Part shown: positions 1 to 64,000 of the stretch, piece by piece
How the letters are laid out: each line of letters starts with the position of its first letter
How positions within the stretch are numbered: the first letter of the stretch is position 1
Source of the DNA: Blastococcus tunisiensis
GTDB taxonomy: Bacteria > Actinomycetota > Actinomycetes > Mycobacteriales > Geodermatophilaceae
Length of the DNA stretch: 64,000 bases
Direction of reading: 5' to 3'
Assembly (NCBI RefSeq): GCF_900112815.1
Contig: NZ_FOND01000014.1
Location: 62,001 to 126,000 of the forward strand
The notes under the pieces: generated by a model
What the model saw: only the letters and a program-made list of their open reading frames with translations
Told to the model about the DNA's origin: nothing
Database searches by the model: none
Translations under genes and position numbers: made by a program

Positions 1-2
1 TC

Positions 3-134
3 GTCGCCCCGGGTAGCACGGCCGGCGACGACCGCAGCGCCCAGCTGGACGCCGAGGCCCGCGCCGCCGAGGCGCGCGCGGCGGAGCTGCGGGCCCGCGC
101 CGAGCAGTCCCGCGCGGCCGACGGCTCCCGCTGA
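3..134 (+). CDS. tatA: TatA C-terminal tail (partial)
   Basis: The open frame enters from the left edge and ends at TGA 132-134. It encodes 43 residues, rich in Ala, Arg and Glu, of a soluble charged tail. Composition and position 25 nt before tatC identify it as the C-terminus of TatA, the pore-forming subunit of the twin-arginine translocase; the membrane helix lies outside the window. Actinobacterial TatA proteins carry such low-complexity tails, so the sequence alone is weak evidence and the call rests on synteny. Confidence 0.75.
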   Translation, partial: VAPGSTAGDDRSAQLDAEARAAEARAAELRARAEQSRAADGSR

Positions 135-159
135 CCCACCCGTACCGGGCAGGACGACG

Positions 160-1053
160 GTGAGCGGTCCCCGGCTGCGTCGGCGGCGCGCACCGCGCGA
201 CGCCGAGGCGACGATGTCGCTGGTCGCCCACCTCACCGAGCTGCGCAACCGCATCGCCAAGGCGCTGCTCGCCCTACTGGTCGCCACCGCCGTCTCGTTC
301 TGGTGGTACGAACACGGGCTGGGTGACTTCATCCGGGCGCCCTACTGCGGACTGGACGCCGAGCTGCGCTTCGGCGACGACGCGGACGGCTGCGGCCTGC
401 TGATCACCGACGTCTTCGGCGGTGTCTTCATCCGCCTGAAGGTCGCGTTCCTCGCCGGCGCGGTGCTGTCGGCCCCGTTCTGGCTCTACCAGATCTGGGC
501 GTTCATCACCCCCGGGCTCAAGCGCAACGAGAAGCGGTACGGGGTCGGCTTCGTGGCCGTCTCGTCCCTGCTGTTCGCGCTCGGGGCGTTCCTGGCCTAC
601 GTCTCGCTGTCCGCGGGGCTGGAGCTGCTCCTCGGCCTCGCCGGCTCCGACGTGATCATCGCCCTGACCGCGCAGGACTACATCGGCTTCGTCCTGTCCC
701 TGCTGGTGGCGTTCGGAGTCAGCTTCGAGGTCCCGCTCTTCGCCATCGCGCTGAACCTCGTCGGCGTGCTCAGCCACGAGGTGCTGGCCAAGAGCCGGCG
801 CTGGATCTTCTTCCTGACCATCGTGTTCGCCGCGTTCGTCACGCCCACGCAGGACCCGTTCACGATGCTCCTGATGGCCGGGCCGATGATCGTGCTGTTC
901 GAGCTCGCCATCCAGGTCGCCCGCGTCGTCGACAAGCGGCGCGCCAGGCGTGCGGCCCTGGAGCACTTCCACGACCTCGGTGACGACGACGCCTCCCCGC
1001 TGGACGCCCGGCCGTCCTCCCTGGACGACGCGCCGTCCCCGACGGCCCGCTGA
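160..1053 (+). CDS. tatC: Sec-independent translocase TatC
   Basis: This 297-residue polytopic membrane protein is TatC, which recognises twin-arginine signal peptides of folded exported proteins and works with TatA/TatB. Hallmarks are the N-terminal HLTELRNRI segment, the LPxxxxxxWaFI-like stretch after the second helix (FWLYQIWAFITPGL), six hydrophobic segments and a charged C-tail. The GTG at 160 is used here; ATG 214 (MSLVAHLTELR) fits the usual family N-terminus and could be the true start. It follows tatA directly and begins the tatC-helY neighbourhood known from mycobacteria. Confidence 0.95.
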   Translation: MSGPRLRRRRAPRDAEATMSLVAHLTELRNRIAKALLALLVATAVSFWWYEHGLGDFIRAPYCGLDAELRFGDDADGCGLLITDVFGGVFIRLKVAFLAGAVLSAPFWLYQIWAFITPGLKRNEKRYGVGFVAVSSLLFALGAFLAYVSLSAGLELLLGLAGSDVIIALTAQDYIGFVLSLLVAFGVSFEVPLFAIALNLVGVLSHEVLAKSRRWIFFLTIVFAAFVTPTQDPFTMLLMAGPMIVLFELAIQVARVVDKRRARRAALEHFHDLGDDDASPLDARPSSLDDAPSPTAR

Positions 1054-1066
1054 ACGCGCCCCGGCG

Positions 1067-1972
1067 GTGAGCAGCGCGGACGTCGCCGTCCTGGTGAGCC
1101 CCTCGGCGGGCCGTGGCCGCGGCACCCAGCTGGCCGGGCAGGTGCTCGACGCGTTCCGGGACGCCGGGTTCGACCCCGCCGTGCTGCCCGCCACGACCGG
1201 CGCGGAGGGGGAGCGGCTGGCCGCCGAGGCCGTCGCGGCCGGTGCCCGGGCGGTGGTCGCCGTCGGCGGTGACGGCACCGTGCACGCCGCGCTGCAGGCC
1301 GTCGCCGGGACGACGACGCCGCTCGCGCTGGTCCCGGCCGGCACGGGCAACGACCTGGTGCGGGCGCTCGACGGCCCGTCGGACCCGGGAGCCGCCGCAC
1401 GGGCGGCCGCCGAGGACCTCGCGGCCGGCACGACGCGCAGCGTGGACGCCGGCCGGACCGGGAACCGCTGGTGGGCGACGGTGCTCTGCTGCGGCTTCGA
1501 CTCCGCCGTCAGCGACCGGGCCAACCGGATGCGCTGGCCCCGCGGCCGGCGCCGGTACGACGTCGCCGTGCTGGCGGAGCTGGCCCGGCTGCGGCCGCGC
1601 GAGCTGACCCTCGTCCTCGACGGGGAGGCGCAGACCCTGCCGGTCACGATGGTCGCCGTCGGCAACACCGCCTGGTACGGCGGCGGCCTGAAGGTCTGCC
1701 CGGGCGCCGCCCCCGACGACGGGATCTTCGACGTCACCGTCGTCGGCCCCTCGACCCGCCTGGAGCTGATGCGGCAGAAGCCGCGCCTGGCCACCGGTAC
1801 GCACGTCGACCACCCGGCGGTGGCGGTGTTCCGGGCCTCGCGGGTGGAGCTGTCCAGCCCCGGTGTCACGGCGTACGCCGACGGCGAGCCGGTGTCGCCC
1901 CTGCCCGCGGTCGCCGAGTGCGTCCCCGGAGCCCTCACCCTCATCGGCACGGGCCGCGCCACGATCAGCTGA
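1067..1972 (+). CDS. diacylglycerol/lipid kinase (DAGK catalytic domain)
   Basis: The 301-residue protein belongs to the diacylglycerol kinase / sphingosine kinase-like family (DAGKc). The nucleotide-binding GGDGT motif is at about residues 67-71 and a PAGTGNDL motif follows about 25 residues later. These enzymes transfer phosphate from ATP to diacylglycerol or a related lipid, feeding phosphatidate synthesis. GTG 1067 is chosen because it lies 14 nt after the tatC stop and removes a non-homologous extension. It is probably in one transcript with tatC and is followed by a strong inverted repeat. The precise lipid substrate cannot be read from the sequence. Confidence 0.85.
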   Translation: MSSADVAVLVSPSAGRGRGTQLAGQVLDAFRDAGFDPAVLPATTGAEGERLAAEAVAAGARAVVAVGGDGTVHAALQAVAGTTTPLALVPAGTGNDLVRALDGPSDPGAAARAAAEDLAAGTTRSVDAGRTGNRWWATVLCCGFDSAVSDRANRMRWPRGRRRYDVAVLAELARLRPRELTLVLDGEAQTLPVTMVAVGNTAWYGGGLKVCPGAAPDDGIFDVTVVGPSTRLELMRQKPRLATGTHVDHPAVAVFRASRVELSSPGVTAYADGEPVSPLPAVAECVPGALTLIGTGRATIS

Positions 1973-1973
1973 C

Positions 1974-2031
1974 CTGATCATGGCGCGTCCTCCCTCACCG
2001 CCGGACGTGAGGGAGGACGCCCGATGATCAG
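1974..2031. terminator. 25 bp inverted repeat after the lipid kinase
   Basis: Arms 1974-1998 and 2007-2031 pair at 23 of 25 positions around an 8 nt loop. It lies 2 nt after the lipid-kinase stop and before the helY promoter, so it is best read as the tatAC-kinase terminator. There is no T-tract, as is common in high-GC actinobacteria. Confidence 0.7.
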
Positions 2032-2061
2032 GGAGGCTGATCGTGGCGGGCTCCCAGCGCT

Positions 2062-2067
2062 TACCGT
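2062..2067 (+). promoter_or_regulatory. -10 box for helY, leaderless
   Basis: TACCGT matches the TANNNT -10 pattern and stands 6 nt before ATG 2074, so transcription would start at the start codon. Confidence 0.6.
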
Positions 2068-2073
2068 GGAGCC

Positions 2074-4920
2074 ATGTCCAGCCCCGCTGAGCGGTACGCG
2101 GCTGCCCGGCGGCGGACCGCGCACCCCACGCTGTCGGACTTCACCGTCGGGCTGGGCTTCTCGCTTGACCCCTTCCAGGTGGAGGCATGCGAGGCGCTGG
2201 ACGAGGGCTCCGGCGTTCTGGTGTGCGCGCCCACCGGCGCCGGCAAGACCGTCGTGGGCGAGTTCGCCATCCACAAGGCGCTGTCGGAGGGCCGCAAGGC
2301 GTTCTACACGACGCCGATCAAGGCGCTGTCGAACCAGAAGTACGCCGACCTCGTCGAGCGGTACGGCGCGGCGAAGGTCGGCCTGCTCACCGGCGACAAC
2401 GCGGTCAACGGCGGCGCGCCGGTGGTGGTGATGACCACCGAGGTGCTGCGCAACATGCTCTACGCGGAGTCGCCGGCGATCGACGGCCTCGGCTACGTGG
2501 TGATGGACGAGGTGCACTACCTCGCCGACCGGTTCCGCGGCGCGGTGTGGGAGGAGGTGATCATCCACCTCCCGCAGGAGGTCACCCTCGTGTCGCTGTC
2601 GGCAACGGTGAGCAACGCCGAGGAGTTCGGCGAGTGGCTGGTCACCGTGCGGGGTGACACGAAGGTCGTCGTCAGCGAGGTGCGGCCGGTCCCGCTCTGG
2701 CAGCACATGCTCGTGGGCAACCGGGTCTTCGACCTGTTCGCGCTGCGCCCGGCGGCGCACGCGGGGGAGCAGGGGGAGAACCCCCGCGAGCTGTCCACCC
2801 GCGAGCGCGGCTCCTCGGTGGTCGACCCCGAGCTGGTCCGGTACGTGCGCGAGCACGAGCGCCGGATCGATTCCTGGCACGGCGGCGGGAACGGGGGCTC
2901 GCGCCGCGACTCCTGGCACAGACCGCGCTACCGGGCCCCCGCCCGGTCCGACGTCGTGGCCCGGCTCGACGCCGCCGGGCTGCTGCCGGCGATCACCTTC
3001 GTCTTCAGCCGCAACGGCTGCGACGCCGCGGTGCACCAGTGCCTGCTCTCCGGCCTGCGGCTCACCGACGAGGCCGAGCGGGCGCAGATCGCTGAGATCA
3101 TCGACCGGCGCACCGGGTCGCTGCCCGAGGAGGACCTGCACGTCCTGGGCTTCTGGGAGTGGCGCGAAGGGCTGCTGGCCGGGCTGGCGGCGCACCACGC
3201 GGGCCTGGTGCCGGCATTCAAGGAGACCGTCGAGGAGTGCTTCGTGCGCGGCCTGGTCAAGGCCGTCTTCGCCACCGAGACCCTCGCCCTGGGCATCAAC
3301 ATGCCCGCCCGCAGCGTCGTCCTCGAGCGGCTGACGAAGTGGAACGGCGAGGCCCACGTCGACGTGACGCCGGGGGAGTACACCCAGCTCACCGGCCGGG
3401 CCGGACGGCGCGGCATCGACGTCGAGGGCCACGCGGTGGTGATCTGGGCGCCCGGCATGGACCCGTCGGTGGTCGCCGGCCTGGCCAGCACCCGCACCTT
3501 CCCGCTGAGGTCGTCGTTCCGGCCCAGCTACAACATGGCCGTCAACCTGGTCAGCTCCTTCGGGCGCGCCCGGGCCCGGGAGCTGCTGGCCTCCTCCTTC
3601 GCCCAGTTCCAGGCCGACCGCTCCGTGGTCGGCCTGGCCCGCGCCGCCGCCCGCCACGAGCAGGACGCCGAGGCGTTGGCCGCGCAGATGCGCTCCGACC
3701 GGGGGGACGTCGGCGGGTACGCCCAGCTCCGCCGCGAGATCGCCGACCGGGAGAAGGAGCTGTCCCGGGACTCGCAGGCCAAGCGGCGGATGGAGGCCGC
3801 CGAGGCGCTGGCCGCGCTGCGCCCGGGCGACGTCATCCGGGTGCCGTCGGGACGGCGACAGGGGCTGGCCGTGGTCGTCGACGCCGGGATCACCGACCTC
3901 GCCGACCCGCGGCCGCTCGTGGTCACCGAGGACAAGTGGGCCGGCCGGCTGGGCTCGGTGGACTTCCCGACGCCGGTCAGCGCGCTGGCCCGGGTGAAGG
4001 TGCCGAAGAACTTCAACCACCGCAGCCCGCACGCCCGCCGCGACCTCGCCTCGACGCTCCGCAACGCCCGCGTCGAGCACGAGCTGGGCGCGCGCCGGGT
4101 CCGGAACCGGTCGGCGGCCGCGGACGACCCGGTGCTCGCCGACCTCCGCCAGGCGATGCGCAACCACCCCGTGCACCAGCTGCCCGACCGCGAGGAGCGG
4201 GTGCGGGTCGCCGAGCGGTGGCTGCGCGCGGTCCGGGAGGCCGACGCCCTGCAGCGGAAGATGACCGAGCGCACCGGCTCGCTCACCCGCCAGTTCGACG
4301 CCACCTGCGACGTCCTCGAGGAGCTCGGCTACCTGGTGCCCGAGGCGGTGCCGCTGGTGCCGGCCGACACGCTGGTGGTCGGGGCGGCCGACGACCTGCC
4401 ACTGGTCACCGACGACGGCCGTCGGCTGGCCCGGATCTGGTCGGAGGCCGACCTGCTCGTCGCGGAGTGCCTGCGCGCCGGGGCGTGGCGCGGCCTGAAC
4501 CCGGCCGAGCTCGCCGCCGCGGCGTCGACCGCCGTCTTCGAGGCCCGCCGGGACAACCCGGCGCTGCCCGCCGTCCCGGCCGGGAAGGTGGCCGCGGCGA
4601 TCGGGGAGATGCGGCGGATCCGGGCACGGCTGCACGACGTCGAGGCCGACCACGGCGTCCGCGTCACCCGCGATCTGGACCTGGGCTTCGCCTGGGCGGC
4701 CTACCGGTGGGCCGACGGGCAGAGCCTCGACCGCGTCCTGGCCGGCGCCGAGCAGGCCGGCACCGAGCTGTCCGGTGGCGACTTCGTGCGCTGGGCGCGT
4801 CAGCTCATCGATCTGCTGGACCAGCTGGCCAAGGTCGCCGACGAGCCGGTGGCCGGTGTCGCGCGGGCGGCCGTGGGCCGGATCCGCCGCGGTGTGGTGG
4901 CCGTCGCCGTCGGCGGCTGA
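2074..4920 (+). CDS. helY: DExH RNA helicase, Ski2/Mtr4 type (HelY)
   Basis: The 948-residue helicase has all superfamily 2 motifs: Walker A APTGAGKT (about 52-59), TTPIKALSNQ (motif Ia), DEVH (about 145-148), SATVSN (motif III), the ATETLALGINMP and GRAGRRGID motifs, and a C-terminal DSHCT-type helical domain. Ski2/Mtr4 enzymes unwind RNA in decay pathways; the bacterial partner is not settled. Its place between tatC and a DUF4333 protein repeats the M. tuberculosis helY neighbourhood (Rv2092c). ATG 2074 is supported by the -10 box 6 nt upstream. Confidence 0.95.
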   Translation: MSSPAERYAAARRRTAHPTLSDFTVGLGFSLDPFQVEACEALDEGSGVLVCAPTGAGKTVVGEFAIHKALSEGRKAFYTTPIKALSNQKYADLVERYGAAKVGLLTGDNAVNGGAPVVVMTTEVLRNMLYAESPAIDGLGYVVMDEVHYLADRFRGAVWEEVIIHLPQEVTLVSLSATVSNAEEFGEWLVTVRGDTKVVVSEVRPVPLWQHMLVGNRVFDLFALRPAAHAGEQGENPRELSTRERGSSVVDPELVRYVREHERRIDSWHGGGNGGSRRDSWHRPRYRAPARSDVVARLDAAGLLPAITFVFSRNGCDAAVHQCLLSGLRLTDEAERAQIAEIIDRRTGSLPEEDLHVLGFWEWREGLLAGLAAHHAGLVPAFKETVEECFVRGLVKAVFATETLALGINMPARSVVLERLTKWNGEAHVDVTPGEYTQLTGRAGRRGIDVEGHAVVIWAPGMDPSVVAGLASTRTFPLRSSFRPSYNMAVNLVSSFGRARARELLASSFAQFQADRSVVGLARAAARHEQDAEALAAQMRSDRGDVGGYAQLRREIADREKELSRDSQAKRRMEAAEALAALRPGDVIRVPSGRRQGLAVVVDAGITDLADPRPLVVTEDKWAGRLGSVDFPTPVSALARVKVPKNFNHRSPHARRDLASTLRNARVEHELGARRVRNRSAAADDPVLADLRQAMRNHPVHQLPDREERVRVAERWLRAVREADALQRKMTERTGSLTRQFDATCDVLEELGYLVPEAVPLVPADTLVVGAADDLPLVTDDGRRLARIWSEADLLVAECLRAGAWRGLNPAELAAAASTAVFEARRDNPALPAVPAGKVAAAIGEMRRIRARLHDVEADHGVRVTRDLDLGFAWAAYRWADGQSLDRVLAGAEQAGTELSGGDFVRWARQLIDLLDQLAKVADEPVAGVARAAVGRIRRGVVAVAVGG

Positions 4921-5023
4921 GCGGCGAAACGCCGGAGGGGCCGGCACGTCGCCGCGTAGGGCATCATGCGTCCGACCGCGTTCGCAGCACGACGCGGGAG
5001 GACGCCGTTCCGGGGGAGCGACC

Positions 5024-5626
5024 ATGACCCAGCCGCCGCAGGGCAGCCACGAGCCGGACCGCGACGCCGGCGACCAGGCCGATCCCGACCGCCACCCCAC
5101 GCAGCCCGTGCCGTCCGTCGGCGGCCCCCACCAGCCGTACGGCGGCCCGGCCCAGCCCTACGCCGGGTACGGCCAGCCGCAGCCGGGCGGGCCCCCCGGC
5201 CCACCCGCACAGCCCCCCTCCCAGCCGTACGGCCAGTACGGGCAGGCCGGGTACGGGTCGCCGGGGTACGGGCCACCGCCGTACGGCAGCTCTGCCGGCG
5301 GGTACGGGCAGGCGCCGGCGAAGTCGCGGGTCGGCCTGATCGCCGCGGTGACGGCCGGCATCGTGGCCCTCATCGCCCTCGCCGTCGTCCTGATCCTCAC
5401 CCTGTCCACCACGGTGCTCGACCGGAACGCGGTGGAGCAGGACGTGGCCGCCCAGTTCGAGCAGCGCGAGGGCGTGGCCGTGGAGCTGGAGTGCTCGGAG
5501 GAGATGGAGGTGACGTCCGAGGCGACCTACGACTGCACCGGGACCACCGCCGACGGCGAGGACGTCACGCTGCAGATCGCCGTCACCGACGAGGAGACCG
5601 CCGCCTACACCTGGACCGAGCCCTGA
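5024..5626 (+). CDS. DUF4333 membrane protein with Pro/Tyr/Gly-rich N-terminus
   Basis: This 200-residue protein has a cytoplasmic N-terminal half made of QPYG/PYG-type repeats rich in Pro, Gly, Tyr and Gln. One transmembrane helix follows at about residues 110-132, then a small extracytoplasmic DUF4333 domain with two cysteines about 15 residues apart that could form a disulphide. It corresponds in position to Rv2091c, next to helY. ATG 5024 is chosen because GGGGGAG lies just upstream. The function is unknown. Its stop codon abuts that of the opposite-strand exonuclease with no spacer. Confidence 0.85.
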   Translation: MTQPPQGSHEPDRDAGDQADPDRHPTQPVPSVGGPHQPYGGPAQPYAGYGQPQPGGPPGPPAQPPSQPYGQYGQAGYGSPGYGPPPYGSSAGGYGQAPAKSRVGLIAAVTAGIVALIALAVVLILTLSTTVLDRNAVEQDVAAQFEQREGVAVELECSEEMEVTSEATYDCTGTTADGEDVTLQIAVTDEETAAYTWTEP

Positions 5627-6556
5627 TCAGCGGCCCAGGACGTCGGCCGGCCAGCCGAGGACGGCACCCAGCCGCCTGACCGAGTTGCCGATGCCGTGCC
5701 GGTCGGCCAGCTCCGCGAGGGCCCGGGGGTCGGCGGGGGAGCGGGGGAGGGCACCCTCCACCGGCGGCAGGTCGATCGTGGTCGCCACGGCCACGACGAC
5801 GGGGGCGGCATCGAGGTAGTCCCCGGCGGCGTGCAGCTTCTTGAGGACGGCGGCGGTCAGCGGCGCCTTCGGGACGACGGTGCGCCCGGCGGCGGCGCGG
5901 ATGCCGGCGAGGTCGCCGAACTCGTTGATCAGCGCGGCCGCCGTCTTGGCGCCCACGCCGGGCACGCCCGGGAGGCCGTCGCTCGGGTCGCCCCGCAGGA
6001 CGGCGAAGTCGGCGTACGCCCTGCCCGGGATGCCGTACTTCGCCGCCACCCCCGCCTCGTCCACGAACTCGATGTCGGTGATGCCCCGCGCGGTGTAGAG
6101 GACGCGGACGGCCCGTGCGTCGTCGACCAGTTGGAAGAGGTCGCGGTCACCGGTGACCACGTCGACCGGCCCGCGGGCACGGGTGGCCAGCGTGCCGATG
6201 ACGTCGTCGGCCTCGTAGCCGGGGGCGCCGACCCGGTCGATGCCCGCGGCGGCGAGCACCTCGACGAGGACCGGGACCTGCGGCCCCAGCTCGTCGGGCA
6301 CCTCCTCGCCACCCTCGGGCGCGACCCGGTGCGCCTTGTACGACGGCAGCGCCTCGACCCGGAACGCGGGGCGCCAGTCGTCGTCCCAGCAGGCGACGAG
6401 CCGGTCGGGGCGGTGGGTGGCCAGCAGCCGCGCCGTCATGTCGAGGAATCCGCGGACGGCGTTGATCGGCCGGCCGTCCGGCGTGGTCACGCTGGTCGGC
6501 ACCCCGTAGAAGGCCCGGAAGTACAGGCTGGCCGCGTCCAGCAGCATGGTCGTCAC
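5627..6556 (-). CDS. 5'-3' exonuclease (Rv2090-like, stand-alone)
   Basis: The 309-residue protein has the PIN-like 5'-3' exonuclease fold of the DNA polymerase I N-terminal domain without polymerase. Acidic metal ligands are visible in LLDAASL, DDD (about 58-60), GYEADDVIGTLA and VTGDRDLFQLV, followed by a helix-hairpin-helix GDPSDGLPGVPGVGAKTA. It probably removes flaps or RNA primers during repair or replication. The GTG start at 6556 has GAGGA 6 nt upstream; ATG 6547 is an alternative. It sits between DUF4333 and the M24 peptidase as Rv2090 does in mycobacteria. Confidence 0.92.
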   Translation of the reverse strand: MTTMLLDAASLYFRAFYGVPTSVTTPDGRPINAVRGFLDMTARLLATHRPDRLVACWDDDWRPAFRVEALPSYKAHRVAPEGGEEVPDELGPQVPVLVEVLAAAGIDRVGAPGYEADDVIGTLATRARGPVDVVTGDRDLFQLVDDARAVRVLYTARGITDIEFVDEAGVAAKYGIPGRAYADFAVLRGDPSDGLPGVPGVGAKTAAALINEFGDLAGIRAAAGRTVVPKAPLTAAVLKKLHAAGDYLDAAPVVVAVATTIDLPPVEGALPRSPADPRALAELADRHGIGNSVRRLGAVLGWPADVLGR

Positions 6557-6641
6557 GACTCGTCCTCGCCGGCGCCCGTCGTTCCCGTGCCGATCCGTGC
6601 CGTGCGCATGGCCGGCCTCGCGAGCTCGTTCACGAGAGCGG

Positions 6642-6647
6642 ACGGTA
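6642..6647 (-). promoter_or_regulatory. -10 box for the exonuclease gene
   Basis: TACCGT on the minus strand would give a 5' leader of about 80 nt before GTG 6556, which has its own ribosome-binding site. There is no clear -35. Confidence 0.4.
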
Positions 6648-6688
6648 GCGGTCTGGCAACGATTGCGGGAAACGGTGCAGCCCGTCGT

Positions 6689-6694
6689 TAGTCT
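6689..6694 (+). promoter_or_regulatory. -10 box for the M24 peptidase, leaderless
   Basis: TAGTCT stands 6 nt before GTG 6701. This fixes the start and implies a leaderless message. Confidence 0.6.
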
Positions 6695-6700
6695 GCGCTG

Positions 6701-7852
6701 GTGGGAACCCCGACTTCACCGGCCGGAAGCGGCCTGGTCACGATCGACCGGGTGCACGCCGCCCGGGACATCGCGGCCGAGACCGGCGTCGACCTCCTGG
6801 TCCTGACGCCCGGATCCGACCTGCGCTACCTGTGCGGCTACGACGCGCACGCCATGGAGCGGCTCACCGCCCTGGTCGTGCCGCGCCGCGGGGAGCCGTT
6901 CCTCGTCGTCCCCCGGCTCGAGGCCCCGATGGTCGACGCGAGCCCGGCCGGGGGGCTCGGGCTCGACCTCCTCGCCTGGGACGAGACCGACGACCCGTTC
7001 GGGCTGCTGGCCCGGGAGGCCGGCGCCCGCCTCGGGACGACGCCCGCGCGGGTGGCCGTCGGCGCGCGGACCTGGGCCGAGCACGCGCTCGGCGTCCAGC
7101 GGGCGCTGGCCGGTTCGGCGCTGGAGATCGCGAGCCCGGTCGTGGACCGGCTCCGGATGGTCAAGTCCGCCGCGGAGGTCGAGGAGCTCGCCCTGGCCGG
7201 CGCCGCCATCGACCGCGTGCACGCCGGCATGGCGCAGTGGCTGCGGGTCGGCCGCACCGAGGCCGAGGTGGGCGCCGACATCGCGGCGGCGATCATCGCC
7301 GAGGGCCACACCGGCGTCGACTTCACCATCGTCGGGTCCGGCCCCAACGGCGCCAGCCCGCACCACGAGCTCTCCGGGCGCCCCGTGCAGGCCGGTGACC
7401 TCGTCGTGGTCGACATCGGCGGGGAGACGGCGACCGGCTACCGGTCGGACTGCACCCGCACCTACGTCGTCGGCGGACCGGCCGACGCCGAGGTGACCGA
7501 GTGGTACGCCGTCCTGCAGGCCGCGCAGGAGACCTCCACCGCCGCGGTCCGGCCCGGGGTGACCGCGGAGGAGGTCGACGCCGCCGCCCGCCGGGTGATC
7601 GAGGACGCCGGGTGGGGTGAGCACTTCATCCACCGCACCGGGCACGGCATCGGCCTGGACACCCACGAGGCGCCCTACATCGTGGCCGGCAACGACCTGC
7701 CGCTCGTGCCCGGCATGGCCTTCTCGGTCGAGCCGGGGATCTACCTCGCCGGCCGCTGCGGCGCCCGCATCGAGGACATCGTCGTGTGCACCGAGGACGG
7801 CGTCCGCATCCTCAACAACGGTTCCCGTGAGCTCGTCGAACTCCCCGGCTGA
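6701..7852 (+). CDS. pepE: Xaa-Pro dipeptidase / M24 metallopeptidase
   Basis: The 383-residue cytoplasmic peptidase has a creatinase-like N-terminal domain and an M24 pita-bread domain. All five metal ligands are visible: two Asp in VVVDIGGETATGYRSDCTRT, His in GHGIGLDTHE, Glu in SVEPGIY and Glu in ARIEDIVV. It should cleave X-Pro dipeptides or similar small peptides. Synteny matches Rv2089c (pepE). Its last 26 nt overlap the AsnC regulator start in another frame, so the two are probably co-transcribed. Confidence 0.93.
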   Translation: MGTPTSPAGSGLVTIDRVHAARDIAAETGVDLLVLTPGSDLRYLCGYDAHAMERLTALVVPRRGEPFLVVPRLEAPMVDASPAGGLGLDLLAWDETDDPFGLLAREAGARLGTTPARVAVGARTWAEHALGVQRALAGSALEIASPVVDRLRMVKSAAEVEELALAGAAIDRVHAGMAQWLRVGRTEAEVGADIAAAIIAEGHTGVDFTIVGSGPNGASPHHELSGRPVQAGDLVVVDIGGETATGYRSDCTRTYVVGGPADAEVTEWYAVLQAAQETSTAAVRPGVTAEEVDAAARRVIEDAGWGEHFIHRTGHGIGLDTHEAPYIVAGNDLPLVPGMAFSVEPGIYLAGRCGARIEDIVVCTEDGVRILNNGSRELVELPG

Positions 7853-8309
7853 GCCGGGCGCGGCCGTGCCCGCCGTCGACGTCGACCGAGCACTGCTCGC
7901 CGCCCTCGCACGGGACGGGCGGGCCAGCTACACCGACCTCGCCGAGAAGGTGGGGCTGTCGGTGTCCGCGGTGCACCAGCGGGTGCGCCGCCTGGAGCAG
8001 CGCGGGCTGGTGACCGGCTACCGCGCCACGCTCGACCCCAAGCTGCTGGGCCTGCCGCTGACCGCGTTCGTGTCGATCACGCCGATCGACGTCGCGCAGC
8101 CCGACGACGCCCCGGCCCGGCTGGCCCACCTGTCGGCCATCGAGGAGTGCCACTCGGTCGCGGGGGTAGAGAGCTACATCCTCAAGGTGCGGGTGGCCTC
8201 GCCCGACGCCCTCGAGCACCTGCTCCAGGACATCCGCGCGGCCGCCAACGTCACCACCCGGACCACGGTCGTGCTCTCGACCTTCTACGAGGACCGGCCA
8301 CCGGTCTGA
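7827..8309 (+). CDS. Lrp/AsnC family transcriptional regulator
   Basis: This is a 160-residue Lrp/AsnC protein: an N-terminal winged HTH (DRALLAALARDGRASYTDLAEKVGLS and VHQRVRRLEQRGLVTGY, given as two pieces) and a C-terminal ligand-binding RAM domain with the usual GxxxxxLKV core (GVESYILKVRV). Such proteins sense amino acids. GTG 7827 overlaps pepE by 26 nt; GTG 7866 would give a 147-residue protein closer to the family norm. Linkage to a peptidase suggests regulation by peptide-derived amino acids, which is inference. Confidence 0.9.
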   Translation: MSSSNSPAEPGAAVPAVDVDRALLAALARDGRASYTDLAEKVGLSVSAVHQRVRRLEQRGLVTGYRATLDPKLLGLPLTAFVSITPIDVAQPDDAPARLAHLSAIEECHSVAGVESYILKVRVASPDALEHLLQDIRAAANVTTRTTVVLSTFYEDRPPV

Positions 8310-8725
8310 TGGCCGGCCGGCACCGGATGACCAACCGGGTCGTCAACCCGCTGCTGCGCCGGGTGCTGCGCGGCCCGCTCGGGCGTCGGCTCGGCCGGTC
8401 GCTCGCCGTGGTGCGGTACACCGGCCGCCGCACCGGCGAGCCGCACGAACTGGTCTGCCAGTACGTCCGGGACGGCGGCCGGGTGTGGGTCCTCGTCGGC
8501 GGGCCGGACCGGAAGACCTGGTGGCGCAGCCTGCGTTCGCCGGCGCCGGTCGACCTGTGGCTCGCCGGGCGGCACCATTCCGGGACGGCGGTGGCGGTGG
8601 TCGGCCGCGAGCAGCCCGAGGAGTGCGCACGCGGGCTGGCGGCCTATGCCGTGGCGGTGCCGCGGGCGGGACCCCTCGCGGTGCCCGACGTCGTGCTGGT
8701 GCGGGCGGACCTTCCCGGCAACTGA
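8309..8725 (+). CDS. deazaflavin (F420)-dependent oxidoreductase family protein
   Basis: This 138-residue protein resembles the DDN-like nitroreductase / deazaflavin-dependent oxidoreductase family, a small split-barrel fold that uses F420H2 to reduce quinones or other substrates. Diagnostic segments are LAVVRYTGRRTGEPHEL near residue 30-47 and VLVGGPDRKTWWRSL, where the usual family pattern is G..P..P.WW.NL. ATG 8309 overlaps the regulator stop as TGATG, so translation is probably coupled. The substrate is unknown. Confidence 0.75.
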   Translation: MAGRHRMTNRVVNPLLRRVLRGPLGRRLGRSLAVVRYTGRRTGEPHELVCQYVRDGGRVWVLVGGPDRKTWWRSLRSPAPVDLWLAGRHHSGTAVAVVGREQPEECARGLAAYAVAVPRAGPLAVPDVVLVRADLPGN

Positions 8726-8755
8726 TACTGGACAGCCGTTCGAACGTGTGTTCGC

Positions 8756-9904
8756 ATGGACGTCATGCGATGGGATCGGCAACGGCTCGACCCGGACGAG
8801 TCCACGACGCTGCCGGGCATGCCGAGCATCCGCGGCCTGCTGCGCAGCGTCCAGGTGCCGGAGTTCCCCGGGCTGACGTTCCACGAGGTCCGGGCGAAGT
8901 CCGCCCTGAACCACGTGCCCGGCGAATCCGCGATGCCATTTCCATATACCATCAATCCATATCGGGGATGTTCTCATTCCTGCGTCTATTGCTTTGCTCG
9001 CAGAACGCATGAATGGCTGGAACTGGATTCGGGTCGGGACTTCGACACGCAGGTCGTGGTCAAGACGAACCTCGTCGACGTCCTCCGCCGGGAACTCGCG
9101 CGGCCGTCCTGGGCGCACGAGCACGTCGCCCTCGGCACCAACACCGACCCCTACCAGCGGGCGGAGGGCCGCTACCGGCTGATGCCCGGCGTCATCGGGG
9201 CCCTGGCCGAGTCGGGCACGCCGTTCTCCATCCTGACGAAAGGCACCCTGCTCCGCCGGGACATCCCGCTGCTGCGCGAGGCCGCGCAGACGGTGCCGGT
9301 GGGCCTCGGCGTCTCCCTGGCGATCTGGGACGACGCCCTGCACGCCGGCCTGGAGCCGGGAGTGCCGACGCCGCGGGCGCGCCTGGACCTGGTGCGCGCC
9401 CTCGCCGACGCCGGGTTGCCGTGCGGCGTGTTCCTCGCTCCGGTGCTGCCGGGCCTGACGGACGGCATCGCGGAACTGGACGCCGCGCTCGGTGCGATCG
9501 CCGCGGCGGGGGCCACCGGGGTCACCGTGATCCCGCTGCACCTGCGCCCCGGGGCACGGGAGTGGTTCATGGCCTGGCTGGCCGGCGCGCATCCGGCGCT
9601 GGTACCGCGATACCAGCAGCTCTACGCACGGCGGGCGTACGTCCCCGCCGAGTACCGCACCTGGCTGGCCCGCCGGGTGGCACCCCTGCTGACGAGGCAC
9701 GGTCTCGACCGGCAGAGCGGCGGGACGGCACGGAAGGCGGTCGACCCGGCCGTCGCGACCGGCGTCCCCGGCGACTCCGAGGTCGGCTTCCCGGAGGGCA
9801 GCCTGCCGAGCACCGGGCTGCCGGGGGTCGGCTCGCCGCGGGACCTGATCTCGGGCGCACCGGATTCGGCTCCCGGTGGCAGCGAGCAGCTGACCCTCCT
9901 CTGA
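8756..9904 (+). CDS. Rv2578c family radical SAM protein (intein-free allele)
   Basis: The 382-residue radical SAM protein has cluster cysteines Cys72, Cys76 and Cys79 (CSHSCVYC) and the family signature PYTINPYRGCSHSC, followed by the NTDPYQ and ILTKGTLLRRD segments of the spore-photoproduct-lyase-like radical SAM group. The reaction is not known. Members of this family in other actinobacteria are often interrupted by an intein; this copy is not. Codons 57-95 are conspicuously AT-rich (47% GC at 8941-9030) while the rest of the gene is very GC-rich. The C-terminal 60 residues look disordered. ATG 8756 is used. Confidence 0.88.
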   Translation: MDVMRWDRQRLDPDESTTLPGMPSIRGLLRSVQVPEFPGLTFHEVRAKSALNHVPGESAMPFPYTINPYRGCSHSCVYCFARRTHEWLELDSGRDFDTQVVVKTNLVDVLRRELARPSWAHEHVALGTNTDPYQRAEGRYRLMPGVIGALAESGTPFSILTKGTLLRRDIPLLREAAQTVPVGLGVSLAIWDDALHAGLEPGVPTPRARLDLVRALADAGLPCGVFLAPVLPGLTDGIAELDAALGAIAAAGATGVTVIPLHLRPGAREWFMAWLAGAHPALVPRYQQLYARRAYVPAEYRTWLARRVAPLLTRHGLDRQSGGTARKAVDPAVATGVPGDSEVGFPEGSLPSTGLPGVGSPRDLISGAPDSAPGGSEQLTLL

Positions 9905-9938
9905 CCCTGCCCCGACCTCCGTCCCGACACCGTTGCCG

Positions 9939-9980
9939 ACAGTCGGACCTTGCCCACCGGGGTGGGCAAGGTCCGACTGT
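9939..9980. terminator. perfect 20 bp inverted repeat, convergent terminator
   Basis: Arms 9939-9958 and 9961-9980 are perfectly complementary with a 2 nt spacer. It lies 35 nt after the radical SAM stop and 45 nt after the end of the opposite-strand gene, as expected for a bidirectional terminator. Confidence 0.75.
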
Positions 9981-10025
9981 GCGCCGGGGCACCACCCCGC
10001 CCCGGGACGCCTGGCGCCCGGCGGG

Positions 10026-10871
10026 TCAGCCGGCGAGCCGGGTGTGCCGTCCCACTGCCCGCGCGGCCCGGACGACGCCCCGCGGCGAGACCGGCGGCGC
10101 CCCCGCGGCCAGGGCCAGCCGGCGGTAGGAGTCGTAGGAGAGGTCGCGGTAGGCCACGGCGAGCTCCTCGGCCCACGCCGCCCGGGACGGGGCGGACGTC
10201 GCGCGCAGATGCTGCGCGGTGCGGCCGGCGTGCTTGCTGAAGGTGGCCTGCAGCGCCTGGTTCGACAGCCGGCCGCCGATCCGCGAATCCAGGCCGGGCC
10301 CACGTCGCAGGGCCGGCAGGACCCAGGGACTGTCCGCCAGGGCCGGGAACCGGGCGCGCACCGCCTCCCAGGCGTGCCAGGCGGTCAGCGCGCCCGGAAC
10401 CGACCACGCGCCGTCGTCGGTGGACACGATCAGCCGCCGTCCGCTGGGCCGCACCTGGTCCCGCCGCAGCGAGCGGAACGCCGCCACCGGGGCGGGCCAG
10501 CCCAGCGCCACCGCGCACCAGGCCACCGCCCGGAGGTGCTCGGGGTCCTCGGTGCGGACGCGGGTCAGGGGCCGCAGGTCCAGCTCGGGCGGGTCGGGCT
10601 CCGGTGTCGTCACCCGGGGCAGAGCCACGCCGCCGTACCGGGCCACCTTGCTGTACAGCGCCACCGTGGCCGGTTTCCAGCCGCGGGCGGCGGTGAGCGG
10701 CTCGAGGCCCGTCTCGCTCAGCTGGTCCGGGCCGAGTCCCAGCTCCATCGCCGCGTCGGCCAGGCGGCGCCACTGCGCCTCGTACCGGGGAGGGGCGTCC
10801 AAGCGGCGCCAGGCGCGGGCCGGCGGTGGGGCCGGCATGTCGGGCAGCGGCTGCTGCCACCCACCTCGCAT
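10026..10871 (-). CDS. tyrosine-recombinase-like protein, catalytically degenerate
   Basis: The 281-residue protein is not confidently known. Its layout recalls a tyrosine recombinase: an N-terminal helical SAM-like part, then a catalytic-like domain with AAFRSLRRDQV (box I-like, with the first Arg), a beta hairpin (SGRRLIVSTDD), LSNQALQATFSKHAG and HLRAT (box II-like HxxR replaced by QHLR), and YRDLSYDSYRRL near the end where the catalytic Tyr would lie. Several catalytic residues look absent or displaced. No transposase, attachment site or phage gene adjoins it. It may be a domesticated or decaying integrase, or a different helical DNA-binding protein. Confidence 0.5.
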   Translation of the reverse strand: MRGGWQQPLPDMPAPPPARAWRRLDAPPRYEAQWRRLADAAMELGLGPDQLSETGLEPLTAARGWKPATVALYSKVARYGGVALPRVTTPEPDPPELDLRPLTRVRTEDPEHLRAVAWCAVALGWPAPVAAFRSLRRDQVRPSGRRLIVSTDDGAWSVPGALTAWHAWEAVRARFPALADSPWVLPALRRGPGLDSRIGGRLSNQALQATFSKHAGRTAQHLRATSAPSRAAWAEELAVAYRDLSYDSYRRLALAAGAPPVSPRGVVRAARAVGRHTRLAG

Positions 10872-11120
10872 GCACGAACACTACCGTTATCCCCAACAAA
10901 CATGCGACCAGAATTTGTCGTCACCTGCCCAACGCCGGGGAACGGTGCCCTCCGGGCACCGCCGCAGCAACCGCGGGAGGCACGGAAGACCACGCGGGGT
11001 GACCCGGGGGAGTGGTGCCGCAGGCACCACCACTCCTGGCATCTCACTTGGGCATAACGGTCGACTCGCCGGAGTGGCGGCGGGGCGTCCGGCCAGCGGC
11101 GCACGCCGGGGCTGGTGATC
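10872..11120. other. intergenic region with two hairpins, upstream of ligase remnant
   Basis: This stretch has no convincing gene. It starts with an AT-richer segment that probably carries the promoter of the minus-strand recombinase-like gene. Two short perfect hairpins follow: GGTGCCC/GGGCACC at 10944-10960 and GTGGTGCC/GGCACCAC at 11012-11030. With the remnant that follows, it looks like a scar of gene loss. Confidence 0.5.
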
Positions 11121-11261
11121 ATGGAGGAGGTGCGGACGATCGGGGTCGAGGAAGAGCTGCTGGTCGTCGACGGGGCCGGACGCCCCGTCCTGCTGGGCCG
11201 CACCCCGGGCACCCAGGTCCACCCGCTAGATTCCCGCCATGTACACCGCGAGCTGGCGTGA
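11121..11261 (+). pseudogene. N-terminal remnant of a GCS2-type carboxylate-amine ligase (YbdK/EgtA-like)
   Basis: ATG 11121, preceded by nearby purines, opens a 46-codon frame. Its first 26 residues contain RTIGVEEELLVVDGAGRP, which matches the start of glutamate-cysteine ligase family 2 proteins (YbdK/EgtA type), whose conserved opening is R-T-x-G-V-E-E-E-L-L/F-L-V-D. Family members are normally about 370-430 residues. Here similarity ends after about 26 codons and the frame runs into the plsC promoter and start, closing at 11261. It is therefore a broken gene whose body has been deleted. Identification is by motif recall only. Confidence 0.6.
11227..11232 (+). promoter_or_regulatory. -10 box for the acyltransferase, leaderless
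   Basis: TAGATT stands 6 nt before ATG 11239, at the edge of the ligase remnant. Confidence 0.6.
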
Positions 11262-12099
11262 CGTCGTCCGCCGTGACCTGTTCGGCCCGGCGCCGGACCC
11301 GCGGGACAGGCCGTACCGCTTCATCGACCGCGTGGTCCTCGTCCTCTTCACCGCGTTCGGCTTCCGCTTCGACGTCCGCGGCAGCCAGCACGTGCCGCTC
11401 AGCGGCGGGGCGATCATCGCGAGCAACCACGTCAGCTTCTTCGACTTCATGTTCGTCGGGTTCGGCGCGCTCCCACGGCACCGCCTCGTCCGGTTCATGG
11501 CGAAGTCCGCCGTCTTCGACCACTGGTTCGCCGGCCCCTTCATGCGGGCCATGCAGCACATCCCGGTCGACCGCAAGGCCGGTGCGGCGGCGTTCGAGTC
11601 CGCCGTCCGGGCCCTCAAGGACGGCGAGGTGATCGGCGTCTTCCCGGAGGCGACGATCAGCACGAGCCTCACCGTGAAGGACCTCAAGGCCGGCGCCGCC
11701 CGCATGGCCGTGAACGCCGGGGTGCCGATCATCCCGGCCGCGGTGTGGGGCGGGCAGCGGATCGCCACCAAGGGCCACAAGGTCCAGTGGCGCCGCGGCG
11801 TCCCGGTGACCGTGATCCTCGGCGAGCCGCTGGTGCACGAGCCCGGGGAGAAGCCGCAGGCCCTGCTGCGCCGCACGAAGGCCGCCATGGAGGCCCTGCT
11901 CGACGAGGCGCAGCGCAGCTACCCCGACCAGCCGGCCGGACCGGAGGACCGCTGGTGGCTGCCCGCCCATCTCGGCGGCACCGCCCCCACGCCGGAGGAG
12001 GCGGCAGCCACCGACTCCGTCCGGGCGGCCGGCAAGGCGGTGACGGCCGAGCGGCCGCACCCGCTCAAGCGGCTGGCGGCCCGGCTCGGCCGCCGCTGA
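11239..12099 (+). CDS. 1-acyl-sn-glycerol-3-phosphate acyltransferase (PlsC family)
   Basis: The 286-residue acyltransferase has the NHVSFFD motif (HxxxxD catalytic pair, about residues 60-65) and the FPEATIS motif for glycerophosphate binding. It should acylate lysophosphatidate or a related lysolipid at the membrane to give phosphatidate. The C-terminal 60 residues are polar and probably disordered. The start is set by the -10 box 6 nt upstream. Its stop lies one base from the stop of the opposite-strand acetyltransferase (TGA-C-TCA). Confidence 0.9.
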   Translation: MYTASWRDVVRRDLFGPAPDPRDRPYRFIDRVVLVLFTAFGFRFDVRGSQHVPLSGGAIIASNHVSFFDFMFVGFGALPRHRLVRFMAKSAVFDHWFAGPFMRAMQHIPVDRKAGAAAFESAVRALKDGEVIGVFPEATISTSLTVKDLKAGAARMAVNAGVPIIPAAVWGGQRIATKGHKVQWRRGVPVTVILGEPLVHEPGEKPQALLRRTKAAMEALLDEAQRSYPDQPAGPEDRWWLPAHLGGTAPTPEEAAATDSVRAAGKAVTAERPHPLKRLAARLGRR

Positions 12100-12100
12100 C

Positions 12101-12631
12101 TCACTCGACGACGTCGGGGGCCATCAGCCGGAACGCCTCGAGGTCGACGTCGTACCACCGGCGGAACCGCCCGATCCGCTGCATCCCGAGCCGGGTGCAC
12201 ACCGCCACGGAGGCCTCGTTGCCGGGGCGGACGACGGCGTAGACCTCGGGCAGCCCCGCGCCGAACCCCCGGTCGATGACCGCGCGGGCCGCCTCCGTCG
12301 CGTACCCGTGCCCCCAGGAGTCCGGGTGCAGGTGCCAGCCCACCTCGACCTCGCCGACCCCGTTCGGCAGCGGCTTGAGCAGCACGGTGCCGGCGGCGGC
12401 GGGGGACCCGGCGGGCTCGATCGCCCAGCAGCCGTGCCGCGGGTCCAGCTCGGTCACCGCCGCCCAGCGGGAGACGAGCTCCACGGGCGGGACCGACGGC
12501 GTCCCGCCGATCCACCGGGTGATCTCCTCCCGGGAGTAGAGATCGGCCAGCCGGGCCAGGTCGGCGGGGGAGGTGGTCCAGGCGCGCAGCCGCAGCCGCT
12601 CCGTGCGCAGCACCTCCAGCGTCGTCCCCAC
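12101..12631 (-). CDS. GNAT N-acetyltransferase (RimJ/RimL-like)
   Basis: The 176-residue GNAT protein is of the RimJ/RimL type (Acetyltransf_3). The opening LRTERLRLRAW is characteristic. The acetyl-CoA loop region reads VEVGWHLHPDSWGHGYATEAARAV, in which the usual Q/RxxGxG/A is present as WGHGYA, and NEASVAVCTRLGMQ is the C-terminal family signature. It could acetylate a protein N-terminus or a small amine; the substrate is unknown. GTG 12631 lies 6 nt after a TAGCCA -10 box. Confidence 0.9.
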   Translation of the reverse strand: MGTTLEVLRTERLRLRAWTTSPADLARLADLYSREEITRWIGGTPSVPPVELVSRWAAVTELDPRHGCWAIEPAGSPAAAGTVLLKPLPNGVGEVEVGWHLHPDSWGHGYATEAARAVIDRGFGAGLPEVYAVVRPGNEASVAVCTRLGMQRIGRFRRWYDVDLEAFRLMAPDVVE

Positions 12632-12637
12632 CGCCGG

Positions 12638-12643
12638 TGGCTA
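12638..12643 (-). promoter_or_regulatory. -10 box for the GNAT gene, leaderless
   Basis: On the minus strand TAGCCA stands 6 nt before GTG 12631. Confidence 0.5.
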
Positions 12644-12734
12644 CCGCCGCCGCCGGGAGGCAAACATCGTCCGGGCGGGTGCGTCCCCGCGCGCTGCTCC
12701 GCGCCGGTGCGAACGCCCCGGTCGGCGAGGGCGC

Positions 12735-14144
12735 TCAGCCCGCGAGATCGGCCACCGAGGCAGCGCGGGACTCCGCGGCCCGGACCTCGGCGGCGACCGG
12801 GTCGTGCGCCCGCTCCGCCCACCAGGCGCGCCCGATCTCCGGCAGCGACGCGATCGGGTCGTAGTAGGTGTAGCGCCGGTCGAGGGCCGCCTCGTCACCG
12901 GCCTCGATACCGGTGCGGTAGTTCTTGGTCCAGTAGCTGATGCCGCGCTCGCGGTCGTACTCGGCCACCTGGTGCACCCAGCGCTTGCCGACGTAGGGGA
13001 CGTCGCACACGATCCGCGGGGTGGCGAAGCCGGGCAGGTAGCCCATGATGTCGTGCTGCAGCGTCTGGGCCCGGTCCAGCGAGACCCGCCAGTGCTCGGC
13101 GCTGGGGATCATGTCGCACATGTAGAAGTAGTAGGGCGTGATCGAGGCGCCGTCCTGCAGGGCGAAGCACAGGTCGAGCAGCTGCCCGGCCGTCGCGTTC
13201 ACGCCCTCGAGCAGGACGCCCTGGTTGCGCACGTCCCGGACGCCGGCCGCGAGCATCGCCTGCGCGGCCTCCGCCACCAGGGGGGTCACCGACTGCGCCG
13301 CGTTGACGTGGGTGTGCACGGCGAGCGAGACGCCGCGCGCACGGGCGGTGGCGGCCAGCCGGGTCATGCCCGCGACCACGTCGCCCTGGAGCCAGTGCTG
13401 GGGCAGCCCCATGAGCGCCTTGGAGGCCAGCCGGATGTCGCGGACCGACTCGATCTCGAGCAGTCCGGCGACGAAGGCCTCCAGGTTCTTGAACGGCAGG
13501 TTGGCGACGTCGCCACCGGAGACCACGACGTCGCGGACACCCGGCGTGGCCCGCAGGTACTCGAGCATCGCGCCCTGGCGGTCGACCGGCTTGAGCTCGA
13601 ACCTGAGCTTGGGGACGGCGGGGGTCGAGTTGCCCACCAGGTCCATGCGGGTGCAGTGGCCGCAGTACTGCGGGCAGGTGGACAGCAGCTCGGCGAGCAC
13701 CTTGGTGGGGTAGCGGTGGGTCAGCCCCTCCACGGCCCACATCTCGTGCTCGTGCAGCGAGTCGCGTGCGGCGTACGGGTGGCTGGCCGCCGCGCCGGGC
13801 AGCCGGTCGGAGGCCACGGGGAGCATGTAGCGGCGCACCGGGTCGGCGAGCATCGCCGCGGTCGTCGGCACCTCGCCCGGGACCATGGTGTTGAGCAGCT
13901 GCGGGGGCAGCAGCAGCGACATCGTCGCCCGGCCGGCCTGGTCGGCCTCGACGTCGGCGTAGAAGGCCTCGTCGAGAAGATCGCCGTAGACGCCGCGCAG
14001 CTGCCGCAGGTTCTTCACGCAATTGACCCGCTGCCACTGGGCGCTGCGCCACTGGTCGGCGGTCACCTCGGCGAAGCCGGGCAACCGCCGCCAGTCCGGC
14101 TCGACGAGCTCGCGCGCCGAGTACTCGTAAGGCTGTTCGAGCAC
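12735..14144 (-). CDS. kamA: lysine 2,3-aminomutase
   Basis: This 469-residue radical SAM, PLP-dependent enzyme converts L-lysine to L-beta-lysine, the first step of the lysine fermentation pathway. The cluster cysteines are Cys157, Cys161 and Cys164 (CPQYCGHC). SGGDVANLP and HTHVNAAQSVTP-type segments match the KamA fold. It is somewhat longer than the clostridial enzyme (about 416 residues). GTG 14144 has AGGAGG at a good distance. It is divergent from kdd, so the operons probably share a control region. Confidence 0.93.
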   Translation of the reverse strand: MLEQPYEYSARELVEPDWRRLPGFAEVTADQWRSAQWQRVNCVKNLRQLRGVYGDLLDEAFYADVEADQAGRATMSLLLPPQLLNTMVPGEVPTTAAMLADPVRRYMLPVASDRLPGAAASHPYAARDSLHEHEMWAVEGLTHRYPTKVLAELLSTCPQYCGHCTRMDLVGNSTPAVPKLRFELKPVDRQGAMLEYLRATPGVRDVVVSGGDVANLPFKNLEAFVAGLLEIESVRDIRLASKALMGLPQHWLQGDVVAGMTRLAATARARGVSLAVHTHVNAAQSVTPLVAEAAQAMLAAGVRDVRNQGVLLEGVNATAGQLLDLCFALQDGASITPYYFYMCDMIPSAEHWRVSLDRAQTLQHDIMGYLPGFATPRIVCDVPYVGKRWVHQVAEYDRERGISYWTKNYRTGIEAGDEAALDRRYTYYDPIASLPEIGRAWWAERAHDPVAAEVRAAESRAASVADLAG

Positions 14145-14267
14145 GGTCGGGCCTCCTGTCCGCCTGCGGGTCTCCGCACCTCGGGTGAGCCTACGGGAGA
14201 ATCTTCGGCAAACCGAGGTATGGACGATAGGTTCTTCTGCATCGAACGGGTGAGACGGGAGAGACGG
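14145..14267. promoter_or_regulatory. divergent promoter region of kamA and the kdd operon
   Basis: For kdd, TAGGTT at 14228-14233 could be a -10 with TTCGGC at 14204-14209 as -35 (18 bp spacer). For kamA, TAGGCT lies on the minus strand at 14193-14188. Between them is the imperfect inverted repeat CTTCGG-CAAA-CCGAGG (14203-14218), which overlaps both and is a plausible operator. The kdd -10 lies downstream of ATG 14220, so that ATG cannot be the start of this transcript's protein. Confidence 0.5.
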
Positions 14268-15296
14268 GTGTCGGGAACCGCAGAACGTGCGCTGGGCGTG
14301 CACCGGGTGCTGGAGCCGCGCGGCGCCCTCCCGCAGGCCGCCGACCGGCTGGACGCCGACCCCGCGATCGGCCCCGACGAGGTGCGGGTCGCCGTCCAGC
14401 GGCTCAACCTCGACGCCGCCTCGTTCCGCCAGCTGTCGGAGTCCTGCGCCGGGGACGGGGCGGCCGTCCGGGCGGCGGTGCTGGGGATCGTGGCGGCCCG
14501 CGGCAAGATGCAGAACCCGGTGACCGGCTCCGGCGGCATGCTGATCGGGGTCGTGGACGCCGTCGGGCCGGACTCGCCCCTGGGGCTGACGGTCGGGCAG
14601 CGGGTGGCCACGCTGGTGTCCCTCACCCTCACCCCGCTGCGGCTCACCGACGGCCTGGCCGGGTGGGACGGCCTCGGCGAGCAGGTGCCGGCCGCGGGGA
14701 CGGCGATCCTCTTCGCCCGCTCGATCGCCGCCGTCCTGCCCGACGACCTGCCCGACGCCGTCTCCCTGGCCCTGCTCGACGTCTGCGGCGCGCCGGCCGC
14801 CACTGCCCGCGTGGTGGCCCGCGACCGCGCCCGCTCGGTCACCGTGCTGGGCGCGGCCGGGAAGTCCGGGTGCCTGTCCCTGGCGGCCGCGCGGGACGCG
14901 GGGGCCACCGAGCTGACCGGCCTGGTGCGCGACGGGGCCGAGGCCGCCGCGCTGACCCGGGCCGGCCTCGCCGACCGGGTGGTGGTCGCCGACGCCACCG
15001 ACCCGCTCGCCGTCGCCGCCGCCGTCGGCACCCCGGCCGACGTGACCGTGGTGTGCGTGGACGTGCCGGGCGCCGAACACGGAGCGGTCCTCGCCACGGC
15101 CGAGGGGGGCACCGTGGTCTTCTTCTCCATGGCCACCTCCTTCTCGGCGGCGGCCCTGGGTGCGGAGGGGATGGCAGCGGACGTGACGATGCTGATCGGG
15201 AACGGCTACACACCGGGGCACGCGGCCCTGGCCCTGGAGCTGTACCGCCGGACCGCGGGGGTCCGCGCGCTGGTCGATCCGCGGGTGCGCCGGTGA
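14268..15296 (+). CDS. kdd: L-erythro-3,5-diaminohexanoate dehydrogenase
   Basis: The 342-residue protein matches 3,5-diaminohexanoate dehydrogenase, which oxidatively deaminates L-erythro-3,5-diaminohexanoate to 5-amino-3-oxohexanoate with NAD. It shows the family's substrate domain (LNLDAASFRQL, MQNPVTGSGGML) and a Rossmann domain with TVLGAAGKSGCL. GTG 14268, preceded by GGGAGAGAC, is chosen; an in-frame ATG at 14220 lies upstream of the likely -10. The gene is the first of a tightly packed operon, and the next gene starts 52 nt later. Confidence 0.9.
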   Translation: MSGTAERALGVHRVLEPRGALPQAADRLDADPAIGPDEVRVAVQRLNLDAASFRQLSESCAGDGAAVRAAVLGIVAARGKMQNPVTGSGGMLIGVVDAVGPDSPLGLTVGQRVATLVSLTLTPLRLTDGLAGWDGLGEQVPAAGTAILFARSIAAVLPDDLPDAVSLALLDVCGAPAATARVVARDRARSVTVLGAAGKSGCLSLAAARDAGATELTGLVRDGAEAAALTRAGLADRVVVADATDPLAVAAAVGTPADVTVVCVDVPGAEHGAVLATAEGGTVVFFSMATSFSAAALGAEGMAADVTMLIGNGYTPGHAALALELYRRTAGVRALVDPRVRR

Positions 15297-15348
15297 GCGC
15301 CGCCGCGACTGCGACGGCGCCGACGGGCGGAGCGGGCGAGGGGGCGCG

Positions 15349-16866
15349 GTGAGCCTGCTGATCACCGACGTCACCGTCGGCGACCGGCCGGGCCGGGCGG
15401 TGCACGTCGTCGACGGGCGGGTCGGCTGGCTGGGCGATGCCTCCGGTGCGCCGGCCGCCGACCGGGTGCTGGCCGGCGAGGGCGCCCTGCTGACTCCGGC
15501 CTTCGTCGACGCGCACGTGCACGCCACCGCGACCGGGCTGGCGCTCACCGGTCTCGACCTCCACTCGAGCGTAAGCCTGCGGGAGGCCGTGGGCTCCGTG
15601 GCGGCGCACGTCTCCGCGGTGCCGACCGGGATCGTCCTCGGCACCGGCTGGGACGAGACCGGCTGGCCGGAGGGACGGGGACTGACCCGGCACGACGTGG
15701 ACGCCGTCGTCGGCGACCGCCCCGCCTACCTGGCCCGGGTCGACGTGCACTCCGCGACGGTGTCCACCGCGCTGCTCGACCGCATCCCCGGCATCACCGG
15801 GCTGCCCGGCTTCAGCGCCGACGGCCGGCTGCGCCTGGACGCCCACCACGCCGTCCGCCAGGCCGCGTACGGCGCGGTGGACCCGGTGCAGCGGCGCCGC
15901 GCCCAGCAGGCCACCCTCGTCGCCGCGGCCGGCCTCGGCATCGGCAGCCTGCACGAGATGGCCGGGCCCGAGGTGTCCGGCGCCGACGACCTGGCGGCCC
16001 TGCTCGCCCTGGCCGGCGAGGAGCCCGGCCCCCGGGTGCTCGGCTACTGGGGCGAGCTGGCCGAGCGGGGCGGCCTGGAGGTCGTCCGGGCCCTCGGGCT
16101 GGCCGGCGCCGGCGGGGACCTGTTCTGCGACGGCGCGTTCGGGTCGCACACCGCGGCGCTCGGCAACGGCCCGTACACCGACCGGCCGGAGACCGCCGGC
16201 GCCCTGCGCTTCGCCAGCGGCCAGCTCGTCCACCATGTGCGGGCCTGCACGCTCGCCGGCATCCAGGCCGGCTTCCACGCCATCGGGGACGCCGCGGTCG
16301 CCCAGGTGGTCTACGCCGTCGAGACGGTGGCGGCCGAGCTCGGCCGCCCCGCCGTCCGCGCCTGCCGGCACCGGCTCGAGCACGTCGAGATGATCGACCG
16401 GCCCGACATCGAGCGGATGCGGGACCTCGGCATGGTCGCCAGCGTCCAGCCCGCCTTCGACGCCGCGTGGGGCGGCGACGCCGGCATGTACGCCGACCGG
16501 CTCGGTCGCGAGCGCGCCCTCGCTACCAACCCGTTCGCCGGTCTCGCCGACGCCGGCGTCGCCCTCGCGCTGGGCAGCGACGCACCGGTGACCCCGCTGG
16601 ACCCGTGGGGGAGCGTGCACGCCGCCGTGGACCACCGGACGCCGGGCTCGGGGCTGCGGCCGTTCGACGCGTTCGACGCGCACACCCACGGCGGCTGGCA
16701 CGCCGTCCGCGCCGAGCACCCCGCGGGCCCGCTGGGGGTGGGCGCCCCGGCCCACCTCGCGCTCTGGGCGACGCCGCAGACGCTGTCCACCGTGCTGTCC
16801 GAGCGGTCGCGGCCCACGTGCCGGGGCCTGCTCGTCGACGGCGAACCGATCGGAGACCTCGCATGA
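15349..16866 (+). CDS. YtcJ-like amidohydrolase (amidohydrolase family 3) in the lysine operon
   Basis: The 505-residue metal-dependent hydrolase has VDAHVHATATG (first two metal His) near residues 50-60, FHAIGDAA and HRLEHVEM (further ligands), and LGSDAPVTPLDPW (catalytic Asp) near residue 408. This is the layout of amidohydrolase family 3 (YtcJ/TIM-barrel). It is not a known lysine fermentation enzyme. It overlaps kamD by 4 nt (16863-16866), so it is surely part of the operon. It occupies the place where the cleavage enzyme Kce might be expected. The substrate is unknown. Confidence 0.85.
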   Translation: MSLLITDVTVGDRPGRAVHVVDGRVGWLGDASGAPAADRVLAGEGALLTPAFVDAHVHATATGLALTGLDLHSSVSLREAVGSVAAHVSAVPTGIVLGTGWDETGWPEGRGLTRHDVDAVVGDRPAYLARVDVHSATVSTALLDRIPGITGLPGFSADGRLRLDAHHAVRQAAYGAVDPVQRRRAQQATLVAAAGLGIGSLHEMAGPEVSGADDLAALLALAGEEPGPRVLGYWGELAERGGLEVVRALGLAGAGGDLFCDGAFGSHTAALGNGPYTDRPETAGALRFASGQLVHHVRACTLAGIQAGFHAIGDAAVAQVVYAVETVAAELGRPAVRACRHRLEHVEMIDRPDIERMRDLGMVASVQPAFDAAWGGDAGMYADRLGRERALATNPFAGLADAGVALALGSDAPVTPLDPWGSVHAAVDHRTPGSGLRPFDAFDAHTHGGWHAVRAEHPAGPLGVGAPAHLALWATPQTLSTVLSERSRPTCRGLLVDGEPIGDLA

Positions 16867-18479
16867 GCACCCTCGCGCTGGACCCCGGGCTGGTCGCCCG
16901 GGCACGGGAGCTGGCTGCCCGCGCCGCCCAGCCGGTGATCGACCTGGCGCACCGGCACACCACCGTGTCCGTCGAGCGCGCCGTGCTGCGGCTGGCCGGG
17001 CTCACCGGCACCGACCCGGTGACGGGGGAGGGGGCGGCCGGGGGCGGCGGGGTGGGTGGCAATGTCATCGACCGGGTGCCCTGGGCCAACCGCGTCGTCG
17101 ACGCCGTCCGCGAGCAGGTGGGCCTCGAGTCCGGCGTCGCGCTCCCGGTCTGGCACGCCCTGGCCTCCGGGGGGACGCTCCAGTCCCTCGCCGAGCAGGT
17201 CGGCGCCGGGACGGCGCGGTTCGAGATCCCCACCGGCACCGACACGGAGCGGGCACGCGAGGCCGCCCGGGAGGCGGCGGCCCGGGGCATCGCGTGCATC
17301 GACGCCAACCGCCGGCGGCGCGAGGAGCTGATCACCACCCACGGCGATCCACCGCGCCGGCCGTGGATCTACCTGATCGTGGCCACCGGCGACATCCACG
17401 AGGACATCCCGCAGGCGCAGGCCGCCGCCCGCGCCGGGGCCGACGTCATCGCCGTCATCCGGTCCACCGGCCAGTCCCTGCTGGACTACGTGCCCGAGGG
17501 CGCCACCCGCACGGGCTACGCGGGCACCTACGCGACCCAGGAGAACTTCCGGCTGATGCGGGCCGCGCTGGACGAGGTGAGCGCGGAGCTCGGCCGCTAC
17601 GTCCGGCTGACCAACTACGCGTCCGGCCTGTGCATGCCCGAGATCGCCGTCCTCGCCGGGCTGGAGCGGCTGGACATGATGCTCAACGACGCGATGTACG
17701 GGATCCTCTTCCGCGACATCAACCCGCGGCGCACCTTCGTCGACCAGCGGTTCAGCCGGATGGTCCACGCGCGGGCCGGGATCATCATCAACACCGGCGA
17801 GGACAACTACCTCACCACCGCCGACGCCGTCGACGAGGCGCACACCGTCACGGTCAGCCAGCTGCTCAACGAGACCCTGGCCAAGGAGGCGGGCCTGCAG
17901 GACTGGCAGCTCGGCCTGGGGCACGCCTTCGAGATCGACCCCGACGTCCCGGAGTCCTTCCGCCTGGAACTGGCGCACGCACTGCTGGCCCGCAGCCTCT
18001 TCCCGGACGCGCCGCTGAAGTGGATGCCGCCCACCAAGCACATGACCGGCGACGTCTTCCGCGGCTACCTGCTCGACGGCTTCTTCAACCTGGCCGGGTC
18101 GCTCACCGGCCAGGGCATCCTGCTGGTCGGGATGATGACCGAGGCCGTGGTCACGCCGTGGCTCTCCGACCGCGACCTGGCGCTGCGCAACGTCCGGTAC
18201 GTGCTGAACGCGGCCGGCAACCTGGCCGAGGACTTCGCCCCGCCGCCGGGCGGGTTCATCGACCGGCGGGCGAACACCGTGCTCACCGAGGCCGTCGGGT
18301 TGCTGGAGAAGATCGCCGACCATCCCGAAGGCCTCATCCAGGCGATCGCCGACGGCACGTTCGGCATCACGAAGCGTCCGGCGGACGGCGGCAAGGGCCT
18401 GGAGGGCGTGGTCGCGACCGCGCCGGACGCCTACAACCCCGCGCTGGACCTGCTGGAGAGGAAGGTCTCCCGTGCCTGA
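16863..18479 (+). CDS. kamD: beta-lysine / D-lysine 5,6-aminomutase alpha subunit
   Basis: The 538-residue alpha subunit of lysine 5,6-aminomutase forms the TIM barrel that binds PLP and substrate. With KamE it moves the terminal amino group of L-beta-lysine (or D-lysine) to carbon 5, using adenosylcobalamin. Recognisable family segments include TGDIHEDIPQAQAAARAGAD, ATQENFRLMR, NYASGLCMPE and the PTKHMTGD stretch. ATG 16863 overlaps the previous stop as ATGA. The C-terminus overlaps kamE by 8 nt, consistent with 1:1 subunit production. Confidence 0.95.
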   Translation: MSTLALDPGLVARARELAARAAQPVIDLAHRHTTVSVERAVLRLAGLTGTDPVTGEGAAGGGGVGGNVIDRVPWANRVVDAVREQVGLESGVALPVWHALASGGTLQSLAEQVGAGTARFEIPTGTDTERAREAAREAAARGIACIDANRRRREELITTHGDPPRRPWIYLIVATGDIHEDIPQAQAAARAGADVIAVIRSTGQSLLDYVPEGATRTGYAGTYATQENFRLMRAALDEVSAELGRYVRLTNYASGLCMPEIAVLAGLERLDMMLNDAMYGILFRDINPRRTFVDQRFSRMVHARAGIIINTGEDNYLTTADAVDEAHTVTVSQLLNETLAKEAGLQDWQLGLGHAFEIDPDVPESFRLELAHALLARSLFPDAPLKWMPPTKHMTGDVFRGYLLDGFFNLAGSLTGQGILLVGMMTEAVVTPWLSDRDLALRNVRYVLNAAGNLAEDFAPPPGGFIDRRANTVLTEAVGLLEKIADHPEGLIQAIADGTFGITKRPADGGKGLEGVVATAPDAYNPALDLLERKVSRA

Positions 18480-19218
18480 CGGGACGGTCGTCCGGCCGTA
18501 CGGGGACACCACGGGGGACGGGATGGTGCAGACGTCCTTCACGCTGCCCGTCCCCGCCGGCCCGAAGGCCGAGGGCGCGGCGCTGCAACTGGCGAACAAG
18601 ATGGGGCTCGAGCCGGCCATGGTCGTGCACAGCCACGCCATCGACCGCGGCTACACGTTCTTTGTCGTCTACGGCAGCGTGCGGCACCTGGTCGACCTCG
18701 ACGCCGTCGTCGTGGAGGAGCGGGCCTACCCGCTGCTCACCTCGTCGGAGATCAACGCCGCCATCCGCAGCCGGCTCAACCGCAAGCTGGTCGTCCTCGG
18801 CGCCTGCATCGGCACCGACGCGCACACCGTGGGCATCGACGCGATCCTCAACGTGAAGGGCTTCGCCGGGGAGAAGGGCCTGGAGTACCTGCGCGAGATG
18901 GCCGTGGCGAATCTCGGCGCCCAGGTCACGGTGCCCGAGCTGGTCGCCCGGGCCCGGGCCGCCCGCGCCGACGCCGTGCTGGTCTCGCAGGTCGTCACGC
19001 AGAAGGACGCGCACCTGCGCAACACCCGGGAGCTCGCGGCCGCCTTCCGCGAGGCGATGGGGGAGGACCGGCCGCTGCTCGTGGTCGGCGGCCCCCGGTT
19101 CGACCCGGCCATGGCCGGCGACCTCGGCGTCGACAAGGTGTTCGGCCGGGGGACGACGCCCGGCGAGGTCGCCAGCTACCTCATCTCCGCACTCGTCCTG
19201 GAACGGAGCACCTCATGA
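18472..19218 (+). CDS. kamE: lysine 5,6-aminomutase beta subunit (B12-binding)
   Basis: The 248-residue beta subunit has the cobalamin base-off motif DAHTVG, with His118 as the cobalt ligand. Lys129, 11 residues later in NVKGFAGEKG, is the PLP-binding lysine; the same spacing separates the His and Lys of the Clostridium enzyme. The second half is a Rossmann-type B12 domain with VVGGPRFD. GTG 18472 lies inside the end of kamD. It depends on imported or synthesised cobalamin; no cobalamin riboswitch is seen near this operon. Confidence 0.95.
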   Translation: MPDGTVVRPYGDTTGDGMVQTSFTLPVPAGPKAEGAALQLANKMGLEPAMVVHSHAIDRGYTFFVVYGSVRHLVDLDAVVVEERAYPLLTSSEINAAIRSRLNRKLVVLGACIGTDAHTVGIDAILNVKGFAGEKGLEYLREMAVANLGAQVTVPELVARARAARADAVLVSQVVTQKDAHLRNTRELAAAFREAMGEDRPLLVVGGPRFDPAMAGDLGVDKVFGRGTTPGEVASYLISALVLERSTS

Positions 19219-19616
19219 CCGACCCCCGGCTCGGCCTGACCGTGACCCACCGCCGCTACGTGCCGCACGCGCACGCCCACTACGGCGGCTCCCTGGTCGA
19301 CGGTGCCTACACCCTCGGCCTCTTCGGTGACGTGGCGACCGAGGTCGCCATCGTGCTGGACGGCGACGAGGGCCTGCTGGCCGGCTACTCCGACGTGCGC
19401 TTCCTGGGGCCGGTGCGCGCGGGCGACGTGCTGGAGGCCACCTGCGAGGTGGTCCGGATCGGCCGGCGCAGCCGCGAGCTGCGCTGCACCGCGCAGGTGG
19501 TCGCGCGGGCCCAGCCGGAGCGGGGCCCGTCCGCCGCCGCCGTGCTCGACCCGCCGCTGCCGGTCGTGGCGGCGACGGCGACACTGGTCGTCCCGGAGCC
19601 CTTGACGGGCGGATAA
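19215..19616 (+). CDS. kal: 3-aminobutyryl-CoA ammonia lyase (hotdog fold)
   Basis: The 133-residue hotdog-fold protein opens with HAHYGGSLVDGAYTLGLFGDVATE, which matches the Kal family of lysine fermentation (elimination of ammonia from 3-aminobutyryl-CoA to crotonyl-CoA). Generic thioesterases lack the HYGG-LVDGA pattern. ATG 19215 overlaps kamE by 4 nt. Its presence implies a pathway that reaches CoA thioesters, which makes the lack of kce nearby notable. Confidence 0.88.
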   Translation: MTDPRLGLTVTHRRYVPHAHAHYGGSLVDGAYTLGLFGDVATEVAIVLDGDEGLLAGYSDVRFLGPVRAGDVLEATCEVVRIGRRSRELRCTAQVVARAQPERGPSAAAVLDPPLPVVAATATLVVPEPLTGG

Positions 19617-20107
19617 CGATTCAGCCACAGTAGCTCCCGCAGTCACCGTAGGTACGCACGCGGACGCGAGGAGTTCTTACAGTCGCTGCAGTTCCATCCG
19701 GGAGCACCGCGCCGCGCTCCTCCGGATCGAGCCGAGCCGCCCTCCGGCCAGCACCGGGTCGAGGGGGTGCCCGGCCGGCCCGGGGTCCGCGGGACGGTTC
19801 CCCCGGCGGGGCCCACACGGATCCGCGTCATCAGACAACGGTCGTGCCGCTCGCTGCCAGCGACCGGTCGTCCGGCCCGAAGACGCGGCGCCCGCGCGGA
19901 GCACCTGCCGGCCGCCGACGGAGTGGATGCAGGACCCCGTCCCCCCGGCCCTCCGCACGCGCAGGCCGGGTCCCGGGGCGGGACCGTGGGATGCTGGGTC
20001 AGGACCGTGGCGACGGCGCGGCGGTCCGGACCCCGTCCGACCGGCTCGGGGTACCAGGCCGGTTCCCGGGTCCCCCGGGCACCGGAGCGGGTTCCGGGAG
20101 GCTGTGG
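19617..20107. other. 491 bp gene-free stretch between kal and lnt
   Basis: No frame here has gene-like composition and no tRNA is visible. The left part (19617-19690) is less GC-rich and could hold an operon end. GGGAGG at 20096-20101 is the lnt ribosome-binding site. No clear terminator hairpin was found after kal. Confidence 0.5.
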
Positions 20108-21775
20108 GTGCCGGCAGGGGCAGGGCAGCCGGGAGTCGGCACGCTGGCGCGGCCGCAGCCGCCGGCCGCGGGACCGGCGCAGCCCGGCGGGCGGACCGCC
20201 CTGCCGTGGCGCACGCTGCTCGCGCTCACCGGCGGCCTCGTACTCGTCCTGGCCTATCCCGGCTACGACCTGATCGCGCTCGCGGTCCTCGGTCCGGCCG
20301 CTCTCGCGCTCGCCGTCCACCGGCAACGGGTGCGCTCGGGCCTCTGGCTCGGCCTGGTGTTCGGGCTCGGCTTCTTCGTCCCGCTGCTGTCCTGGACGGG
20401 CATCTACGTCGGCGCCTTCCCCTGGCTCGCCCTGGCGGTCTGGGAGGCCGTGCACCTGGCCCTGCTGGGCGGCGCGACCGCCCTCACCTCGCGGCTCCGG
20501 TTCTGGCCGGTCTGGACCGCGGCGCTCTGGGTCGCCGACGAGGCCCTGCGGGGCCGCTTCGTGCTCGACGGCTTCCCCTGGGGGCGGCTCGGCTTCAGCC
20601 AGACCGACGGCCCCCTGCTGGCGCTGGCCGCCTACGGCGGGGTGCCGCTGGTCAGCTTCGCCGTCGCCCTCGTCGGCGCCCTGCTGGCCGCGGCCGTCCT
20701 CGCCGTGGCCCGGGCCCGGCGGGCGCCCCGCGGCACGGGGGAGCAGGACACGGGGGAGCGGAGCACGGCGCTCCGGGCCGGGGCGCTGCTCGTGGTGGGC
20801 GCGGTGGCGGTGCCGCTGGCCGGCCTGCTCGCCTGGCTGCCCCTGGCCGGACCGTCCCTCACCGCCGGCGGCCCCACATCCACCGTCGCCGTCATCCAGG
20901 GGAACGTGCCCCGCGCCGGCCTGGACTTCAACGCCCAGCGGCGCGCGGTGCTCGACAACCACGTCCAGCGCACCCTCGAGCTCGCCGCGGCCGTGGCGGC
21001 GGGGGAGCAGGAGCAGCCGGACGTCGTCATCTGGCCGGAGAACAGCTCCGACATCGACCCCTACACCAACGCCGACGCCGCGCGGCAGATCGACCGGGCG
21101 GCCACCGCGATCGGGGCGCCGATCCTGGTCGGCGCGGTCGTCGAGGGCCCCGGCCGCTTCATCAGCAATACGGCGATCGTGTGGGACCCCGCCGACGGCC
21201 CGGGGGACACCTACGTGAAGCGCCACCCCGTCCCGCTGGCCGAGTACGTCCCGGCCCGCGACTTCTTCCGGTTCTTCAGCGACAAGGTCGACCTCGTCCG
21301 GCGCGACTTCGCCGCCGGCGACGAGGTAGGGGTGCTCGACGTCGGCGGGGTCCGGATCGGCGACCTGATCTGCTTCGAGGTCGTCTACGACGGCCTGGTG
21401 GACGACGTCGTCGACGCCGGGGCGGGGATGATCGTCGTCCAGACGAACAACGCGACCTTCGGGTACACCGACGAGAGCGCCCAGCAGCTGGCGATGAGCC
21501 GGCTGCGGGCCGTCGAGTTCGGCCGCACCGTCGTCGTGGCGGCGACCAGCGGCATCTCGGCGATCGTGGCTCCCGACGGGTCGATCGTGGAGTCCTCGGA
21601 GCTGTTCACGCCCGACGTGTTCGTCCGCGAGATCGCCCAGCGGAGCTCCTCGACGCCGGCCCAGCGGCTCGGCGCCGTGCCCGAGTGGCTGCTGACGGGC
21701 GCCGGCGTCGGTGCCCTGCTCGCCGCCGCCTGGCCGGGCCTGACCCGCCGCCGGCCGGGGAGGACCACCGGATGA
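20108..21775 (+). CDS. lnt: apolipoprotein N-acyltransferase
   Basis: The 555-residue polytopic membrane enzyme adds the third acyl chain to the N-terminal Cys of lipoproteins. An N-terminal set of hydrophobic helices is followed by a periplasmic nitrilase domain whose catalytic Glu (WPENSSD), Lys (YVKRHPVPLAEY) and Cys (LICFEVVYDG) are all present. A final helix ends the protein. GTG 20108 has GGGAGG 6 nt upstream. The next gene is the mannosyltransferase ppm1, which is fused to lnt in M. tuberculosis but separate here. Several lipoprotein clients are encoded in the window. Confidence 0.93.
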   Translation: MPAGAGQPGVGTLARPQPPAAGPAQPGGRTALPWRTLLALTGGLVLVLAYPGYDLIALAVLGPAALALAVHRQRVRSGLWLGLVFGLGFFVPLLSWTGIYVGAFPWLALAVWEAVHLALLGGATALTSRLRFWPVWTAALWVADEALRGRFVLDGFPWGRLGFSQTDGPLLALAAYGGVPLVSFAVALVGALLAAAVLAVARARRAPRGTGEQDTGERSTALRAGALLVVGAVAVPLAGLLAWLPLAGPSLTAGGPTSTVAVIQGNVPRAGLDFNAQRRAVLDNHVQRTLELAAAVAAGEQEQPDVVIWPENSSDIDPYTNADAARQIDRAATAIGAPILVGAVVEGPGRFISNTAIVWDPADGPGDTYVKRHPVPLAEYVPARDFFRFFSDKVDLVRRDFAAGDEVGVLDVGGVRIGDLICFEVVYDGLVDDVVDAGAGMIVVQTNNATFGYTDESAQQLAMSRLRAVEFGRTVVVAATSGISAIVAPDGSIVESSELFTPDVFVREIAQRSSSTPAQRLGAVPEWLLTGAGVGALLAAAWPGLTRRRPGRTTG

Positions 21776-22557
21776 CTCCGCGGGTGCTGGTCGTCGTGCC
21801 CACGTACGACGAGGTGGACAACCTCGAGTCCATCCTCGACCGGCTGCACGCCAGCGTGCCCGAGGCGCACGCCCTGGTCGCCGACGACGGCTCGCCCGAC
21901 GGGACCGGCCAGCTCGCCGACAAGCTCGCCGCCCGCGACGACCGCGTCCACGTGCTGCACCGCGGCGCCAAGCTCGGGCTGGGACGGGCCTACGTGGCGG
22001 GGTTCCGGTGGGCGCGGGAGCACGGCTTCGACGTCCTCGTGGAGATGGACGCCGACGGGTCGCACGCCCCCGAGCAGCTGCCGGACCTCCTCGCCGCCCT
22101 CCGGACCGCGGACCTGGCGCTGGGCTCGCGGTACGTGCCCGGGGGAGCGGTGCGGAACTGGCCGGCGCACCGCCAGCTGCTCTCCCGGGCGGGGAACCGG
22201 TACACCCGCTGGGCGCTGCGGCTGCCGCTCAGCGACGCGACCGGCGGGTACCGCGCCGCCCGTGCCGAGCTGATCGACCGGCTGCCCTTCGACGACGTCG
22301 CCAGCCAGGGCTACTGCTTCCAGGTCGACTGGGCCTGGCGGGCCGTCCGCGCCGGGGCCCGCGTGGTCGAGGTGCCGATCGTCTTCACCGAACGGACCTG
22401 GGGCAGGAGCAAGATGAGCGGCTCGATCGTTAGGGAGGCATTGGTCCGCGTCACCGTCTGGGGTCTGCAGGACCGGCTGGCCGAACGGCTGCCGGGCCTC
22501 GTCCGCCCTCCGGTGCCGGCACGAGCAGGACGCAGAGAGGCAGGACAGCATGAGTGA
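21772..22557 (+). CDS. ppm1: polyprenol monophosphomannose synthase
   Basis: The 261-residue GT2 glycosyltransferase has the N-terminal VVVPTYDEVDNLE, the DDGSPDGT and EMDADGSH motifs (nucleotide and metal binding) and a C-terminal TERTWGRSKMS segment typical of dolichol/polyprenol phosphate mannose synthases. It makes polyprenyl-phosphomannose, the mannose donor for lipoglycans and exported glycoproteins. ATG 21772 overlaps the lnt stop (ATGA). The soluble enzyme probably works with the membrane-bound Lnt, as in Streptomyces and corynebacteria. Confidence 0.95.
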   Translation: MTPRVLVVVPTYDEVDNLESILDRLHASVPEAHALVADDGSPDGTGQLADKLAARDDRVHVLHRGAKLGLGRAYVAGFRWAREHGFDVLVEMDADGSHAPEQLPDLLAALRTADLALGSRYVPGGAVRNWPAHRQLLSRAGNRYTRWALRLPLSDATGGYRAARAELIDRLPFDDVASQGYCFQVDWAWRAVRAGARVVEVPIVFTERTWGRSKMSGSIVREALVRVTVWGLQDRLAERLPGLVRPPVPARAGRREAGQHE

Positions 22558-23074
22558 CGCCGTCGGACGGCGGGTCCGGACCATCGCCGGCCTGCTCGTG
22601 CTGGCCGAGCTGGTCGTCTTCGTCCTGGTCGCCGCCTGGATCGGGGTGGGCTGGACCATCCTCGCGACGCTGGCCACCAGCGCGCTCGGCTGGATCCTGC
22701 TGGCCCGCCAGGGCACCCGCGCGCTGGCCGACCTGCGCGAGCGGGCCCGGACCCGTCGGTCTCCCGGGGCCGAGCTGGGCAACGCCGGGCTGGTCGCCGC
22801 GGGGGGTCTGCTCATGGTCCTGCCGGGCTTCATCGGGGACGTCGTCGGCCTGCTCTGCCTCCTGCCCGGGACGCGGAACCTGGTGCGCGGGATCCTGACC
22901 CGCCTGGTGCTGACCCGGCTGCCCGCGGGCCTGCGCCCGCCGGTGCGGGTGGAGAGCGTCCGCACCGCCGAGGTACCGCGCACCGACGACCGTGGTCCCG
23001 GGACCACCGACGCCCCGCCCCGGGTCATCGAGGGCGAGGTCGTGCGCGGGCCCGACGGGCGGCCTCCGGCCTAG
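22550..23074 (+). CDS. fxsA: FxsA family membrane protein
   Basis: The 174-residue protein has two to three hydrophobic segments in the first 110 residues (LLVLAELVVFVLVA; ILATLATSALGWILL; LLMVLPGFIGDVVGLLCLLP, the FxsA signature) and a polar tail. FxsA is a cytoplasmic membrane protein of uncertain role. ATG 22550 overlaps ppm1 by 8 nt. Its TAG stop (23072-23074) overlaps the stop codon of the opposite-strand gene. Confidence 0.88.
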   Translation: MSDAVGRRVRTIAGLLVLAELVVFVLVAAWIGVGWTILATLATSALGWILLARQGTRALADLRERARTRRSPGAELGNAGLVAAGGLLMVLPGFIGDVVGLLCLLPGTRNLVRGILTRLVLTRLPAGLRPPVRVESVRTAEVPRTDDRGPGTTDAPPRVIEGEVVRGPDGRPPA

Positions 23075-23649
23075 CGGCGGCCCCCGGGGCCCTGGCGGAG
23101 CACCCGGAAGCGCAGCGTGGTCCGGGCGCCGTGCTCCTCCACGCCCAGCTTCTCCAGCTGCACCGTCCCCGGCGGGATGCCGTCGAGCAGCCTCCGTCCG
23201 CCGCCGAGCAGCACCGGCATCACGTCGACGCGCAGCTCGTCGACCAGCCCGGCGGCCAGGAGCCCGCGGGTGAGGTCGGCGCCGCCGAGGACGGTCACCG
23301 CCCGGTCCCCGGCCAGCTCGGCCGCCCGGGCGACGGCGGCCTCCACCCCGTCGGTCACGAAGGTGAAGAACAGCCGGTCGTTGCGCTTCGGCTCCCGTTC
23401 CGGAGCCCGGTGCGTCACCACCACGATCGGCACCTGGAACTCGTAGCCGTCGGCGTAGCCGTCCGGGTCGGGAGCCATGTCGAAGAAGCGCCGGCCCATG
23501 AGGGCAGCGCCCGTCTCGGCCCGGGCCGCATCCAGGCAGGCGGAGTCCTGGAGCCCCTCCAGGTCGGAGTAGAGGGCCGAGATGCCGCCGTCCGCGTCCT
23601 CGAAGAACCCGTCCAGGGAGACGGTCATCCCGCCGATCACGTGTGTCAT
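23071..23649 (-). CDS. dihydrofolate reductase family protein (RibD C-terminal fold)
   Basis: This 192-residue protein has the DHFR-like fold of the RibD C-terminal family. It opens with the typical MTVSLDGFFE, then GAALMGRRFFDM, a Rossmann-like segment VTVLGGADLTRGLLAAGLVDELRVDVMPVLLG and LLDGI. These proteins bind NADPH and are mostly uncharacterised reductases. ATG 23649 is used. Its terminal TAG overlaps the FxsA stop within a CTAG palindrome. Confidence 0.9.
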   Translation of the reverse strand: MTHVIGGMTVSLDGFFEDADGGISALYSDLEGLQDSACLDAARAETGAALMGRRFFDMAPDPDGYADGYEFQVPIVVVTHRAPEREPKRNDRLFFTFVTDGVEAAVARAAELAGDRAVTVLGGADLTRGLLAAGLVDELRVDVMPVLLGGGRRLLDGIPPGTVQLEKLGVEEHGARTTLRFRVLRQGPGGRR

Positions 23650-23694
23650 GCCGGTAGGACCGCGGCGGGCGGGGGAACTGATCGCGGACGCAGA

Positions 23695-23726
23695 ACGGCC
23701 CCGGTGGATCTCTCCACCGGGGCCGT
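23695..23726 (-). terminator. rbpA terminator hairpin
   Basis: Arms 23695-23708 and 23713-23726 form a perfect 14 bp GC-rich stem with a TCTC loop, 15 nt after the rbpA stop on the minus strand. Confidence 0.8.
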
Positions 23727-23741
23727 CAGGTACTGCTGGGT

Positions 23742-24086
23742 TCAGCTGGCGCGGGTACGCCGGCCGCGGAGCACGTCGAGGCGCTCGGCGAGCACCTCTT
23801 CGAGGTCCTCCACCGAACGGCGCTCGAGCAGCATGTCCCAGTGGGTGCGCGGGGGCTTGACCTTCTTGGGCGCCGGCTCGGCGCCGCCGACCAGCTTGGC
23901 CGCGGAGCCGTCGAACTTGCACTCCCAGGTGTCGGGGAGCTCGGCGTCGTCGGCGAAGGGCACCGTGAACAGGTGACCCGACGGGCACCGGTACTCGGCG
24001 TACTGCCGGTCGATCGGCGCGGTGTTCCGCTCGGTCTCGTAGCTGACGCTGCCCAATCGGCTGCCGCGCAGGGAACGCTCGCCCAT
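23742..24086 (-). CDS. rbpA: RNA polymerase-binding protein RbpA
   Basis: The 114-residue RbpA binds RNA polymerase and the principal sigma factor and stabilises open promoter complexes. Conserved parts are the N-terminal MGERSLRGSRLGSVSYETE, the YRCPSGHLFTVPFADDAELPDTWEC core (zinc-less or zinc-binding RbpA core domain with two Cys) and the basic linker and sigma-interacting helix ending ELDVLRGRR-like. ATG 24086 is used. A perfect SigR promoter lies upstream, as for rbpA in Streptomyces coelicolor, so induction by thiol-oxidative stress is expected. Confidence 0.96.
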   Translation of the reverse strand: MGERSLRGSRLGSVSYETERNTAPIDRQYAEYRCPSGHLFTVPFADDAELPDTWECKFDGSAAKLVGGAEPAPKKVKPPRTHWDMLLERRSVEDLEEVLAERLDVLRGRRTRAS

Positions 24087-24174
24087 GGCACACCGTCCTC
24101 TCGTTCGTGGTGTCGGTCGCGACTCGATGTCCGGCGACGGGGGCATACCCACGAACCGGGGAGTCACAGAGATG

Positions 24175-24200
24175 AACGACAGAAAACGCGGAAGGATTCC
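24175..24200 (-). promoter_or_regulatory. SigR/SigH-type promoter of rbpA
   Basis: On the minus strand GGAAT (24200-24196) and GTT (24177-24175) are separated by exactly 18 nt, the SigR/SigH consensus GGAAT-N18-GTT. The leader would be about 80 nt. Confidence 0.85.
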
Positions 24201-24275
24201 GCCGAATCAGTTGTCCATCATCGCATGGGGTCAGAACGGCGGGCGCGGTGCCCCCCGGAGGGGTGAGCGCACGGC

Positions 24276-25016
24276 TCAGGGGAGGGCGAGCTGCCCCGGC
24301 CCGGCCGGCGTGGGGCCGAGCTCGCCGCGCACGTAGTGCCGCCGGCACAGCACCTGGTAGCGGACGACGGGGGAGTCGGTGGGCTGCCCGGGCAGCCCGG
24401 CGGGCACGGTGTCCGCCACCACGACGGTCTCCCCGGAGCGGACCATCGCACCGTCCACGACCCGGGCGTTCAGCAGCCCGGGCAGGCCGCACCAGCAGAG
24501 CACCTCGACCTGGACGCGCTGCACGTCGTCGGCGAGCTCCAGCAGCCGCTGGGTGCCGGGGAAGAGGCGGGTGCGGAAGTCGGTCGTCAGGCCGAACGCG
24601 TAGACGTCCACGTGCCAGTCGTCGACGAGGCCGGCGAGCTGGTCGACCTGCGGGCCGGTGAGGAACTGGGCCTCGTCGGCGATCAGGTAGTCGACCCGGG
24701 ACCCGCCGGCCCAGCGGTCCCGCACGAGCGCGCGGAGGTCGGTGGCGGCGTCCACCTCGGTCGCCTCCCGGGCCAGGCCCACCCGTGAGCTGATCCGCGG
24801 GGCCGCGGACCGGTCGCCCTGGGTGATCAGGAGGCCGTGGCGGCCCTGCCGGCGCTGGTTGTGGTCGACCTGCAGCGCCAGGGTCGACTTCCCGCAGTCC
24901 ATCGGCCCGTGGAAGAAGTGCAGGTGGGCCGGCGCCGGGTGGCGACGACGGTCACCGGAGGCGGGTACGGACGACAGCCCGGGGACGACGGGGGAGAGGT
25001 CGGGATCGAGGGTCAC
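24276..25016 (-). CDS. tdk: thymidine kinase
   Basis: The 246-residue type II thymidine kinase has HFFHGPMDCGKSTLA (P-loop), DEAQFLTGPQV (catalytic Glu region), the TTDFRTRLFPG segment and C-terminal zinc-ribbon cysteines (CWC and CRRHY). It phosphorylates thymidine for salvage. An N-terminal extension of about 30 residues precedes the P-loop. GTG 25016 overlaps the transporter stop by 4 nt (GTGA), so the two are co-translated, although no functional link is obvious. Confidence 0.93.
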   Translation of the reverse strand: MTLDPDLSPVVPGLSSVPASGDRRRHPAPAHLHFFHGPMDCGKSTLALQVDHNQRRQGRHGLLITQGDRSAAPRISSRVGLAREATEVDAATDLRALVRDRWAGGSRVDYLIADEAQFLTGPQVDQLAGLVDDWHVDVYAFGLTTDFRTRLFPGTQRLLELADDVQRVQVEVLCWCGLPGLLNARVVDGAMVRSGETVVVADTVPAGLPGQPTDSPVVRYQVLCRRHYVRGELGPTPAGPGQLALP

Positions 25017-26374
25017 AGGCGTTCCGGAGGCGTGTTGCCGGCGGCGAGGACCGCGCGCCGCATCGGGAGGGCGGCCAGGGCGACGAAGCCGCCCACGAAG
25101 AAGATCACCAGGCTGACGATGGCCAGCCGGTAGGAGCCGGTGAGCTGGTAGGTCAGCCCGAAGGCCAGGGGACCCAGCCAGCTGGTCCCGCGGTCGCTGA
25201 TCTCGTAGAAGCCGTAGTACTCGGCCTCCTTGCCCGCCGGGATGAGCTGGCTGAACAGCGACCGGGAGAGCGCCTGGGTGCCGCCCTGCACGAGGCCGAT
25301 GACCGCGGCCAGGGCGTAGAACTGCGCGACCGCGCCGGTCTGCAGGAAGAAGGCCGCGAACAGCACGCCGATCCAGGCCACCAGCGCGCCCAGCACGACC
25401 CGCTTGGCCCCGTATCGGCCGGCCATCCGGCCCAGTCCCAGGGCCCCGAAGACGGCCACCACCTGGACCATGAGGATCGCGCCGGTCAGCACGTCCTGCG
25501 CCAGGTCGAGCTCCTCGGTGGCGTACGTCGCCGACAAGGAGATGACCGTCTGCACGCCGTCGTTGAACAGCAGGTAGGCCCCGAGGAACCACAGCGTCAG
25601 CGGGAAGGCCCGCATCTCCCGGAACGTCGTGGCGAGCTGGCGGAAGCTGCTTCCCGAACGCACCGCGGAGGCCGCCACCGGGCGGTTGCGCAGCCGGGAC
25701 ACCGAGAACAGCGTGAACGCGCCCCACCACAGGCCCGCGGTGGCCAGGCAGATGCGCACCGCCTCGCCGGTGGTCAGGCCGAGGTCCTCAGCGGCCACGA
25801 CGAGGCCGAGGTGGACGGCGAGCAGCAGCGCCCCGCCGACGTAGCCGAACGCCCAGCCCTTGCTGGAGACGGCGTCGCGCTCGTCGGGGCCGGCCAGGTC
25901 GGGCAGCCACGAGTAGTACACGACCGTCGCCGCGCCGAAGCTGATGTTGGCCAGGACGAACAGGACGGCGCCCAGGAGCCACCGGCCGTCACCGGCGAAG
26001 AACAGCGCGGTGGTCGCGATCGCCCCCAGGATCGCGAAACCGGCGAGCATCTCCCGCTTGCGGCCGGTGCGGTCGGCGACGGCGCCGGTCAGGGGGAGCA
26101 CGAGTACCTGCAGGACGACCGAGGCCGAGAGCACGTAGGAGAACCAGCTGCCGGCCGCGATCGACAGGCCGAGGAAGGAGAGCCGCTCGTCGGGACCGGC
26201 GGCGTCCCGCGCGATGGCGGTCAGGTACGGGCCGAGGAAGACGGTCGTCACCGAGGTGTTGAAGACCGACATGGCCCAGTCGTAGGAGTACCAGCCGAAG
26301 CGCTCCCGCTTGAGCGCAGGATCGGCCGGGGGCAGCTGGGGCCCGACGCCCGCAGCGGGCGCGTTCGTCGTCAC
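25013..26374 (-). CDS. MFS transporter, UMF1/Atg22-like
   Basis: The 453-residue protein has about 12 transmembrane segments. The opening RFGWYSYDWAMSVFNTSVTTVFLGPYL is characteristic of the UMF1 (Atg22-like) group of major facilitators, and the GRKREM and RTGRK-type A-motif loops and GGTQALSRSLFSQLIPAGKEAEYYGFYE are also typical of it. Fungal Atg22 exports amino acids from the vacuole; bacterial substrates are unknown. GTG 26374 is chosen because CAGCCT lies 6 nt upstream. Confidence 0.9.
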   Translation of the reverse strand: MTTNAPAAGVGPQLPPADPALKRERFGWYSYDWAMSVFNTSVTTVFLGPYLTAIARDAAGPDERLSFLGLSIAAGSWFSYVLSASVVLQVLVLPLTGAVADRTGRKREMLAGFAILGAIATTALFFAGDGRWLLGAVLFVLANISFGAATVVYYSWLPDLAGPDERDAVSSKGWAFGYVGGALLLAVHLGLVVAAEDLGLTTGEAVRICLATAGLWWGAFTLFSVSRLRNRPVAASAVRSGSSFRQLATTFREMRAFPLTLWFLGAYLLFNDGVQTVISLSATYATEELDLAQDVLTGAILMVQVVAVFGALGLGRMAGRYGAKRVVLGALVAWIGVLFAAFFLQTGAVAQFYALAAVIGLVQGGTQALSRSLFSQLIPAGKEAEYYGFYEISDRGTSWLGPLAFGLTYQLTGSYRLAIVSLVIFFVGGFVALAALPMRRAVLAAGNTPPERL

Positions 26375-26380
26375 CGGCGC

Positions 26381-26386
26381 AGGCTG
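26381..26386 (-). promoter_or_regulatory. -10 box for the UMF1 transporter
   Basis: CAGCCT on the minus strand stands 6 nt before GTG 26374; it is a weaker form of the TANNNT leaderless pattern. Confidence 0.4.
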
Positions 26387-26426
26387 CCAGCCGCCGCACG
26401 GCCGGTCCAGCACCGGACCGTGCCCG

Positions 26427-27329
26427 TCACGGAATGTCCCCGGGAACCACACCACCGGGGTACGCGGCGACGACGGTGGTCGGCCGGGTGGGGTCGAGGA
26501 AGGCCGGCCGGTCGCGCTCGGCGGCGCGCAGGGGGACCAGCCCCCGGGTGATGGCCGCGGCGATCCGGTAGCGGGCCCGGTTGGCGTCACCGACGCGGCC
26601 CATCCGCAGGTCGTCGAGCCGCACCGGCGGGCCGACGTGCACCCGCAGGGCCGGGCGGCGCACCACCGCGCGGGCGGCGGTGCGCAGCTTGCCCCAGTCG
26701 TTGCCGTACTGCAGCACCTCGTGCGCCCCCCACTGGCTGACCGGGAGGACCGGGACGCCGAGGCCGAGGGCCAGGCGGGCCATGCCGGTACGGCCCCGCT
26801 CGGGCCAGCCGTCGGCGGTCAGCCCCACCCGGCCCTCCGGGTAGGCGACGACGTGCCCGCCGGAGACGAGGGCGACCTCGGTGACCCGCACCGCGTGCCT
26901 GGCCAGCTCCGTGCCGCGCTCCACCCGGATCGCTCCGGCCCGCTCCAGCAGCGGGCCGGCCACCGGGGCGGACAGGATGCCCCCGGTGGCCATGATGCGG
27001 GGGACCACGCCCGCCCGGTGGAGGGCGACGGCCACGACGACCGGGTCGAAGTCGCCGATGTGGTTGGCGGCCAGCAGCAGCGGACCGTCCCGCAGCTCCT
27101 CCGGGATGCCGCCGGTGACCTCGACCCGCCCGAAGAGGCCCACCAGCCAGGAGAAGTTGCGCAGCAGGAACCGCCAGACCCACCAGGGCGGGGCGGCCGC
27201 GATCGCCAGCTCGCGGGCGAACCACTCCGGGTCCTCGGGCCGGAGGAGCTGTGCGAGGTCCTCCGGCAGCGCCGGCGGGCGGGGATGCCACGTGCGGAGC
27301 CGGGCGCGCAGCCGTGCGCCCCGGCTCAT
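26427..27329 (-). CDS. lysophospholipid acyltransferase family protein
   Basis: The 300-residue PlsC-like acyltransferase has NHIGDFD (HxxxxD variant) near residue 90 and AYPEGRVG near residue 160 in place of FPEGTRS. It probably acylates a glycerolipid or lysolipid. ATG 27329 overlaps the stop of the upstream phosphodiesterase gene (ATGA), so the two form one operon concerned with glycerophospholipid turnover. Confidence 0.88.
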   Translation of the reverse strand: MSRGARLRARLRTWHPRPPALPEDLAQLLRPEDPEWFARELAIAAAPPWWVWRFLLRNFSWLVGLFGRVEVTGGIPEELRDGPLLLAANHIGDFDPVVVAVALHRAGVVPRIMATGGILSAPVAGPLLERAGAIRVERGTELARHAVRVTEVALVSGGHVVAYPEGRVGLTADGWPERGRTGMARLALGLGVPVLPVSQWGAHEVLQYGNDWGKLRTAARAVVRRPALRVHVGPPVRLDDLRMGRVGDANRARYRIAAAITRGLVPLRAAERDRPAFLDPTRPTTVVAAYPGGVVPGDIP

Positions 27330-28102
27330 CGGGGGTACCACTGGCCGCGCTTCTCCAGGAGCTCGCGCATCATCGCCGGGCGGTCGGTCATGATGCCGTC
27401 GACCCCCAGGTCCAGCATGCGGGTGGCCTCCGCCTCGGTGTCGACGGTCCAGACGTGCACCTGCAGCCCGCGCGCGTGGGCGGCGGCGAGGAAGCGCTCG
27501 TCGACCAGCGCGCGACCGCCCAGCTGCAGCGGCACCTGGGCGCACCCGGCCTGGATCCGGACCAGCCCGGCCGCCTTGGGCGAGTAGGACGACAGCCGCA
27601 GGGCGGCCACGCCGCGGGGCCCCAGGGAGGTGCACACCGACGGGCCGAACAGCCGGCGGGCCGCGGCGATGCGGGCGTCGGAGAAGGAGCCGAGGCAGAT
27701 GCGGTCCTCGACGCCCAGGCGCCGGACCGTGCGCACCAGCGGGGCCAGCACGCCGGCGGCCTTGATGTCGAGGTTGAACCGCACGTCGGGCCACGCGCCC
27801 AGGAGATCCTCCAGGCGCAGGACCGGCTCCCGACCCCCGATGCGGGCCTGCGACACCTCCGACCACGGCAGGCTCTCCACCCGTCCGGTGCGGTCGGTGA
27901 CGCGCTCCAGGGTGGCGTCGTGGAACACGGCCAGGACGCCGTCGGCGGTGACGCGGACGTCGGTCTCCAGGTAGCGGTAGCCGAGGTCCACGCACGCCTG
28001 GAAGGCGGGCATCGTGTTCTCGAGGTGCTCGATCGCACCGCCGCGGTGCGCCATGGCCAACGGGGTCGGCCCGTCGAGGAAGGCGTGATGCACGGCGGGC
28101 AC
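27326..28102 (-). CDS. glycerophosphodiester phosphodiesterase
   Basis: The 258-residue GDPD-family enzyme hydrolyses glycerophosphodiesters to glycerol-3-phosphate and an alcohol. The catalytic AHRGG and ENTMPAF motifs with YLETDVRVTADGVLAVFHD (metal ligands Glu and Asp, second His) are intact; no signal peptide is present, so it is probably cytoplasmic. GTG 28102 stands 7 nt after a TAGCGT box; GTG 28111 would begin inside that box and is less likely. Confidence 0.92.
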   Translation of the reverse strand: MPAVHHAFLDGPTPLAMAHRGGAIEHLENTMPAFQACVDLGYRYLETDVRVTADGVLAVFHDATLERVTDRTGRVESLPWSEVSQARIGGREPVLRLEDLLGAWPDVRFNLDIKAAGVLAPLVRTVRRLGVEDRICLGSFSDARIAAARRLFGPSVCTSLGPRGVAALRLSSYSPKAAGLVRIQAGCAQVPLQLGGRALVDERFLAAAHARGLQVHVWTVDTEAEATRMLDLGVDGIMTDRPAMMRELLEKRGQWYPR

Positions 28103-28109
28103 GGCGCCC

Positions 28110-28115
28110 ACGCTA
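28110..28115 (-). promoter_or_regulatory. -10 box for the phosphodiesterase operon
   Basis: TAGCGT on the minus strand, 7 nt before GTG 28102; it decides between two in-frame GTG codons. Confidence 0.55.
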
Positions 28116-28170
28116 GTGCCCGGGGCGGCGGGGCCCGGCGACGGCCCGGAGGCTCCCTCGGCCACCCGCG

Positions 28171-29385
28171 TCAGCCGGTCCGGACGGCGTCGGCCATGCG
28201 GCGCACGATCGTCGTCAGGACCGGCCGCGGGGTGGCGAAGTTGAGCCGGACGTGGCCGGTCCCGGGGGCACCGCACTCCGGCCCGTCGACCAGGGCGACC
28301 CCCGCGCGGTCGAGGAAGAACTCTCCGGACGACACCGGCAGGCCCAGCGCGCGGCAGTCCAGCCAGGCGAGGTAGGTGCCCTCGGGCGGGGTCCAGCGCA
28401 CGTCGGGCAGGTGCTCGGCCAGCAGTGCGGCCAGGTGCGCCCGGTTCCCGTCCAGGTACGCGAGGACGCCGTCCAGCCAGTCGCCGCCGGCGTCGTAGGC
28501 CGCCGTGCCGGCCAGCACTCCGGGGGTGGAGGCGCCGTGGGTGTGCAGCCAGCCCACCCGCTCCCACGCCGCGGCGTCCTCGGGGTTGCCGAGGATCAGC
28601 TGGGCGGCCTTGAGGCCGGGCAGATTCCAGGCCTTCGAGGCCGACGTCGCGGTCACGGCGTGCCCGGCGGTGACCGGGGAGAGGGACGCGTACGGGCGGT
28701 GCACCGCACCGGGGAGCACCAGGGGCGCGTGGATCTCGTCGGAGAAGACCCGGGCCCCGGCGGCGTCCACCACCGCCGCCAGGTCCAGCTGCTCCTCGGC
28801 GGTGAACACGCGCCCGGTCGGGTTGTGCGGGTTGACGTGGACGAGCAGCCGCGCGCCGCCGTCGAACGCACGGGCGATCCCGTCCAGGTCGTAGCCGGCC
28901 CGGCCGTTCCGCTCGACCATGGGCACCTCGACGAGCTCTCGGCCGAGCAGCCCCGGCACGGCCCGGAACGGCATGTAGGCCGGGGTGGGCAGCACCACGG
29001 CGCTGCCGGGGGGCGTGAAGCGCTCGATGGCGACCTGCAGGCCGGCGACGACGTCGGCCAGCGGCGTGATCCGCTCGGCGGGCACCTCCCAGCCGTACCG
29101 GCGCCGCTGCCAGTCCGCGCAGGCGCGGGCCATGTCGGCGGCCGCCTCCGGGGTGAGGTAGCCCAGCCGGCCGTGCTCCACCGCCTCGTGCAGGGCCGCG
29201 GTGACGGCCGGGGCGGTGCCGACGTCCATCTCGGCGACGAACGCGCCGATGGCCGGGCCGTACCGCGTCCACTTCAGGCTGCCCGCACCGCGCAGGGCCT
29301 CCTCCGACACCCGGTCGAACGAGGCGGCGTCGAACGCGGCCGCACCGGCGCCCACGGGTCCTCCGTCCTCGGCCCGCTCGGTCAT
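28171..29385 (-). CDS. PLP-dependent aminotransferase, MalY/PatB-like C-S lyase type
   Basis: The 404-residue fold-type I PLP enzyme opens with LKWTRYGP...AFVAEMDVGTAP, which is the MalY/PatB (cystathionine beta-lyase-like) signature. NPHNPTGRVF, FSDEIHAPLVL and SASKAWNLPGLKAAQ (with the PLP lysine) follow in order. It probably cleaves C-S bonds of cystathionine or cysteine conjugates, or acts as an aminotransferase. ATG 29385 has GGAGAGGA upstream. Confidence 0.9.
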   Translation of the reverse strand: MTERAEDGGPVGAGAAAFDAASFDRVSEEALRGAGSLKWTRYGPAIGAFVAEMDVGTAPAVTAALHEAVEHGRLGYLTPEAAADMARACADWQRRRYGWEVPAERITPLADVVAGLQVAIERFTPPGSAVVLPTPAYMPFRAVPGLLGRELVEVPMVERNGRAGYDLDGIARAFDGGARLLVHVNPHNPTGRVFTAEEQLDLAAVVDAAGARVFSDEIHAPLVLPGAVHRPYASLSPVTAGHAVTATSASKAWNLPGLKAAQLILGNPEDAAAWERVGWLHTHGASTPGVLAGTAAYDAGGDWLDGVLAYLDGNRAHLAALLAEHLPDVRWTPPEGTYLAWLDCRALGLPVSSGEFFLDRAGVALVDGPECGAPGTGHVRLNFATPRPVLTTIVRRMADAVRTG

Positions 29386-29474
29386 GGCGTCCTCTCCGTC
29401 CCCGGTGTCCGGCACGGTGGCTTCCTGGCGTGTTCGGCGGACGCTGTCACCCCGGGCGTCTACCGTGCGCAGGC

Positions 29475-29882
29475 GTGGCACAACGACACGCGGCCGGCAG
29501 CACGGCAGAGCTCCCCGTGACGGCGTCCCCGAACCGGGGGAGCGAGGAGCCGCGTCGCTGCGGCTGGTGCCGCCGGGTGCTGCCCTCGCAGGGGTCGGTC
29601 GGCCGACCTCGGCTGTACTGCGGCCAGGCGTGCCGGCAGCGCGCCTACGAGCAGCGGTCGGCGACCGCCAAGGCCGGGCTGCCCGGTGACGTCGTCCTCG
29701 TCTCGCGCAACGAGCTCGACGGGCTGCAGGACCGGCTCTACCAGTTGCGCTGCGCCCTGGAGGACGCGCAGACGCTGCTGGCCGAGAAGCCGACCAAGGC
29801 GGAGCTCGAACGCCAGCTGGCCGAGCTGATCCGCTCCACCGGCCGCCTGGACCGACTCTGGGTCACCGAGCGCTCGGGCTGA
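29475..29882 (+). CDS. small zinc-ribbon protein with coiled-coil tail
   Basis: This 135-residue protein has a CGWC...YCGQAC zinc-ribbon-like pair of cysteine motifs (about residues 30-52) and a C-terminal helical, probably coiled-coil segment (LQDRLYQLRCALEDAQTLLAEKPTKAELERQLAE spread over 35 residues). Similar small proteins are common in actinobacteria without assigned function. GTG 29475 lies 8 nt after TACCGT; GTG 29517 would give 121 residues. It could bind nucleic acid. Confidence 0.7.
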   Translation: MAQRHAAGSTAELPVTASPNRGSEEPRRCGWCRRVLPSQGSVGRPRLYCGQACRQRAYEQRSATAKAGLPGDVVLVSRNELDGLQDRLYQLRCALEDAQTLLAEKPTKAELERQLAELIRSTGRLDRLWVTERSG

Positions 29883-29890
29883 CCGCCGGC

Positions 29891-30121
29891 TCAGTCCGGG
29901 TCCTGGGTGTCGCCGTCGTCGCCCGCGTCCTCCGGCTCCGGATTGCTGTTGTCCGGCAGGTTCTCCCGGTCGGCCTCCTCCGGCTCCAGCTCGTCCACCT
30001 CTTCGTCCGTGGTGCCGTCGTTCTGGTCCTGACCGGCCGCCTGGCACCCGGTCATCGTGGCGCCACCCCCGAACAGCGCCAGGGCGGTGACGAGGGCGGC
30101 GATCGGACGTCGGATCTGCAT
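29891..30121 (-). CDS. small acidic lipoprotein
   Basis: The 76-residue precursor has a basic N-terminus, a hydrophobic segment and a lipobox MTGC (Cys at about 26). The mature part is short, very acidic (Asp/Glu-rich) and probably disordered. It should be lipidated and tethered to the outer face of the membrane. ATG 30121 stands 6 nt after TAGGGT. Function unknown. A CGTCACCGTGACG palindrome lies about 63 nt upstream. Confidence 0.8.
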   Translation of the reverse strand: MQIRRPIAALVTALALFGGGATMTGCQAAGQDQNDGTTDEEVDELEPEEADRENLPDNSNPEPEDAGDDGDTQDPD

Positions 30122-30127
30122 GACCCG

Positions 30128-30133
30128 ACCCTA
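30128..30133 (-). promoter_or_regulatory. -10 box for the acidic lipoprotein, leaderless
   Basis: TAGGGT on the minus strand, 6 nt before ATG 30121. Confidence 0.6.
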
Positions 30134-30183
30134 CGAAGACCCGGCCGTTCGTGCCCGTCGAGGCGGCCTACCCAGGTGGATTA

Positions 30184-30196
30184 CGTCACCGTGACG
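30184..30196. promoter_or_regulatory. palindrome CGTCACCGTGACG (candidate operator, copy 1)
   Basis: A perfect 13 bp odd-centred palindrome, 62 nt from the lipoprotein start. A near-identical copy lies at 30888-30900. Confidence 0.5.
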
Positions 30197-30570
30197 GAAT
30201 CAACCCGGGGTAGGTGGACCGGGAGGGGGGACGTCGAGCGATCGCCGGACCGTCCGGAGGGCGCCGGCGACATGGATCGGCACGGCCGACCTGCAGGCTT
30301 CATGATCATCTCCGGAGGACGGGCACGTCGCGGGGGAGTCGACGGGACAGCCCGGCCGGGTCGCGTCGGTGCGCGGGCCAGGCAGTCGCCGAGGCGGCAC
30401 GGCCCGGTCCGAGGGCGACCAGGAGCACCACGGCGACGCGGCGACGGGCGACCGGGTCGCCGCAGCGCCGCCCAGGGCAACGCGACGGTCAGGAGCGGGC
30501 GCCCGACGAGTGCACGGCGGGCAGGATCATCCCGATCGACACCCCTTCCGACCACTCGGACGCTGCGCCG

Positions 30571-30584
30571 ATAATGCACATTAT
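30571..30584. repeat. AT-rich palindrome ATAATG-CA-CATTAT
   Basis: A perfect inverted repeat of 6 bp arms around CA. It stands out in very GC-rich surroundings and has the size of a MarR- or TetR-type half-site pair. No gene starts within 300 bp in a clear way. Confidence 0.5.
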
Positions 30585-30635
30585 GTCAACTAGTCGGAGC
30601 GACCCCGCCCGCTCCGGCCGGACATCGCTCCCCGC

Positions 30636-30693
30636 CACCGATCCGCGTCTCACCGATCCGCATTGCACGATCCGCATCGCACGATCCGCGTGT
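30636..30693 (+). repeat. four tandem 14-15 bp repeats
   Basis: Units CACCGATCCGCGTCT, CACCGATCCGCATTG, CACGATCCGCATCG and CACGATCCGCGTGT follow head to tail. The core CAC(C)GATCCGC is invariant. Confidence 0.8.
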
Positions 30694-30887
30694 CGCCCCG
30701 CGGGCTCGCCGACGCCGGCGACTGCTCCGCACCGACCCGTGTCGTCGGCCCGCCGCCGACGGTCCGAGGCGCCGGTCCCTCGCGGCCACCCTGTCACCAC
30801 GCGGGCGCCGCCCAGGACGACGACCCGGGACACCTCCGGAATCCGGACAGGCCGACCCCGACCCGGCCCGGTCCTCGCCCGTAGTTC

Positions 30888-30900
30888 CGTCACAGTGACG
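30888..30900. promoter_or_regulatory. palindrome CGTCACAGTGACG (candidate operator, copy 2)
   Basis: A 13 bp palindrome that differs from copy 1 only at its centre, 65 nt before the VOC gene. Confidence 0.5.
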
Positions 30901-30965
30901 CATCCGGCGATGAGTTGCCGGCCGGACGCCGGTCATCGTCTGCGAACCTCCCGGAAGGAGCGACC

Positions 30966-31325
30966 GTGCCCACCGTCTCACCGATCATCGCCACCCCCGA
31001 CCTCGACCGGCTCACCGCCTTCTACACCGGGCTGCTCGGCGCCACGGTCGCGGAGCGCTACCCGGACGACGGACCGACGTTCTTCGTCGGCCTGCGGATC
31101 GGCGACTCGCACCTGGGCCTCGTGGCGAACGGCGAGGTCTCCCCGGGCACGCCGACCCGCGTGGTGCTCAGCATCGAGGTGCCCGACGTCGACGCCCTCC
31201 TCCCCCGCGTTCCCGGGCTCGGCGGCGACGCCGGCGCGGGCAGCAACGACATGCCGTGGGGCCAGCGCGTGGCGCACGTCGCCGATCCGGATGGCAACGC
31301 GCTCAACCTGACCCAGCAGCTGTGA
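30966..31325 (+). CDS. VOC (glyoxalase/bleomycin-resistance) family protein
   Basis: The 119-residue VOC-superfamily protein is made of two beta-alpha-beta-beta-beta units: PIIATPDLDRLTAFYTGLLGA and the closing VAHVADPDGNALNL are typical. Such small proteins act as glyoxalases, dioxygenases or antibiotic-binding proteins. GTG 30966 has GGAAGGAG 7 nt upstream. The palindrome 65 nt upstream may control it. Confidence 0.88.
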   Translation: MPTVSPIIATPDLDRLTAFYTGLLGATVAERYPDDGPTFFVGLRIGDSHLGLVANGEVSPGTPTRVVLSIEVPDVDALLPRVPGLGGDAGAGSNDMPWGQRVAHVADPDGNALNLTQQL

Positions 31326-31366
31326 CGGACCGGGGTGGCCGCCCCTGGAGCGACGGCCACCCCGGC

Positions 31367-32145
31367 TCAGGCGATCTCGCTGCGCTGCACCCGGATCCAC
31401 CCGGCCACCAGGGGGACGACCAGCCAGAGCAGCGTCGACGTGCCGACCTGCGCCCACCCCTCCCCCTGGAGGTCACCGCTGTACATCGGGCCGGTCGTCG
31501 TCGTCAGGTCCCACCAGTCACGGAGCCAGTCCAGCGACGCCACGGTGCTCACCAGCACGGTGAACGCCGTCGGCAGCGCGAAGTAGACGACGATCGCCAG
31601 CGGCGAGCTCAGCAGCAGCAGACCGAACGCGACACCGACGAGGACCACCAGCACCTGGGCCAGCGCGGTCTGGGCCACCTGGGCCGGCTCCAGGGACCAC
31701 GAGGCCGGGTCGGCGGTGAGCACCGGGGTCAGCGCCACCGCCAGGACGCCGGACAGGAGGGTGGCGACGACGCCCAGCCCCCCGAGGACCACGGCCGCGA
31801 GCAGTTTGGCCAGGAGGACGCGGGACCGCTGCGGAACCAGGGCGAAGGTGCTCAGCGCGGTCCGCTGCGACCACTCGCTGGTGACCAGCAGGATGCCCAG
31901 GACCGGCAGCAGCAGGGCCACCGGCAGCTGGGCGACGGCGACGTACTCCGACAGCGCCTTGTCCGGCGGGTCGGCGAAGAACAGGATCAGGGCCGGCGCG
32001 GCCAGCGCCAGCACGCCGAGGCTCACGAGCAGCCAGAAGCCGGCCCGGGTGTCGGCGGACTTGCGCAGCTCGACCCGCACCAGGGTGCCCAGCCCCGGGG
32101 CCGGGACGTCGGGCAGCCGGTCGGCGGCGGGCAGGGTGGGCGCGG

Positions 32146-32149
<4 letters not shown>
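31367..32149 (-). CDS. ABC transporter permease (ABC-2 type)
   Basis: The 260-residue membrane protein has six hydrophobic segments and the pattern of ABC-2 type permeases (large cytoplasmic N-terminus with LGTLVRVELRKSADTR, then ILLVTSEWSQRTALSTF). It forms the export channel with the ATPase upstream (ATGA overlap at 32146-32149). The substrate is unknown; such exporters next to NarL-type two-component systems often deal with cell-envelope stress or antimicrobial peptides. Confidence 0.9.
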
Positions 32150-33060
<911 letters not shown>

Positions 33061-33066
33061 GAGCCC

Positions 33067-33072
33067 ACCCTG
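33067..33072 (-). promoter_or_regulatory. -10 box for the ABC operon, leaderless
   Basis: CAGGGT on the minus strand, 6 nt before GTG 33060. Confidence 0.45.
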
Positions 33073-33130
33073 TCCGCGCGCGCCGCCTCCCCGCGTCCGC
33101 CGCCGGTCGGCACCGGTGCGACTTCGGTCG

Positions 33131-33148
33131 GTCCCTCCCGGGAGGGAC
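33131..33148. promoter_or_regulatory. 18 bp perfect palindrome between ABC operon and sensor kinase
   Basis: GTCCCTCCCGGGAGGGAC is fully self-complementary and lies midway between the two divergent operons. Flanking CGGCACCG (33107-33114) and CGGTGCCG (33171-33178) form an outer pair. It is a candidate site for the response regulator encoded by the divergent operon. Confidence 0.55.
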
Positions 33149-33187
33149 GTCGACCTTCGTCGGTGCCGGAACCGCGCCTCCCGCCAC

Positions 33188-33193
33188 TAGCCT
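33188..33193 (+). promoter_or_regulatory. -10 box for the sensor kinase, leaderless
   Basis: TAGCCT, 6 nt before GTG 33200. Confidence 0.55.
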
Positions 33194-33199
33194 GGGCCG

Positions 33200-34483
33200 G
33201 TGCGCACGGCGATCGGCGAGGCAGCGCCCCGCCCCACGGGCGTGGACCACCCCTCGTTCGTGCCGGCCCTCCTGCTGGCCGACTCCCTCTCCCCCGGTAC
33301 CGGCGAGCACCACCGGGTGCGCCGCTCGGTGCGGGACTGGGTCGTCGACGTCTCGCTGTTCCTGATCGCCGTCGTGGCCGGCCTGCTGGCCTTCGCCGAG
33401 GCCGCCGACCGTGCCGAGCCGCCCCCCGACGGACTGCTCCTGCTCGACCTGGTCGCCGGCTCGCTGGCCTGCCTGCTGCTCTGGGGCCGGCGGCGCTGGC
33501 CTCTGGCGATCGCCCTGGTGCTGGTCGTACCGGGCGCGTTCTCGGACATGGCCGGCTTCGCCGTGCTGATCTCGCTGTTCACCGTGGCCGTGCACCGCAC
33601 GTGGCAGCCGGTGGCCGCGGTGACGGCCGCGAACCTGGCCTCCTTCGCCGTGTACCTGCAGCTGCGCCCCGATCCGGAGCTCCCCACCGCGGCGTTCGCG
33701 GCGATCGGCGTCGTCGCGACCGCCGCCGTGGTCGCGTCCGGGATGTTCGTGCGCGCCCGGCGCCAGCTCGTCGTGTCGCTGCGCGACCGGGCCGTGCGGG
33801 CCGAGAACGAGCAGCGGCTGCGGGTGGAGCAGGCGCAGCAGCTGGAGCGCACCCGGATCGCCCGCGAGATGCACCACGTCCTGGCGCACCGCCTCTCCCT
33901 GCTGAGCATGCACGCCGGCGCGCTGGAGTTCCGGCCCGACGCCCCGGCGGCGGAGGTGGCCGCGGCGGCGGGGGTGGTCCGGGCGAGCGCCCGGCAGGCC
34001 CTGGAGGACCTGCGCGAGGTGATCGGGGTGCTGCGCGCCGCCGCCGGACCGGGTGCGGTCGAGCGGCCCCAGCCGACCCTGGGTGACCTGCCCTCCCTGG
34101 TCGAGGAGGTCCGCGGGGCCGGGCTGCGGGTGCGGGCCCGGTACGCCGTGCCCGACCTGGCGTCGGTGCCTGCCTCCACCGGGCGCGCGGCGTACCGGGT
34201 CGTCCAGGAGGCGCTGACCAACGTCCGCAAGCACGCGCCGGGAGCGGTCGCCGACGTCGTGGTCGAGGGCGCGGCGGGCAGCGGCCTGACCGTGGAGGTG
34301 CGCAACCCGCTGCCCACCGGCGCCGAGCCCGCGGGCGAGCTGCCCGGCAGCGGCACGGGCCTGGTCGGCGTTCTCGAGCGGGTCAGCCTGGCCGGCGGGA
34401 CGCTGGAGCACGGCTGGACCCCCGGGGGCGAGTTCCGCCTGCGCGCCCGGCTGCCGTGGCCGATCCCGGCGAGGACCGCATGA
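33200..34483 (+). CDS. NarL-type sensor histidine kinase (HisKA_3)
   Basis: The 427-residue kinase has an N-terminal membrane domain of about five helices with no large sensor loop, a HisKA_3 dimerisation helix with phosphoacceptor His225 in REMHHVLAHRLS, and an ATPase domain (VVQEALTNVRKHAPGA N-box, GSGTGLVGVLERV G-box). The residue after His225 is His, where the family normally has Asp. It should pair with the response regulator that follows (ATGA overlap). Divergent ABC transporter genes are its likely target. Confidence 0.92.
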   Translation: MRTAIGEAAPRPTGVDHPSFVPALLLADSLSPGTGEHHRVRRSVRDWVVDVSLFLIAVVAGLLAFAEAADRAEPPPDGLLLLDLVAGSLACLLLWGRRRWPLAIALVLVVPGAFSDMAGFAVLISLFTVAVHRTWQPVAAVTAANLASFAVYLQLRPDPELPTAAFAAIGVVATAAVVASGMFVRARRQLVVSLRDRAVRAENEQRLRVEQAQQLERTRIAREMHHVLAHRLSLLSMHAGALEFRPDAPAAEVAAAAGVVRASARQALEDLREVIGVLRAAAGPGAVERPQPTLGDLPSLVEEVRGAGLRVRARYAVPDLASVPASTGRAAYRVVQEALTNVRKHAPGAVADVVVEGAAGSGLTVEVRNPLPTGAEPAGELPGSGTGLVGVLERVSLAGGTLEHGWTPGGEFRLRARLPWPIPARTA

Positions 34484-35160
34484 GCGGTGACGCCGCGCCC
34501 GGCGACGTCCGGGTGCTCGTGGTCGACGACGACCCGCTCGTCCGCGCGGCGCTGGCGATGGTCCTCGGCGGCGCCCCCGGTCTCGCCCTGGTCGGCGAGG
34601 CGACCGACGGCGACGAGGTGCCCGCGGTCGTGGCCGCGGCCGCGCCGGACGTCGTCCTCATGGACATCCGGATGGCGCGCGTGGACGGGCTGTCGGCCAC
34701 GGAGCGGTTGCAGGCCGGCGGCGACGGGCCGCAGGTCATCGTGCTGACCACCTTCGACGCCGACGACCACGTCCTGAGCGCGCTCCGGGCGGGGGCCAGC
34801 GGCTTCCTGCTCAAGGACACCCCGCCGGCCGCGATCGTCGAGGCGATCCGCCGGGTCGCGGACGGTGAACCGATGCTCTCCCCCACCGTGACCCGCCGGC
34901 TGATGGCCCACGTCGCGGGTACGGCGGCGTCCCGGGACGACACCGGGGACCGGGCCCGGACCCTCCTGTCGCGGTTGAGCGAACGGGAGCACGAGGTGGC
35001 GCTGGCGGTCGGTCGGGGCCTGCCCAACGCCGACATCGCCGCCGAGCTCTACATGAGCGTGGCGACGGTCAAGGCGCACGTCTCCCGGCTGCTCACCAAG
35101 CTGGACGCGACGAACCGGGTGCAGGTGGCGCTGGTCGTGCACGACGCCGGAGTGGTCTGA
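34480..35160 (+). CDS. NarL/FixJ family response regulator
   Basis: The 226-residue response regulator has a receiver domain with phosphorylation site Asp62 (VLMDIRM), acidic DDD pocket near residue 17-18 and Lys in LLKD. A LuxR-type HTH follows (LSEREHEVALAVGRGLPNADIAAELYMS, TVKAHVSRLLTKL). ATG 34480 overlaps the kinase stop. It probably binds near the divergent ABC promoter, where an 18 bp palindrome is seen. Confidence 0.95.
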   Translation: MSGDAAPGDVRVLVVDDDPLVRAALAMVLGGAPGLALVGEATDGDEVPAVVAAAAPDVVLMDIRMARVDGLSATERLQAGGDGPQVIVLTTFDADDHVLSALRAGASGFLLKDTPPAAIVEAIRRVADGEPMLSPTVTRRLMAHVAGTAASRDDTGDRARTLLSRLSEREHEVALAVGRGLPNADIAAELYMSVATVKAHVSRLLTKLDATNRVQVALVVHDAGVV

Positions 35161-35217
35161 TCCGCCCGCTCCGACGCCCACGCGTGACGTCCGGCCGGCA
35201 CGGGTAGCGGGCTCCCC

Positions 35218-35403
35218 ATGACGACGGAGCGCCCCGACACCGACGAACGCGACGAGCCGGGCGGTACCCCCTCCCCCGGCCCGGCCGACCTGATCGACCG
35301 GCCGGCGACCCCCGGCGACGACGGGACGGGCGCCGTCCCCGGGGCCTACGCGGCCGACGACGCCGAGAAGGAACGCGGCAAGGACGTCAAGCCGGGCAAC
35401 TGA
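35218..35403 (+). CDS. small acidic hypothetical protein
   Basis: A 61-codon frame from ATG 35218 encodes a charged, Pro/Gly/Asp-rich, probably disordered peptide ending EKERGKDVKPGN. GC content at third positions and a nearby TAGCGG-like box support a real gene, but there is no recognised domain. It lies 57 nt after the response regulator and converges on lysE. Confidence 0.5.
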   Translation: MTTERPDTDERDEPGGTPSPGPADLIDRPATPGDDGTGAVPGAYAADDAEKERGKDVKPGN

Positions 35404-35410
35404 GCACCGG

Positions 35411-36055
35411 TCAGCGGCCGGACACCGCGACCCGCAGGCCCAGCGCCACCAGGACGGAGCCGCTGACCGCCTCCAGCCGGGTGCGGATCCGAGGACGGCG
35501 GAACCACGCCCCGGCCCGGGCGACCCCCGCGGCCAGCGCGAGGTAGAGCCCGGTCTCGATGCTGATCTGCAGCAACCCCAGCAGGGCGGTCGTGGCGAAC
35601 ACGGGCCCGTCGGCCGGCACGAACTGCGGATAGAAGGCGATCATGAAGACGGCCGCCTTCGGGTTGGCCAGCTGCACCACCAGGCCCTCACCGAACGCCG
35701 CCCACCACGACCTCCGGCCCGGCACGGCGGGCACGGTCGGCACCCGGCCAGGCTCCCGGCGCCCCCGCCACGCCGCCAGCAGCGCACGGACGCCGAGGGC
35801 CAGCAGCACGGCCGCGCCGACGACGCGGAGCACCAGGTAGGCCACCTCCGACGCGGCCACCAGGGCAGCGAGACCGGCGCCGGCGAACAGCGCCCAGAGG
35901 TAGATCCCGGCCTCCAGCCCCAGGACGGTCGGCACCGAGGCCCGCAACCCGCGCAGTGCGGCCCGCCGGAAGATCAGCGCCATCGCCGGCCCGGGCGAGG
36001 CGGAGATGAGCAGCACCGCCAGCAGGAAGGCCGGCAGCGACACCGCGAGGTCCAC
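35411..36055 (-). CDS. LysE/RhtB family amino-acid exporter
   Basis: The 214-residue protein has six transmembrane segments and the LysE/RhtB signature ISASPGPAMALIFRRAALRGLRASVPTVLGLEAG in its first 60 residues and QLANPKAAVFMIAFYPQFV near 140. It should export an amino acid or derivative. GTG 36055 lies 7 nt after a CACCAT box. It is divergent from the M50 protease gene, with an inverted repeat CGCACC-CA-GGTGCG at 36109-36122 between them. Confidence 0.92.
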   Translation of the reverse strand: MDLAVSLPAFLLAVLLISASPGPAMALIFRRAALRGLRASVPTVLGLEAGIYLWALFAGAGLAALVAASEVAYLVLRVVGAAVLLALGVRALLAAWRGRREPGRVPTVPAVPGRRSWWAAFGEGLVVQLANPKAAVFMIAFYPQFVPADGPVFATTALLGLLQISIETGLYLALAAGVARAGAWFRRPRIRTRLEAVSGSVLVALGLRVAVSGR

Positions 36056-36140
36056 GGCGGGAATGGTGGCACTCCCCTCCGCCGCCGTCGACCCGCCCAC
36101 CTCCCCGCCGCACCCAGGTGCGTGCGGTTGACTCGCCGGT

Positions 36141-36836
36141 GTGGAGGCAGTCGGCCGGTTCTGGGACGAGGTCACGGCGGTCACGCCCGACCTGCGGACG
36201 GAGCTGCTGCTCCTCGCCGCCGGCATGGCGGCGGTGCTGGTCCTCTCCCCCGTGCTGTGGCAGCGGGCCCGGCACGTGGTGACCATCGCGCACGAAGGCG
36301 CCCACGGCGTCGTCGCCCTCGCCGCCGGCCGCCGGCTGGCGGGCATCCGGCTGCACTCGGACACCTCGGGGCTGACCGTCTCGGCGGGCCGGCCGACCGG
36401 GCTCGGCATGGTGCTCACCTGCGCCGCCGGCTACACCGGGCCGGCGCTGTTCGGCCTGGGCTCCGCGGCGTTGCTGGCCGCGGGGCACGCGATCGGGCTG
36501 CTGTGGGCGCTGCTGGCCCTGCTCCTCGTGCAGATCCGCAACTGGTACGGGCTCCGGTCGGTCCTCGTCACCGGCGCCGTCGTCTTCGCCGCCACCTGGT
36601 GGCTGCCGCCCGAGGGTCAGGCGGTCTTCGCCGCCGTGGCCACCTGGTTCCTGCTCCTGGCCGCCCCGAAGACGGTGTGGGAGCTGCAGGCCAAGCGGCG
36701 CCGCCGCGGGGCGCCGGACTCCGACGCCGACCAGCTGGCCCGCCTCACCCCGTTCCCGGCGTTGCTCTGGGTCGGCGTCTTCCTGCTGGTCGACGTCGGC
36801 GCGCTCCTCCTCGGCGCCCGCTGGCTGCTCACCTGA
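36141..36836 (+). CDS. M50B family membrane metallopeptidase
   Basis: The 231-residue polytopic protein has the zinc-binding HEGAH motif (His51, Glu52, His55) inside a membrane segment and further hydrophobic helices. This matches the M50B-like peptidase family (PF13398), distant relatives of site-2 proteases. The third ligand Asp is not obvious. The substrate is unknown. Its last 8 nt overlap the end of the GH65 gene on the other strand. Confidence 0.85.
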   Translation: MEAVGRFWDEVTAVTPDLRTELLLLAAGMAAVLVLSPVLWQRARHVVTIAHEGAHGVVALAAGRRLAGIRLHSDTSGLTVSAGRPTGLGMVLTCAAGYTGPALFGLGSAALLAAGHAIGLLWALLALLLVQIRNWYGLRSVLVTGAVVFAATWWLPPEGQAVFAAVATWFLLLAAPKTVWELQAKRRRRGAPDSDADQLARLTPFPALLWVGVFLLVDVGALLLGARWLLT

Positions 36837-39237
36837 GGACGGCGGAGTCCTCCGCCGACGCATGCCGCTCGGGCCGCACTCCCGGCCGGGACCGGCGACG
36901 GGGTTCGCAGCCGACCGGCTGACGGACCGGGTCGGGCTGCGGCGCCGGCGGGATCGCCAGCACCAGGTCGCGGTGGTCGACGGTCACCTGCCGGCCGTGG
37001 TGCCGGATGTCGAGCGGTTCGCCGTCCTCCAGCCGGTAGGTGGCGTTCTCGTGCGTGACGGTCACCGTCAGCTTCCGGCCGCGGTAGACCACCCGGAACC
37101 GCATCCGGGTGATCCGCTCGGGCAGCCGGGGTCCGAAGGTCAGCTCCCCGTTGTGGTCCCGCATCCCCCCGAACCCGGCGACGGCGACGGTCCAGCCCCC
37201 GGCCAGCGACGCGATGTGCAGCCCGTGCCCGGAGTTGTGGTGCAGGTTCTGCAGGTCGGTGAGCGCCGCCTCGGCCCAGTAGTCGTAGGCCAGCTGCAGG
37301 TGCCCGGTCTCCGCGGCCACCACGGCCTGCTGGCTGGCCGACAGCGAGGAGTCCCGCGTCGTCCGCGCCTCGTAGTAGGCGAAGTTCGCGATCTTCTCCT
37401 CGAGGGTGAACGCGTCCCCGCGCAGGTGCAGCGCCATGACCAGGTCCGCCTGCTTCACCACCTGCTTCCGGTAGATCTCGAAGTAGGGGTAGTGCAGCAG
37501 CAGGGGGTAGTTCTCCTTCGGCGTGCCGGCGAAGTCCCACTCCTCGTGGTGGGTGAACGCGTCGGACTGCATGTGCACGCCGCGCTGGGTGTCGTAGGGC
37601 ACCGCCATCAGCGAGGCGGCCCGCAGCCAGACGTCGACCTCTTCGGGAGCGACGTCCAGCCGCCCGGCCACGTCGGGCTGGCGCTTCACCGCCTCGGCGG
37701 CCTCCCGCAGGTTCCGCTGCGCCATCAGGTTCGTGTAGACGTTGTTGTCCACCACCGCCGTGTACTCGTCCGGACCGGTGACCCCGTCGATGCGGAACCC
37801 GTGCTCGGCGTCGAAGTGCCCCAGCGACGCCCACAGCCGGGCGGTCTCGATCAGCAGCTCGGCACCGAAGTCGCGGTCGAAGTCCTCGTCCAGGGTGGCG
37901 TTGTGGTAGCGGACCACGGCGTCGGCGATGTCGGCGTTGATGTGGAAGGCCGCCGTCCCCGCCGGCCAGTAGCCCGAGGTCTCCTCGCCGCGGATGGTCC
38001 GCCACGGGAAGGCGGCACCCCTGCGCCCCAGTTCGCGGGCCCGCTCGCGGGCGAGGTCCAGCGTCGAGTGCCGCCACCGCAGCGCGTCGCGCACGGCGTG
38101 CGGCGCGGTGTAGGTCAGCACCGGCAGCACGTAGGTCTCGGTGTCCCAGAACGTGTGCCCGTCGTAGCCGGGTCCGGTCAGCCCCTTCGCGGGGATCGGC
38201 TGCCGCTCGGCCCGCAGCCCGGCCTGCAGGACGTGGAACATGCCGACGCGCACCGCCTGCTGCAGCTCGTCGTCGCCCTCGATCTCGACGTCGGCCTCGT
38301 CCCAGTGCTGGTCCAGCACGTCCCGCTGCTCGCGGGCCAGGCGGTCCCAGCCGGCCAGCTTTGCGGTGGCCAGCGCGGCCTCCACCTGATCCCGGAGGGC
38401 CGCGCTGGACCGGCGGGAGGACCAGCCGTAGGCGAGGAACTTGACCAGCCGCAGGCTGCCGCCCTGCGGGATCCGGGCGGCCAGGGTGTAGCGGGCCAGG
38501 TCCGCGGAGGCCTCGATGTCCTCGGTGCTGCTGTCGGGGATCTCGATGAGGTGGTCCATCCCCGCCGCCAGGCGCAGCCGGCTGCGCCGGGTCTGGTGCA
38601 CCAGCACGGCCCGCCGTCCCCGGCCCACGGCGAGCTCGGAGCGCAGCGGCTTGGCCAGCGCGGCGGCCGCCCGCGGGTCGTCGTCCTCGGTGGGTACGTC
38701 CTCGTTGGCCAGCAGGTCCGACTGCAGCGCGACGTAGAGGTCGCCGAGGTCGTCGGTCAGCTCCACCTTGTACTCGATCGCGGCGATCGAGCGCCGGGCC
38801 AGCGACACCAGCCGCGTGCTGGTGACGCGGACCGTGCGACCGCCCGGCGACCGCCACTCCGTCGACCGGCGCAGCACACCCGCCCGCAGGTCGAGCGTCC
38901 GCGTGTGGTCGATGATCTCGCCGTACTCGAGGTCCAGCGGTGAGTCCTTCACCAGCAGCCGGATCAGCTTGCCGTCGGTGACGTTGACCATCGTCTGGCC
39001 CTGCTCCGGGAAGCCGTAGCCGGCCTCCGCGTAGGGCAGCGGCCGCTCCTCGAAGAAGCCGTTGAGGTACGTGCCGGGGACGACGACCGGCTCGCCCTCC
39101 TCGAACGAGCCGCGCATCCCGATGTGGCCGTTGGTCAGGGCGAAGACGGACTCGTGCACACCGAGCGAGGCGTGGTCGAGTCCGACCTCGGTCAGCGACC
39201 AGGGCTCGATCGGGAAGGTGGCGCGTCCCTCCGTCAC
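36829..39237 (-). CDS. glycoside hydrolase family 65 (trehalose/maltose phosphorylase type)
   Basis: The 802-residue GH65 protein has the N-terminal beta-sandwich, the (alpha/alpha)6 barrel with [16 protein letters not shown], and the catalytic Glu491 in [20 protein letters not shown]-terminal beta-sheet domain and a short Arg-rich tail end it. GH65 enzymes phosphorolyse (or hydrolyse) alpha-glucosides such as trehalose, maltose or kojibiose; the phosphate-binding loop was not verified. GTG 39237 overlaps the beta-phosphoglucomutase stop (GTGA). The same pair occurs as Rv3400-Rv3401 in M. tuberculosis. Confidence 0.92.
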
Positions 39238-39980
39238 GAGGACTCCCCCATCAGCTGCTCCAGGTCGGGGACCACGACGTCGGCACCGGCGGCGCGCAGC
39301 GCCTCCGCCTGCCCGACCCGGTCCACCCCGACCACGAAGCCGAAGTCCCCGGCCCGGCCGGCCTCGACCCCGGAGATGGCGTCCTCGAAGACGACGGCCT
39401 CCCGCGGCTCGAGCCCGAGCAGGCGCGCCCCCGCCAGGAACGTGTCCGGTGCGGGCTTGCCACGCAGCCCGTCCCGCGCGGCGACCAGGCCGTCCACGCG
39501 GACGTCGATCAGCCCGGCGAACCCACCGGCGGCGATCACCTTCTCCCCGTTGGCCGAGGCGGTCACCACGGCCGTGGGCATCCCGGCCTCCTTCACCGCC
39601 CGCAGGTAGCGGACCGAGCCCGGGTAGACCTCCACCCCGTGCTCGTCCAGCTCCCGCAGCACCATGTCGTTCTTGCGCGTCGCGATGGCCTGCACCGTCT
39701 CCGCCTCGAACGGGTCCCCCGGCGTGCCCTCGGGCAGCACGATCCCGCGGCTGGCGAGGAACCCGCGGACGCCGTCGGCCCGGTGCCGGCCGTCGACGTG
39801 GTCGTTGTAGTCCAGCTGGCTGAACTCGGGCTGGCCGGGTTCGTAGCGCTGGAGGAACTCGTCGAACGTGCGCTTCCAGGCGGCGAAGTGGACCGTCGCC
39901 GTCCGGGTGAGCACGCCGTCGAGGTCGAAGAGGCAGCCGCGGACGGAGTCCGGGAGGCCGAGGGGTCCGGGAGCTGGCAC
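39234..39980 (-). CDS. beta-phosphoglucomutase-type HAD hydrolase
   Basis: The 248-residue HAD protein has [14 protein letters not shown] (nucleophile Asp and general acid Asp), a cap domain, TASANGEK (motif II), [16 protein letters not shown] (motif III Lys) and [13 protein letters not shown] (motif IV). The set is that of beta-phosphoglucomutases, which convert beta-glucose-1-phosphate from a GH65 phosphorylase into glucose-6-phosphate. Position just upstream of GH65 supports this. GTG 39980 lies 7 nt after TACCGT. Confidence 0.9.
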
Positions 39981-39987
39981 GACGGCG

Positions 39988-39993
39988 ACGGTA
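39988..39993 (-). promoter_or_regulatory. -10 box for the beta-phosphoglucomutase-GH65 operon
   Basis: TACCGT on the minus strand, 7 nt before GTG 39980. Confidence 0.55.
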
Positions 39994-40169
39994 CCGGCGC
40001 GAGAGCGCGGCCACGTGTCATGCGGGCGGCAGTCGCGTATCGGATCGTGTCCACCGTCGGGCAGCGGAGTGCCGCCCCCCTGCCTAGGGTCGACCAGGGG
40101 GCGCTCCTGCACCACCCGTCGCTCCCCTCCCGTTCCTCCCGAGCCCGTCCGAGAAGAGGAGAGCCCGCG

Positions 40170-40715
40170 ATGGCCGACCGACCCCTGTCCTATGACCCGT
40201 ACGCGCACTTGCCACAGGTCCCGGACTTCACCGTCACCAGCACCGACTGCGCCGACGGCGACGTCCTCCCCACCCCGCACGTCAGCGGCGTGATGGGCGC
40301 CGGCGGCGAGGACCGCTCCCCCCAGCTCAGCTGGTCCGGGTTCCCCGAGGGCACCCGGAGCTTCGCCGTCACCGTGTACGACCCGGACGCCCCGACGGCC
40401 AGCGGGTTCTGGCACTGGGCGGTCGCGAACATCCCCGCCTCGGTGACCGACCTGCCCGGCGGAGCCGGCGACAAGGACGCCCCCCGGCTCCCCGAGGGCG
40501 CGCTCCAGCTGCGCAACGACGCCGGCTTCCCCGGCTACGTCGGTGCGGCACCACCGGCGGGGCACGGCCCGCACCGGTACTTCGTCGTGGTGCACGCCGT
40601 GGACACCGACGCCCTCGACGTCGACGCGGACACCACGCCCGCCGTCCTGGGGTTCAACCTCTTCTTCCACACGCTGGCCCGGGCCACGATGATCGTGACC
40701 TTCGAGGAACGCTGA
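40170..40715 (+). CDS. YbhB/YbcL family (PEBP-like) protein
   Basis: The 181-residue phosphatidylethanolamine-binding-like protein has [26 protein letters not shown] (ligand pocket), [12 protein letters not shown] and the [15 protein letters not shown] motif, in family order. The cellular role of bacterial members is unclear. ATG 40170 has AGAAGAGGAGAG upstream. TAGGGT at 40085-40090 is a likely -10, giving a leader of about 70 nt. Confidence 0.92.
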
Positions 40716-40804
40716 GCGCGGTCGGTTGCTCACGATGGAGCAGCGCCACACCTGATTTCCGTGAAAGCTGAATCATCTGCCGGTTCCCGGGGCATGGCAT
40801 CCCC

Positions 40805-41683
40805 ATGCCGGCGGCCGGTCCACGCACGCGACGCGAGGGGCGGCGCGCCGTGCTCGTGGTCGTCCTGCTCGCGTCGGTGCTCCTCCTGGCTGACGGCCGG
40901 GCGGTCGCCGGCGAACCGCACGCCGCCGAGCTGGTGCCGCGGGTGACGGCGGCCTATCCCCCGGTCGGCACGCTCGCCGTCGCGGTCGCCCGGCAGCAGG
41001 TGCCCGGGTCCGGGCTGTCGCTGCGGGCGGCGGAGGCGCGGGCGGCACGGGTGGCGGCCGCCGCGGCCGGGAACGCCGCGGCCGGCCGCTCCTTCCCGAC
41101 GGCCTCCATGGTCAAGCTGTTCGTGGCCGAGGACGTCCTGCACCGGGCCCGCACCGGACGGCTCGTCCTCCGACCCGACGATCCCGCCCTGCTCGAGGAC
41201 ATGATCCGCCGGTCCGACGACCCGGCCGCCTCGACGCTGTGGGTGCGCTACGACGGAGCCCGGATGGTGGTCGACGTCGCCCGCCGCTACGGGCTCGAGG
41301 GCACCGCTCCCCCGGACGTCCCCGGCCAGTGGGGGCAGGCGCTGACCACCGCGCAGGACCTCGCCCGGTTCCTGTCGCTGCTGCCGGTGGTGGCCCATCC
41401 CGACGACGCGGCCTCGATACTGGCCTGGATGCGGGCCGCGACGCCGCTGGCCGCGGACGGTTTCGACCAGCGGTTCGGGCTGTTCGGGACCGCACCCTCC
41501 GGGACGGCGGTGAAGCAGGGCTGGATGTGCTGCGTGGGCGGCAGCCGGCACCTGCACTCGGTGGGCGTGATCGGGTCACGCGTGGTGGTGCTGCTGAGCG
41601 AGGTGCCGCGCAGCACCGGCTACGCCGCCGCCCGGGCCGCGCTCACCTCCGCGGCGGCGGCGATCCCGCCCCCGCCTCCCTGA
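40805..41683 (+). CDS. secreted serine hydrolase, class A beta-lactamase-like fold
   Basis: The 292-residue protein has a signal peptide or membrane anchor (about residues 14-36) and a penicillin-binding fold with SMVK (Ser101, Lys104), SDD (137-139, the SDN-equivalent) and VKQGWMC as the KxG box. The class A Glu166 region was not identified, so activity on beta-lactams is doubtful; a transpeptidase-like or regulatory hydrolase is as likely. It contains a Cys-Cys pair just after the KxG box. ATG 40805 is used. Confidence 0.8.
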
Positions 41684-41718
41684 GGCGCATCCCAGCAGCG
41701 CGTCGGCCGAGGCGGATC

Positions 41719-42531
41719 TCAGCAGGGCGGGCGCAGGTCGGCCACCGCCGAGGTGGCCAGGCGGGCGAACCCCACCCGCTCGTAGACCCGGGCGACGTCG
41801 TCGTCGCCGGCGGCGAGGAAGACCATGTCGGCCGTCTCGGTCGCGTGCGCGACCAGGGCCGACGCCACGCCCGCCCCGACGCCGCGACCGCGCAGCCGCG
41901 GGTGGGTCGCCACGCCGACGACCTCGCTGACCTCCGTGCCACCGATGTCGACCGGCTGGTGCGTGCCGACCGCGACCGGCTCGCCGTGGTCCACCGCCAC
42001 CATCATCACGGTGCGGCCGGAGGCGATGCGCTCGCGCAGCACCTCGGTGCGCGCGCGGGCCTCGTCGGAGGAGTCCAGGGGGACGTCGCCGACGTCGGCC
42101 GGGCCGCCCGGGTGGGCGAAGGCCGTGGCCGCCACCAGCTGGTACCGGGCCAGCTCCGGGTCGTCGGCACCGACGACGTAGAGGCGCAGCCCCACGGGCA
42201 GCAGCAGCTCCACCGGGTCGACGGCGACCAGCAGCGGCAGCTCCTCGACCGTCAGCCCGGCCGCCCGGGCGGCGGCGGTGGTCTCCGGGGAGCGTTCCGG
42301 CACCCACTCCAGCGCGGCGGGCAGCCCGGACTCCTCCTGCAGGGCCACCGTCGCGCGCACGTCGTCGGCGGTCACCGGACCGGCCCCCGCGCGGGGGTGA
42401 GCGGGATAGGGCCAGGCCGGGTCGCCGATCGGCACGTCGAGGCCGCCCACGGAGCGGATCCGCGCGTCCGGGAGCGGGGCGGCGGCGACGTAGCGCTCGA
42501 TGCACTCGAGCAGCCCCGGGCGGGTGGGCAC
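41719..42531 (-). CDS. GNAT family N-acetyltransferase
   Basis: The 270-residue protein has a poorly conserved N-terminal half and a C-terminal GNAT domain with [24 protein letters not shown] (acetyl-CoA loop R-x-x-G-x-G) and [12 protein letters not shown]. The substrate is unknown. GTG 42531 lies 6 nt after TAGGGT, so the message is probably leaderless. It is divergent from coaA with a gap of about 120 bp. Confidence 0.9.
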
Positions 42532-42537
42532 ACGCGC

Positions 42538-42543
42538 ACCCTA
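42538..42543 (-). promoter_or_regulatory. -10 box for the GNAT gene at 42531, leaderless
   Basis: TAGGGT on the minus strand, 6 nt before GTG 42531. Confidence 0.6.
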
Positions 42544-42654
42544 GACGCGCGCCGGCACCGCGTCCGCTCCGTCCCCCCTCGCGGTGCCGCTCTCCCACCC
42601 GGGCGGGTGACCCGGACGTTCGCCACCGGACGCCCGGACGGCACGATGGGCCCC

Positions 42655-43608
42655 GTGACGGTCGGTGCACGCGGCTCCATCTCGCCCTACGCGGTCTTCG
42701 ACCGCGCGTCGTGGCGAGCCCTGGCCGCGGGGTCACGGCTGCCGCTGGACGAGGCCGAGCTCCGCGAGCTGGCCACGCTCGGCGACCGGATCGACCTGGA
42801 CGAGGTGGCCACGGTCTACCTGCCGCTGGCCGAGCTGCTGGACCTGCACGTGACCGCCAGCCAGCGGCTCTGGGCCGCCCAGAGCGACTTCCTGGGCAAC
42901 AGCACGGCCAAGGTGCCGTTCGTCATCGCCGTCGCCGGCAGCGTCGCGGTCGGCAAGAGCACGACGTCCCGCCTGCTGCAGCGCCTCCTGGCCGCCGCCC
43001 CCGGCTCCCCCCGCGTCGACCTGGTCACCACCGACGGCTTCCTGCACCCCAACGCGGTGCTGGAGTCCCGTGGCCTGCTGGGCCGCAAGGGCTTCCCGGA
43101 GAGCTACGACCGCCGGGCACTGGTCCGGTTCCTGGCCGACGTGAAGTCCGGCCGCGAGGAGGTCTCCGCCCCGGTCTACGACCACCAGTCCTACGACGTC
43201 GTCCCCGGCGCCCGGCAGGTGGTGGACCGGCCCGACGTCCTGGTGCTCGAGGGGCTCAACGTCCTGCAGGCCGGTGGCCGGGCCGACGGGACGGCGCCCC
43301 CCGTGTTCCTCTCCGACTTCTTCGACTTCTCCGTCTACGTCGACGCGGCCGAGGCCGACATCCAGCGGTGGTACGTCGAGCGGTTCCTGGCGCTGCGGCG
43401 CACGGCGTTCCGGGACACCACGGCGTACTTCCACCGCTTCGCCGACCTCACCGACGACCAGGCCCGGGAGACGGCCCTGGGCATCTGGTCGGCGGTCAAC
43501 GGCCCCAACCTGCGCACCAACATCGCCCCCACCCGTTCGCGGGCACGGCTGGTGCTGCAGAAGGCCGCCGACCACTCCGTGCGGCGGGTGCTGCTCCGCA
43601 AGCTCTGA
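42655..43608 (+). CDS. coaA: type I pantothenate kinase
   Basis: The 317-residue CoaA phosphorylates pantothenate, the first step of CoA synthesis. The P-loop GSVAVGKST (about 99-107), [28 protein letters not shown] and [11 protein letters not shown] are diagnostic. The C-terminal [19 protein letters not shown] is also conserved. GTG 42655 is chosen; ATG 42646 is in frame 9 nt upstream but overlaps a CACGAT -10-like box. Confidence 0.95.
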
Positions 43609-43820
43609 CCGCGGCGCCGGCGGACGCGCCGCCGACCTGCGCGTTCGCACCCGGGCGTCGGAGGCGTTGGCACTACCTGCCGACTCCTTGGAGTGATTCG
43701 GTGACCCAGCTCACGCCCGGCGGCTTCAGTCGGGGCGCACACTTGCCGAATCCAGTGACTAGACGAACACGGTGCGTAGTTCCGGGCCGTGTCGTGGATG
43801 CCGAACGAAGAGAGACCGCC

Positions 43821-44024
43821 ATGTGCCACCACGTAACGCCCTGCCCCGACGCCGCGAGCGAGGCACGTGACCTCGCGGCCGTGGTCCGGAGCCGCCCCGA
43901 GCAGGGGTGGAGCCTGCTGTGCAACGGCGTCGTGCTCTTCGACGACGACGGCGAACTGCTCCCCGACGGCCAGGCCGTCCCGGACCACCACGTCTGGCTG
44001 GCTCCCGAGCTCGCCCAGGCCTGA
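43821..44024 (+). CDS. DUF5999 family small protein
   Basis: This 67-residue protein matches the small actinobacterial DUF5999 family: MCHHVTPCPDA at the start, EQGWSLLCNGVVLFDDDGELLPDGQ in the middle and a short tail. His/Cys at the N-terminus may bind metal. The family is widespread in Streptomyces and relatives with no known function. ATG 43821 has AGAGAGA upstream. The 212 bp before it hold a less GC-rich promoter region and no other gene. Confidence 0.85.
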   Translation: MCHHVTPCPDAASEARDLAAVVRSRPEQGWSLLCNGVVLFDDDGELLPDGQAVPDHHVWLAPELAQA

Positions 44025-44055
44025 TCAGGGACCCCTGCGGGCCCGGGACGGTGCC

Positions 44056-44646
44056 TCACGAGGTGGCTTCGCGCGCGACCCGTTCCAGCCGGTCGCGGTA
44101 GCCGGTCCACCAGGCCCGGTCGACGGCGGGCAGGTTGTCCCCGCCCGCGCGCAGCCCGGCCGCCCCGTCGATGAGCTCCCGCACGATGTCGGCGTGACCG
44201 ACGTGCCGGTCGGTCTCCGCGATGACGTGCACCAGCACCCGGTGCAGGGTCACCTGCGCGCGCTCCCCGTCCCACCACGGCACCCGGCCCGGGGCGTCCA
44301 GCGGCAGGTCCTCGACCGTCGCGTCCGCGTGCCGCCACGCCCGGCGGTAGAGGGCCACGACGTCCTCGCGGGACTCCTGGGCCGTCGCCCACATGTCCCA
44401 GTTGGGCCGGCTGCCGTCGTCGGCGACCCATGGTCCGGCCTCGTCCGCCGGACGGCCGAAGGTCTCGCCGAAGTAGCCCAGTTCGACGTACGCCAGGTGC
44501 TTGACCAGCCCCAGCAGGTTCGTGCCCGTCGGGGTCATCGGCCGCCGGACGCCGTACTCGTCGAGGCCGTGCAGCTTCCAGAGCAGGGCGTCCCGCCCCA
44601 CCTGCAGGTACCGCTGGAGGTCCGCCTTGACGGTCTGCTCGCTCAT
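44056..44646 (-). CDS. DinB family protein (DUF664)
   Basis: The 196-residue four-helix-bundle protein is of the DinB/DUF664 group. The metal-ligand histidines are in LLGLVKHLAYVELGYFGETFG and LHRVLVHVIAETDRHVGHADIVREL. Members include mycothiol-dependent maleylpyruvate isomerase-like thiol transferases in actinobacteria, so a mycothiol-linked role is possible. ATG 44646 lies 7 nt after CAGGGT. Confidence 0.9.
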   Translation of the reverse strand: MSEQTVKADLQRYLQVGRDALLWKLHGLDEYGVRRPMTPTGTNLLGLVKHLAYVELGYFGETFGRPADEAGPWVADDGSRPNWDMWATAQESREDVVALYRRAWRHADATVEDLPLDAPGRVPWWDGERAQVTLHRVLVHVIAETDRHVGHADIVRELIDGAAGLRAGGDNLPAVDRAWWTGYRDRLERVAREATS

Positions 44647-44653
44647 GGCCGCC

Positions 44654-44659
44654 ACCCTG
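44654..44659 (-). promoter_or_regulatory. -10 box for the DinB gene, leaderless
   Basis: CAGGGT on the minus strand, 7 nt before ATG 44646. Confidence 0.4.
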
Positions 44660-44687
44660 CCAGCCAGGAGCGGCACGGCGTCCGTCG

Positions 44688-47666
<2,979 letters not shown>

Positions 47667-47673
47667 TGCAGGA

Positions 47674-47679
47674 ACGCTA
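47674..47679 (-). promoter_or_regulatory. -10 box for gcvP, leaderless
   Basis: TAGCGT on the minus strand, 7 nt before GTG 47666. Confidence 0.55.
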
Positions 47680-47687
47680 CCAGCGGG

Positions 47688-47815
47688 GGCCCGACGAGCG
47701 GGGGCCCGAAGGGTCCCCCGAGGAGGGACGGGACGGCAGACGAAGACGCTGGAACGCGAGCCGTCCCGCGAGGCCGGCCCGACGAGCGGGAGCCCGAGGG
47801 GTTCCCCGAGGAGGA
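47688..47815 (+). repeat. two direct copies of a 40 bp GC-rich intergenic repeat
   Basis: Copies at 47688-47727 and 47776-47815 share GGCCCGACGAGCGGG, GCCCGA and CCCCGAGGAGG with a few mismatches. Between them CGGGACGGC (47729-47737) and GCCGTCCCG (47760-47768) form a 9 bp hairpin. Each unit can itself fold. The block fills the space between gcvP and the MerR gene. Confidence 0.75.
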
Positions 47816-47883
47816 GCCGGGGATGGGCTCCACGCAGCCCGGGAACGGCACGTGGCCGCGGTCGTCGTCCGGAGGACGACAGA

Positions 47884-48453
47884 TCACATGGCGCGGCGAC
47901 GGCGGCGCAGCGACAGCTCGTCGTCGGCGGTGTGCACCGGGCCGCCGTCGAGGCGCTCGGCGGGCAGCTCGGCGAGTTCACCGGAGAGCTCGCGCAGTGC
48001 GCCGGACACGGCGATCCCGAAGACGCCCTGGCCGCCGGCGAGCAGGTCGACGACCTCCTCGGCGGAGGTGCACTCGTAGACCGTGGCGCCGTCGGAGAAC
48101 AGCGTGATGTTGGCGAGATCCTTGATCCCGCGCGTGCGCAGGTGGTCGACCGCCTTGCGGATGTTCTGCAGGGAGACGCCGGTGTCCAGCAGCCGCTTCA
48201 CGACCTTGAGCACGAGGATGTCGCGGAAGGAGTACAAGCGCTGGGTGCCCGACCCGGTGGCGCTGCGCACCGATGGCGCGACCAGGCCCGTCCGGGCCCA
48301 GTAGTCCAGCTGGCGGTAGGTGATCCCTGCAGCGGCACACGCCGTCGGACCGCGGTATCCGACCAGGTCGGTGTCGACCTCGTCGTACTGCGGAGCCCCG
48401 ACAGCGGCATCGCTGAACAGCTGACCCTGAGAGCCGTCCCTCTGGTCGCTCAC
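47884..48453 (-). CDS. MerR family regulator (Rv1830-like)
   Basis: The 189-residue regulator has a MerR-type winged helix ([31 protein letters not shown]) with [34 protein letters not shown], then an acidic C-terminal part of unknown fold. It lacks the cysteine metal site of classical MerR proteins. It corresponds to Rv1830 by synteny. GTG 48453 has GGAGGAGG upstream. A strong sigma-70-type promoter gives a leader of about 130 nt. Confidence 0.92.
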
Positions 48454-48590
48454 GTCCAGCGTCCTCCTCCGGTCCCGGTCCGCTCGCACGGCCCGGGTCG
48501 ACGGTTCGCACCCGAGGTGCCGCCCCGTGCGCGGCGACCGGTGGGCGTTGCACCCACTGACCTCAGATGTCACACCGTTGTTGTTCGCCG

Positions 48591-48619
48591 ACCGTAAGCC
48601 GGGTGGTGGACCCGGTCAA
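48591..48619 (-). promoter_or_regulatory. sigma-70 type promoter for the Rv1830-like MerR gene
   Basis: On the minus strand TTGACC (48619-48614) and TACGGT (48596-48591) are 17 bp apart, which is close to the vegetative (SigA/HrdB) consensus. Confidence 0.7.
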
Positions 48620-48730
48620 CTGAGCGGGGCGGCGTGTCGCGTCGCTCATCACTTCGAGTGGAGGTCGAGACGCCACCTGCCGATGTTCCCGGGATGGCCT
48701 CTCCACGCGGGACTGCGCGGTGGCCCCTGC

Positions 48731-49219
48731 TCAGGCGGAGCCGCCGGACCCGGATCCGGCGCCGAAGTCCTCAGGCGAGATCTGGTCCAGGAACTCCCGG
48801 AACTTCTCGACCTCGTCCTCCTGCTCGTCGGGGATCTCGATCCCCACCTCGTCGAGCAGGTCGTCCGCGCCGAAGATCGGCGCACCGGTGCGCACCGCCA
48901 GCGCCACGGCGTCCGACGGGCGGGCGCTGACCACCCGCTCGTCCCCGAAGACCAGCTCGGCGATGTAGATCCCGTCCCGCATCTCGGTGATGTTGACCGC
49001 CTCGAGGGTGGCGCCCAGGGCGCTCACGACCTCCCGCAGCAGGTCGTGCGTCATGGGCCTGGCCGGCCGGACCCCCTGCTGCTCGAACGCGATGGCGGCC
49101 GCCTCGACGGCGCCGATCCAGATGGGCAGGTACCGCTCGCCCTGCGTCTCCTTGAGCAGCAGGATCGGCTGGTTCCCGGGCAGTTCGACGCGGACACCGA
49201 CGACTCGAAGCTCCTGCAC
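48731..49219 (-). CDS. bifunctional nuclease family protein (BFN, DUF151)
   Basis: The 162-residue DUF151 protein has LRVVGVRVELPGNQPILLLKE, YLPIWIGAVEAAAIAFEQQGV and the SARPSDAVALAVRTGAPIF core typical of the family; plant relatives are DNase/RNase enzymes. The acidic tail ends in Gly/Ser. It sits between the two MerR genes as Rv1829 does. GTG 49219 has GAGGAG upstream. Confidence 0.93.
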   Translation of the reverse strand: MQELRVVGVRVELPGNQPILLLKETQGERYLPIWIGAVEAAAIAFEQQGVRPARPMTHDLLREVVSALGATLEAVNITEMRDGIYIAELVFGDERVVSARPSDAVALAVRTGAPIFGADDLLDEVGIEIPDEQEDEVEKFREFLDQISPEDFGAGSGSGGSA

Positions 49220-49345
49220 GGTGCGACTCCTCGGCTGCGGCCCGGGGGGAGCGGGCGGCTCGGTCAGGTCAGGCGACGGTCGCCGGGCCGGGAGGGAACG
49301 ACCCGCTCCCGGCTCCGGTGCGGCCACGTCCACGGTACGCCGCGG

Positions 49346-50092
49346 TCACGGACGGAGGAGATCCCGGAGGCGCGCCTCCAGCAACGCGGTGTGCAGCTGC
49401 GCCGACAGGGTCGCGAGCTCGCGCAGCTTCTCGGTCGCGCGGGTCCGCGCCTCCTCGGAGCGGGCCCGCAGCACGGGGGCGACGAGCTGCTCGACGAGCC
49501 CGGCCTCGCGCTCGACACCGGTGCGGTACACGCGCAGGTGCCGCGGCTCGATGCCGTGGCGGGCCAGGCCGGCCGCCGCCCGCGCGATCGGCAGGTCCGT
49601 GGCGGGGTGCCGGCCGTCGGCGTCGGTCGACAGCAGCCCGAACTGCACGCAGTCGGCGAGCTGGTCCGGCTCCAGGCCCGCGGCGCGGGCGAACTGGTCC
49701 GACGTCAGCGGGGGTACGCCCGCCTCGGTGTCGACGTCGGCGGCGGACGCCGGCGGCACCGAGCCGGGGCCGGTGGCCGGCGCCGGCAGGGGCTCGCCGC
49801 GGTCGAGGGCGTCGAGGTGCTCCTTGATCACCCGCAGCGGGAGGTACTGGTCGCGCTGGGCGGCCAGGACGTAGCGCAGCCGGCTCACGTCGGCCCGCGA
49901 GAACTTGCGGTACCCCGACGGCGTGCGCTGCGGGTGCACCAGGTCCTCGGACTCGAGGTAGCGGATCTTGCTGATCGTCACGTCGGGGAAGTCGTCGCGC
50001 AGGACTGCCAGCACCTCGCCGATGGTCAGCCGTGGCGTGTGCTGATCGGCGGCGTCCCCGAGCGCGCTGTCGCGCTCGGGCACCGCCGTCAC
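49346..50092 (-). CDS. MerR family regulator (Rv1828-like)
   Basis: The 248-residue protein has an N-terminal MerR HTH (LTIGEVLAVLRDDFPDVTISKIRYLESEDLVHPQRTPSGYRKF) and a helical C-terminal half that probably dimerises and binds a ligand. It matches Rv1828, a MerR protein of the gcvH-garA neighbourhood. GTG 50092 is used. It shares transcription direction with garA 77 nt upstream. Confidence 0.92.
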   Translation of the reverse strand: MTAVPERDSALGDAADQHTPRLTIGEVLAVLRDDFPDVTISKIRYLESEDLVHPQRTPSGYRKFSRADVSRLRYVLAAQRDQYLPLRVIKEHLDALDRGEPLPAPATGPGSVPPASAADVDTEAGVPPLTSDQFARAAGLEPDQLADCVQFGLLSTDADGRHPATDLPIARAAAGLARHGIEPRHLRVYRTGVEREAGLVEQLVAPVLRARSEEARTRATEKLRELATLSAQLHTALLEARLRDLLRP

Positions 50093-50168
50093 GTCCCCGT
50101 CTCGCCGACGCCCCGGCCCCGGGCGCCGGACCCTGCCCCGCCGACGCGGGGACCCGCCGGTCCGCGCA

Positions 50169-50687
50169 CTAGCGAGCGGCCGGCTCGCCGGTACGGGGGC
50201 CGGTCAGGTAGACGAGGCGGAACTTCCCGATCTGCACCTCGTCACCCCCGGCCAGGCTGGCGACGTCGACCGGCTCCCGGTTGACGTAGGTGCCGTTCAG
50301 GCTGCCGACGTCGTGCACCGAGAAGCCGCCGCCCTCGCGGTGGAACTCCACGTGCCGCCGGCTGACGGTCACGTCGTCCAGGAAGATGTCGCTGTCGGGG
50401 TGCCGGCCGGCGGTCGTGACGTCCTGGTCGAGCAGGAAGCGGCTCCCCGCGTTCGGCCCGCGCTTGACGACCAGCAGGGCCGAGCCGGCCGGCAGCGACT
50501 CCACGGCACCGGCGTGCGCGTCGGCCGCCGACTCGGTGATCTCCGGCTGCTCGGTGGAGTCCTCCCCGCCGACCTTCGGGATCACGCTGGTCGACTCACC
50601 GACCCGCTCCTGGGAGAGCGCCGAGCCGCACTGCGCGCAGAAGCGACTGCCCTCGGGGTTCTCGTGGCCACATCGAGTGCAGTGCAC
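50169..50687 (-). CDS. garA: FHA-domain regulator GarA with N-terminal zinc ribbon
   Basis: The 172-residue protein combines a zinc ribbon (CTRCGHENPEGSRFCAQCG, residues 3-21), a short linker with ESTSVI, and an FHA domain (LLDQDVTTAGRHPDSDIFLDD, VSRRHVEF, DVGSLNGTYVNREPV) nearly identical in motif to mycobacterial GarA. GarA/OdhI, when unphosphorylated, inhibits alpha-ketoglutarate and glutamate enzymes; PknB/PknG phosphorylation at ETTSVF switches it off. Here that motif appears as ESTSVI. GTG 50687 has GGAGGAG 6 nt upstream. Confidence 0.94.
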   Translation of the reverse strand: MHCTRCGHENPEGSRFCAQCGSALSQERVGESTSVIPKVGGEDSTEQPEITESAADAHAGAVESLPAGSALLVVKRGPNAGSRFLLDQDVTTAGRHPDSDIFLDDVTVSRRHVEFHREGGGFSVHDVGSLNGTYVNREPVDVASLAGGDEVQIGKFRLVYLTGPRTGEPAAR

Positions 50688-50891
50688 GTCTGTCTCCTCC
50701 TGTGCGAGGGGCCCCGCCGCGGGCCTCTGGACGGGCCGCGAGCGGCCGGCGGACAGCGGGCCGGGCGGCCCGCCGTGGGTCGGCCGCCGCGCGAGCGGCG
50801 GACCGGGGTCATGGAACCAGCCGGTCGGCCCGAGGGTCAACCGGACGGTCAGGGTCGTGGAACCGAGGTCCCCGTGCTGATCACCGGCGAA

Positions 50892-50924
50892 CCGGTGTCC
50901 TCACACGATCATAGTGAGCACCGG
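50892..50924 (-). terminator. gcvH terminator hairpin
   Basis: CCGGTG-tc-CTCAC pairs with GTGAG-CACCGG around a 9 nt loop, about 26 nt after the gcvH stop on the minus strand. Confidence 0.6.
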
Positions 50925-50950
50925 GGCCGCCGGGCTCGGTGGCGGGGCCG

Positions 50951-51355
50951 TCACGAGGACTCGACCACCGCCTGGTACGCGTCGGCGTCCAGCAGACCGC
51001 CGATGGGATCCCCACCCTCCCCGGGCACGCTGATCTCCACCAGCCACCCGGCGCCGTACGGATCGGCGTTGACCGTCTCCGGGGTCGCCTCGAGCGCCTC
51101 GTTGACGGCCGCGACCACCCCCGCGACCGGTGCGTAGATGTCCGACACGGACTTGGTCGACTCGACCTCACCGATCGGCGTCCCCGGGACGACCTCGTCA
51201 CCGACGGCCGGCAGCTGGACGAAGACGATGTCCCCGAGCGCGTCCTGGGCGTGGTCGGTGATCCCGACCCGGACGACGGAGGACGTGCCGTCGGTGCCCT
51301 GGACCATCGCCCACTCGTGCTGGTCGGTGTACCGGCGGTCATCGGGTGTGGCCAT
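50951..51355 (-). CDS. gcvH: glycine cleavage system H-protein
   Basis: The 134-residue H-protein carries lipoate on Lys68 (ESTKSVSD) and shuttles the aminomethyl group between GcvP and GcvT. YTDQHEWA and [20 protein letters not shown] are typical. It lies in the block between DUF881 and garA, while gcvP is 3.3 kb away; gcvT and gcvL are not in the window. ATG 51355 is used. Confidence 0.96.
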
Positions 51356-51387
51356 GCGGCTCTCCAGGGCTCGTGGTGGCTCAGCGG

Positions 51388-51438
51388 CCCCGCTGCCGGG
51401 CCCCGCCGCGAGCGTGCGAGCGGTGGGGGGCAGCGGGG
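51388..51438 (-). terminator. terminator of the pgsA-DUF881-sbp-DUF881 operon
   Basis: CCCCGCTGCC (51388-51397) pairs with GGCAGCGGGG (51429-51438), with further pairing inside (CCCCGCCGC/GCGGTGGGG). It begins 7 nt after the DUF881 stop. Confidence 0.65.
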
Positions 51439-51445
51439 TCCTTCC

Positions 51446-52477
51446 TCAGTCGTCGACGTCGGGCGAAGCGTATTGAGGCGTGTCCAGCGGCCGCAACGCG
51501 TCGACGAGGACCTGGTCGGACTGCTCGATCGTCACCGAGGCGCCCAGCCGGTTGAGGTCCTGCACGACCCCGCCGGGGATGTTGAGGGCGGTGTCCATGT
51601 TCTGCGGCGAGCCGATGACGACGATCTCGTAGGGCGAGGTGATGGGCCGGCCGTCGACCATCAGGTCGCCCGGGGTGCCGGTGACCGCGGTGGAGACGCC
51701 GACGCGGACGTCGTCGATCTGCATGGTCTCCGCGCCCGCGCCCCGCAGCTCCTGGATGGCGTCGACGACGTCGCTGACCCGGACCTCCCCGTCGGGGTCG
51801 CGGATGGTGATCACCAGCCCCGGCCCCTGCGCCGGCACCGTGCCGTTGAGGATGCCGATCGCCTCCGCCTGGGCGCGCGCCTCCTCCAGCGCTGCCGCGG
51901 ACCGGCTGTCGGAACTGGTCAGCTGCTCCAGCGCGTCCCGCTGGTCCGCGATCTGGTCGCGGAGCCGCTCCTCACGGGCGTTCAGGTCGTCGAGGATCCG
52001 GACCAGGTCCTCCTCGCGGGCACCGGCGTAGTCCTGGTCGTCCCCGACGGACCGGACCTGGACGGCGAAGGCGAAGCCCAGCAGCAGGGTGAGCACGCCG
52101 ATGAGCACGGCGGCGAGCGGGTCCCGCGTCCGGCGGGCGGAGGTGCCGGTCCCCTGCTCACCGGTCCCCACCCCCTCGGCCGGGACGTCGGCGGCGGGCC
52201 GGTCGGCGGTCGCACCGGGCTCGCCGGCAGCCGCTTCCTCGCCAGGAGGCCGGTCCACGGGGGGCTCGTCCACGGCGGGCTCGTCCACGGCGGGCTCGCC
52301 GGTGGCGGGCTCGCCGGTGGGCGGCTCGCCGGTGTTCGGCTCCTCGTCAGCGGGCCGGACCGCGGCGGGCTCGTCGGCGGCGTCGCGGCCCCTCGCCGAG
52401 CCGAAGGGGTGCGGCAGCACGACCTCGTCGTCGCCGTCCTCGCCCCGGCGGGGGTCCGGTCGTTCGTCCCCGGTCAT
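51446..52477 (-). CDS. DUF881 membrane protein with EP-repeat N-terminus (Rv1825-like)
   Basis: The 343-residue protein has a long disordered cytoplasmic N-terminus with five TGEP/VDEP-type repeats, one transmembrane helix (about 120-140), a coiled-coil segment (LVRILDDLNAREERLRDQIADQRDAL) and a C-terminal DUF881 domain outside the membrane (GPGLVITIRDPDG, VVDAIQELRGAGAETMQIDDVRV). DUF881 proteins flank the small membrane protein sbp in many actinobacteria; function unknown, perhaps in envelope growth. ATG 52477 overlaps sbp's stop. Confidence 0.9.
   Translation of the reverse strand: MTGDERPDPRRGEDGDDEVVLPHPFGSARGRDAADEPAAVRPADEEPNTGEPPTGEPATGEPAVDEPAVDEPPVDRPPGEEAAAGEPGATADRPAADVPAEGVGTGEQGTGTSARRTRDPLAAVLIGVLTLLLGFAFAVQVRSVGDDQDYAGAREEDLVRILDDLNAREERLRDQIADQRDALEQLTSSDSRSAAALEEARAQAEAIGILNGTVPAQGPGLVITIRDPDGEVRVSDVVDAIQELRGAGAETMQIDDVRVGVSTAVTGTPGDLMVDGRPITSPYEIVVIGSPQNMDTALNIPGGVVQDLNRLGASVTIEQSDQVLVDALRPLDTPQYASPDVDD
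52263..52337 (-). repeat. five tandem 15 bp repeats inside the DUF881 gene
   Basis: Units start at 52263, 52278, 52293, 52308 and 52323 and encode pentapeptides ending in GEP/DEP. The length is likely to vary between strains. Confidence 0.8.
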
Positions 52478-52806
52478 GCGCGGAACACGTGCCGTCGGAT
52501 GGCGGCGGCGTTGCCGAAGATGCGGATGCCGAGGACCACCACGACCGCCGTGGACAGCTGCGCACCGACGCCGAGCTGGTCACCGAGGAAGACGATCAGC
52601 GCGGCCACCACGATGTTGGACACGAAGGAGATGACGAAGACCTTCGCATCGAAGATCCCGTCCAGCCGGGCGCGGAATCCGCCGAAGACGGCGTCCAGGG
52701 CGGCGACCACCGCGATCGGCAGGTACGGCTGCAGCCACAGCGGGACGGTGGGGTCGAAGAAGAGGCCGAGGAGGACACCGGCCGCGAGTCCGAGGATCGG
52801 GATCAC
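52474..52806 (-). CDS. sbp: small basic membrane protein (Sbp, DUF1290)
   Basis: The 110-residue protein has three hydrophobic segments and the DUF1290 signature: IPILGLAAGVLLGLFFDPTVP, AVVAALDAVFGGFRARLDGIFDAKVFVISF and GIRIFGNAAAIRRHVF. It lies between two DUF881 genes as in Rv1823-Rv1825 and in firmicute division clusters. GTG 52806 is used. Its end overlaps the next gene by 4 nt. Confidence 0.93.
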   Translation of the reverse strand: MIPILGLAAGVLLGLFFDPTVPLWLQPYLPIAVVAALDAVFGGFRARLDGIFDAKVFVISFVSNIVVAALIVFLGDQLGVGAQLSTAVVVVLGIRIFGNAAAIRRHVFRA

Positions 52807-52811
52807 GGGGG

Positions 52812-53720
52812 TCAGCCTCCAGGCACGGGGTCGGGGGCGGGAGCCGGGTCGTCCCGGCCCTCCGGTCGGGCAGCGCTCAGTTCGAGGATGCTGCCCGCGG
52901 GGAGGGACAGTTCCTCCTCCTTGGCGAACTCGAAGCGCAGCCCGAAGGTCTTGGAGATCCCGGCGAGCACCTCCACCTCGGGGCTCTCGAGGAAGGCCTT
53001 CGACAGGGCGTCGGGATCGCCGATGGCCCGGATCTCGTAGGGGTTGGTGACCGGCCGGAAGTCGACCAGCACCGCCTCCCCGGCGAACCGGATGGCCGTC
53101 GTCGGCCCCAGGCGCTGCCCGTTGATGCTGATCGCCTCGGCACCGGCCGCCCACAGCGCGTTGACGACGACCTGCAGGTCGCCGTCCCGCACCCGCCCGC
53201 GCAGGTCCTCCTCGACGGTCCCGCCACCCACCGGGTCCTCGTCGGCCGTCGGGTCGGCATTGGCCAGGGTCACCAGCAGCCCGGGGCCGGTCGCGGGCAC
53301 GGCGGCGGCGCCCCGCTCGGCCCTCGCCAGCGCATCCCGGACCCGCTGGCCGACCGCCGTGGCGTCGAGCAGCTCGCCCCGCGCGCCGGTGACCTCGCTC
53401 CGCAGGATCTCCAGCTGGTCGGCCAGGTCGTCGGTGACCTCCGAACCGCGCTGGATGTCGTCGACCAGGACTGCGCGCACCTGCTGGCGCCCCTGGACGC
53501 TCGCGGCGGCCTCCTGGTAGGTGATCGCCACCAGGACGCCGGCCACCACCATGGTCAGGGCGACGGCCACCCGGCCGCGGGTGCGCGAGCGGGGGCCGCC
53601 CTCCCGGGCACGCGCCGCCGCGGCCTGGGCGTACGCCGGGTCGAGGGTCTCGGCGAGGACCGCGTCGAGTAGGGACGCCCCCATCGAGCGCGGTCCACCA
53701 CCCCGCGGAGGTGGGGTCAC
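52812..53720 (-). CDS. DUF881 membrane protein (Rv1823-like)
   Basis: The 302-residue protein has one N-terminal transmembrane helix (AVALTMVVAGVLVAITYQEAA), a helical segment and a DUF881 domain (GPGLLVTLANADP, LQVVVNALWAAGAEAISINGQRLGPTTAIRF). It is paralogous to the DUF881 protein two genes on. GTG 53720 overlaps the pgsA stop (GTGA), which suggests coupling; ATG 53684 would give 290 residues. Confidence 0.88.
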   Translation of the reverse strand: MTPPPRGGGPRSMGASLLDAVLAETLDPAYAQAAAARAREGGPRSRTRGRVAVALTMVVAGVLVAITYQEAAASVQGRQQVRAVLVDDIQRGSEVTDDLADQLEILRSEVTGARGELLDATAVGQRVRDALARAERGAAAVPATGPGLLVTLANADPTADEDPVGGGTVEEDLRGRVRDGDLQVVVNALWAAGAEAISINGQRLGPTTAIRFAGEAVLVDFRPVTNPYEIRAIGDPDALSKAFLESPEVEVLAGISKTFGLRFEFAKEEELSLPAGSILELSAARPEGRDDPAPAPDPVPGG

Positions 53721-54388
53721 CGCACGACCCGGGACTCGTCGCCGGCCCGCTCGCTGCGCACGATGCCGAACACCTGGATGACGTAGAACAGCCCCGCGAG
53801 CACGTAGAGGGCGGTCCCCCAGATGGTGAACGCCCACGCGAACGGCTCGATGGCCGTGGCCAGCCAGCCGGTGCCGTCGGCGAGCAGCAGCCCGGGGAAG
53901 GCGTACAGCAGCAGCAGCGTCGCCGCCTTGCCCAGGTAGTGCACCTGCAGCGGTGGGTAGCCGAAGCGGCGCAGGACGAGCAGTGCGACGCCGAGGACGA
54001 GCTCCCGGCCGACGAGCACGACGACCACCCACAGCGGGACGATCTCGCGCAGCGCCAGCGCGACGAGCGTGCTGACGATGTAGAGCCGGTCGGCAGCGGG
54101 GTCGAGCAGGGCGCCGAGCTTGCTGCCCTGGTCCAGCCAGCGGGCGAGCTTGCCGTCGAGCCAGTCGGTGAACCCGGAGACCATGAGGATGGCCACGGCC
54201 CAGCCGTCGGCCTCCGGCCCCAGCAGCAGCCACAGGAAGACCGGGACGCCGAGCAGCCGCAGCACCGACAGCGCGTTCGGCAGCGTCCAGATCCGGTCGG
54301 GCAGGTCCTCCCGGTCGGTCCCCGCGGAGGAGCCGTCGACCGGCCGTGGTCCGGGGACGGCCGCCGAGGGACCGTTCGACGACGTCAC
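53717..54388 (-). CDS. pgsA: CDP-alcohol phosphatidyltransferase (PgsA type)
   Basis: The 223-residue membrane enzyme has the CDP-alcohol phosphotransferase motif DWLDGKLARWLDQGSKLG followed by ALLDPAADRLY, that is D-G-x2-A-R-x8-G-x3-D-x3-D, and five or six helices. It probably makes phosphatidylglycerol phosphate or a related phospholipid; by synteny it is Rv1822 (pgsA2-like). GTG 54388 has GAGGTG 8 nt upstream; GTG 54421 is an alternative, close to a TAGCCT box at 54432-54437. Confidence 0.9.
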   Translation of the reverse strand: MTSSNGPSAAVPGPRPVDGSSAGTDREDLPDRIWTLPNALSVLRLLGVPVFLWLLLGPEADGWAVAILMVSGFTDWLDGKLARWLDQGSKLGALLDPAADRLYIVSTLVALALREIVPLWVVVVLVGRELVLGVALLVLRRFGYPPLQVHYLGKAATLLLLYAFPGLLLADGTGWLATAIEPFAWAFTIWGTALYVLAGLFYVIQVFGIVRSERAGDESRVVR

Positions 54389-54487
54389 CGCTCCCCCACC
54401 TCGACCGACAGCCCGCTGCACACCCGCACGAAGGCTAGTCGACGGACCGGTGGCAGAGCCCCGTTGCCCGTCCCGACTCGCGAGCCG

Positions 54488-54530
54488 CCGGCGCCCTCCC
54501 GACCGCCGGACCGCGGCGGTGCGGGCGCCG
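54488..54530 (-). terminator. hairpin after the EF-G-like gene
   Basis: CGGCGCCC (54489-54496) and GGGCGCCG (54523-54530) can pair, 2 nt beyond the stop on the minus strand. Confidence 0.4.
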
Positions 54531-54532
54531 CG

Positions 54533-56599
54533 TCAGGCGGGGACCGCGAGGTTCGCCGGGGCGGGCTCGTAGCCCAGGGGGGTGCGGGAGAAGGAGCCGG
54601 TGCCGTGCGTGACCGACCGCAGCACGCCCGGGTAGCTGAGCAGCTCGACCTCGGGCACCTCCGCCCGCACCGTCGTCCGGTCCCGGAGCGGGTCCGCCAC
54701 GCTGCCGGTCACGCGGGCGCGACGGCCGGAGAGATCGCTCATCACCGCGCCGACGTACTCGCCCGGGACCACCACCTCCACCTCGCACCACGGTTCGAGC
54801 ACGCGGGTCCCGACGGCGGCGGCGAGCTCGCGGAGCGCGAGAGCTCCGGCGGCCTGGAACGCGGCGTCGGAGGAGTCGACGGAGTGCGCCTTGCCGTCCA
54901 CCAGGGTCAGGTGCACGTCGACCAGCGGCCGGTCCCCGGTGATGCCCCGCTCGGCCTGCGCCCGGATGCCCTTCTCCACGCTGCCGTGGAACTGGCCGGG
55001 CACCGTGCCGCCGACGATCCGCTGCTCGAAGACGATGCCCGAGCCCGGTGGGCCGGGTTCGGCCTCGATGACCACGACCGCGTACTGGCCGTGGCCGCCG
55101 GACTGCTTGACGTGGCGGCCGGTGACGCGCGCGGGGCCGGCGAGCGTCTCCACCATGGGAACGCGCACGGGGACGGTGGTCACCGAGACGCCGTGGCGGG
55201 TGCGGAGCCGTTCCAGCAGGACCTCGGCGTGGGCCTCGCCGACGCACCACAGCAGGAGCTGGCCGGTGTCGGGGCGGCGGTCGAGGCGCACCGTCGGGTC
55301 CTCCGCCACGAGCCGGGCCAGCGCCGTGGCGAGCCGGTCCTCGTCGGACCGGGAGGCGGCCTCCAGCGCGACGGGGAGCTGCGGTGTGGGGAGGTCCCAC
55401 GGGGGGACCAGCCGCGGGTCCTCCGGGGCGGAGAGGGTGTCCCCCGTCTCGGCCGTCGTGAGCCGGGCGACCGCGCAGATGTCGCCGGCCGGGCAGGAGG
55501 CGACGGGGCGCAGCGACGTCCCCAGCGGGGACGACAGGACCCCGATGCGCTCGTCGACGTCGTGGTCGGGATGCCCCCGGTCGGACATGCCGTGCCCGGA
55601 GACGTGGACGGGGACGTCGGGGCGCATCGTCCCGCTGAAGACGCGGACGAGGCTGACCCGGCCGACGTACGGGTCGGTGGTGGTCTTCACGACCTCGGCG
55701 ACGAGCGGCCCCTCCGGGTCGCAGGACAGCGACGGGACCGGGCCGTCGTCGACGGTCGTGACCGGCGGGCAGCCGTGCTCCAGGGGGCTGGGGAACCCGG
55801 CGACGATCAGCTCGAGCAGATCGGGGATCCCGACCCCGGTGAGCGGGGCCGCGCAGAGCACCGGGTGGAAGTGCGCCCGGGCCACCGCCGTCTCCAGGTC
55901 GGCGATGAGGTCGGCCTGGACGAGCTGGTCGCCGGCCAGGTACCGCTCCATCAGCGCCTCGTCCTCGCTCTCGCCGATGATCCCCTCGATGAGCTCCGAG
56001 CGCAGCCGGTCGGCCTCCGGCGCGGCCGCGTCCGGCTCCAGGAGGGACACCAGGCCCTGGACCGAGCCGTCGGCGCCGCGGTCGACGAGGTGCACGGGGT
56101 AGACGCCCTCGCCGAGCAGCCGCCGGCAGCTCCGGACGGCCTCCTCCACGTCGGCCCGGGCCCGGTCCAGCTGGGTGATGACGACGGCGCGCGGCATCCC
56201 CACCGCGGCGCACTCCTCCCACAGTTGCACCGTGGCCGCGTCGACCCCGTTGACGGCCGAGACCACGAACAGCGCCGCGTCCGCCGCCCGCAGCCCGGCG
56301 CGCAGCTCCCCGACGAAGTCCGGTGAGCCGGGCGTGTCCAGCAGCGTGACGCGGTGACCGGCGTGCTCGGTGGTGGCCACGCCGAGGGACACCGAGCGCT
56401 GCTGCCGGGTCTCCACCTCCTCGGTGTCCAGGCAGGTGGTCCCGTCCTCCACCCGGCCGGCGCGCGGCAGCGCACCGGTCGCGACGAGCAGGGCCTCCGC
56501 CAGCGTGGTCTTGCCCGCCCCCGCGTGCCCGACCAGGGCCAGGTTGCGTACCTGAGCGGCCGGCCGGGGGGCCGGCGCCGTCCCGGTGTCCTTCGCCAC
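54533..56599 (-). CDS. elongation factor G-like GTPase (EF-G2)
   Basis: The 688-residue translational GTPase has the P-loop GHAGAGKTTLAEALL (about 22-36), LLDTPGSPDF (G3) and VITQLDRARAD in the G4 place (NKxD replaced by TQLD), then the EF-G domains II-V including HGQYAVVVIEAEPG and LRSVTHGTGSF. The Ala-Gly-Ala-Gly-Lys P-loop and altered G4 separate it from true EF-G and match EF-G2 (Rv0120c-like) proteins, whose role in translation is uncertain. GTG 56599 is used. Confidence 0.9.
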   Translation of the reverse strand: MAKDTGTAPAPRPAAQVRNLALVGHAGAGKTTLAEALLVATGALPRAGRVEDGTTCLDTEEVETRQQRSVSLGVATTEHAGHRVTLLDTPGSPDFVGELRAGLRAADAALFVVSAVNGVDAATVQLWEECAAVGMPRAVVITQLDRARADVEEAVRSCRRLLGEGVYPVHLVDRGADGSVQGLVSLLEPDAAAPEADRLRSELIEGIIGESEDEALMERYLAGDQLVQADLIADLETAVARAHFHPVLCAAPLTGVGIPDLLELIVAGFPSPLEHGCPPVTTVDDGPVPSLSCDPEGPLVAEVVKTTTDPYVGRVSLVRVFSGTMRPDVPVHVSGHGMSDRGHPDHDVDERIGVLSSPLGTSLRPVASCPAGDICAVARLTTAETGDTLSAPEDPRLVPPWDLPTPQLPVALEAASRSDEDRLATALARLVAEDPTVRLDRRPDTGQLLLWCVGEAHAEVLLERLRTRHGVSVTTVPVRVPMVETLAGPARVTGRHVKQSGGHGQYAVVVIEAEPGPPGSGIVFEQRIVGGTVPGQFHGSVEKGIRAQAERGITGDRPLVDVHLTLVDGKAHSVDSSDAAFQAAGALALRELAAAVGTRVLEPWCEVEVVVPGEYVGAVMSDLSGRRARVTGSVADPLRDRTTVRAEVPEVELLSYPGVLRSVTHGTGSFSRTPLGYEPAPANLAVPA

Positions 56600-56610
56600 G
56601 GAGCCGGCCC

Positions 56611-56853
56611 TCAGCTGTGCGCGGGGCCGGTGTGGTGGACCACGGCCGGAGTGCCGGCCGGGAAGAAGAGCGCGGTGTGCCCGTCGGGCTCCCACCGGAC
56701 CCGGTAGGGCGGACCGCCGTCGGGCTCGTGGCACTCCAGGACCTCGCCCACCCGCTCGGGTTCGCCCTGGTGGGTGGAGTGGACGACGATCCGGTCGCCG
56801 ACATGTGCTTCCCGACGGCCTCCTCGCGGCAGCTCGACTGTGGTCTGCCTCAC
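56611..56853 (-). CDS. DUF1918 small protein
   Basis: The 80-residue protein contains the DUF1918 core: VGDRIVVHSTHQGEPERVGEVLECHEPDGGPPYRVRWEPDGHTALFFPAG over 50 residues, here cited as the segments VGDRIVVH, PPYRVRWEPDGH and ALFFPAG. This SH3-like actinobacterial domain has no known function. GTG 56853 is the best available start. It precedes the EF-G-like gene by 11 nt and is probably co-transcribed with it. Confidence 0.85.
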   Translation of the reverse strand: MRQTTVELPRGGRREAHVGDRIVVHSTHQGEPERVGEVLECHEPDGGPPYRVRWEPDGHTALFFPAGTPAVVHHTGPAHS

Positions 56854-56982
56854 AGCCTGCCCGGGATGCCGGGGACGGACAAGACCCTGCCGCTCACCGG
56901 CCGGGCCGCCGTCGTCCGGGAGCACCGGACCGGCGCTCGCCGCCCGGGCATGCACGGGAGGCCGCCGGGTACGCGGCCGTGC

Positions 56983-57252
56983 ATGGACCCCTCACCCGGC
57001 GACGCCGGCAGCCACCCCGTCCGCCGCCCGGAACCCGACACCCGCCCGGCCGCCGCAGCCGCTCCCCCGCCACGCTCCCGGCGGGCGCTGGCGGTCTTCG
57101 TGTCGTCGCTGGTGCTGGTGGTGTGCGCGGTGGCCGGCGTCCTGCTGTTCTTCACCGACCAGCCGGTGGGCTATCCCGTGCTGCTCCTGGGGCTGGCCGC
57201 CCTGGCCGCCGCAGCCCTGGTCGTCACCCTGCGCCGGGGTGCCCGGCGGTAG
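56983..57252 (+). CDS. small two-helix membrane protein
   Basis: ATG 56983 opens an 89-residue frame with a polar Pro/Ala-rich N-terminus and two adjacent transmembrane helices (AVFVSSLVLVVCAVAGVLLFF and YPVLLLGLAALAAAALVV) joined by a short DQPVG loop. It ends in basic residues. There is no known family. ATG 56950 would add 11 residues. A perfect hairpin follows the stop, which supports a real transcript. Confidence 0.6.
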   Translation: MDPSPGDAGSHPVRRPEPDTRPAAAAAPPPRSRRALAVFVSSLVLVVCAVAGVLLFFTDQPVGYPVLLLGLAALAAAALVVTLRRGARR

Positions 57253-57268
57253 CGGGACGCCGCCGGCC

Positions 57269-57292
57269 GCGGGCCCGTCCCGACGGGCCCGC
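57269..57292 (+). terminator. 11 bp perfect hairpin after the two-helix protein
   Basis: GCGGGCCCGTC (57269-57279) and GACGGGCCCGC (57282-57292) pair with a CC spacer, 16 nt after the stop. Confidence 0.65.
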
Positions 57293-57311
57293 CGGGCCGT
57301 GTGGCAGGGCG

Positions 57312-57328
57312 GTGTCGAACCCGTGTCA
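57312..57328 (-). promoter_or_regulatory. direct repeat TGACAC-N5-CGACAC (candidate OmpR-type site 1)
   Basis: Read on the minus strand, two half-sites recur with an 11 bp period, about 104 bp upstream of the lipoprotein gene at 57432. Similar repeats lie at 62872 and 63938. Confidence 0.4.
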
Positions 57329-57431
57329 CTGCCGCCATATTCGGAGTCCCCCCTCCCGGGGCGGGCACCGCCTCGTCGTCCGAGAGAACCCAGCACGCGC
57401 GCCTCGCGCCGTGCGGAACGAAGGAGACGAC

Positions 57432-58040
57432 GTGAGCACTGCCGTTCGCACCACCCGCAGCACCTCCCGACGCGCCGGACGGGCGGTCACCGCCCTGGCG
57501 GCCGCGGTCCTCGGGATGGGCGGACTGGCCGCCTGCAGTGACGACTCGGCCGGTCCGGAGGCCGGCGGGGTGTCCGCCGAGGACCTCCAGCGCTTCGAGG
57601 ACGAACTCGCCGGCCTCGAGGAGCGCGTCGGCACCATCGAGACCGAGATGGGGGTCGACGGCGGGGGCCTGGGCGCGGAGGACACCGCGTTCTGGGACGA
57701 CACCCAGTCCTACGTGGGCCAGGAGGTCACCGTGAGCGGTGAGGTGTCGGAGATGGTGACCACGACCGACGTCGGCAGCGCGTTCAGGATCGCCGGCGAG
57801 TCCGGCGACCCGATCGCCGTGGTCAATGCCTCGGCACCGGCGGAGATGGACGCCAATGACGTCGTCCAGGTGTCGGGCACCGTGGTCCAGGTCCAGCGGG
57901 ACACCTTCGAGGAGGACTTCGGCGTGGCGGCCGACGAGCTCTTCGAGGACGCCGACGCCTGGTTCGAGGCGGAGGAGGGCTCCCTCGCCATCTCGGCCGA
58001 CCGCATCGAGGTCCTGCAGGCACAGGGCCAGAACGACTGA
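57432..58040 (+). CDS. lipoprotein with OB-like domain (copy 1)
   Basis: The 202-residue precursor has a basic start, a hydrophobic segment and lipobox GLAAC (Cys at about 35). A helical acidic segment follows, then a beta-rich domain YVGQEVTVSGEVSEMVTTTDVGSAF...VQVSGTVVQVQRDTF that looks OB-fold-like. It shares domain order with the lipoprotein at 62989. GTG 57432 has AAGGAG upstream. It is followed 90 nt later by a GerMN lipoprotein. Function unknown; it is presumably anchored outside the membrane. Confidence 0.8.
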   Translation: MSTAVRTTRSTSRRAGRAVTALAAAVLGMGGLAACSDDSAGPEAGGVSAEDLQRFEDELAGLEERVGTIETEMGVDGGGLGAEDTAFWDDTQSYVGQEVTVSGEVSEMVTTTDVGSAFRIAGESGDPIAVVNASAPAEMDANDVVQVSGTVVQVQRDTFEEDFGVAADELFEDADAWFEAEEGSLAISADRIEVLQAQGQND

Positions 58041-58130
58041 GCACCCGCCGGGGCGGTGGGCCGGGGCCTGACCGGTCCGGGCCACCGCGCCGGCCGTGCG
58101 CCGGCTCCGGCGGACAGGGAGGGCGACGAC

Positions 58131-58769
58131 GTGCGGGTTCTGCTCCTGCTGCTCGTCCTCCTGTCCCTGACGGCGTGCGGCCTGCCCCGGGACGCGTCGG
58201 TGCACCCGGTGGCCGTGCCGCCGGGGTCCACGCCGTCGGCGCGTTCCGGGGGCTCCCCGGACGGGGGTGAGGTCGCGGTCTGGTTCGTCCGGGGCACGCG
58301 CCTGGAGGCGGTGCCGCGCTGGGCACCGGAGCCGGGGCCCGCGGGAGCCGTGGCGCTGCTGCTGGCCGGGCCCACCCGGTCGGAGGTGGTCGACGGTCTG
58401 CGCACCGCCTTGTCACCCGTCGACGCGACGGTGTTCCCCATGGTTCCGGCGGCCGGAACGGTGACGATCTCGGTCGGCCGGGACTTCACCGGCATCGGCG
58501 GCGGCAACCAGTTGCTCGCCGTGGCGCAGGTGGTCTGGACGGCGACCCAGTTCCGCGCGGTCGACAGGGTCTGCTTCACCGTGGACGGGAGCCCGGTCGA
58601 GGTCCCGACCGACGCGGGGCTGGTCGGCCGGCCGGTCGACCGGTCCGACTACCGGTCCGCCGCGCCACGTCCCCCGCGGCGGCCGTCCGCGGGCTCCGAC
58701 TGGCACCCCGCGGACCGGCCGAGCACGATTCCGTCGACGACCCCGTCCACCGGCTGCACCGTCCGCTGA
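58131..58769 (+). CDS. GerMN-domain lipoprotein (copy 1)
   Basis: The 212-residue precursor has a short signal ending in LTAC and a GerMN-like domain: AVWFVRGTRLEAVPR, AVALLLAGPTRSE, LRTALSPVD, VTISVGRDFT and LLAVAQVVWTATQF. GerMN also occurs in LpqB, the partner of the MtrAB two-component system. The closest relative here is the lipoprotein at 62159. GTG 58131 has AGGGAGG upstream. A Pro/Ser-rich tail follows the domain. Confidence 0.85.
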   Translation: MRVLLLLLVLLSLTACGLPRDASVHPVAVPPGSTPSARSGGSPDGGEVAVWFVRGTRLEAVPRWAPEPGPAGAVALLLAGPTRSEVVDGLRTALSPVDATVFPMVPAAGTVTISVGRDFTGIGGGNQLLAVAQVVWTATQFRAVDRVCFTVDGSPVEVPTDAGLVGRPVDRSDYRSAAPRPPRRPSAGSDWHPADRPSTIPSTTPSTGCTVR

Positions 58770-58788
58770 GGCAGGAGGCGCCCCCGAC

Positions 58789-60024
58789 ATGGCCACCGCT
58801 CCCCCGTCCGCCGTCCCCCAGGTGAGCGCGGCGCCACGCGCGGCGCTGGAGGCGATGCTGGGCGTCCCCTTCACGGACGGCAACACCGTGGACGTGCTGC
58901 GCGACGGGGACCAGACCTTCCGCGCCCTGCTGTCGGCCGTCACGGGCGCCACCCGCAGCATCGACCTGCTGTGGTTCGCCTGGCGGGAGAGCACCATCGG
59001 CGAGGAACTCGCCGACGCCCTGGCCGGGCGGGCGGCCGACGGCGTGCGCGTCCGCGTGCTGCTCGACGCCTACGGGGGGAGGCACATCGCCCGCGGGTCA
59101 CTCGACCGGCTCCGCCGGAGCGGCTGCGAGGTGCTCTTCTACCGGCCGATGCCCAGCGGGCGGCCCACGGTGTGGAACCTGCGCACCCACCGCCGGGTGC
59201 TGGTCTCCGACGAGGTGGTCGGGCTGACCGGAGGAACCGGGGTCGCCGAACCCTGGACCGGCAGCGGCCGGTCCCCCGGTCACTGGCGGGACACGGCGTT
59301 CCGCGTCCGGGGTCCGGCCGTGGCGGGCCTGCGCGCGGCCTTCGCCGGTCCGTGGCTGCGGGCGCGGGCCCGGGCCGGTGGGTACCGGCCGATCTCCGCG
59401 GCCGACCGGTTCCCGCCCCCCGGCACCGGGGGCGGCAGCGCGGTCCAGGTGCTGCGGCCGTCATCGGCACCCGGGTGGAACGACGCCGCGCTGGCGATCG
59501 CCGTCCTGCTCGCGACCGCGCGCGACCGGGTCCGGGTGGCGTCCCCGTACGTGCGGTTGCCGGACTGGCTGGAGGACCTGGTCTGCGCCACGTCGCGGCG
59601 CGGCGTCGAGGTGCAGCTGCTGGTCTCCGGGCCGCACGTGGAGAAACCCTCGGTGCACCTGCAGGGAGAGCACGGCTTCCGGCCGCTCCTGGACGCCGGG
59701 GTGCAGATCTGGCGCTACCAACCCGCGCTGCTGCACGCCAAGGTCGTCACCGTGGACGGCGAGCTGGCGATGGGCGGCACGACGAACCTCGACGTCCGTT
59801 CCCTCGCCCTCAACGAGCAGGTCTGCCTGCTCGTCCAGGACCGGACCGTCGTGGCCACCCTCGACCGGCACTTCGACGAGGACCTGACCGCGAGCGTCCG
59901 GGTCGACCCGGCCCGATGGCGGTCCCGCGGCATGGGTCAGCGGGTCTTGGAGACGGCTGCTGACCTGGCGGGACGCCCCCTCCGCGGCTGGAGCGGCGCG
60001 GGGCTGGCCGGCCGGCATCCGTGA
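58789..60024 (+). CDS. phospholipase D / cardiolipin synthase-like protein with altered first HKD motif
   Basis: The 411-residue protein has two PLD halves. The second motif is intact (HAKVVTVD with His316, then GGTTNLD). The first reads HRRVLVSD with His134 and Arg in place of the catalytic Lys, followed by GLTGGTG. No transmembrane helix is present, unlike typical cardiolipin synthases. It may still transfer phosphatidyl groups with reduced activity, or bind phospholipid without catalysis. It lies between the two lipoprotein pairs. Confidence 0.85.
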   Translation: MATAPPSAVPQVSAAPRAALEAMLGVPFTDGNTVDVLRDGDQTFRALLSAVTGATRSIDLLWFAWRESTIGEELADALAGRAADGVRVRVLLDAYGGRHIARGSLDRLRRSGCEVLFYRPMPSGRPTVWNLRTHRRVLVSDEVVGLTGGTGVAEPWTGSGRSPGHWRDTAFRVRGPAVAGLRAAFAGPWLRARARAGGYRPISAADRFPPPGTGGGSAVQVLRPSSAPGWNDAALAIAVLLATARDRVRVASPYVRLPDWLEDLVCATSRRGVEVQLLVSGPHVEKPSVHLQGEHGFRPLLDAGVQIWRYQPALLHAKVVTVDGELAMGGTTNLDVRSLALNEQVCLLVQDRTVVATLDRHFDEDLTASVRVDPARWRSRGMGQRVLETAADLAGRPLRGWSGAGLAGRHP

Positions 60025-60084
60025 GACCGGGCACCGGGACGGCGGGAGACGGTTCGCCACCCCCATCCTGGGCAGAGTTCCGGC

Positions 60085-60762
60085 GTGACCCGTTCCGTGC
60101 TGATCATCGAGGACGACGTCCGCATCCGCCGGATCGTCGCGATGACCCTGCGCCGGGAGGGCCTGGAGGTCACCGAGGCCGCGAGCGGGCAGGAGGGGCT
60201 GGACCAGCTGGAGGAGCGGCCCCACGACATGGTGCTGCTGGACCTGATGCTGCCCGACCGCGACGGCTTCGAGGTCTGCCGCGAGATCCGGCGGCGCTCG
60301 GACACCCCCATCATCATGATCACCGCCAGGACCGACAGCCATGACGTGGTGGCCGGCCTGGAGGCGGGAGCCGACGACTACGTCACCAAGCCCTTCGTGG
60401 CGAAGGAGCTGTCCGCCCGGATCCGGGCACTCGCGCGCCGGTCGCGCGGGGACCAGGTGCGGCCCCGGATCCAGATCGAGGACCTGGAGATCGCCCCGCA
60501 GGACGGGGTGGTCACCCGGGACGGCGCCGTCGTGCCGCTCACCCGGACGGAGTTCAAGCTGCTCAGCGAGCTCGCCGCCGAACGCGGCCGGGTGGTCAGC
60601 CGGGAGGAGCTGCTCGAGCGGGTGTGGGGATACGACTACTTCGGGGACTCCCGGCTCGTCGACGTCCACGTACGGCGGCTGCGCAAGAAGATCGAGTCCG
60701 ACCCGTCCGCGCCGACCGTGGTGACGACGGTCCGTGGCATGGGCTACCGGCTGCCGGAGTGA
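60085..60762 (+). CDS. OmpR/PhoB family response regulator
   Basis: The 225-residue regulator has a receiver domain (acidic EDD near residues 9-11, phosphorylation site Asp53 in LLDLMLPD, Lys in VTKPF) and a C-terminal winged helix (LTRTEFKLLSELAAERGRVVSREELLERVWGYDYFGDSRLVDVHVRRLRKKI in parts). It is MtrA-like in length and layout. GTG 60085 is used. The stop overlaps the kinase start (GTGA). Direct repeats with an 11 bp period near the lipoprotein genes are candidate targets. Confidence 0.95.
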   Translation: MTRSVLIIEDDVRIRRIVAMTLRREGLEVTEAASGQEGLDQLEERPHDMVLLDLMLPDRDGFEVCREIRRRSDTPIIMITARTDSHDVVAGLEAGADDYVTKPFVAKELSARIRALARRSRGDQVRPRIQIEDLEIAPQDGVVTRDGAVVPLTRTEFKLLSELAAERGRVVSREELLERVWGYDYFGDSRLVDVHVRRLRKKIESDPSAPTVVTTVRGMGYRLPE

Positions 60763-62159
60763 CCCGCCGCCGGGGGCCGCGCACCCTGCGCGGCCGGGCC
60801 ACCCTGGCCCTGACCGGCGTGGCCGCGGTGCTGACCGCGGTGATGGCGCTCGGCGTCTGGCTCTACGCGACGGACTACCTCCTGCAGACCCGGCAGAACG
60901 TCACGCTGGCGCAGGCGGCGGCCAACGGGGCGCAGGTGCAGCGGGGCCTGGCCACACCGGGGCTCTCCCCGGCGCAGCTGCTGGCCCAGTTGCCACGGGA
61001 GACCGGCTCGGTGTCCCTCCTGGCCGACGACGGGGAGTGGAGCACGACGTCCCTGCGCATCGGCCGGGACGACCTGCCGCGGGCGCTGCGCACCGAGGTG
61101 CTCGCGGGCGATCCGTCCCGGCAGCGGATCGTCGTCGACGGCCGGCCCTACCTCGCGATCGGGGTGCCCCTGGCCGGGCTCGACGACGCCTACTTCGAGG
61201 TCTTCCCGCTGACCGAGCTCGACAGCACCTACCGGGTGCTGAGCACCATCCTGGTCCTGGGCGTGCTGACCGTCGTCCCGGTGGCGGCGGCGATCGGCTG
61301 GTGGGTGACCCGGCCGGCCCTCCGGCCGCTGGACCGCATCTCCGCCGCGGCGGCGGCCATCGCCGCCGGGAACCTGACGGCGCGGATCGATCCGCGCGAG
61401 GACCCCACGCTCGTCCCGATCGCCGAGTCCTTCAACGCCACGGCCGCGGCCCTGGAGCGACGGGTGCGCACCGACGCCCGGTTCGCCTCGGACGTCAGCC
61501 ACGAGCTGCGCAGCCCGCTGACCACCATGCTCAACGCGATGGCCCTCATCGAGGACCACGCGGACGACCTCCCGGAGGACGGCCGCGAGGGCCTGGCGCT
61601 GCTCGGCGCGGAGGTGCGGCGCTTCGAGCGCCTGGTTGCCGACCTGCTGGAGATCTCCCGGGCCGACGCCGGCAGCGGCGACCTCGTGCTGGAACGGGTC
61701 CGGCTCGCCGCGCTCGTGCACGAGGCAATGGCCCGGCGCGAGCTGGACGGCCGGGCGGGTGTGCCGCTGAGGGTGGCGAGCGGGGCCGACGACGTGGTGG
61801 TCCGCGCGGACAAGCGACGGCTGGAACGGGTCGTCGGCAACCTCGTGGAGAACGCCGACAACCACGGCGGCGGGCTCACTGCGGTCGCGGTCGAGCGCAG
61901 CGGCGACATCGCCCGCGTGATCGTCGACGACCGCGGGACGGGGGTCCCGGAGGCGGAGCGGGCGGCGGTCTTCGAGCGGTTCGCCCGCGGGAGCGGCAGT
62001 GCCCGCACCGCCAGCGAGGGCAGTGGGCTCGGGCTGGCGCTCGTGACGCGGCACTTGCAGTTGATGGGAGGGTCGGTCGACGTGACCGACAACCCCGGCG
62101 GCGGCGCGCGGTTCGTGGTCCGCCTGCCCGTGGACCCGGAGATCCGGAGGCCCGGCTGA
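60759..62159 (+). CDS. EnvZ/MtrB-like sensor histidine kinase
   Basis: The 466-residue kinase has two transmembrane helices (about 14-36 and 163-185) bracketing an extracytoplasmic sensor of about 125 residues, a HAMP domain, a HisKA helix with His248 in SDVSHELRSPLTT, and a HATPase domain (NLVENADNHGG, VDDRGTGVP, GSGLGLALV). GTG 60759 overlaps the regulator stop, and its own stop overlaps the lipoprotein ATG (TGATG). That linkage copies mtrB-lpqB. Confidence 0.95.
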   Translation: MTRRRGPRTLRGRATLALTGVAAVLTAVMALGVWLYATDYLLQTRQNVTLAQAAANGAQVQRGLATPGLSPAQLLAQLPRETGSVSLLADDGEWSTTSLRIGRDDLPRALRTEVLAGDPSRQRIVVDGRPYLAIGVPLAGLDDAYFEVFPLTELDSTYRVLSTILVLGVLTVVPVAAAIGWWVTRPALRPLDRISAAAAAIAAGNLTARIDPREDPTLVPIAESFNATAAALERRVRTDARFASDVSHELRSPLTTMLNAMALIEDHADDLPEDGREGLALLGAEVRRFERLVADLLEISRADAGSGDLVLERVRLAALVHEAMARRELDGRAGVPLRVASGADDVVVRADKRRLERVVGNLVENADNHGGGLTAVAVERSGDIARVIVDDRGTGVPEAERAAVFERFARGSGSARTASEGSGLGLALVTRHLQLMGGSVDVTDNPGGGARFVVRLPVDPEIRRPG

Positions 62160-62821
62160 TGCGGACCGCCCTCCTCGCCCTGGCCGCCGTGCTGCTGGTG
62201 GCCGGGTGCGGCATCGACCCGCAGGCCCGGCCCGAGGTGGTCAGCATCGCGCCGCCCTCCACCGGCGAGGCCGGCCGCAGCGGGGAGCCCGACGATCCGC
62301 AGCTGCGCGTCTACCTCGTCCGGGGGGCACGTCTCGAGCCGGTGATCAGGTCCCATCCGCAGCCGGGGATCGACGCGGCTCTCGAGCTCCTCGCCGCCGG
62401 CCCCACGCGCGTCGAGGTCCTGGTCGGCGGGCTGCGGACGGCCCTCCCCCCGCAGAGCCTGTTCCCGGATCCGTCGTCCGGTGACACGGCGGTGGTCACC
62501 ATCGCCGTCACGCGCGACTTCACCGAGATCTCGGGGGTGAGCCAGCTGCTGGCGATGGCGCAGGTGGTGTGGACGGTGACCGAGGACCCCCGGGTGGGAG
62601 GCGTCCGGATCACCGAAGACGGACGGCCGCTCGAGGTGCCGACCGACAGCGGGCTGACCAGACTGGCCGTCGACCGCGACGACTACTTGTCGGCCGCCCC
62701 GGCCGCGCCGGCGCCCGCACCGTCCGGGGCTCCGCGCAGCGAGGAACCGGGCGGGCCGGCGCCCGGGACCGCTCCCCCGGCCGCGCCCACGACCGGCCGC
62801 CGGCGACCTGTCCCCCGGTGA
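62159..62821 (+). CDS. GerMN-domain lipoprotein (copy 2, kinase-linked)
   Basis: The 220-residue precursor has a signal ending in VAGC (Cys at about 17) and a GerMN-like domain: VYLVRGARLEPVIR, ALELLAAGPTRVE, LRTALPPQ, VTIAVTRDFTEISGVSQLLAMAQVVWTVTE. It is clearly paralogous to the protein at 58131, motif by motif, including the closing PLEVPTDSGL. It lacks LpqB's beta-propeller. Coupled translation with the kinase suggests it modulates signalling. A Pro/Ala-rich tail ends it. Confidence 0.88.
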   Translation: MRTALLALAAVLLVAGCGIDPQARPEVVSIAPPSTGEAGRSGEPDDPQLRVYLVRGARLEPVIRSHPQPGIDAALELLAAGPTRVEVLVGGLRTALPPQSLFPDPSSGDTAVVTIAVTRDFTEISGVSQLLAMAQVVWTVTEDPRVGGVRITEDGRPLEVPTDSGLTRLAVDRDDYLSAAPAAPAPAPSGAPRSEEPGGPAPGTAPPAAPTTGRRRPVPR

Positions 62822-62831
62822 GCGGCGTACG

Positions 62832-62855
62832 GGGGTCCTGCCGGTGGCGGACCCC
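62832..62855 (+). terminator. hairpin after the two-component operon
   Basis: GGGGTCC (62832-62838) and GGACCCC (62849-62855) pair around a 10 nt loop, 11 nt after the lipoprotein stop. Confidence 0.5.
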
Positions 62856-62871
62856 ACCGGGCGCGCCGCCA

Positions 62872-62888
62872 TGACAGGTGTGTGACAG
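62872..62888 (+). promoter_or_regulatory. direct repeat TGACAG-N5-TGACAG (candidate OmpR-type site 2)
   Basis: Two identical hexamers with an 11 bp period, about 100 bp upstream of the lipoprotein gene at 62989. Confidence 0.5.
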
Positions 62889-62988
62889 ACCGGCGGCCCG
62901 CCGCGCGCGGCTCCGTCATCCCCGCCCATGGTGGAGGGGACGGTGCGGCACGACGCCGTCCGCGCCCCCGCGATGAGAGAGGACGGAC

Positions 62989-63492
62989 ATGGTGGATCGG
63001 TTCGGTCGGTCGCCGGTGCTGGCCGCGGTCCTGGTGCTGGCCGGGGTCGGGCTGTCGGCCTGCGGGGAGGAGGACGAGAACGCCCTCGCTCCCACCCTGG
63101 AGACCGAGATCCCCGACATCCGCGGCGCCGACGACCTCGACGACCCCTACGTCGGGATCCTCGACCCCGCGTTCCGGGCAGACCTCGAGGCCTACAGCGA
63201 GCAGGAGGTCACCGTGCTCGCCGACGTGGCCGACGTGATCTCCCCGCGGGCCTTCACCGTCACCTCCCCCAGTGGGGAGGAGGTCGATCCGGTGCTCGTC
63301 GTCACCACCGCGGACGCCGGTGACGTCGAGCCGGAGAGCGGCGAGGCGCTGGTGATCGCGGCGACCCCGCTGGAGGGCTTCGACGCCGGGACCGTGACCG
63401 AGGAACTCGGCCTGGACATGGACACGGCCGACCTCGACGACTGGGACGGAGACGTGTTCCTCCTCGCCACCATCCTGGAGGCCGCGCCGTGA
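62989..63492 (+). CDS. lipoprotein (copy 2 of the OB-like family)
   Basis: The 167-residue precursor has a signal ending LSACG (lipobox, Cys at about 25) and an acidic mature protein with YSEQEVTVLADVADVISPRAFTVTSP, resembling the YVGQEVTVSGEVSEMV segment of the lipoprotein at 57432. Both end in an acidic region before a final beta strand. ATG 62989 has GAGAGAGGA upstream. The stop overlaps the STAS gene start (GTGA). Confidence 0.8.
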   Translation: MVDRFGRSPVLAAVLVLAGVGLSACGEEDENALAPTLETEIPDIRGADDLDDPYVGILDPAFRADLEAYSEQEVTVLADVADVISPRAFTVTSPSGEEVDPVLVVTTADAGDVEPESGEALVIAATPLEGFDAGTVTEELGLDMDTADLDDWDGDVFLLATILEAAP

Positions 63493-63905
63493 GCCGACGG
63501 CCCGTCCGCCCGCACCGGAGCGTGCCGCGCAGCACGGCGGGCCCGGAGGAGCGCTCGCCCGCGCCACTGCGCGACCGGCTCTGGCACGGCGCCGCTCCGA
63601 AGCCGGTCCCCCGGTCAGAGGGGCGCTGCCGGCCCGTCCCCCACGCGCCGTTCACCCAGGTCGTCGACGGCCGACTGGGCATCGTGCGTCCCCACGGCCT
63701 CCTCACCGCGGACACCGGCGCCCTCCTGCGGGAGACGGTGCAGGCCCTGCACCGCAGCGGTCACACGCGGGTCTGTCTCGATCTGACCGGTCTCCACGAC
63801 GCCGATGACGCAGGACTGGACATGCTCTGTGCGCTGCGACGGTCGGGAACGGTCCGCGGCCGTTCCCTCGTCCTCCTCGCCCCCGAGCAGCAGCTGAGCC
63901 CGTGA
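63489..63905 (+). CDS. STAS-domain protein with altered phosphosite
   Basis: The 138-residue protein has a disordered N-terminal 50 residues and a C-terminal STAS domain (VVDGRLGIVRPHGLLTADTGALLRETVQALH, VCLDLTGLHDADDAGLDMLCALRR in parts). STAS proteins such as SpoIIAA and RsbV bind anti-sigma kinases and are controlled by phosphorylation of a Ser in DSSGL. Here the motif is D-D-A-G-L with Ala108 in the Ser place. GTG 63489 overlaps the lipoprotein stop, so the two are linked. Confidence 0.8.
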   Translation: MSRRPVRPHRSVPRSTAGPEERSPAPLRDRLWHGAAPKPVPRSEGRCRPVPHAPFTQVVDGRLGIVRPHGLLTADTGALLRETVQALHRSGHTRVCLDLTGLHDADDAGLDMLCALRRSGTVRGRSLVLLAPEQQLSP

Positions 63906-63937
63906 TCGTGCGACGCCATGATCACGGAGCGTGTTCA

Positions 63938-63954
63938 TGACATTCTCCTGACAG
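63938..63954 (+). promoter_or_regulatory. direct repeat TGACAT-N5-TGACAG (candidate OmpR-type site 3)
   Basis: Same half-site and 11 bp period as at 62872. It lies after the STAS gene near the right edge; the gene it may serve is outside the window. Confidence 0.45.
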
Positions 63955-64000
63955 ACTCACCGACCACGCCTCATGAGCGCCCGTCGTGGCAACCCTGTTG

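Follow-up and report, generated by a model that had tools for sequence, protein, structure and literature searches.

Why does a gene in a very GC-rich genome contain one short stretch that is rich in AT-ending codons? The window considered here, the whole 64,000-nucleotide stretch of Blastococcus tunisiensis DNA that was analysed, has a mean GC content of 0.747 (standard deviation of 105-bp segments, 0.046), and its 105-bp segments with a GC content of 0.51 or less are confined to a single region (8909-9049, minimum 0.467). This region lies in an open reading frame of 382 amino acids on the plus strand (8756..9904), an Rv2578c-family radical SAM gene without an intein. Its product scores 523 bits against NF038135 (cut-off 430), contains a Radical_SAM domain (Pfam: PF04055) and has the Cx3Cx2C iron-sulphur cluster motif, whose codons can be read directly from the sequence (Cys72, Cys76, Cys79; 8969..8992, plus strand). 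Against NF038136, the intein-containing form, it reaches 551 bits, below the cut-off of 700, with the best-scoring stretch starting at residue 79. The gene thus belongs with the former model and not with the latter.

An earlier, sequence-only reading of this DNA had put the GC content at 47% over 8941-9030, with far higher flanks, and our measurements agree (0.467, against 0.708 in the gene upstream of the patch and 0.754 downstream). It had drawn the patch over codons 57-95; the start holds, while fitting a step to the amino-acid-corrected use of AT-ending codons moves the end to codon 93. The patch so defined (8924..9034, plus strand; GC 0.486) runs from codon -22 to codon +14 when numbered from the intein site described below. 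The codons that had been called rare elsewhere are indeed so when counted within the gene: TTT, TAT, CCA, TCT, AAT and AGA together have 11 occurrences in codons 57-95 and none in the remaining 343, and GAA has three and two, respectively. Compared with the nearest relative (L111) at codons for shared residues, the patch has 21 synonymous differences in 29 codons, and the flanks have 4 in 33 and 9 in 29 (Fisher p = 4.6e-6). The patch is a real feature of the gene, and we regard it as confirmed.

What occupies this position in related genomes? A family search finds the Rv2578c gene in 104 of 112 Geodermatophilaceae genomes, and among 97 aligned alleles 48 have an intein and 49 do not. The intein sits between the equivalents of codon 78 (Tyr) and codon 79 (Cys), that is, at 8989..8990 (plus strand) of the window, where the insertion point is empty. 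The junction directly precedes Cys79, which would be the +1 residue of the C-extein, and it falls inside the patch, so the link to an intein of this gene that had been suspected from the letters is sound and the site is not remote from the patch. Nor is the patch common to all relatives by descent, since AT-rich runs occur in only 14 of 92 alleles. The relatives' inteins mostly start with C-x-x-G-D-T and end with G-V-[IV]-S-H-N; they measure 414 to 1058 bp (mostly 1035 bp), and their GC content is 61-75%. On a quick gene tree with the patch region left out, presence and absence change at least 33 times. The full-length intein of L113 contains a LAGLIDADG_3 domain (PF14528; 30 bits, cut-off 22.5), and an endonuclease domain is present in all three full-length inteins tested, Rv2578c and dnaB together; a scan of the mini-intein of L111 gave no LAGLIDADG endonuclease domain. 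The splicing-domain profile TIGR01445 scored 24.8 and 34.1 bits in two inteins tested (cut-off 24.5), both of which stayed below the cut-off of PF14890. When the L113 intein is compared with the window's own genome, the sole match is weak and lies within that genome's dnaB intein.

We scanned all 35-codon windows of the Rv2578c alleles blindly for AT-rich runs, defined by an AT3 of at least 0.28. L130/L131 (one gene over two contigs) and L148 were dropped everywhere, and L155, L159 and L161 (odd intein length or frame) and L179 and L180 (distant or cut) in most counts, which leaves 92 alleles. The patch thresholds (0.28 and 0.30) and the g1 and g3 subsets were picked after the data had been seen. 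All 16 runs in the 14 patched alleles are centred within 20 codons of the intein site, a zone that makes up 14.7% of the windows scanned in the exteins. Nine of the patched alleles lack the intein and five have it. Whether or not the intein is present, GC3 (corrected for amino acid) falls around the site and recovers by about 18 codons; at codons -6 to -1 the dip is -0.31 in empty alleles (n = 49) and -0.22 in occupied ones (n = 45). Empty alleles of g1, the genus of the window, dip most strongly (-0.26 to -0.42 between codons -18 and +5). Empty alleles are AT-richer by AT3 when stratified by genus (p = 0.010) and within g1 (p = 0.007). The difference is not significant in g2, g3, g8 or g9 taken alone, nor in the 42 closest pairs of occupied and empty alleles (p = 0.66).

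We examined the same gene in other groups. The comparison set of 78 other actinobacteria includes one Geodermatophilus (L001), as does the outside set used for comparing residues. There is no comparable dip in 18 f19/g36 genomes (which we take to be Streptomyces), none of which has the intein; in 10 f20/g51 genomes, all of which have a 456-bp Rv2578c intein (L186-L189, L191, L192, L194-L196 and L198, fetched out of 12 listed with the gene); or in 65 loci from Kribbellaceae, Microbacteriaceae, Micrococcaceae, Mycobacteriaceae and Nocardiaceae. The lowest near-site bin in all these groups is -0.10. Four intein-less alleles (L200-L203) of f20, a family that also has intein-bearing members, show a dip of -0.14 over codons -6 to -1. 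About 12 intein-bearing Rv2578c genes of other families show at most a mild lowering (GC3 0.67-1.00 at codons -6 to -1). In most families that lack the intein, and in one group whose examined genomes all have a short intein, AT-rich patches are missing or weak. As a separate observation, the intein-less Rv2578c gene of Garicola koreensis (L059, match 3001-3963), outside the Geodermatophilaceae, has a similar patch, with a GC3 of 0.37 near the site and 0.78 in the rest.

Could the patch simply serve the protein or its message, by way of translation pausing at the cluster motif, an RNA structure or an internal regulatory signal? The patch does overlap the motif, and CAT, which the gene seldom uses for His outside this region, encodes the His at codon -5 in 76 of 94 family alleles. 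We nevertheless regard such intein-unrelated selection as highly improbable. The genome has 12 other radical SAM domains that we could find, none of them patched, so that an effect of the motif as such is rejected: GC3 over the Cx3Cx2C stretch is 0.25-0.50 in the window gene and 0.89-1.00 in those 12. Control genes contradict this explanation, most other families with the same motif lack a comparable dip, and similar patches occur at two sites of an unrelated gene, dnaB.

In dnaB, site A interrupts Walker A (GVGK|STLGLD) and site B lies at DLRESG|SIEQDAD, where a LAGLIDADG intein of 426 amino acids inserts; the two inteins are about 500 bp apart. The window's genome has a Walker A intein of 415 amino acids with endonuclease domains and an empty, unpatched site B (AT3 0.08; G000:C23 about 208174-209418, L303:205-1449). 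Our sample of 60 empty and 21 occupied site B alleles was drawn from a subset of the 102 matching genomes. Twelve of the 60 empty alleles are patched and none of the 21 occupied ones (Fisher p = 0.03; rank test p = 0.011), and within genus g3 the counts are 6 of 13 and 0 of 10 (p = 0.019). The strongly patched alleles have an AT3 of 0.32-0.57, against 0.03-0.22 in their own flanks, and the other 48 empty alleles reach at most 0.22. With 20 pooled empty alleles only a weak dip was seen; the bimodality is visible with 60 alleles and by genus. The 12 patched alleles span five genera, and a tree built from the flanks of 81 alleles requires at least 11 changes between patched and unpatched. Several dnaB loci represent one genome twice (L295/L262, L296/L258, L304/L263, L297/L269). 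At site A, with duplicates removed, an AT3 of at least 0.28 occurs in 7 of 41 genomes with an empty site and in none of 16 with an occupied one, a difference that is not significant (p = 0.17). A blind scan of the 81 loci placed AT-rich extein runs within 17 codons of an empty site A in 7 genomes and of an empty site B in 13, with L309 counted in both; exceptions are L422, which is diffuse, secondary runs at -44 (L411) and +19 (L407), and the three occupied loci taken up below. Other families provide further observations of AT-rich patches at an empty site B: L446 and L448 (f20 g51) and L454 (f42), with an AT3 of 0.64-0.75 at the site in L446 and 0-0.08 upstream.

Taken together, at least two unrelated genes have synonymous AT-rich stretches of about 100-200 bp, centred on a total of three intein insertion points and commoner where the site is empty. 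They track homing sites, mostly empty ones, rather than a protein motif. Emptiness goes with a higher AT3 in Rv2578c when stratified by genus (p = 0.010) and with more patches at dnaB site B (p = 0.03); the difference is not significant in the 42 Rv2578c pairs or in dnaB site A alone. The comparison of empty with occupied sites bears on the idea that, over about 60 bp, heterology between alleles with and without the intein reduces recombination and with it GC-biased conversion, whereupon silent sites would drift to the AT-biased balance of mutation. Such a local loss of a GC-maintaining force would suit the Rv2578c dip in both occupied and empty alleles, a shift in composition without extra turnover between C and G in g1-g3, and the lack of a dip where all 10 genomes hold the intein (f20/g51) or none of 18 does (f19/g36). 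It predicts, however, an equal effect when the site is occupied, and no occupied dnaB allele is patched by the criterion applied (0 of 21 at B, 0 of 16 at A); we judge it rather improbable.

In dnaB, a patch at one empty site goes with an intein at the other site. Patches at site B are found in 10 of 22 alleles in which site A is occupied and in 2 of 38 others (p = 3e-4), where the status of site A was inferred from the length of the open reading frame, which agrees with the separate site A analysis in the 20 long loci. Conversely, site A is patched in 4 of 9 alleles with A empty and B occupied, against 3 of 32 that are empty at both (p = 0.031); this strict count does not score L258 as patched, whose AT3 of 0.278 lies just under the cut-off of 0.28, and p becomes 0.007 if it is so scored. 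Such an association between a patch and a rival intein fits protection of the resident intein.

Where did the patch sequences come from? The Rv2578c patches encode the same residues as an unpatched family member at 29-33 of 33 positions; patches of g8 and g1 have the residues of their own group, the g8 type and the g1/g2 type, respectively. The rewriting is silent and leaves a family-typical protein. In a DNA search of 396 genomes of the phylum, the best-scoring match to the window patch outside the family was 74% over 105 bases, and for the window allele the closest patch match stands at 0.81. A foreign, phage or plasmid donor was also sought in viral, plasmid and phage collections and rejected: these gave distant gene relatives only, the best plasmid relative having 59.5% protein identity. 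Since the patch encodes family residues and the searches gave no donor, the Rv2578c recoding was most likely made in situ.

The sequence-only reading had offered a co-conversion tract, or a scar left by gain and loss of an intein allele of different base composition. Our results do not support an AT-rich allele of this kind as its source: the inteins have 61-75% GC, the patch GC averages are alike in occupied (0.647) and empty (0.641) alleles, and the residues are family-typical. The version in which alleles share a donor's flank fares no better. Divergence in the patch does not follow divergence of the intein (partial correlations of -0.15 to -0.005 with gene distance allowed for, in 10-codon windows on each side), donor DNA was not found in the sets searched, and a flank haplotype travelling with the intein is rejected on the same distance comparison. 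A close relation of the scar, in which a break or the loss of an intein is repaired from an AT-richer homologue and leaves a short foreign tract, finds more room in dnaB. There the patches are nearly bimodal, and codon sharing between patched alleles of different genera (0.635) slightly exceeds the maximum of a composition-matched null (0.619). The codons chosen in low-GC genomes are largely similar, and the conserved residues mean that import would leave the protein unchanged. As the DnaB protein is nearly invariant and codon sharing is in slight excess, import keeps some probability for dnaB. For Rv2578c it was already weakened by the own-family residues, and codon sharing among patched alleles is within the null (0.526). 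The best match to a whole dnaB patch in 394 genomes of the class is 78%, from the same genus, which like the 74% of the window patch and the missing relation between patch and intein distance tells against import. Overall we consider it unlikely.

Another suggestion of the earlier reading, that an ancestral target of the homing endonuclease has been retained, is itself unlikely given that the patched state of dnaB site B changes at least 11 times and that individual patches differ in detail between alleles; the slight excess of codon sharing in dnaB qualifies this judgement. In 11-12 of the 12 patched site B alleles the codons for Leu-5, Glu-3, Glu+2, Gln+3, Asp+4 and Asp+6 are rewritten, while all 12 retain a GC-ending codon for Asp-13, Asp-6, Ile+1 and Arg-4. 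The low-GC genomes of the class make largely similar choices at this site, so position preference alone is no evidence of contact with the endonuclease. Recoding towards maximal divergence finds no support in the same two observations.

The kinds of change bear on a further explanation, in which the repair of homing cuts at empty sites makes errors biased towards AT and selection purges the non-synonymous ones, leaving a synonymous AT hump on the cut. The observed AT excess does peak at the cut, is lost within about 18 codons and is commoner at empty sites. Differences between GC and AT are raised in most patch comparisons, and C-G differences at four-fold sites are not raised in g1, g2 or g3; they are raised in the g8 pairs with and without the intein (0.37 vs 0.21). 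Several observations point the other way. Some GC-AT rise is seen in the f19/g36 control too (0.088 vs 0.044). Synonymous turnover at the site across the family is not above this control, which shows the same synonymous excess, so general hypermutation at the site is rejected. Arg codons AGG and AGA enter the spectrum (12 of 32 Arg codons in patched alleles, against 8 of 225 in the others). Among four-fold codons that end in A or T, A predominates left of the site and T right of it, a pattern confounded by residue type; the strand pattern expected of single-strand deamination is missing, and strand-asymmetric deamination is rejected. Moreover, many cuts per lineage would be needed to alter more than half of the silent sites. 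Mutagenic repair seems to us unlikely.

We favour a different reading, to which we give close to an even chance: the patch would be an empty landing site of a homing intein that was silently recoded after escape from homing. This reading rests on the centring on the site, the enrichment at empty over occupied sites, the exposure of dnaB to a rival intein, the control groups, the in situ Rv2578c sequence and the endonuclease domains. According to PMC3024317, a single silent change is tolerated by homing endonucleases, whose targets measure 14-40 bp, and homing should depend on how long the flanking homology is. If so, escape would need many silent changes in both target and flanks. In lineages that meet the intein repeatedly, the LAGLIDADG endonuclease and homology-dependent repair would convert donor-like alleles, so that an allele would stay empty only if its target and the adjoining homology had gathered many silent changes. 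In a genome with a GC3 near 95%, silent changes go to A or T at two-fold codons, and mostly so at four-fold codons, and old empty alleles would become AT-rich. In dnaB, a recoded empty site would also shield the resident intein from overwriting by its rival. It is tempting to hypothesize, more tentatively and somewhat short of an even chance, that some empty intein sites in high-GC actinobacteria are a "synonymous armour", a homing-blocking silent recoding that has arisen repeatedly at several genes and, in genes with two inteins, is linked to the rival that it protects.

A number of observations count against escape. Most empty sites are unpatched (38 of 47 in Rv2578c, 48 of 60 in dnaB B, 34 of 41 in dnaB A), and five occupied Rv2578c alleles are patched. 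Occupied dnaB B alleles L271, L288 and L297 have AT-rich windows in or across the 3' end of the intein, and one run in L288 is centred 36 codons into the C-extein. The patches extend 50-75 bp on each side, wider than a target of 14-40 bp. To these we add results given above: the non-significant comparisons in g2, g3, g8 and g9, in the 42 pairs and at dnaB site A alone, the mild lowering in intein-bearing genes of other families, the four dnaB B codons that stay GC-ending with similar choices in low-GC genomes, and the lack of a C-G rise in g1-g3. The weakness of the two gyrA cases described below counts in the same direction.

Yeast VDE and I-AniI are homing-endonuclease systems in which target resistance or coevolution with the target is known, and recoded, drive-resistant alleles occur in engineered gene drives; the patches would be a natural analogue of the latter. 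Goodrich-Blair and Shub are said to have described competition between intron endonucleases in 1996. Target-site resistance around the haloarchaeal mcm and polB inteins is a close likeness, in that there, too, empty alleles differ from the target and some of them resist invasion. In PMC10643990, however, mcm alleles resist invasion via an amino-acid change, a single one that blocks splicing rather than recognition, whereas here there are about 20 silent changes over about 110 bp, repeated at several loci. That paper also describes interference between neighbouring inteins, likewise two in one helicase gene; the difference is that, in dnaB, recoding of an empty site is more frequent when its partner site is occupied, a pattern that we did not meet in that description. 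The tracts that co-conversion leaves next to homing introns and inteins share the centring on the insertion point, the extent of tens to hundreds of base pairs and the rough symmetry. Unlike such tracts, the patches are commoner without the element and do not travel with the intein, and the Rv2578c sequence most likely arose in situ. Our searches of the open-access literature brought up no earlier account of empty intein sites marked by AT-rich synonymous patches. The codon footprint bears on the question of how alleles without an intein survive next to homing elements that spread efficiently: a recoded patch may record an escape from a selfish DNA element. If this is true, empty homing sites and past exposure to selfish elements could be read from codon usage alone, with no need of the element itself, and a footprint that recurs in tens of species, at three sites of two genes, would allow one to count from genomes how often inteins are escaped, met or in competition with one another.

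We also looked at gyrA in 30 loci of 97 genomes and rejected it as a further strong patch site: only L329 and L341 are AT-rich at the intein site, both weakly. Two other gyrA loci of g9, L319 and L330, have AT-rich runs elsewhere, about 131 codons upstream of the intein site. Within 124 kb of contig (the 64-kb window and 60 kb upstream of it), the only other stretch containing 105-bp segments with a GC content of 51% or less lies outside the window (L183:13541-13731, G000:C32:53541-53731). A tie between this stretch and the neighbouring endonuclease VII gene is rejected (16 loci with the gene, 7 without, p = 0.81; loci from 30 of 100 genomes with a match, 7 of the 30 unscored). The stretch covers the 3' end of pup, directly upstream of an Endonuclease_7 (HNH) gene, and the last 30 pup codons of relatives are often AT-rich.
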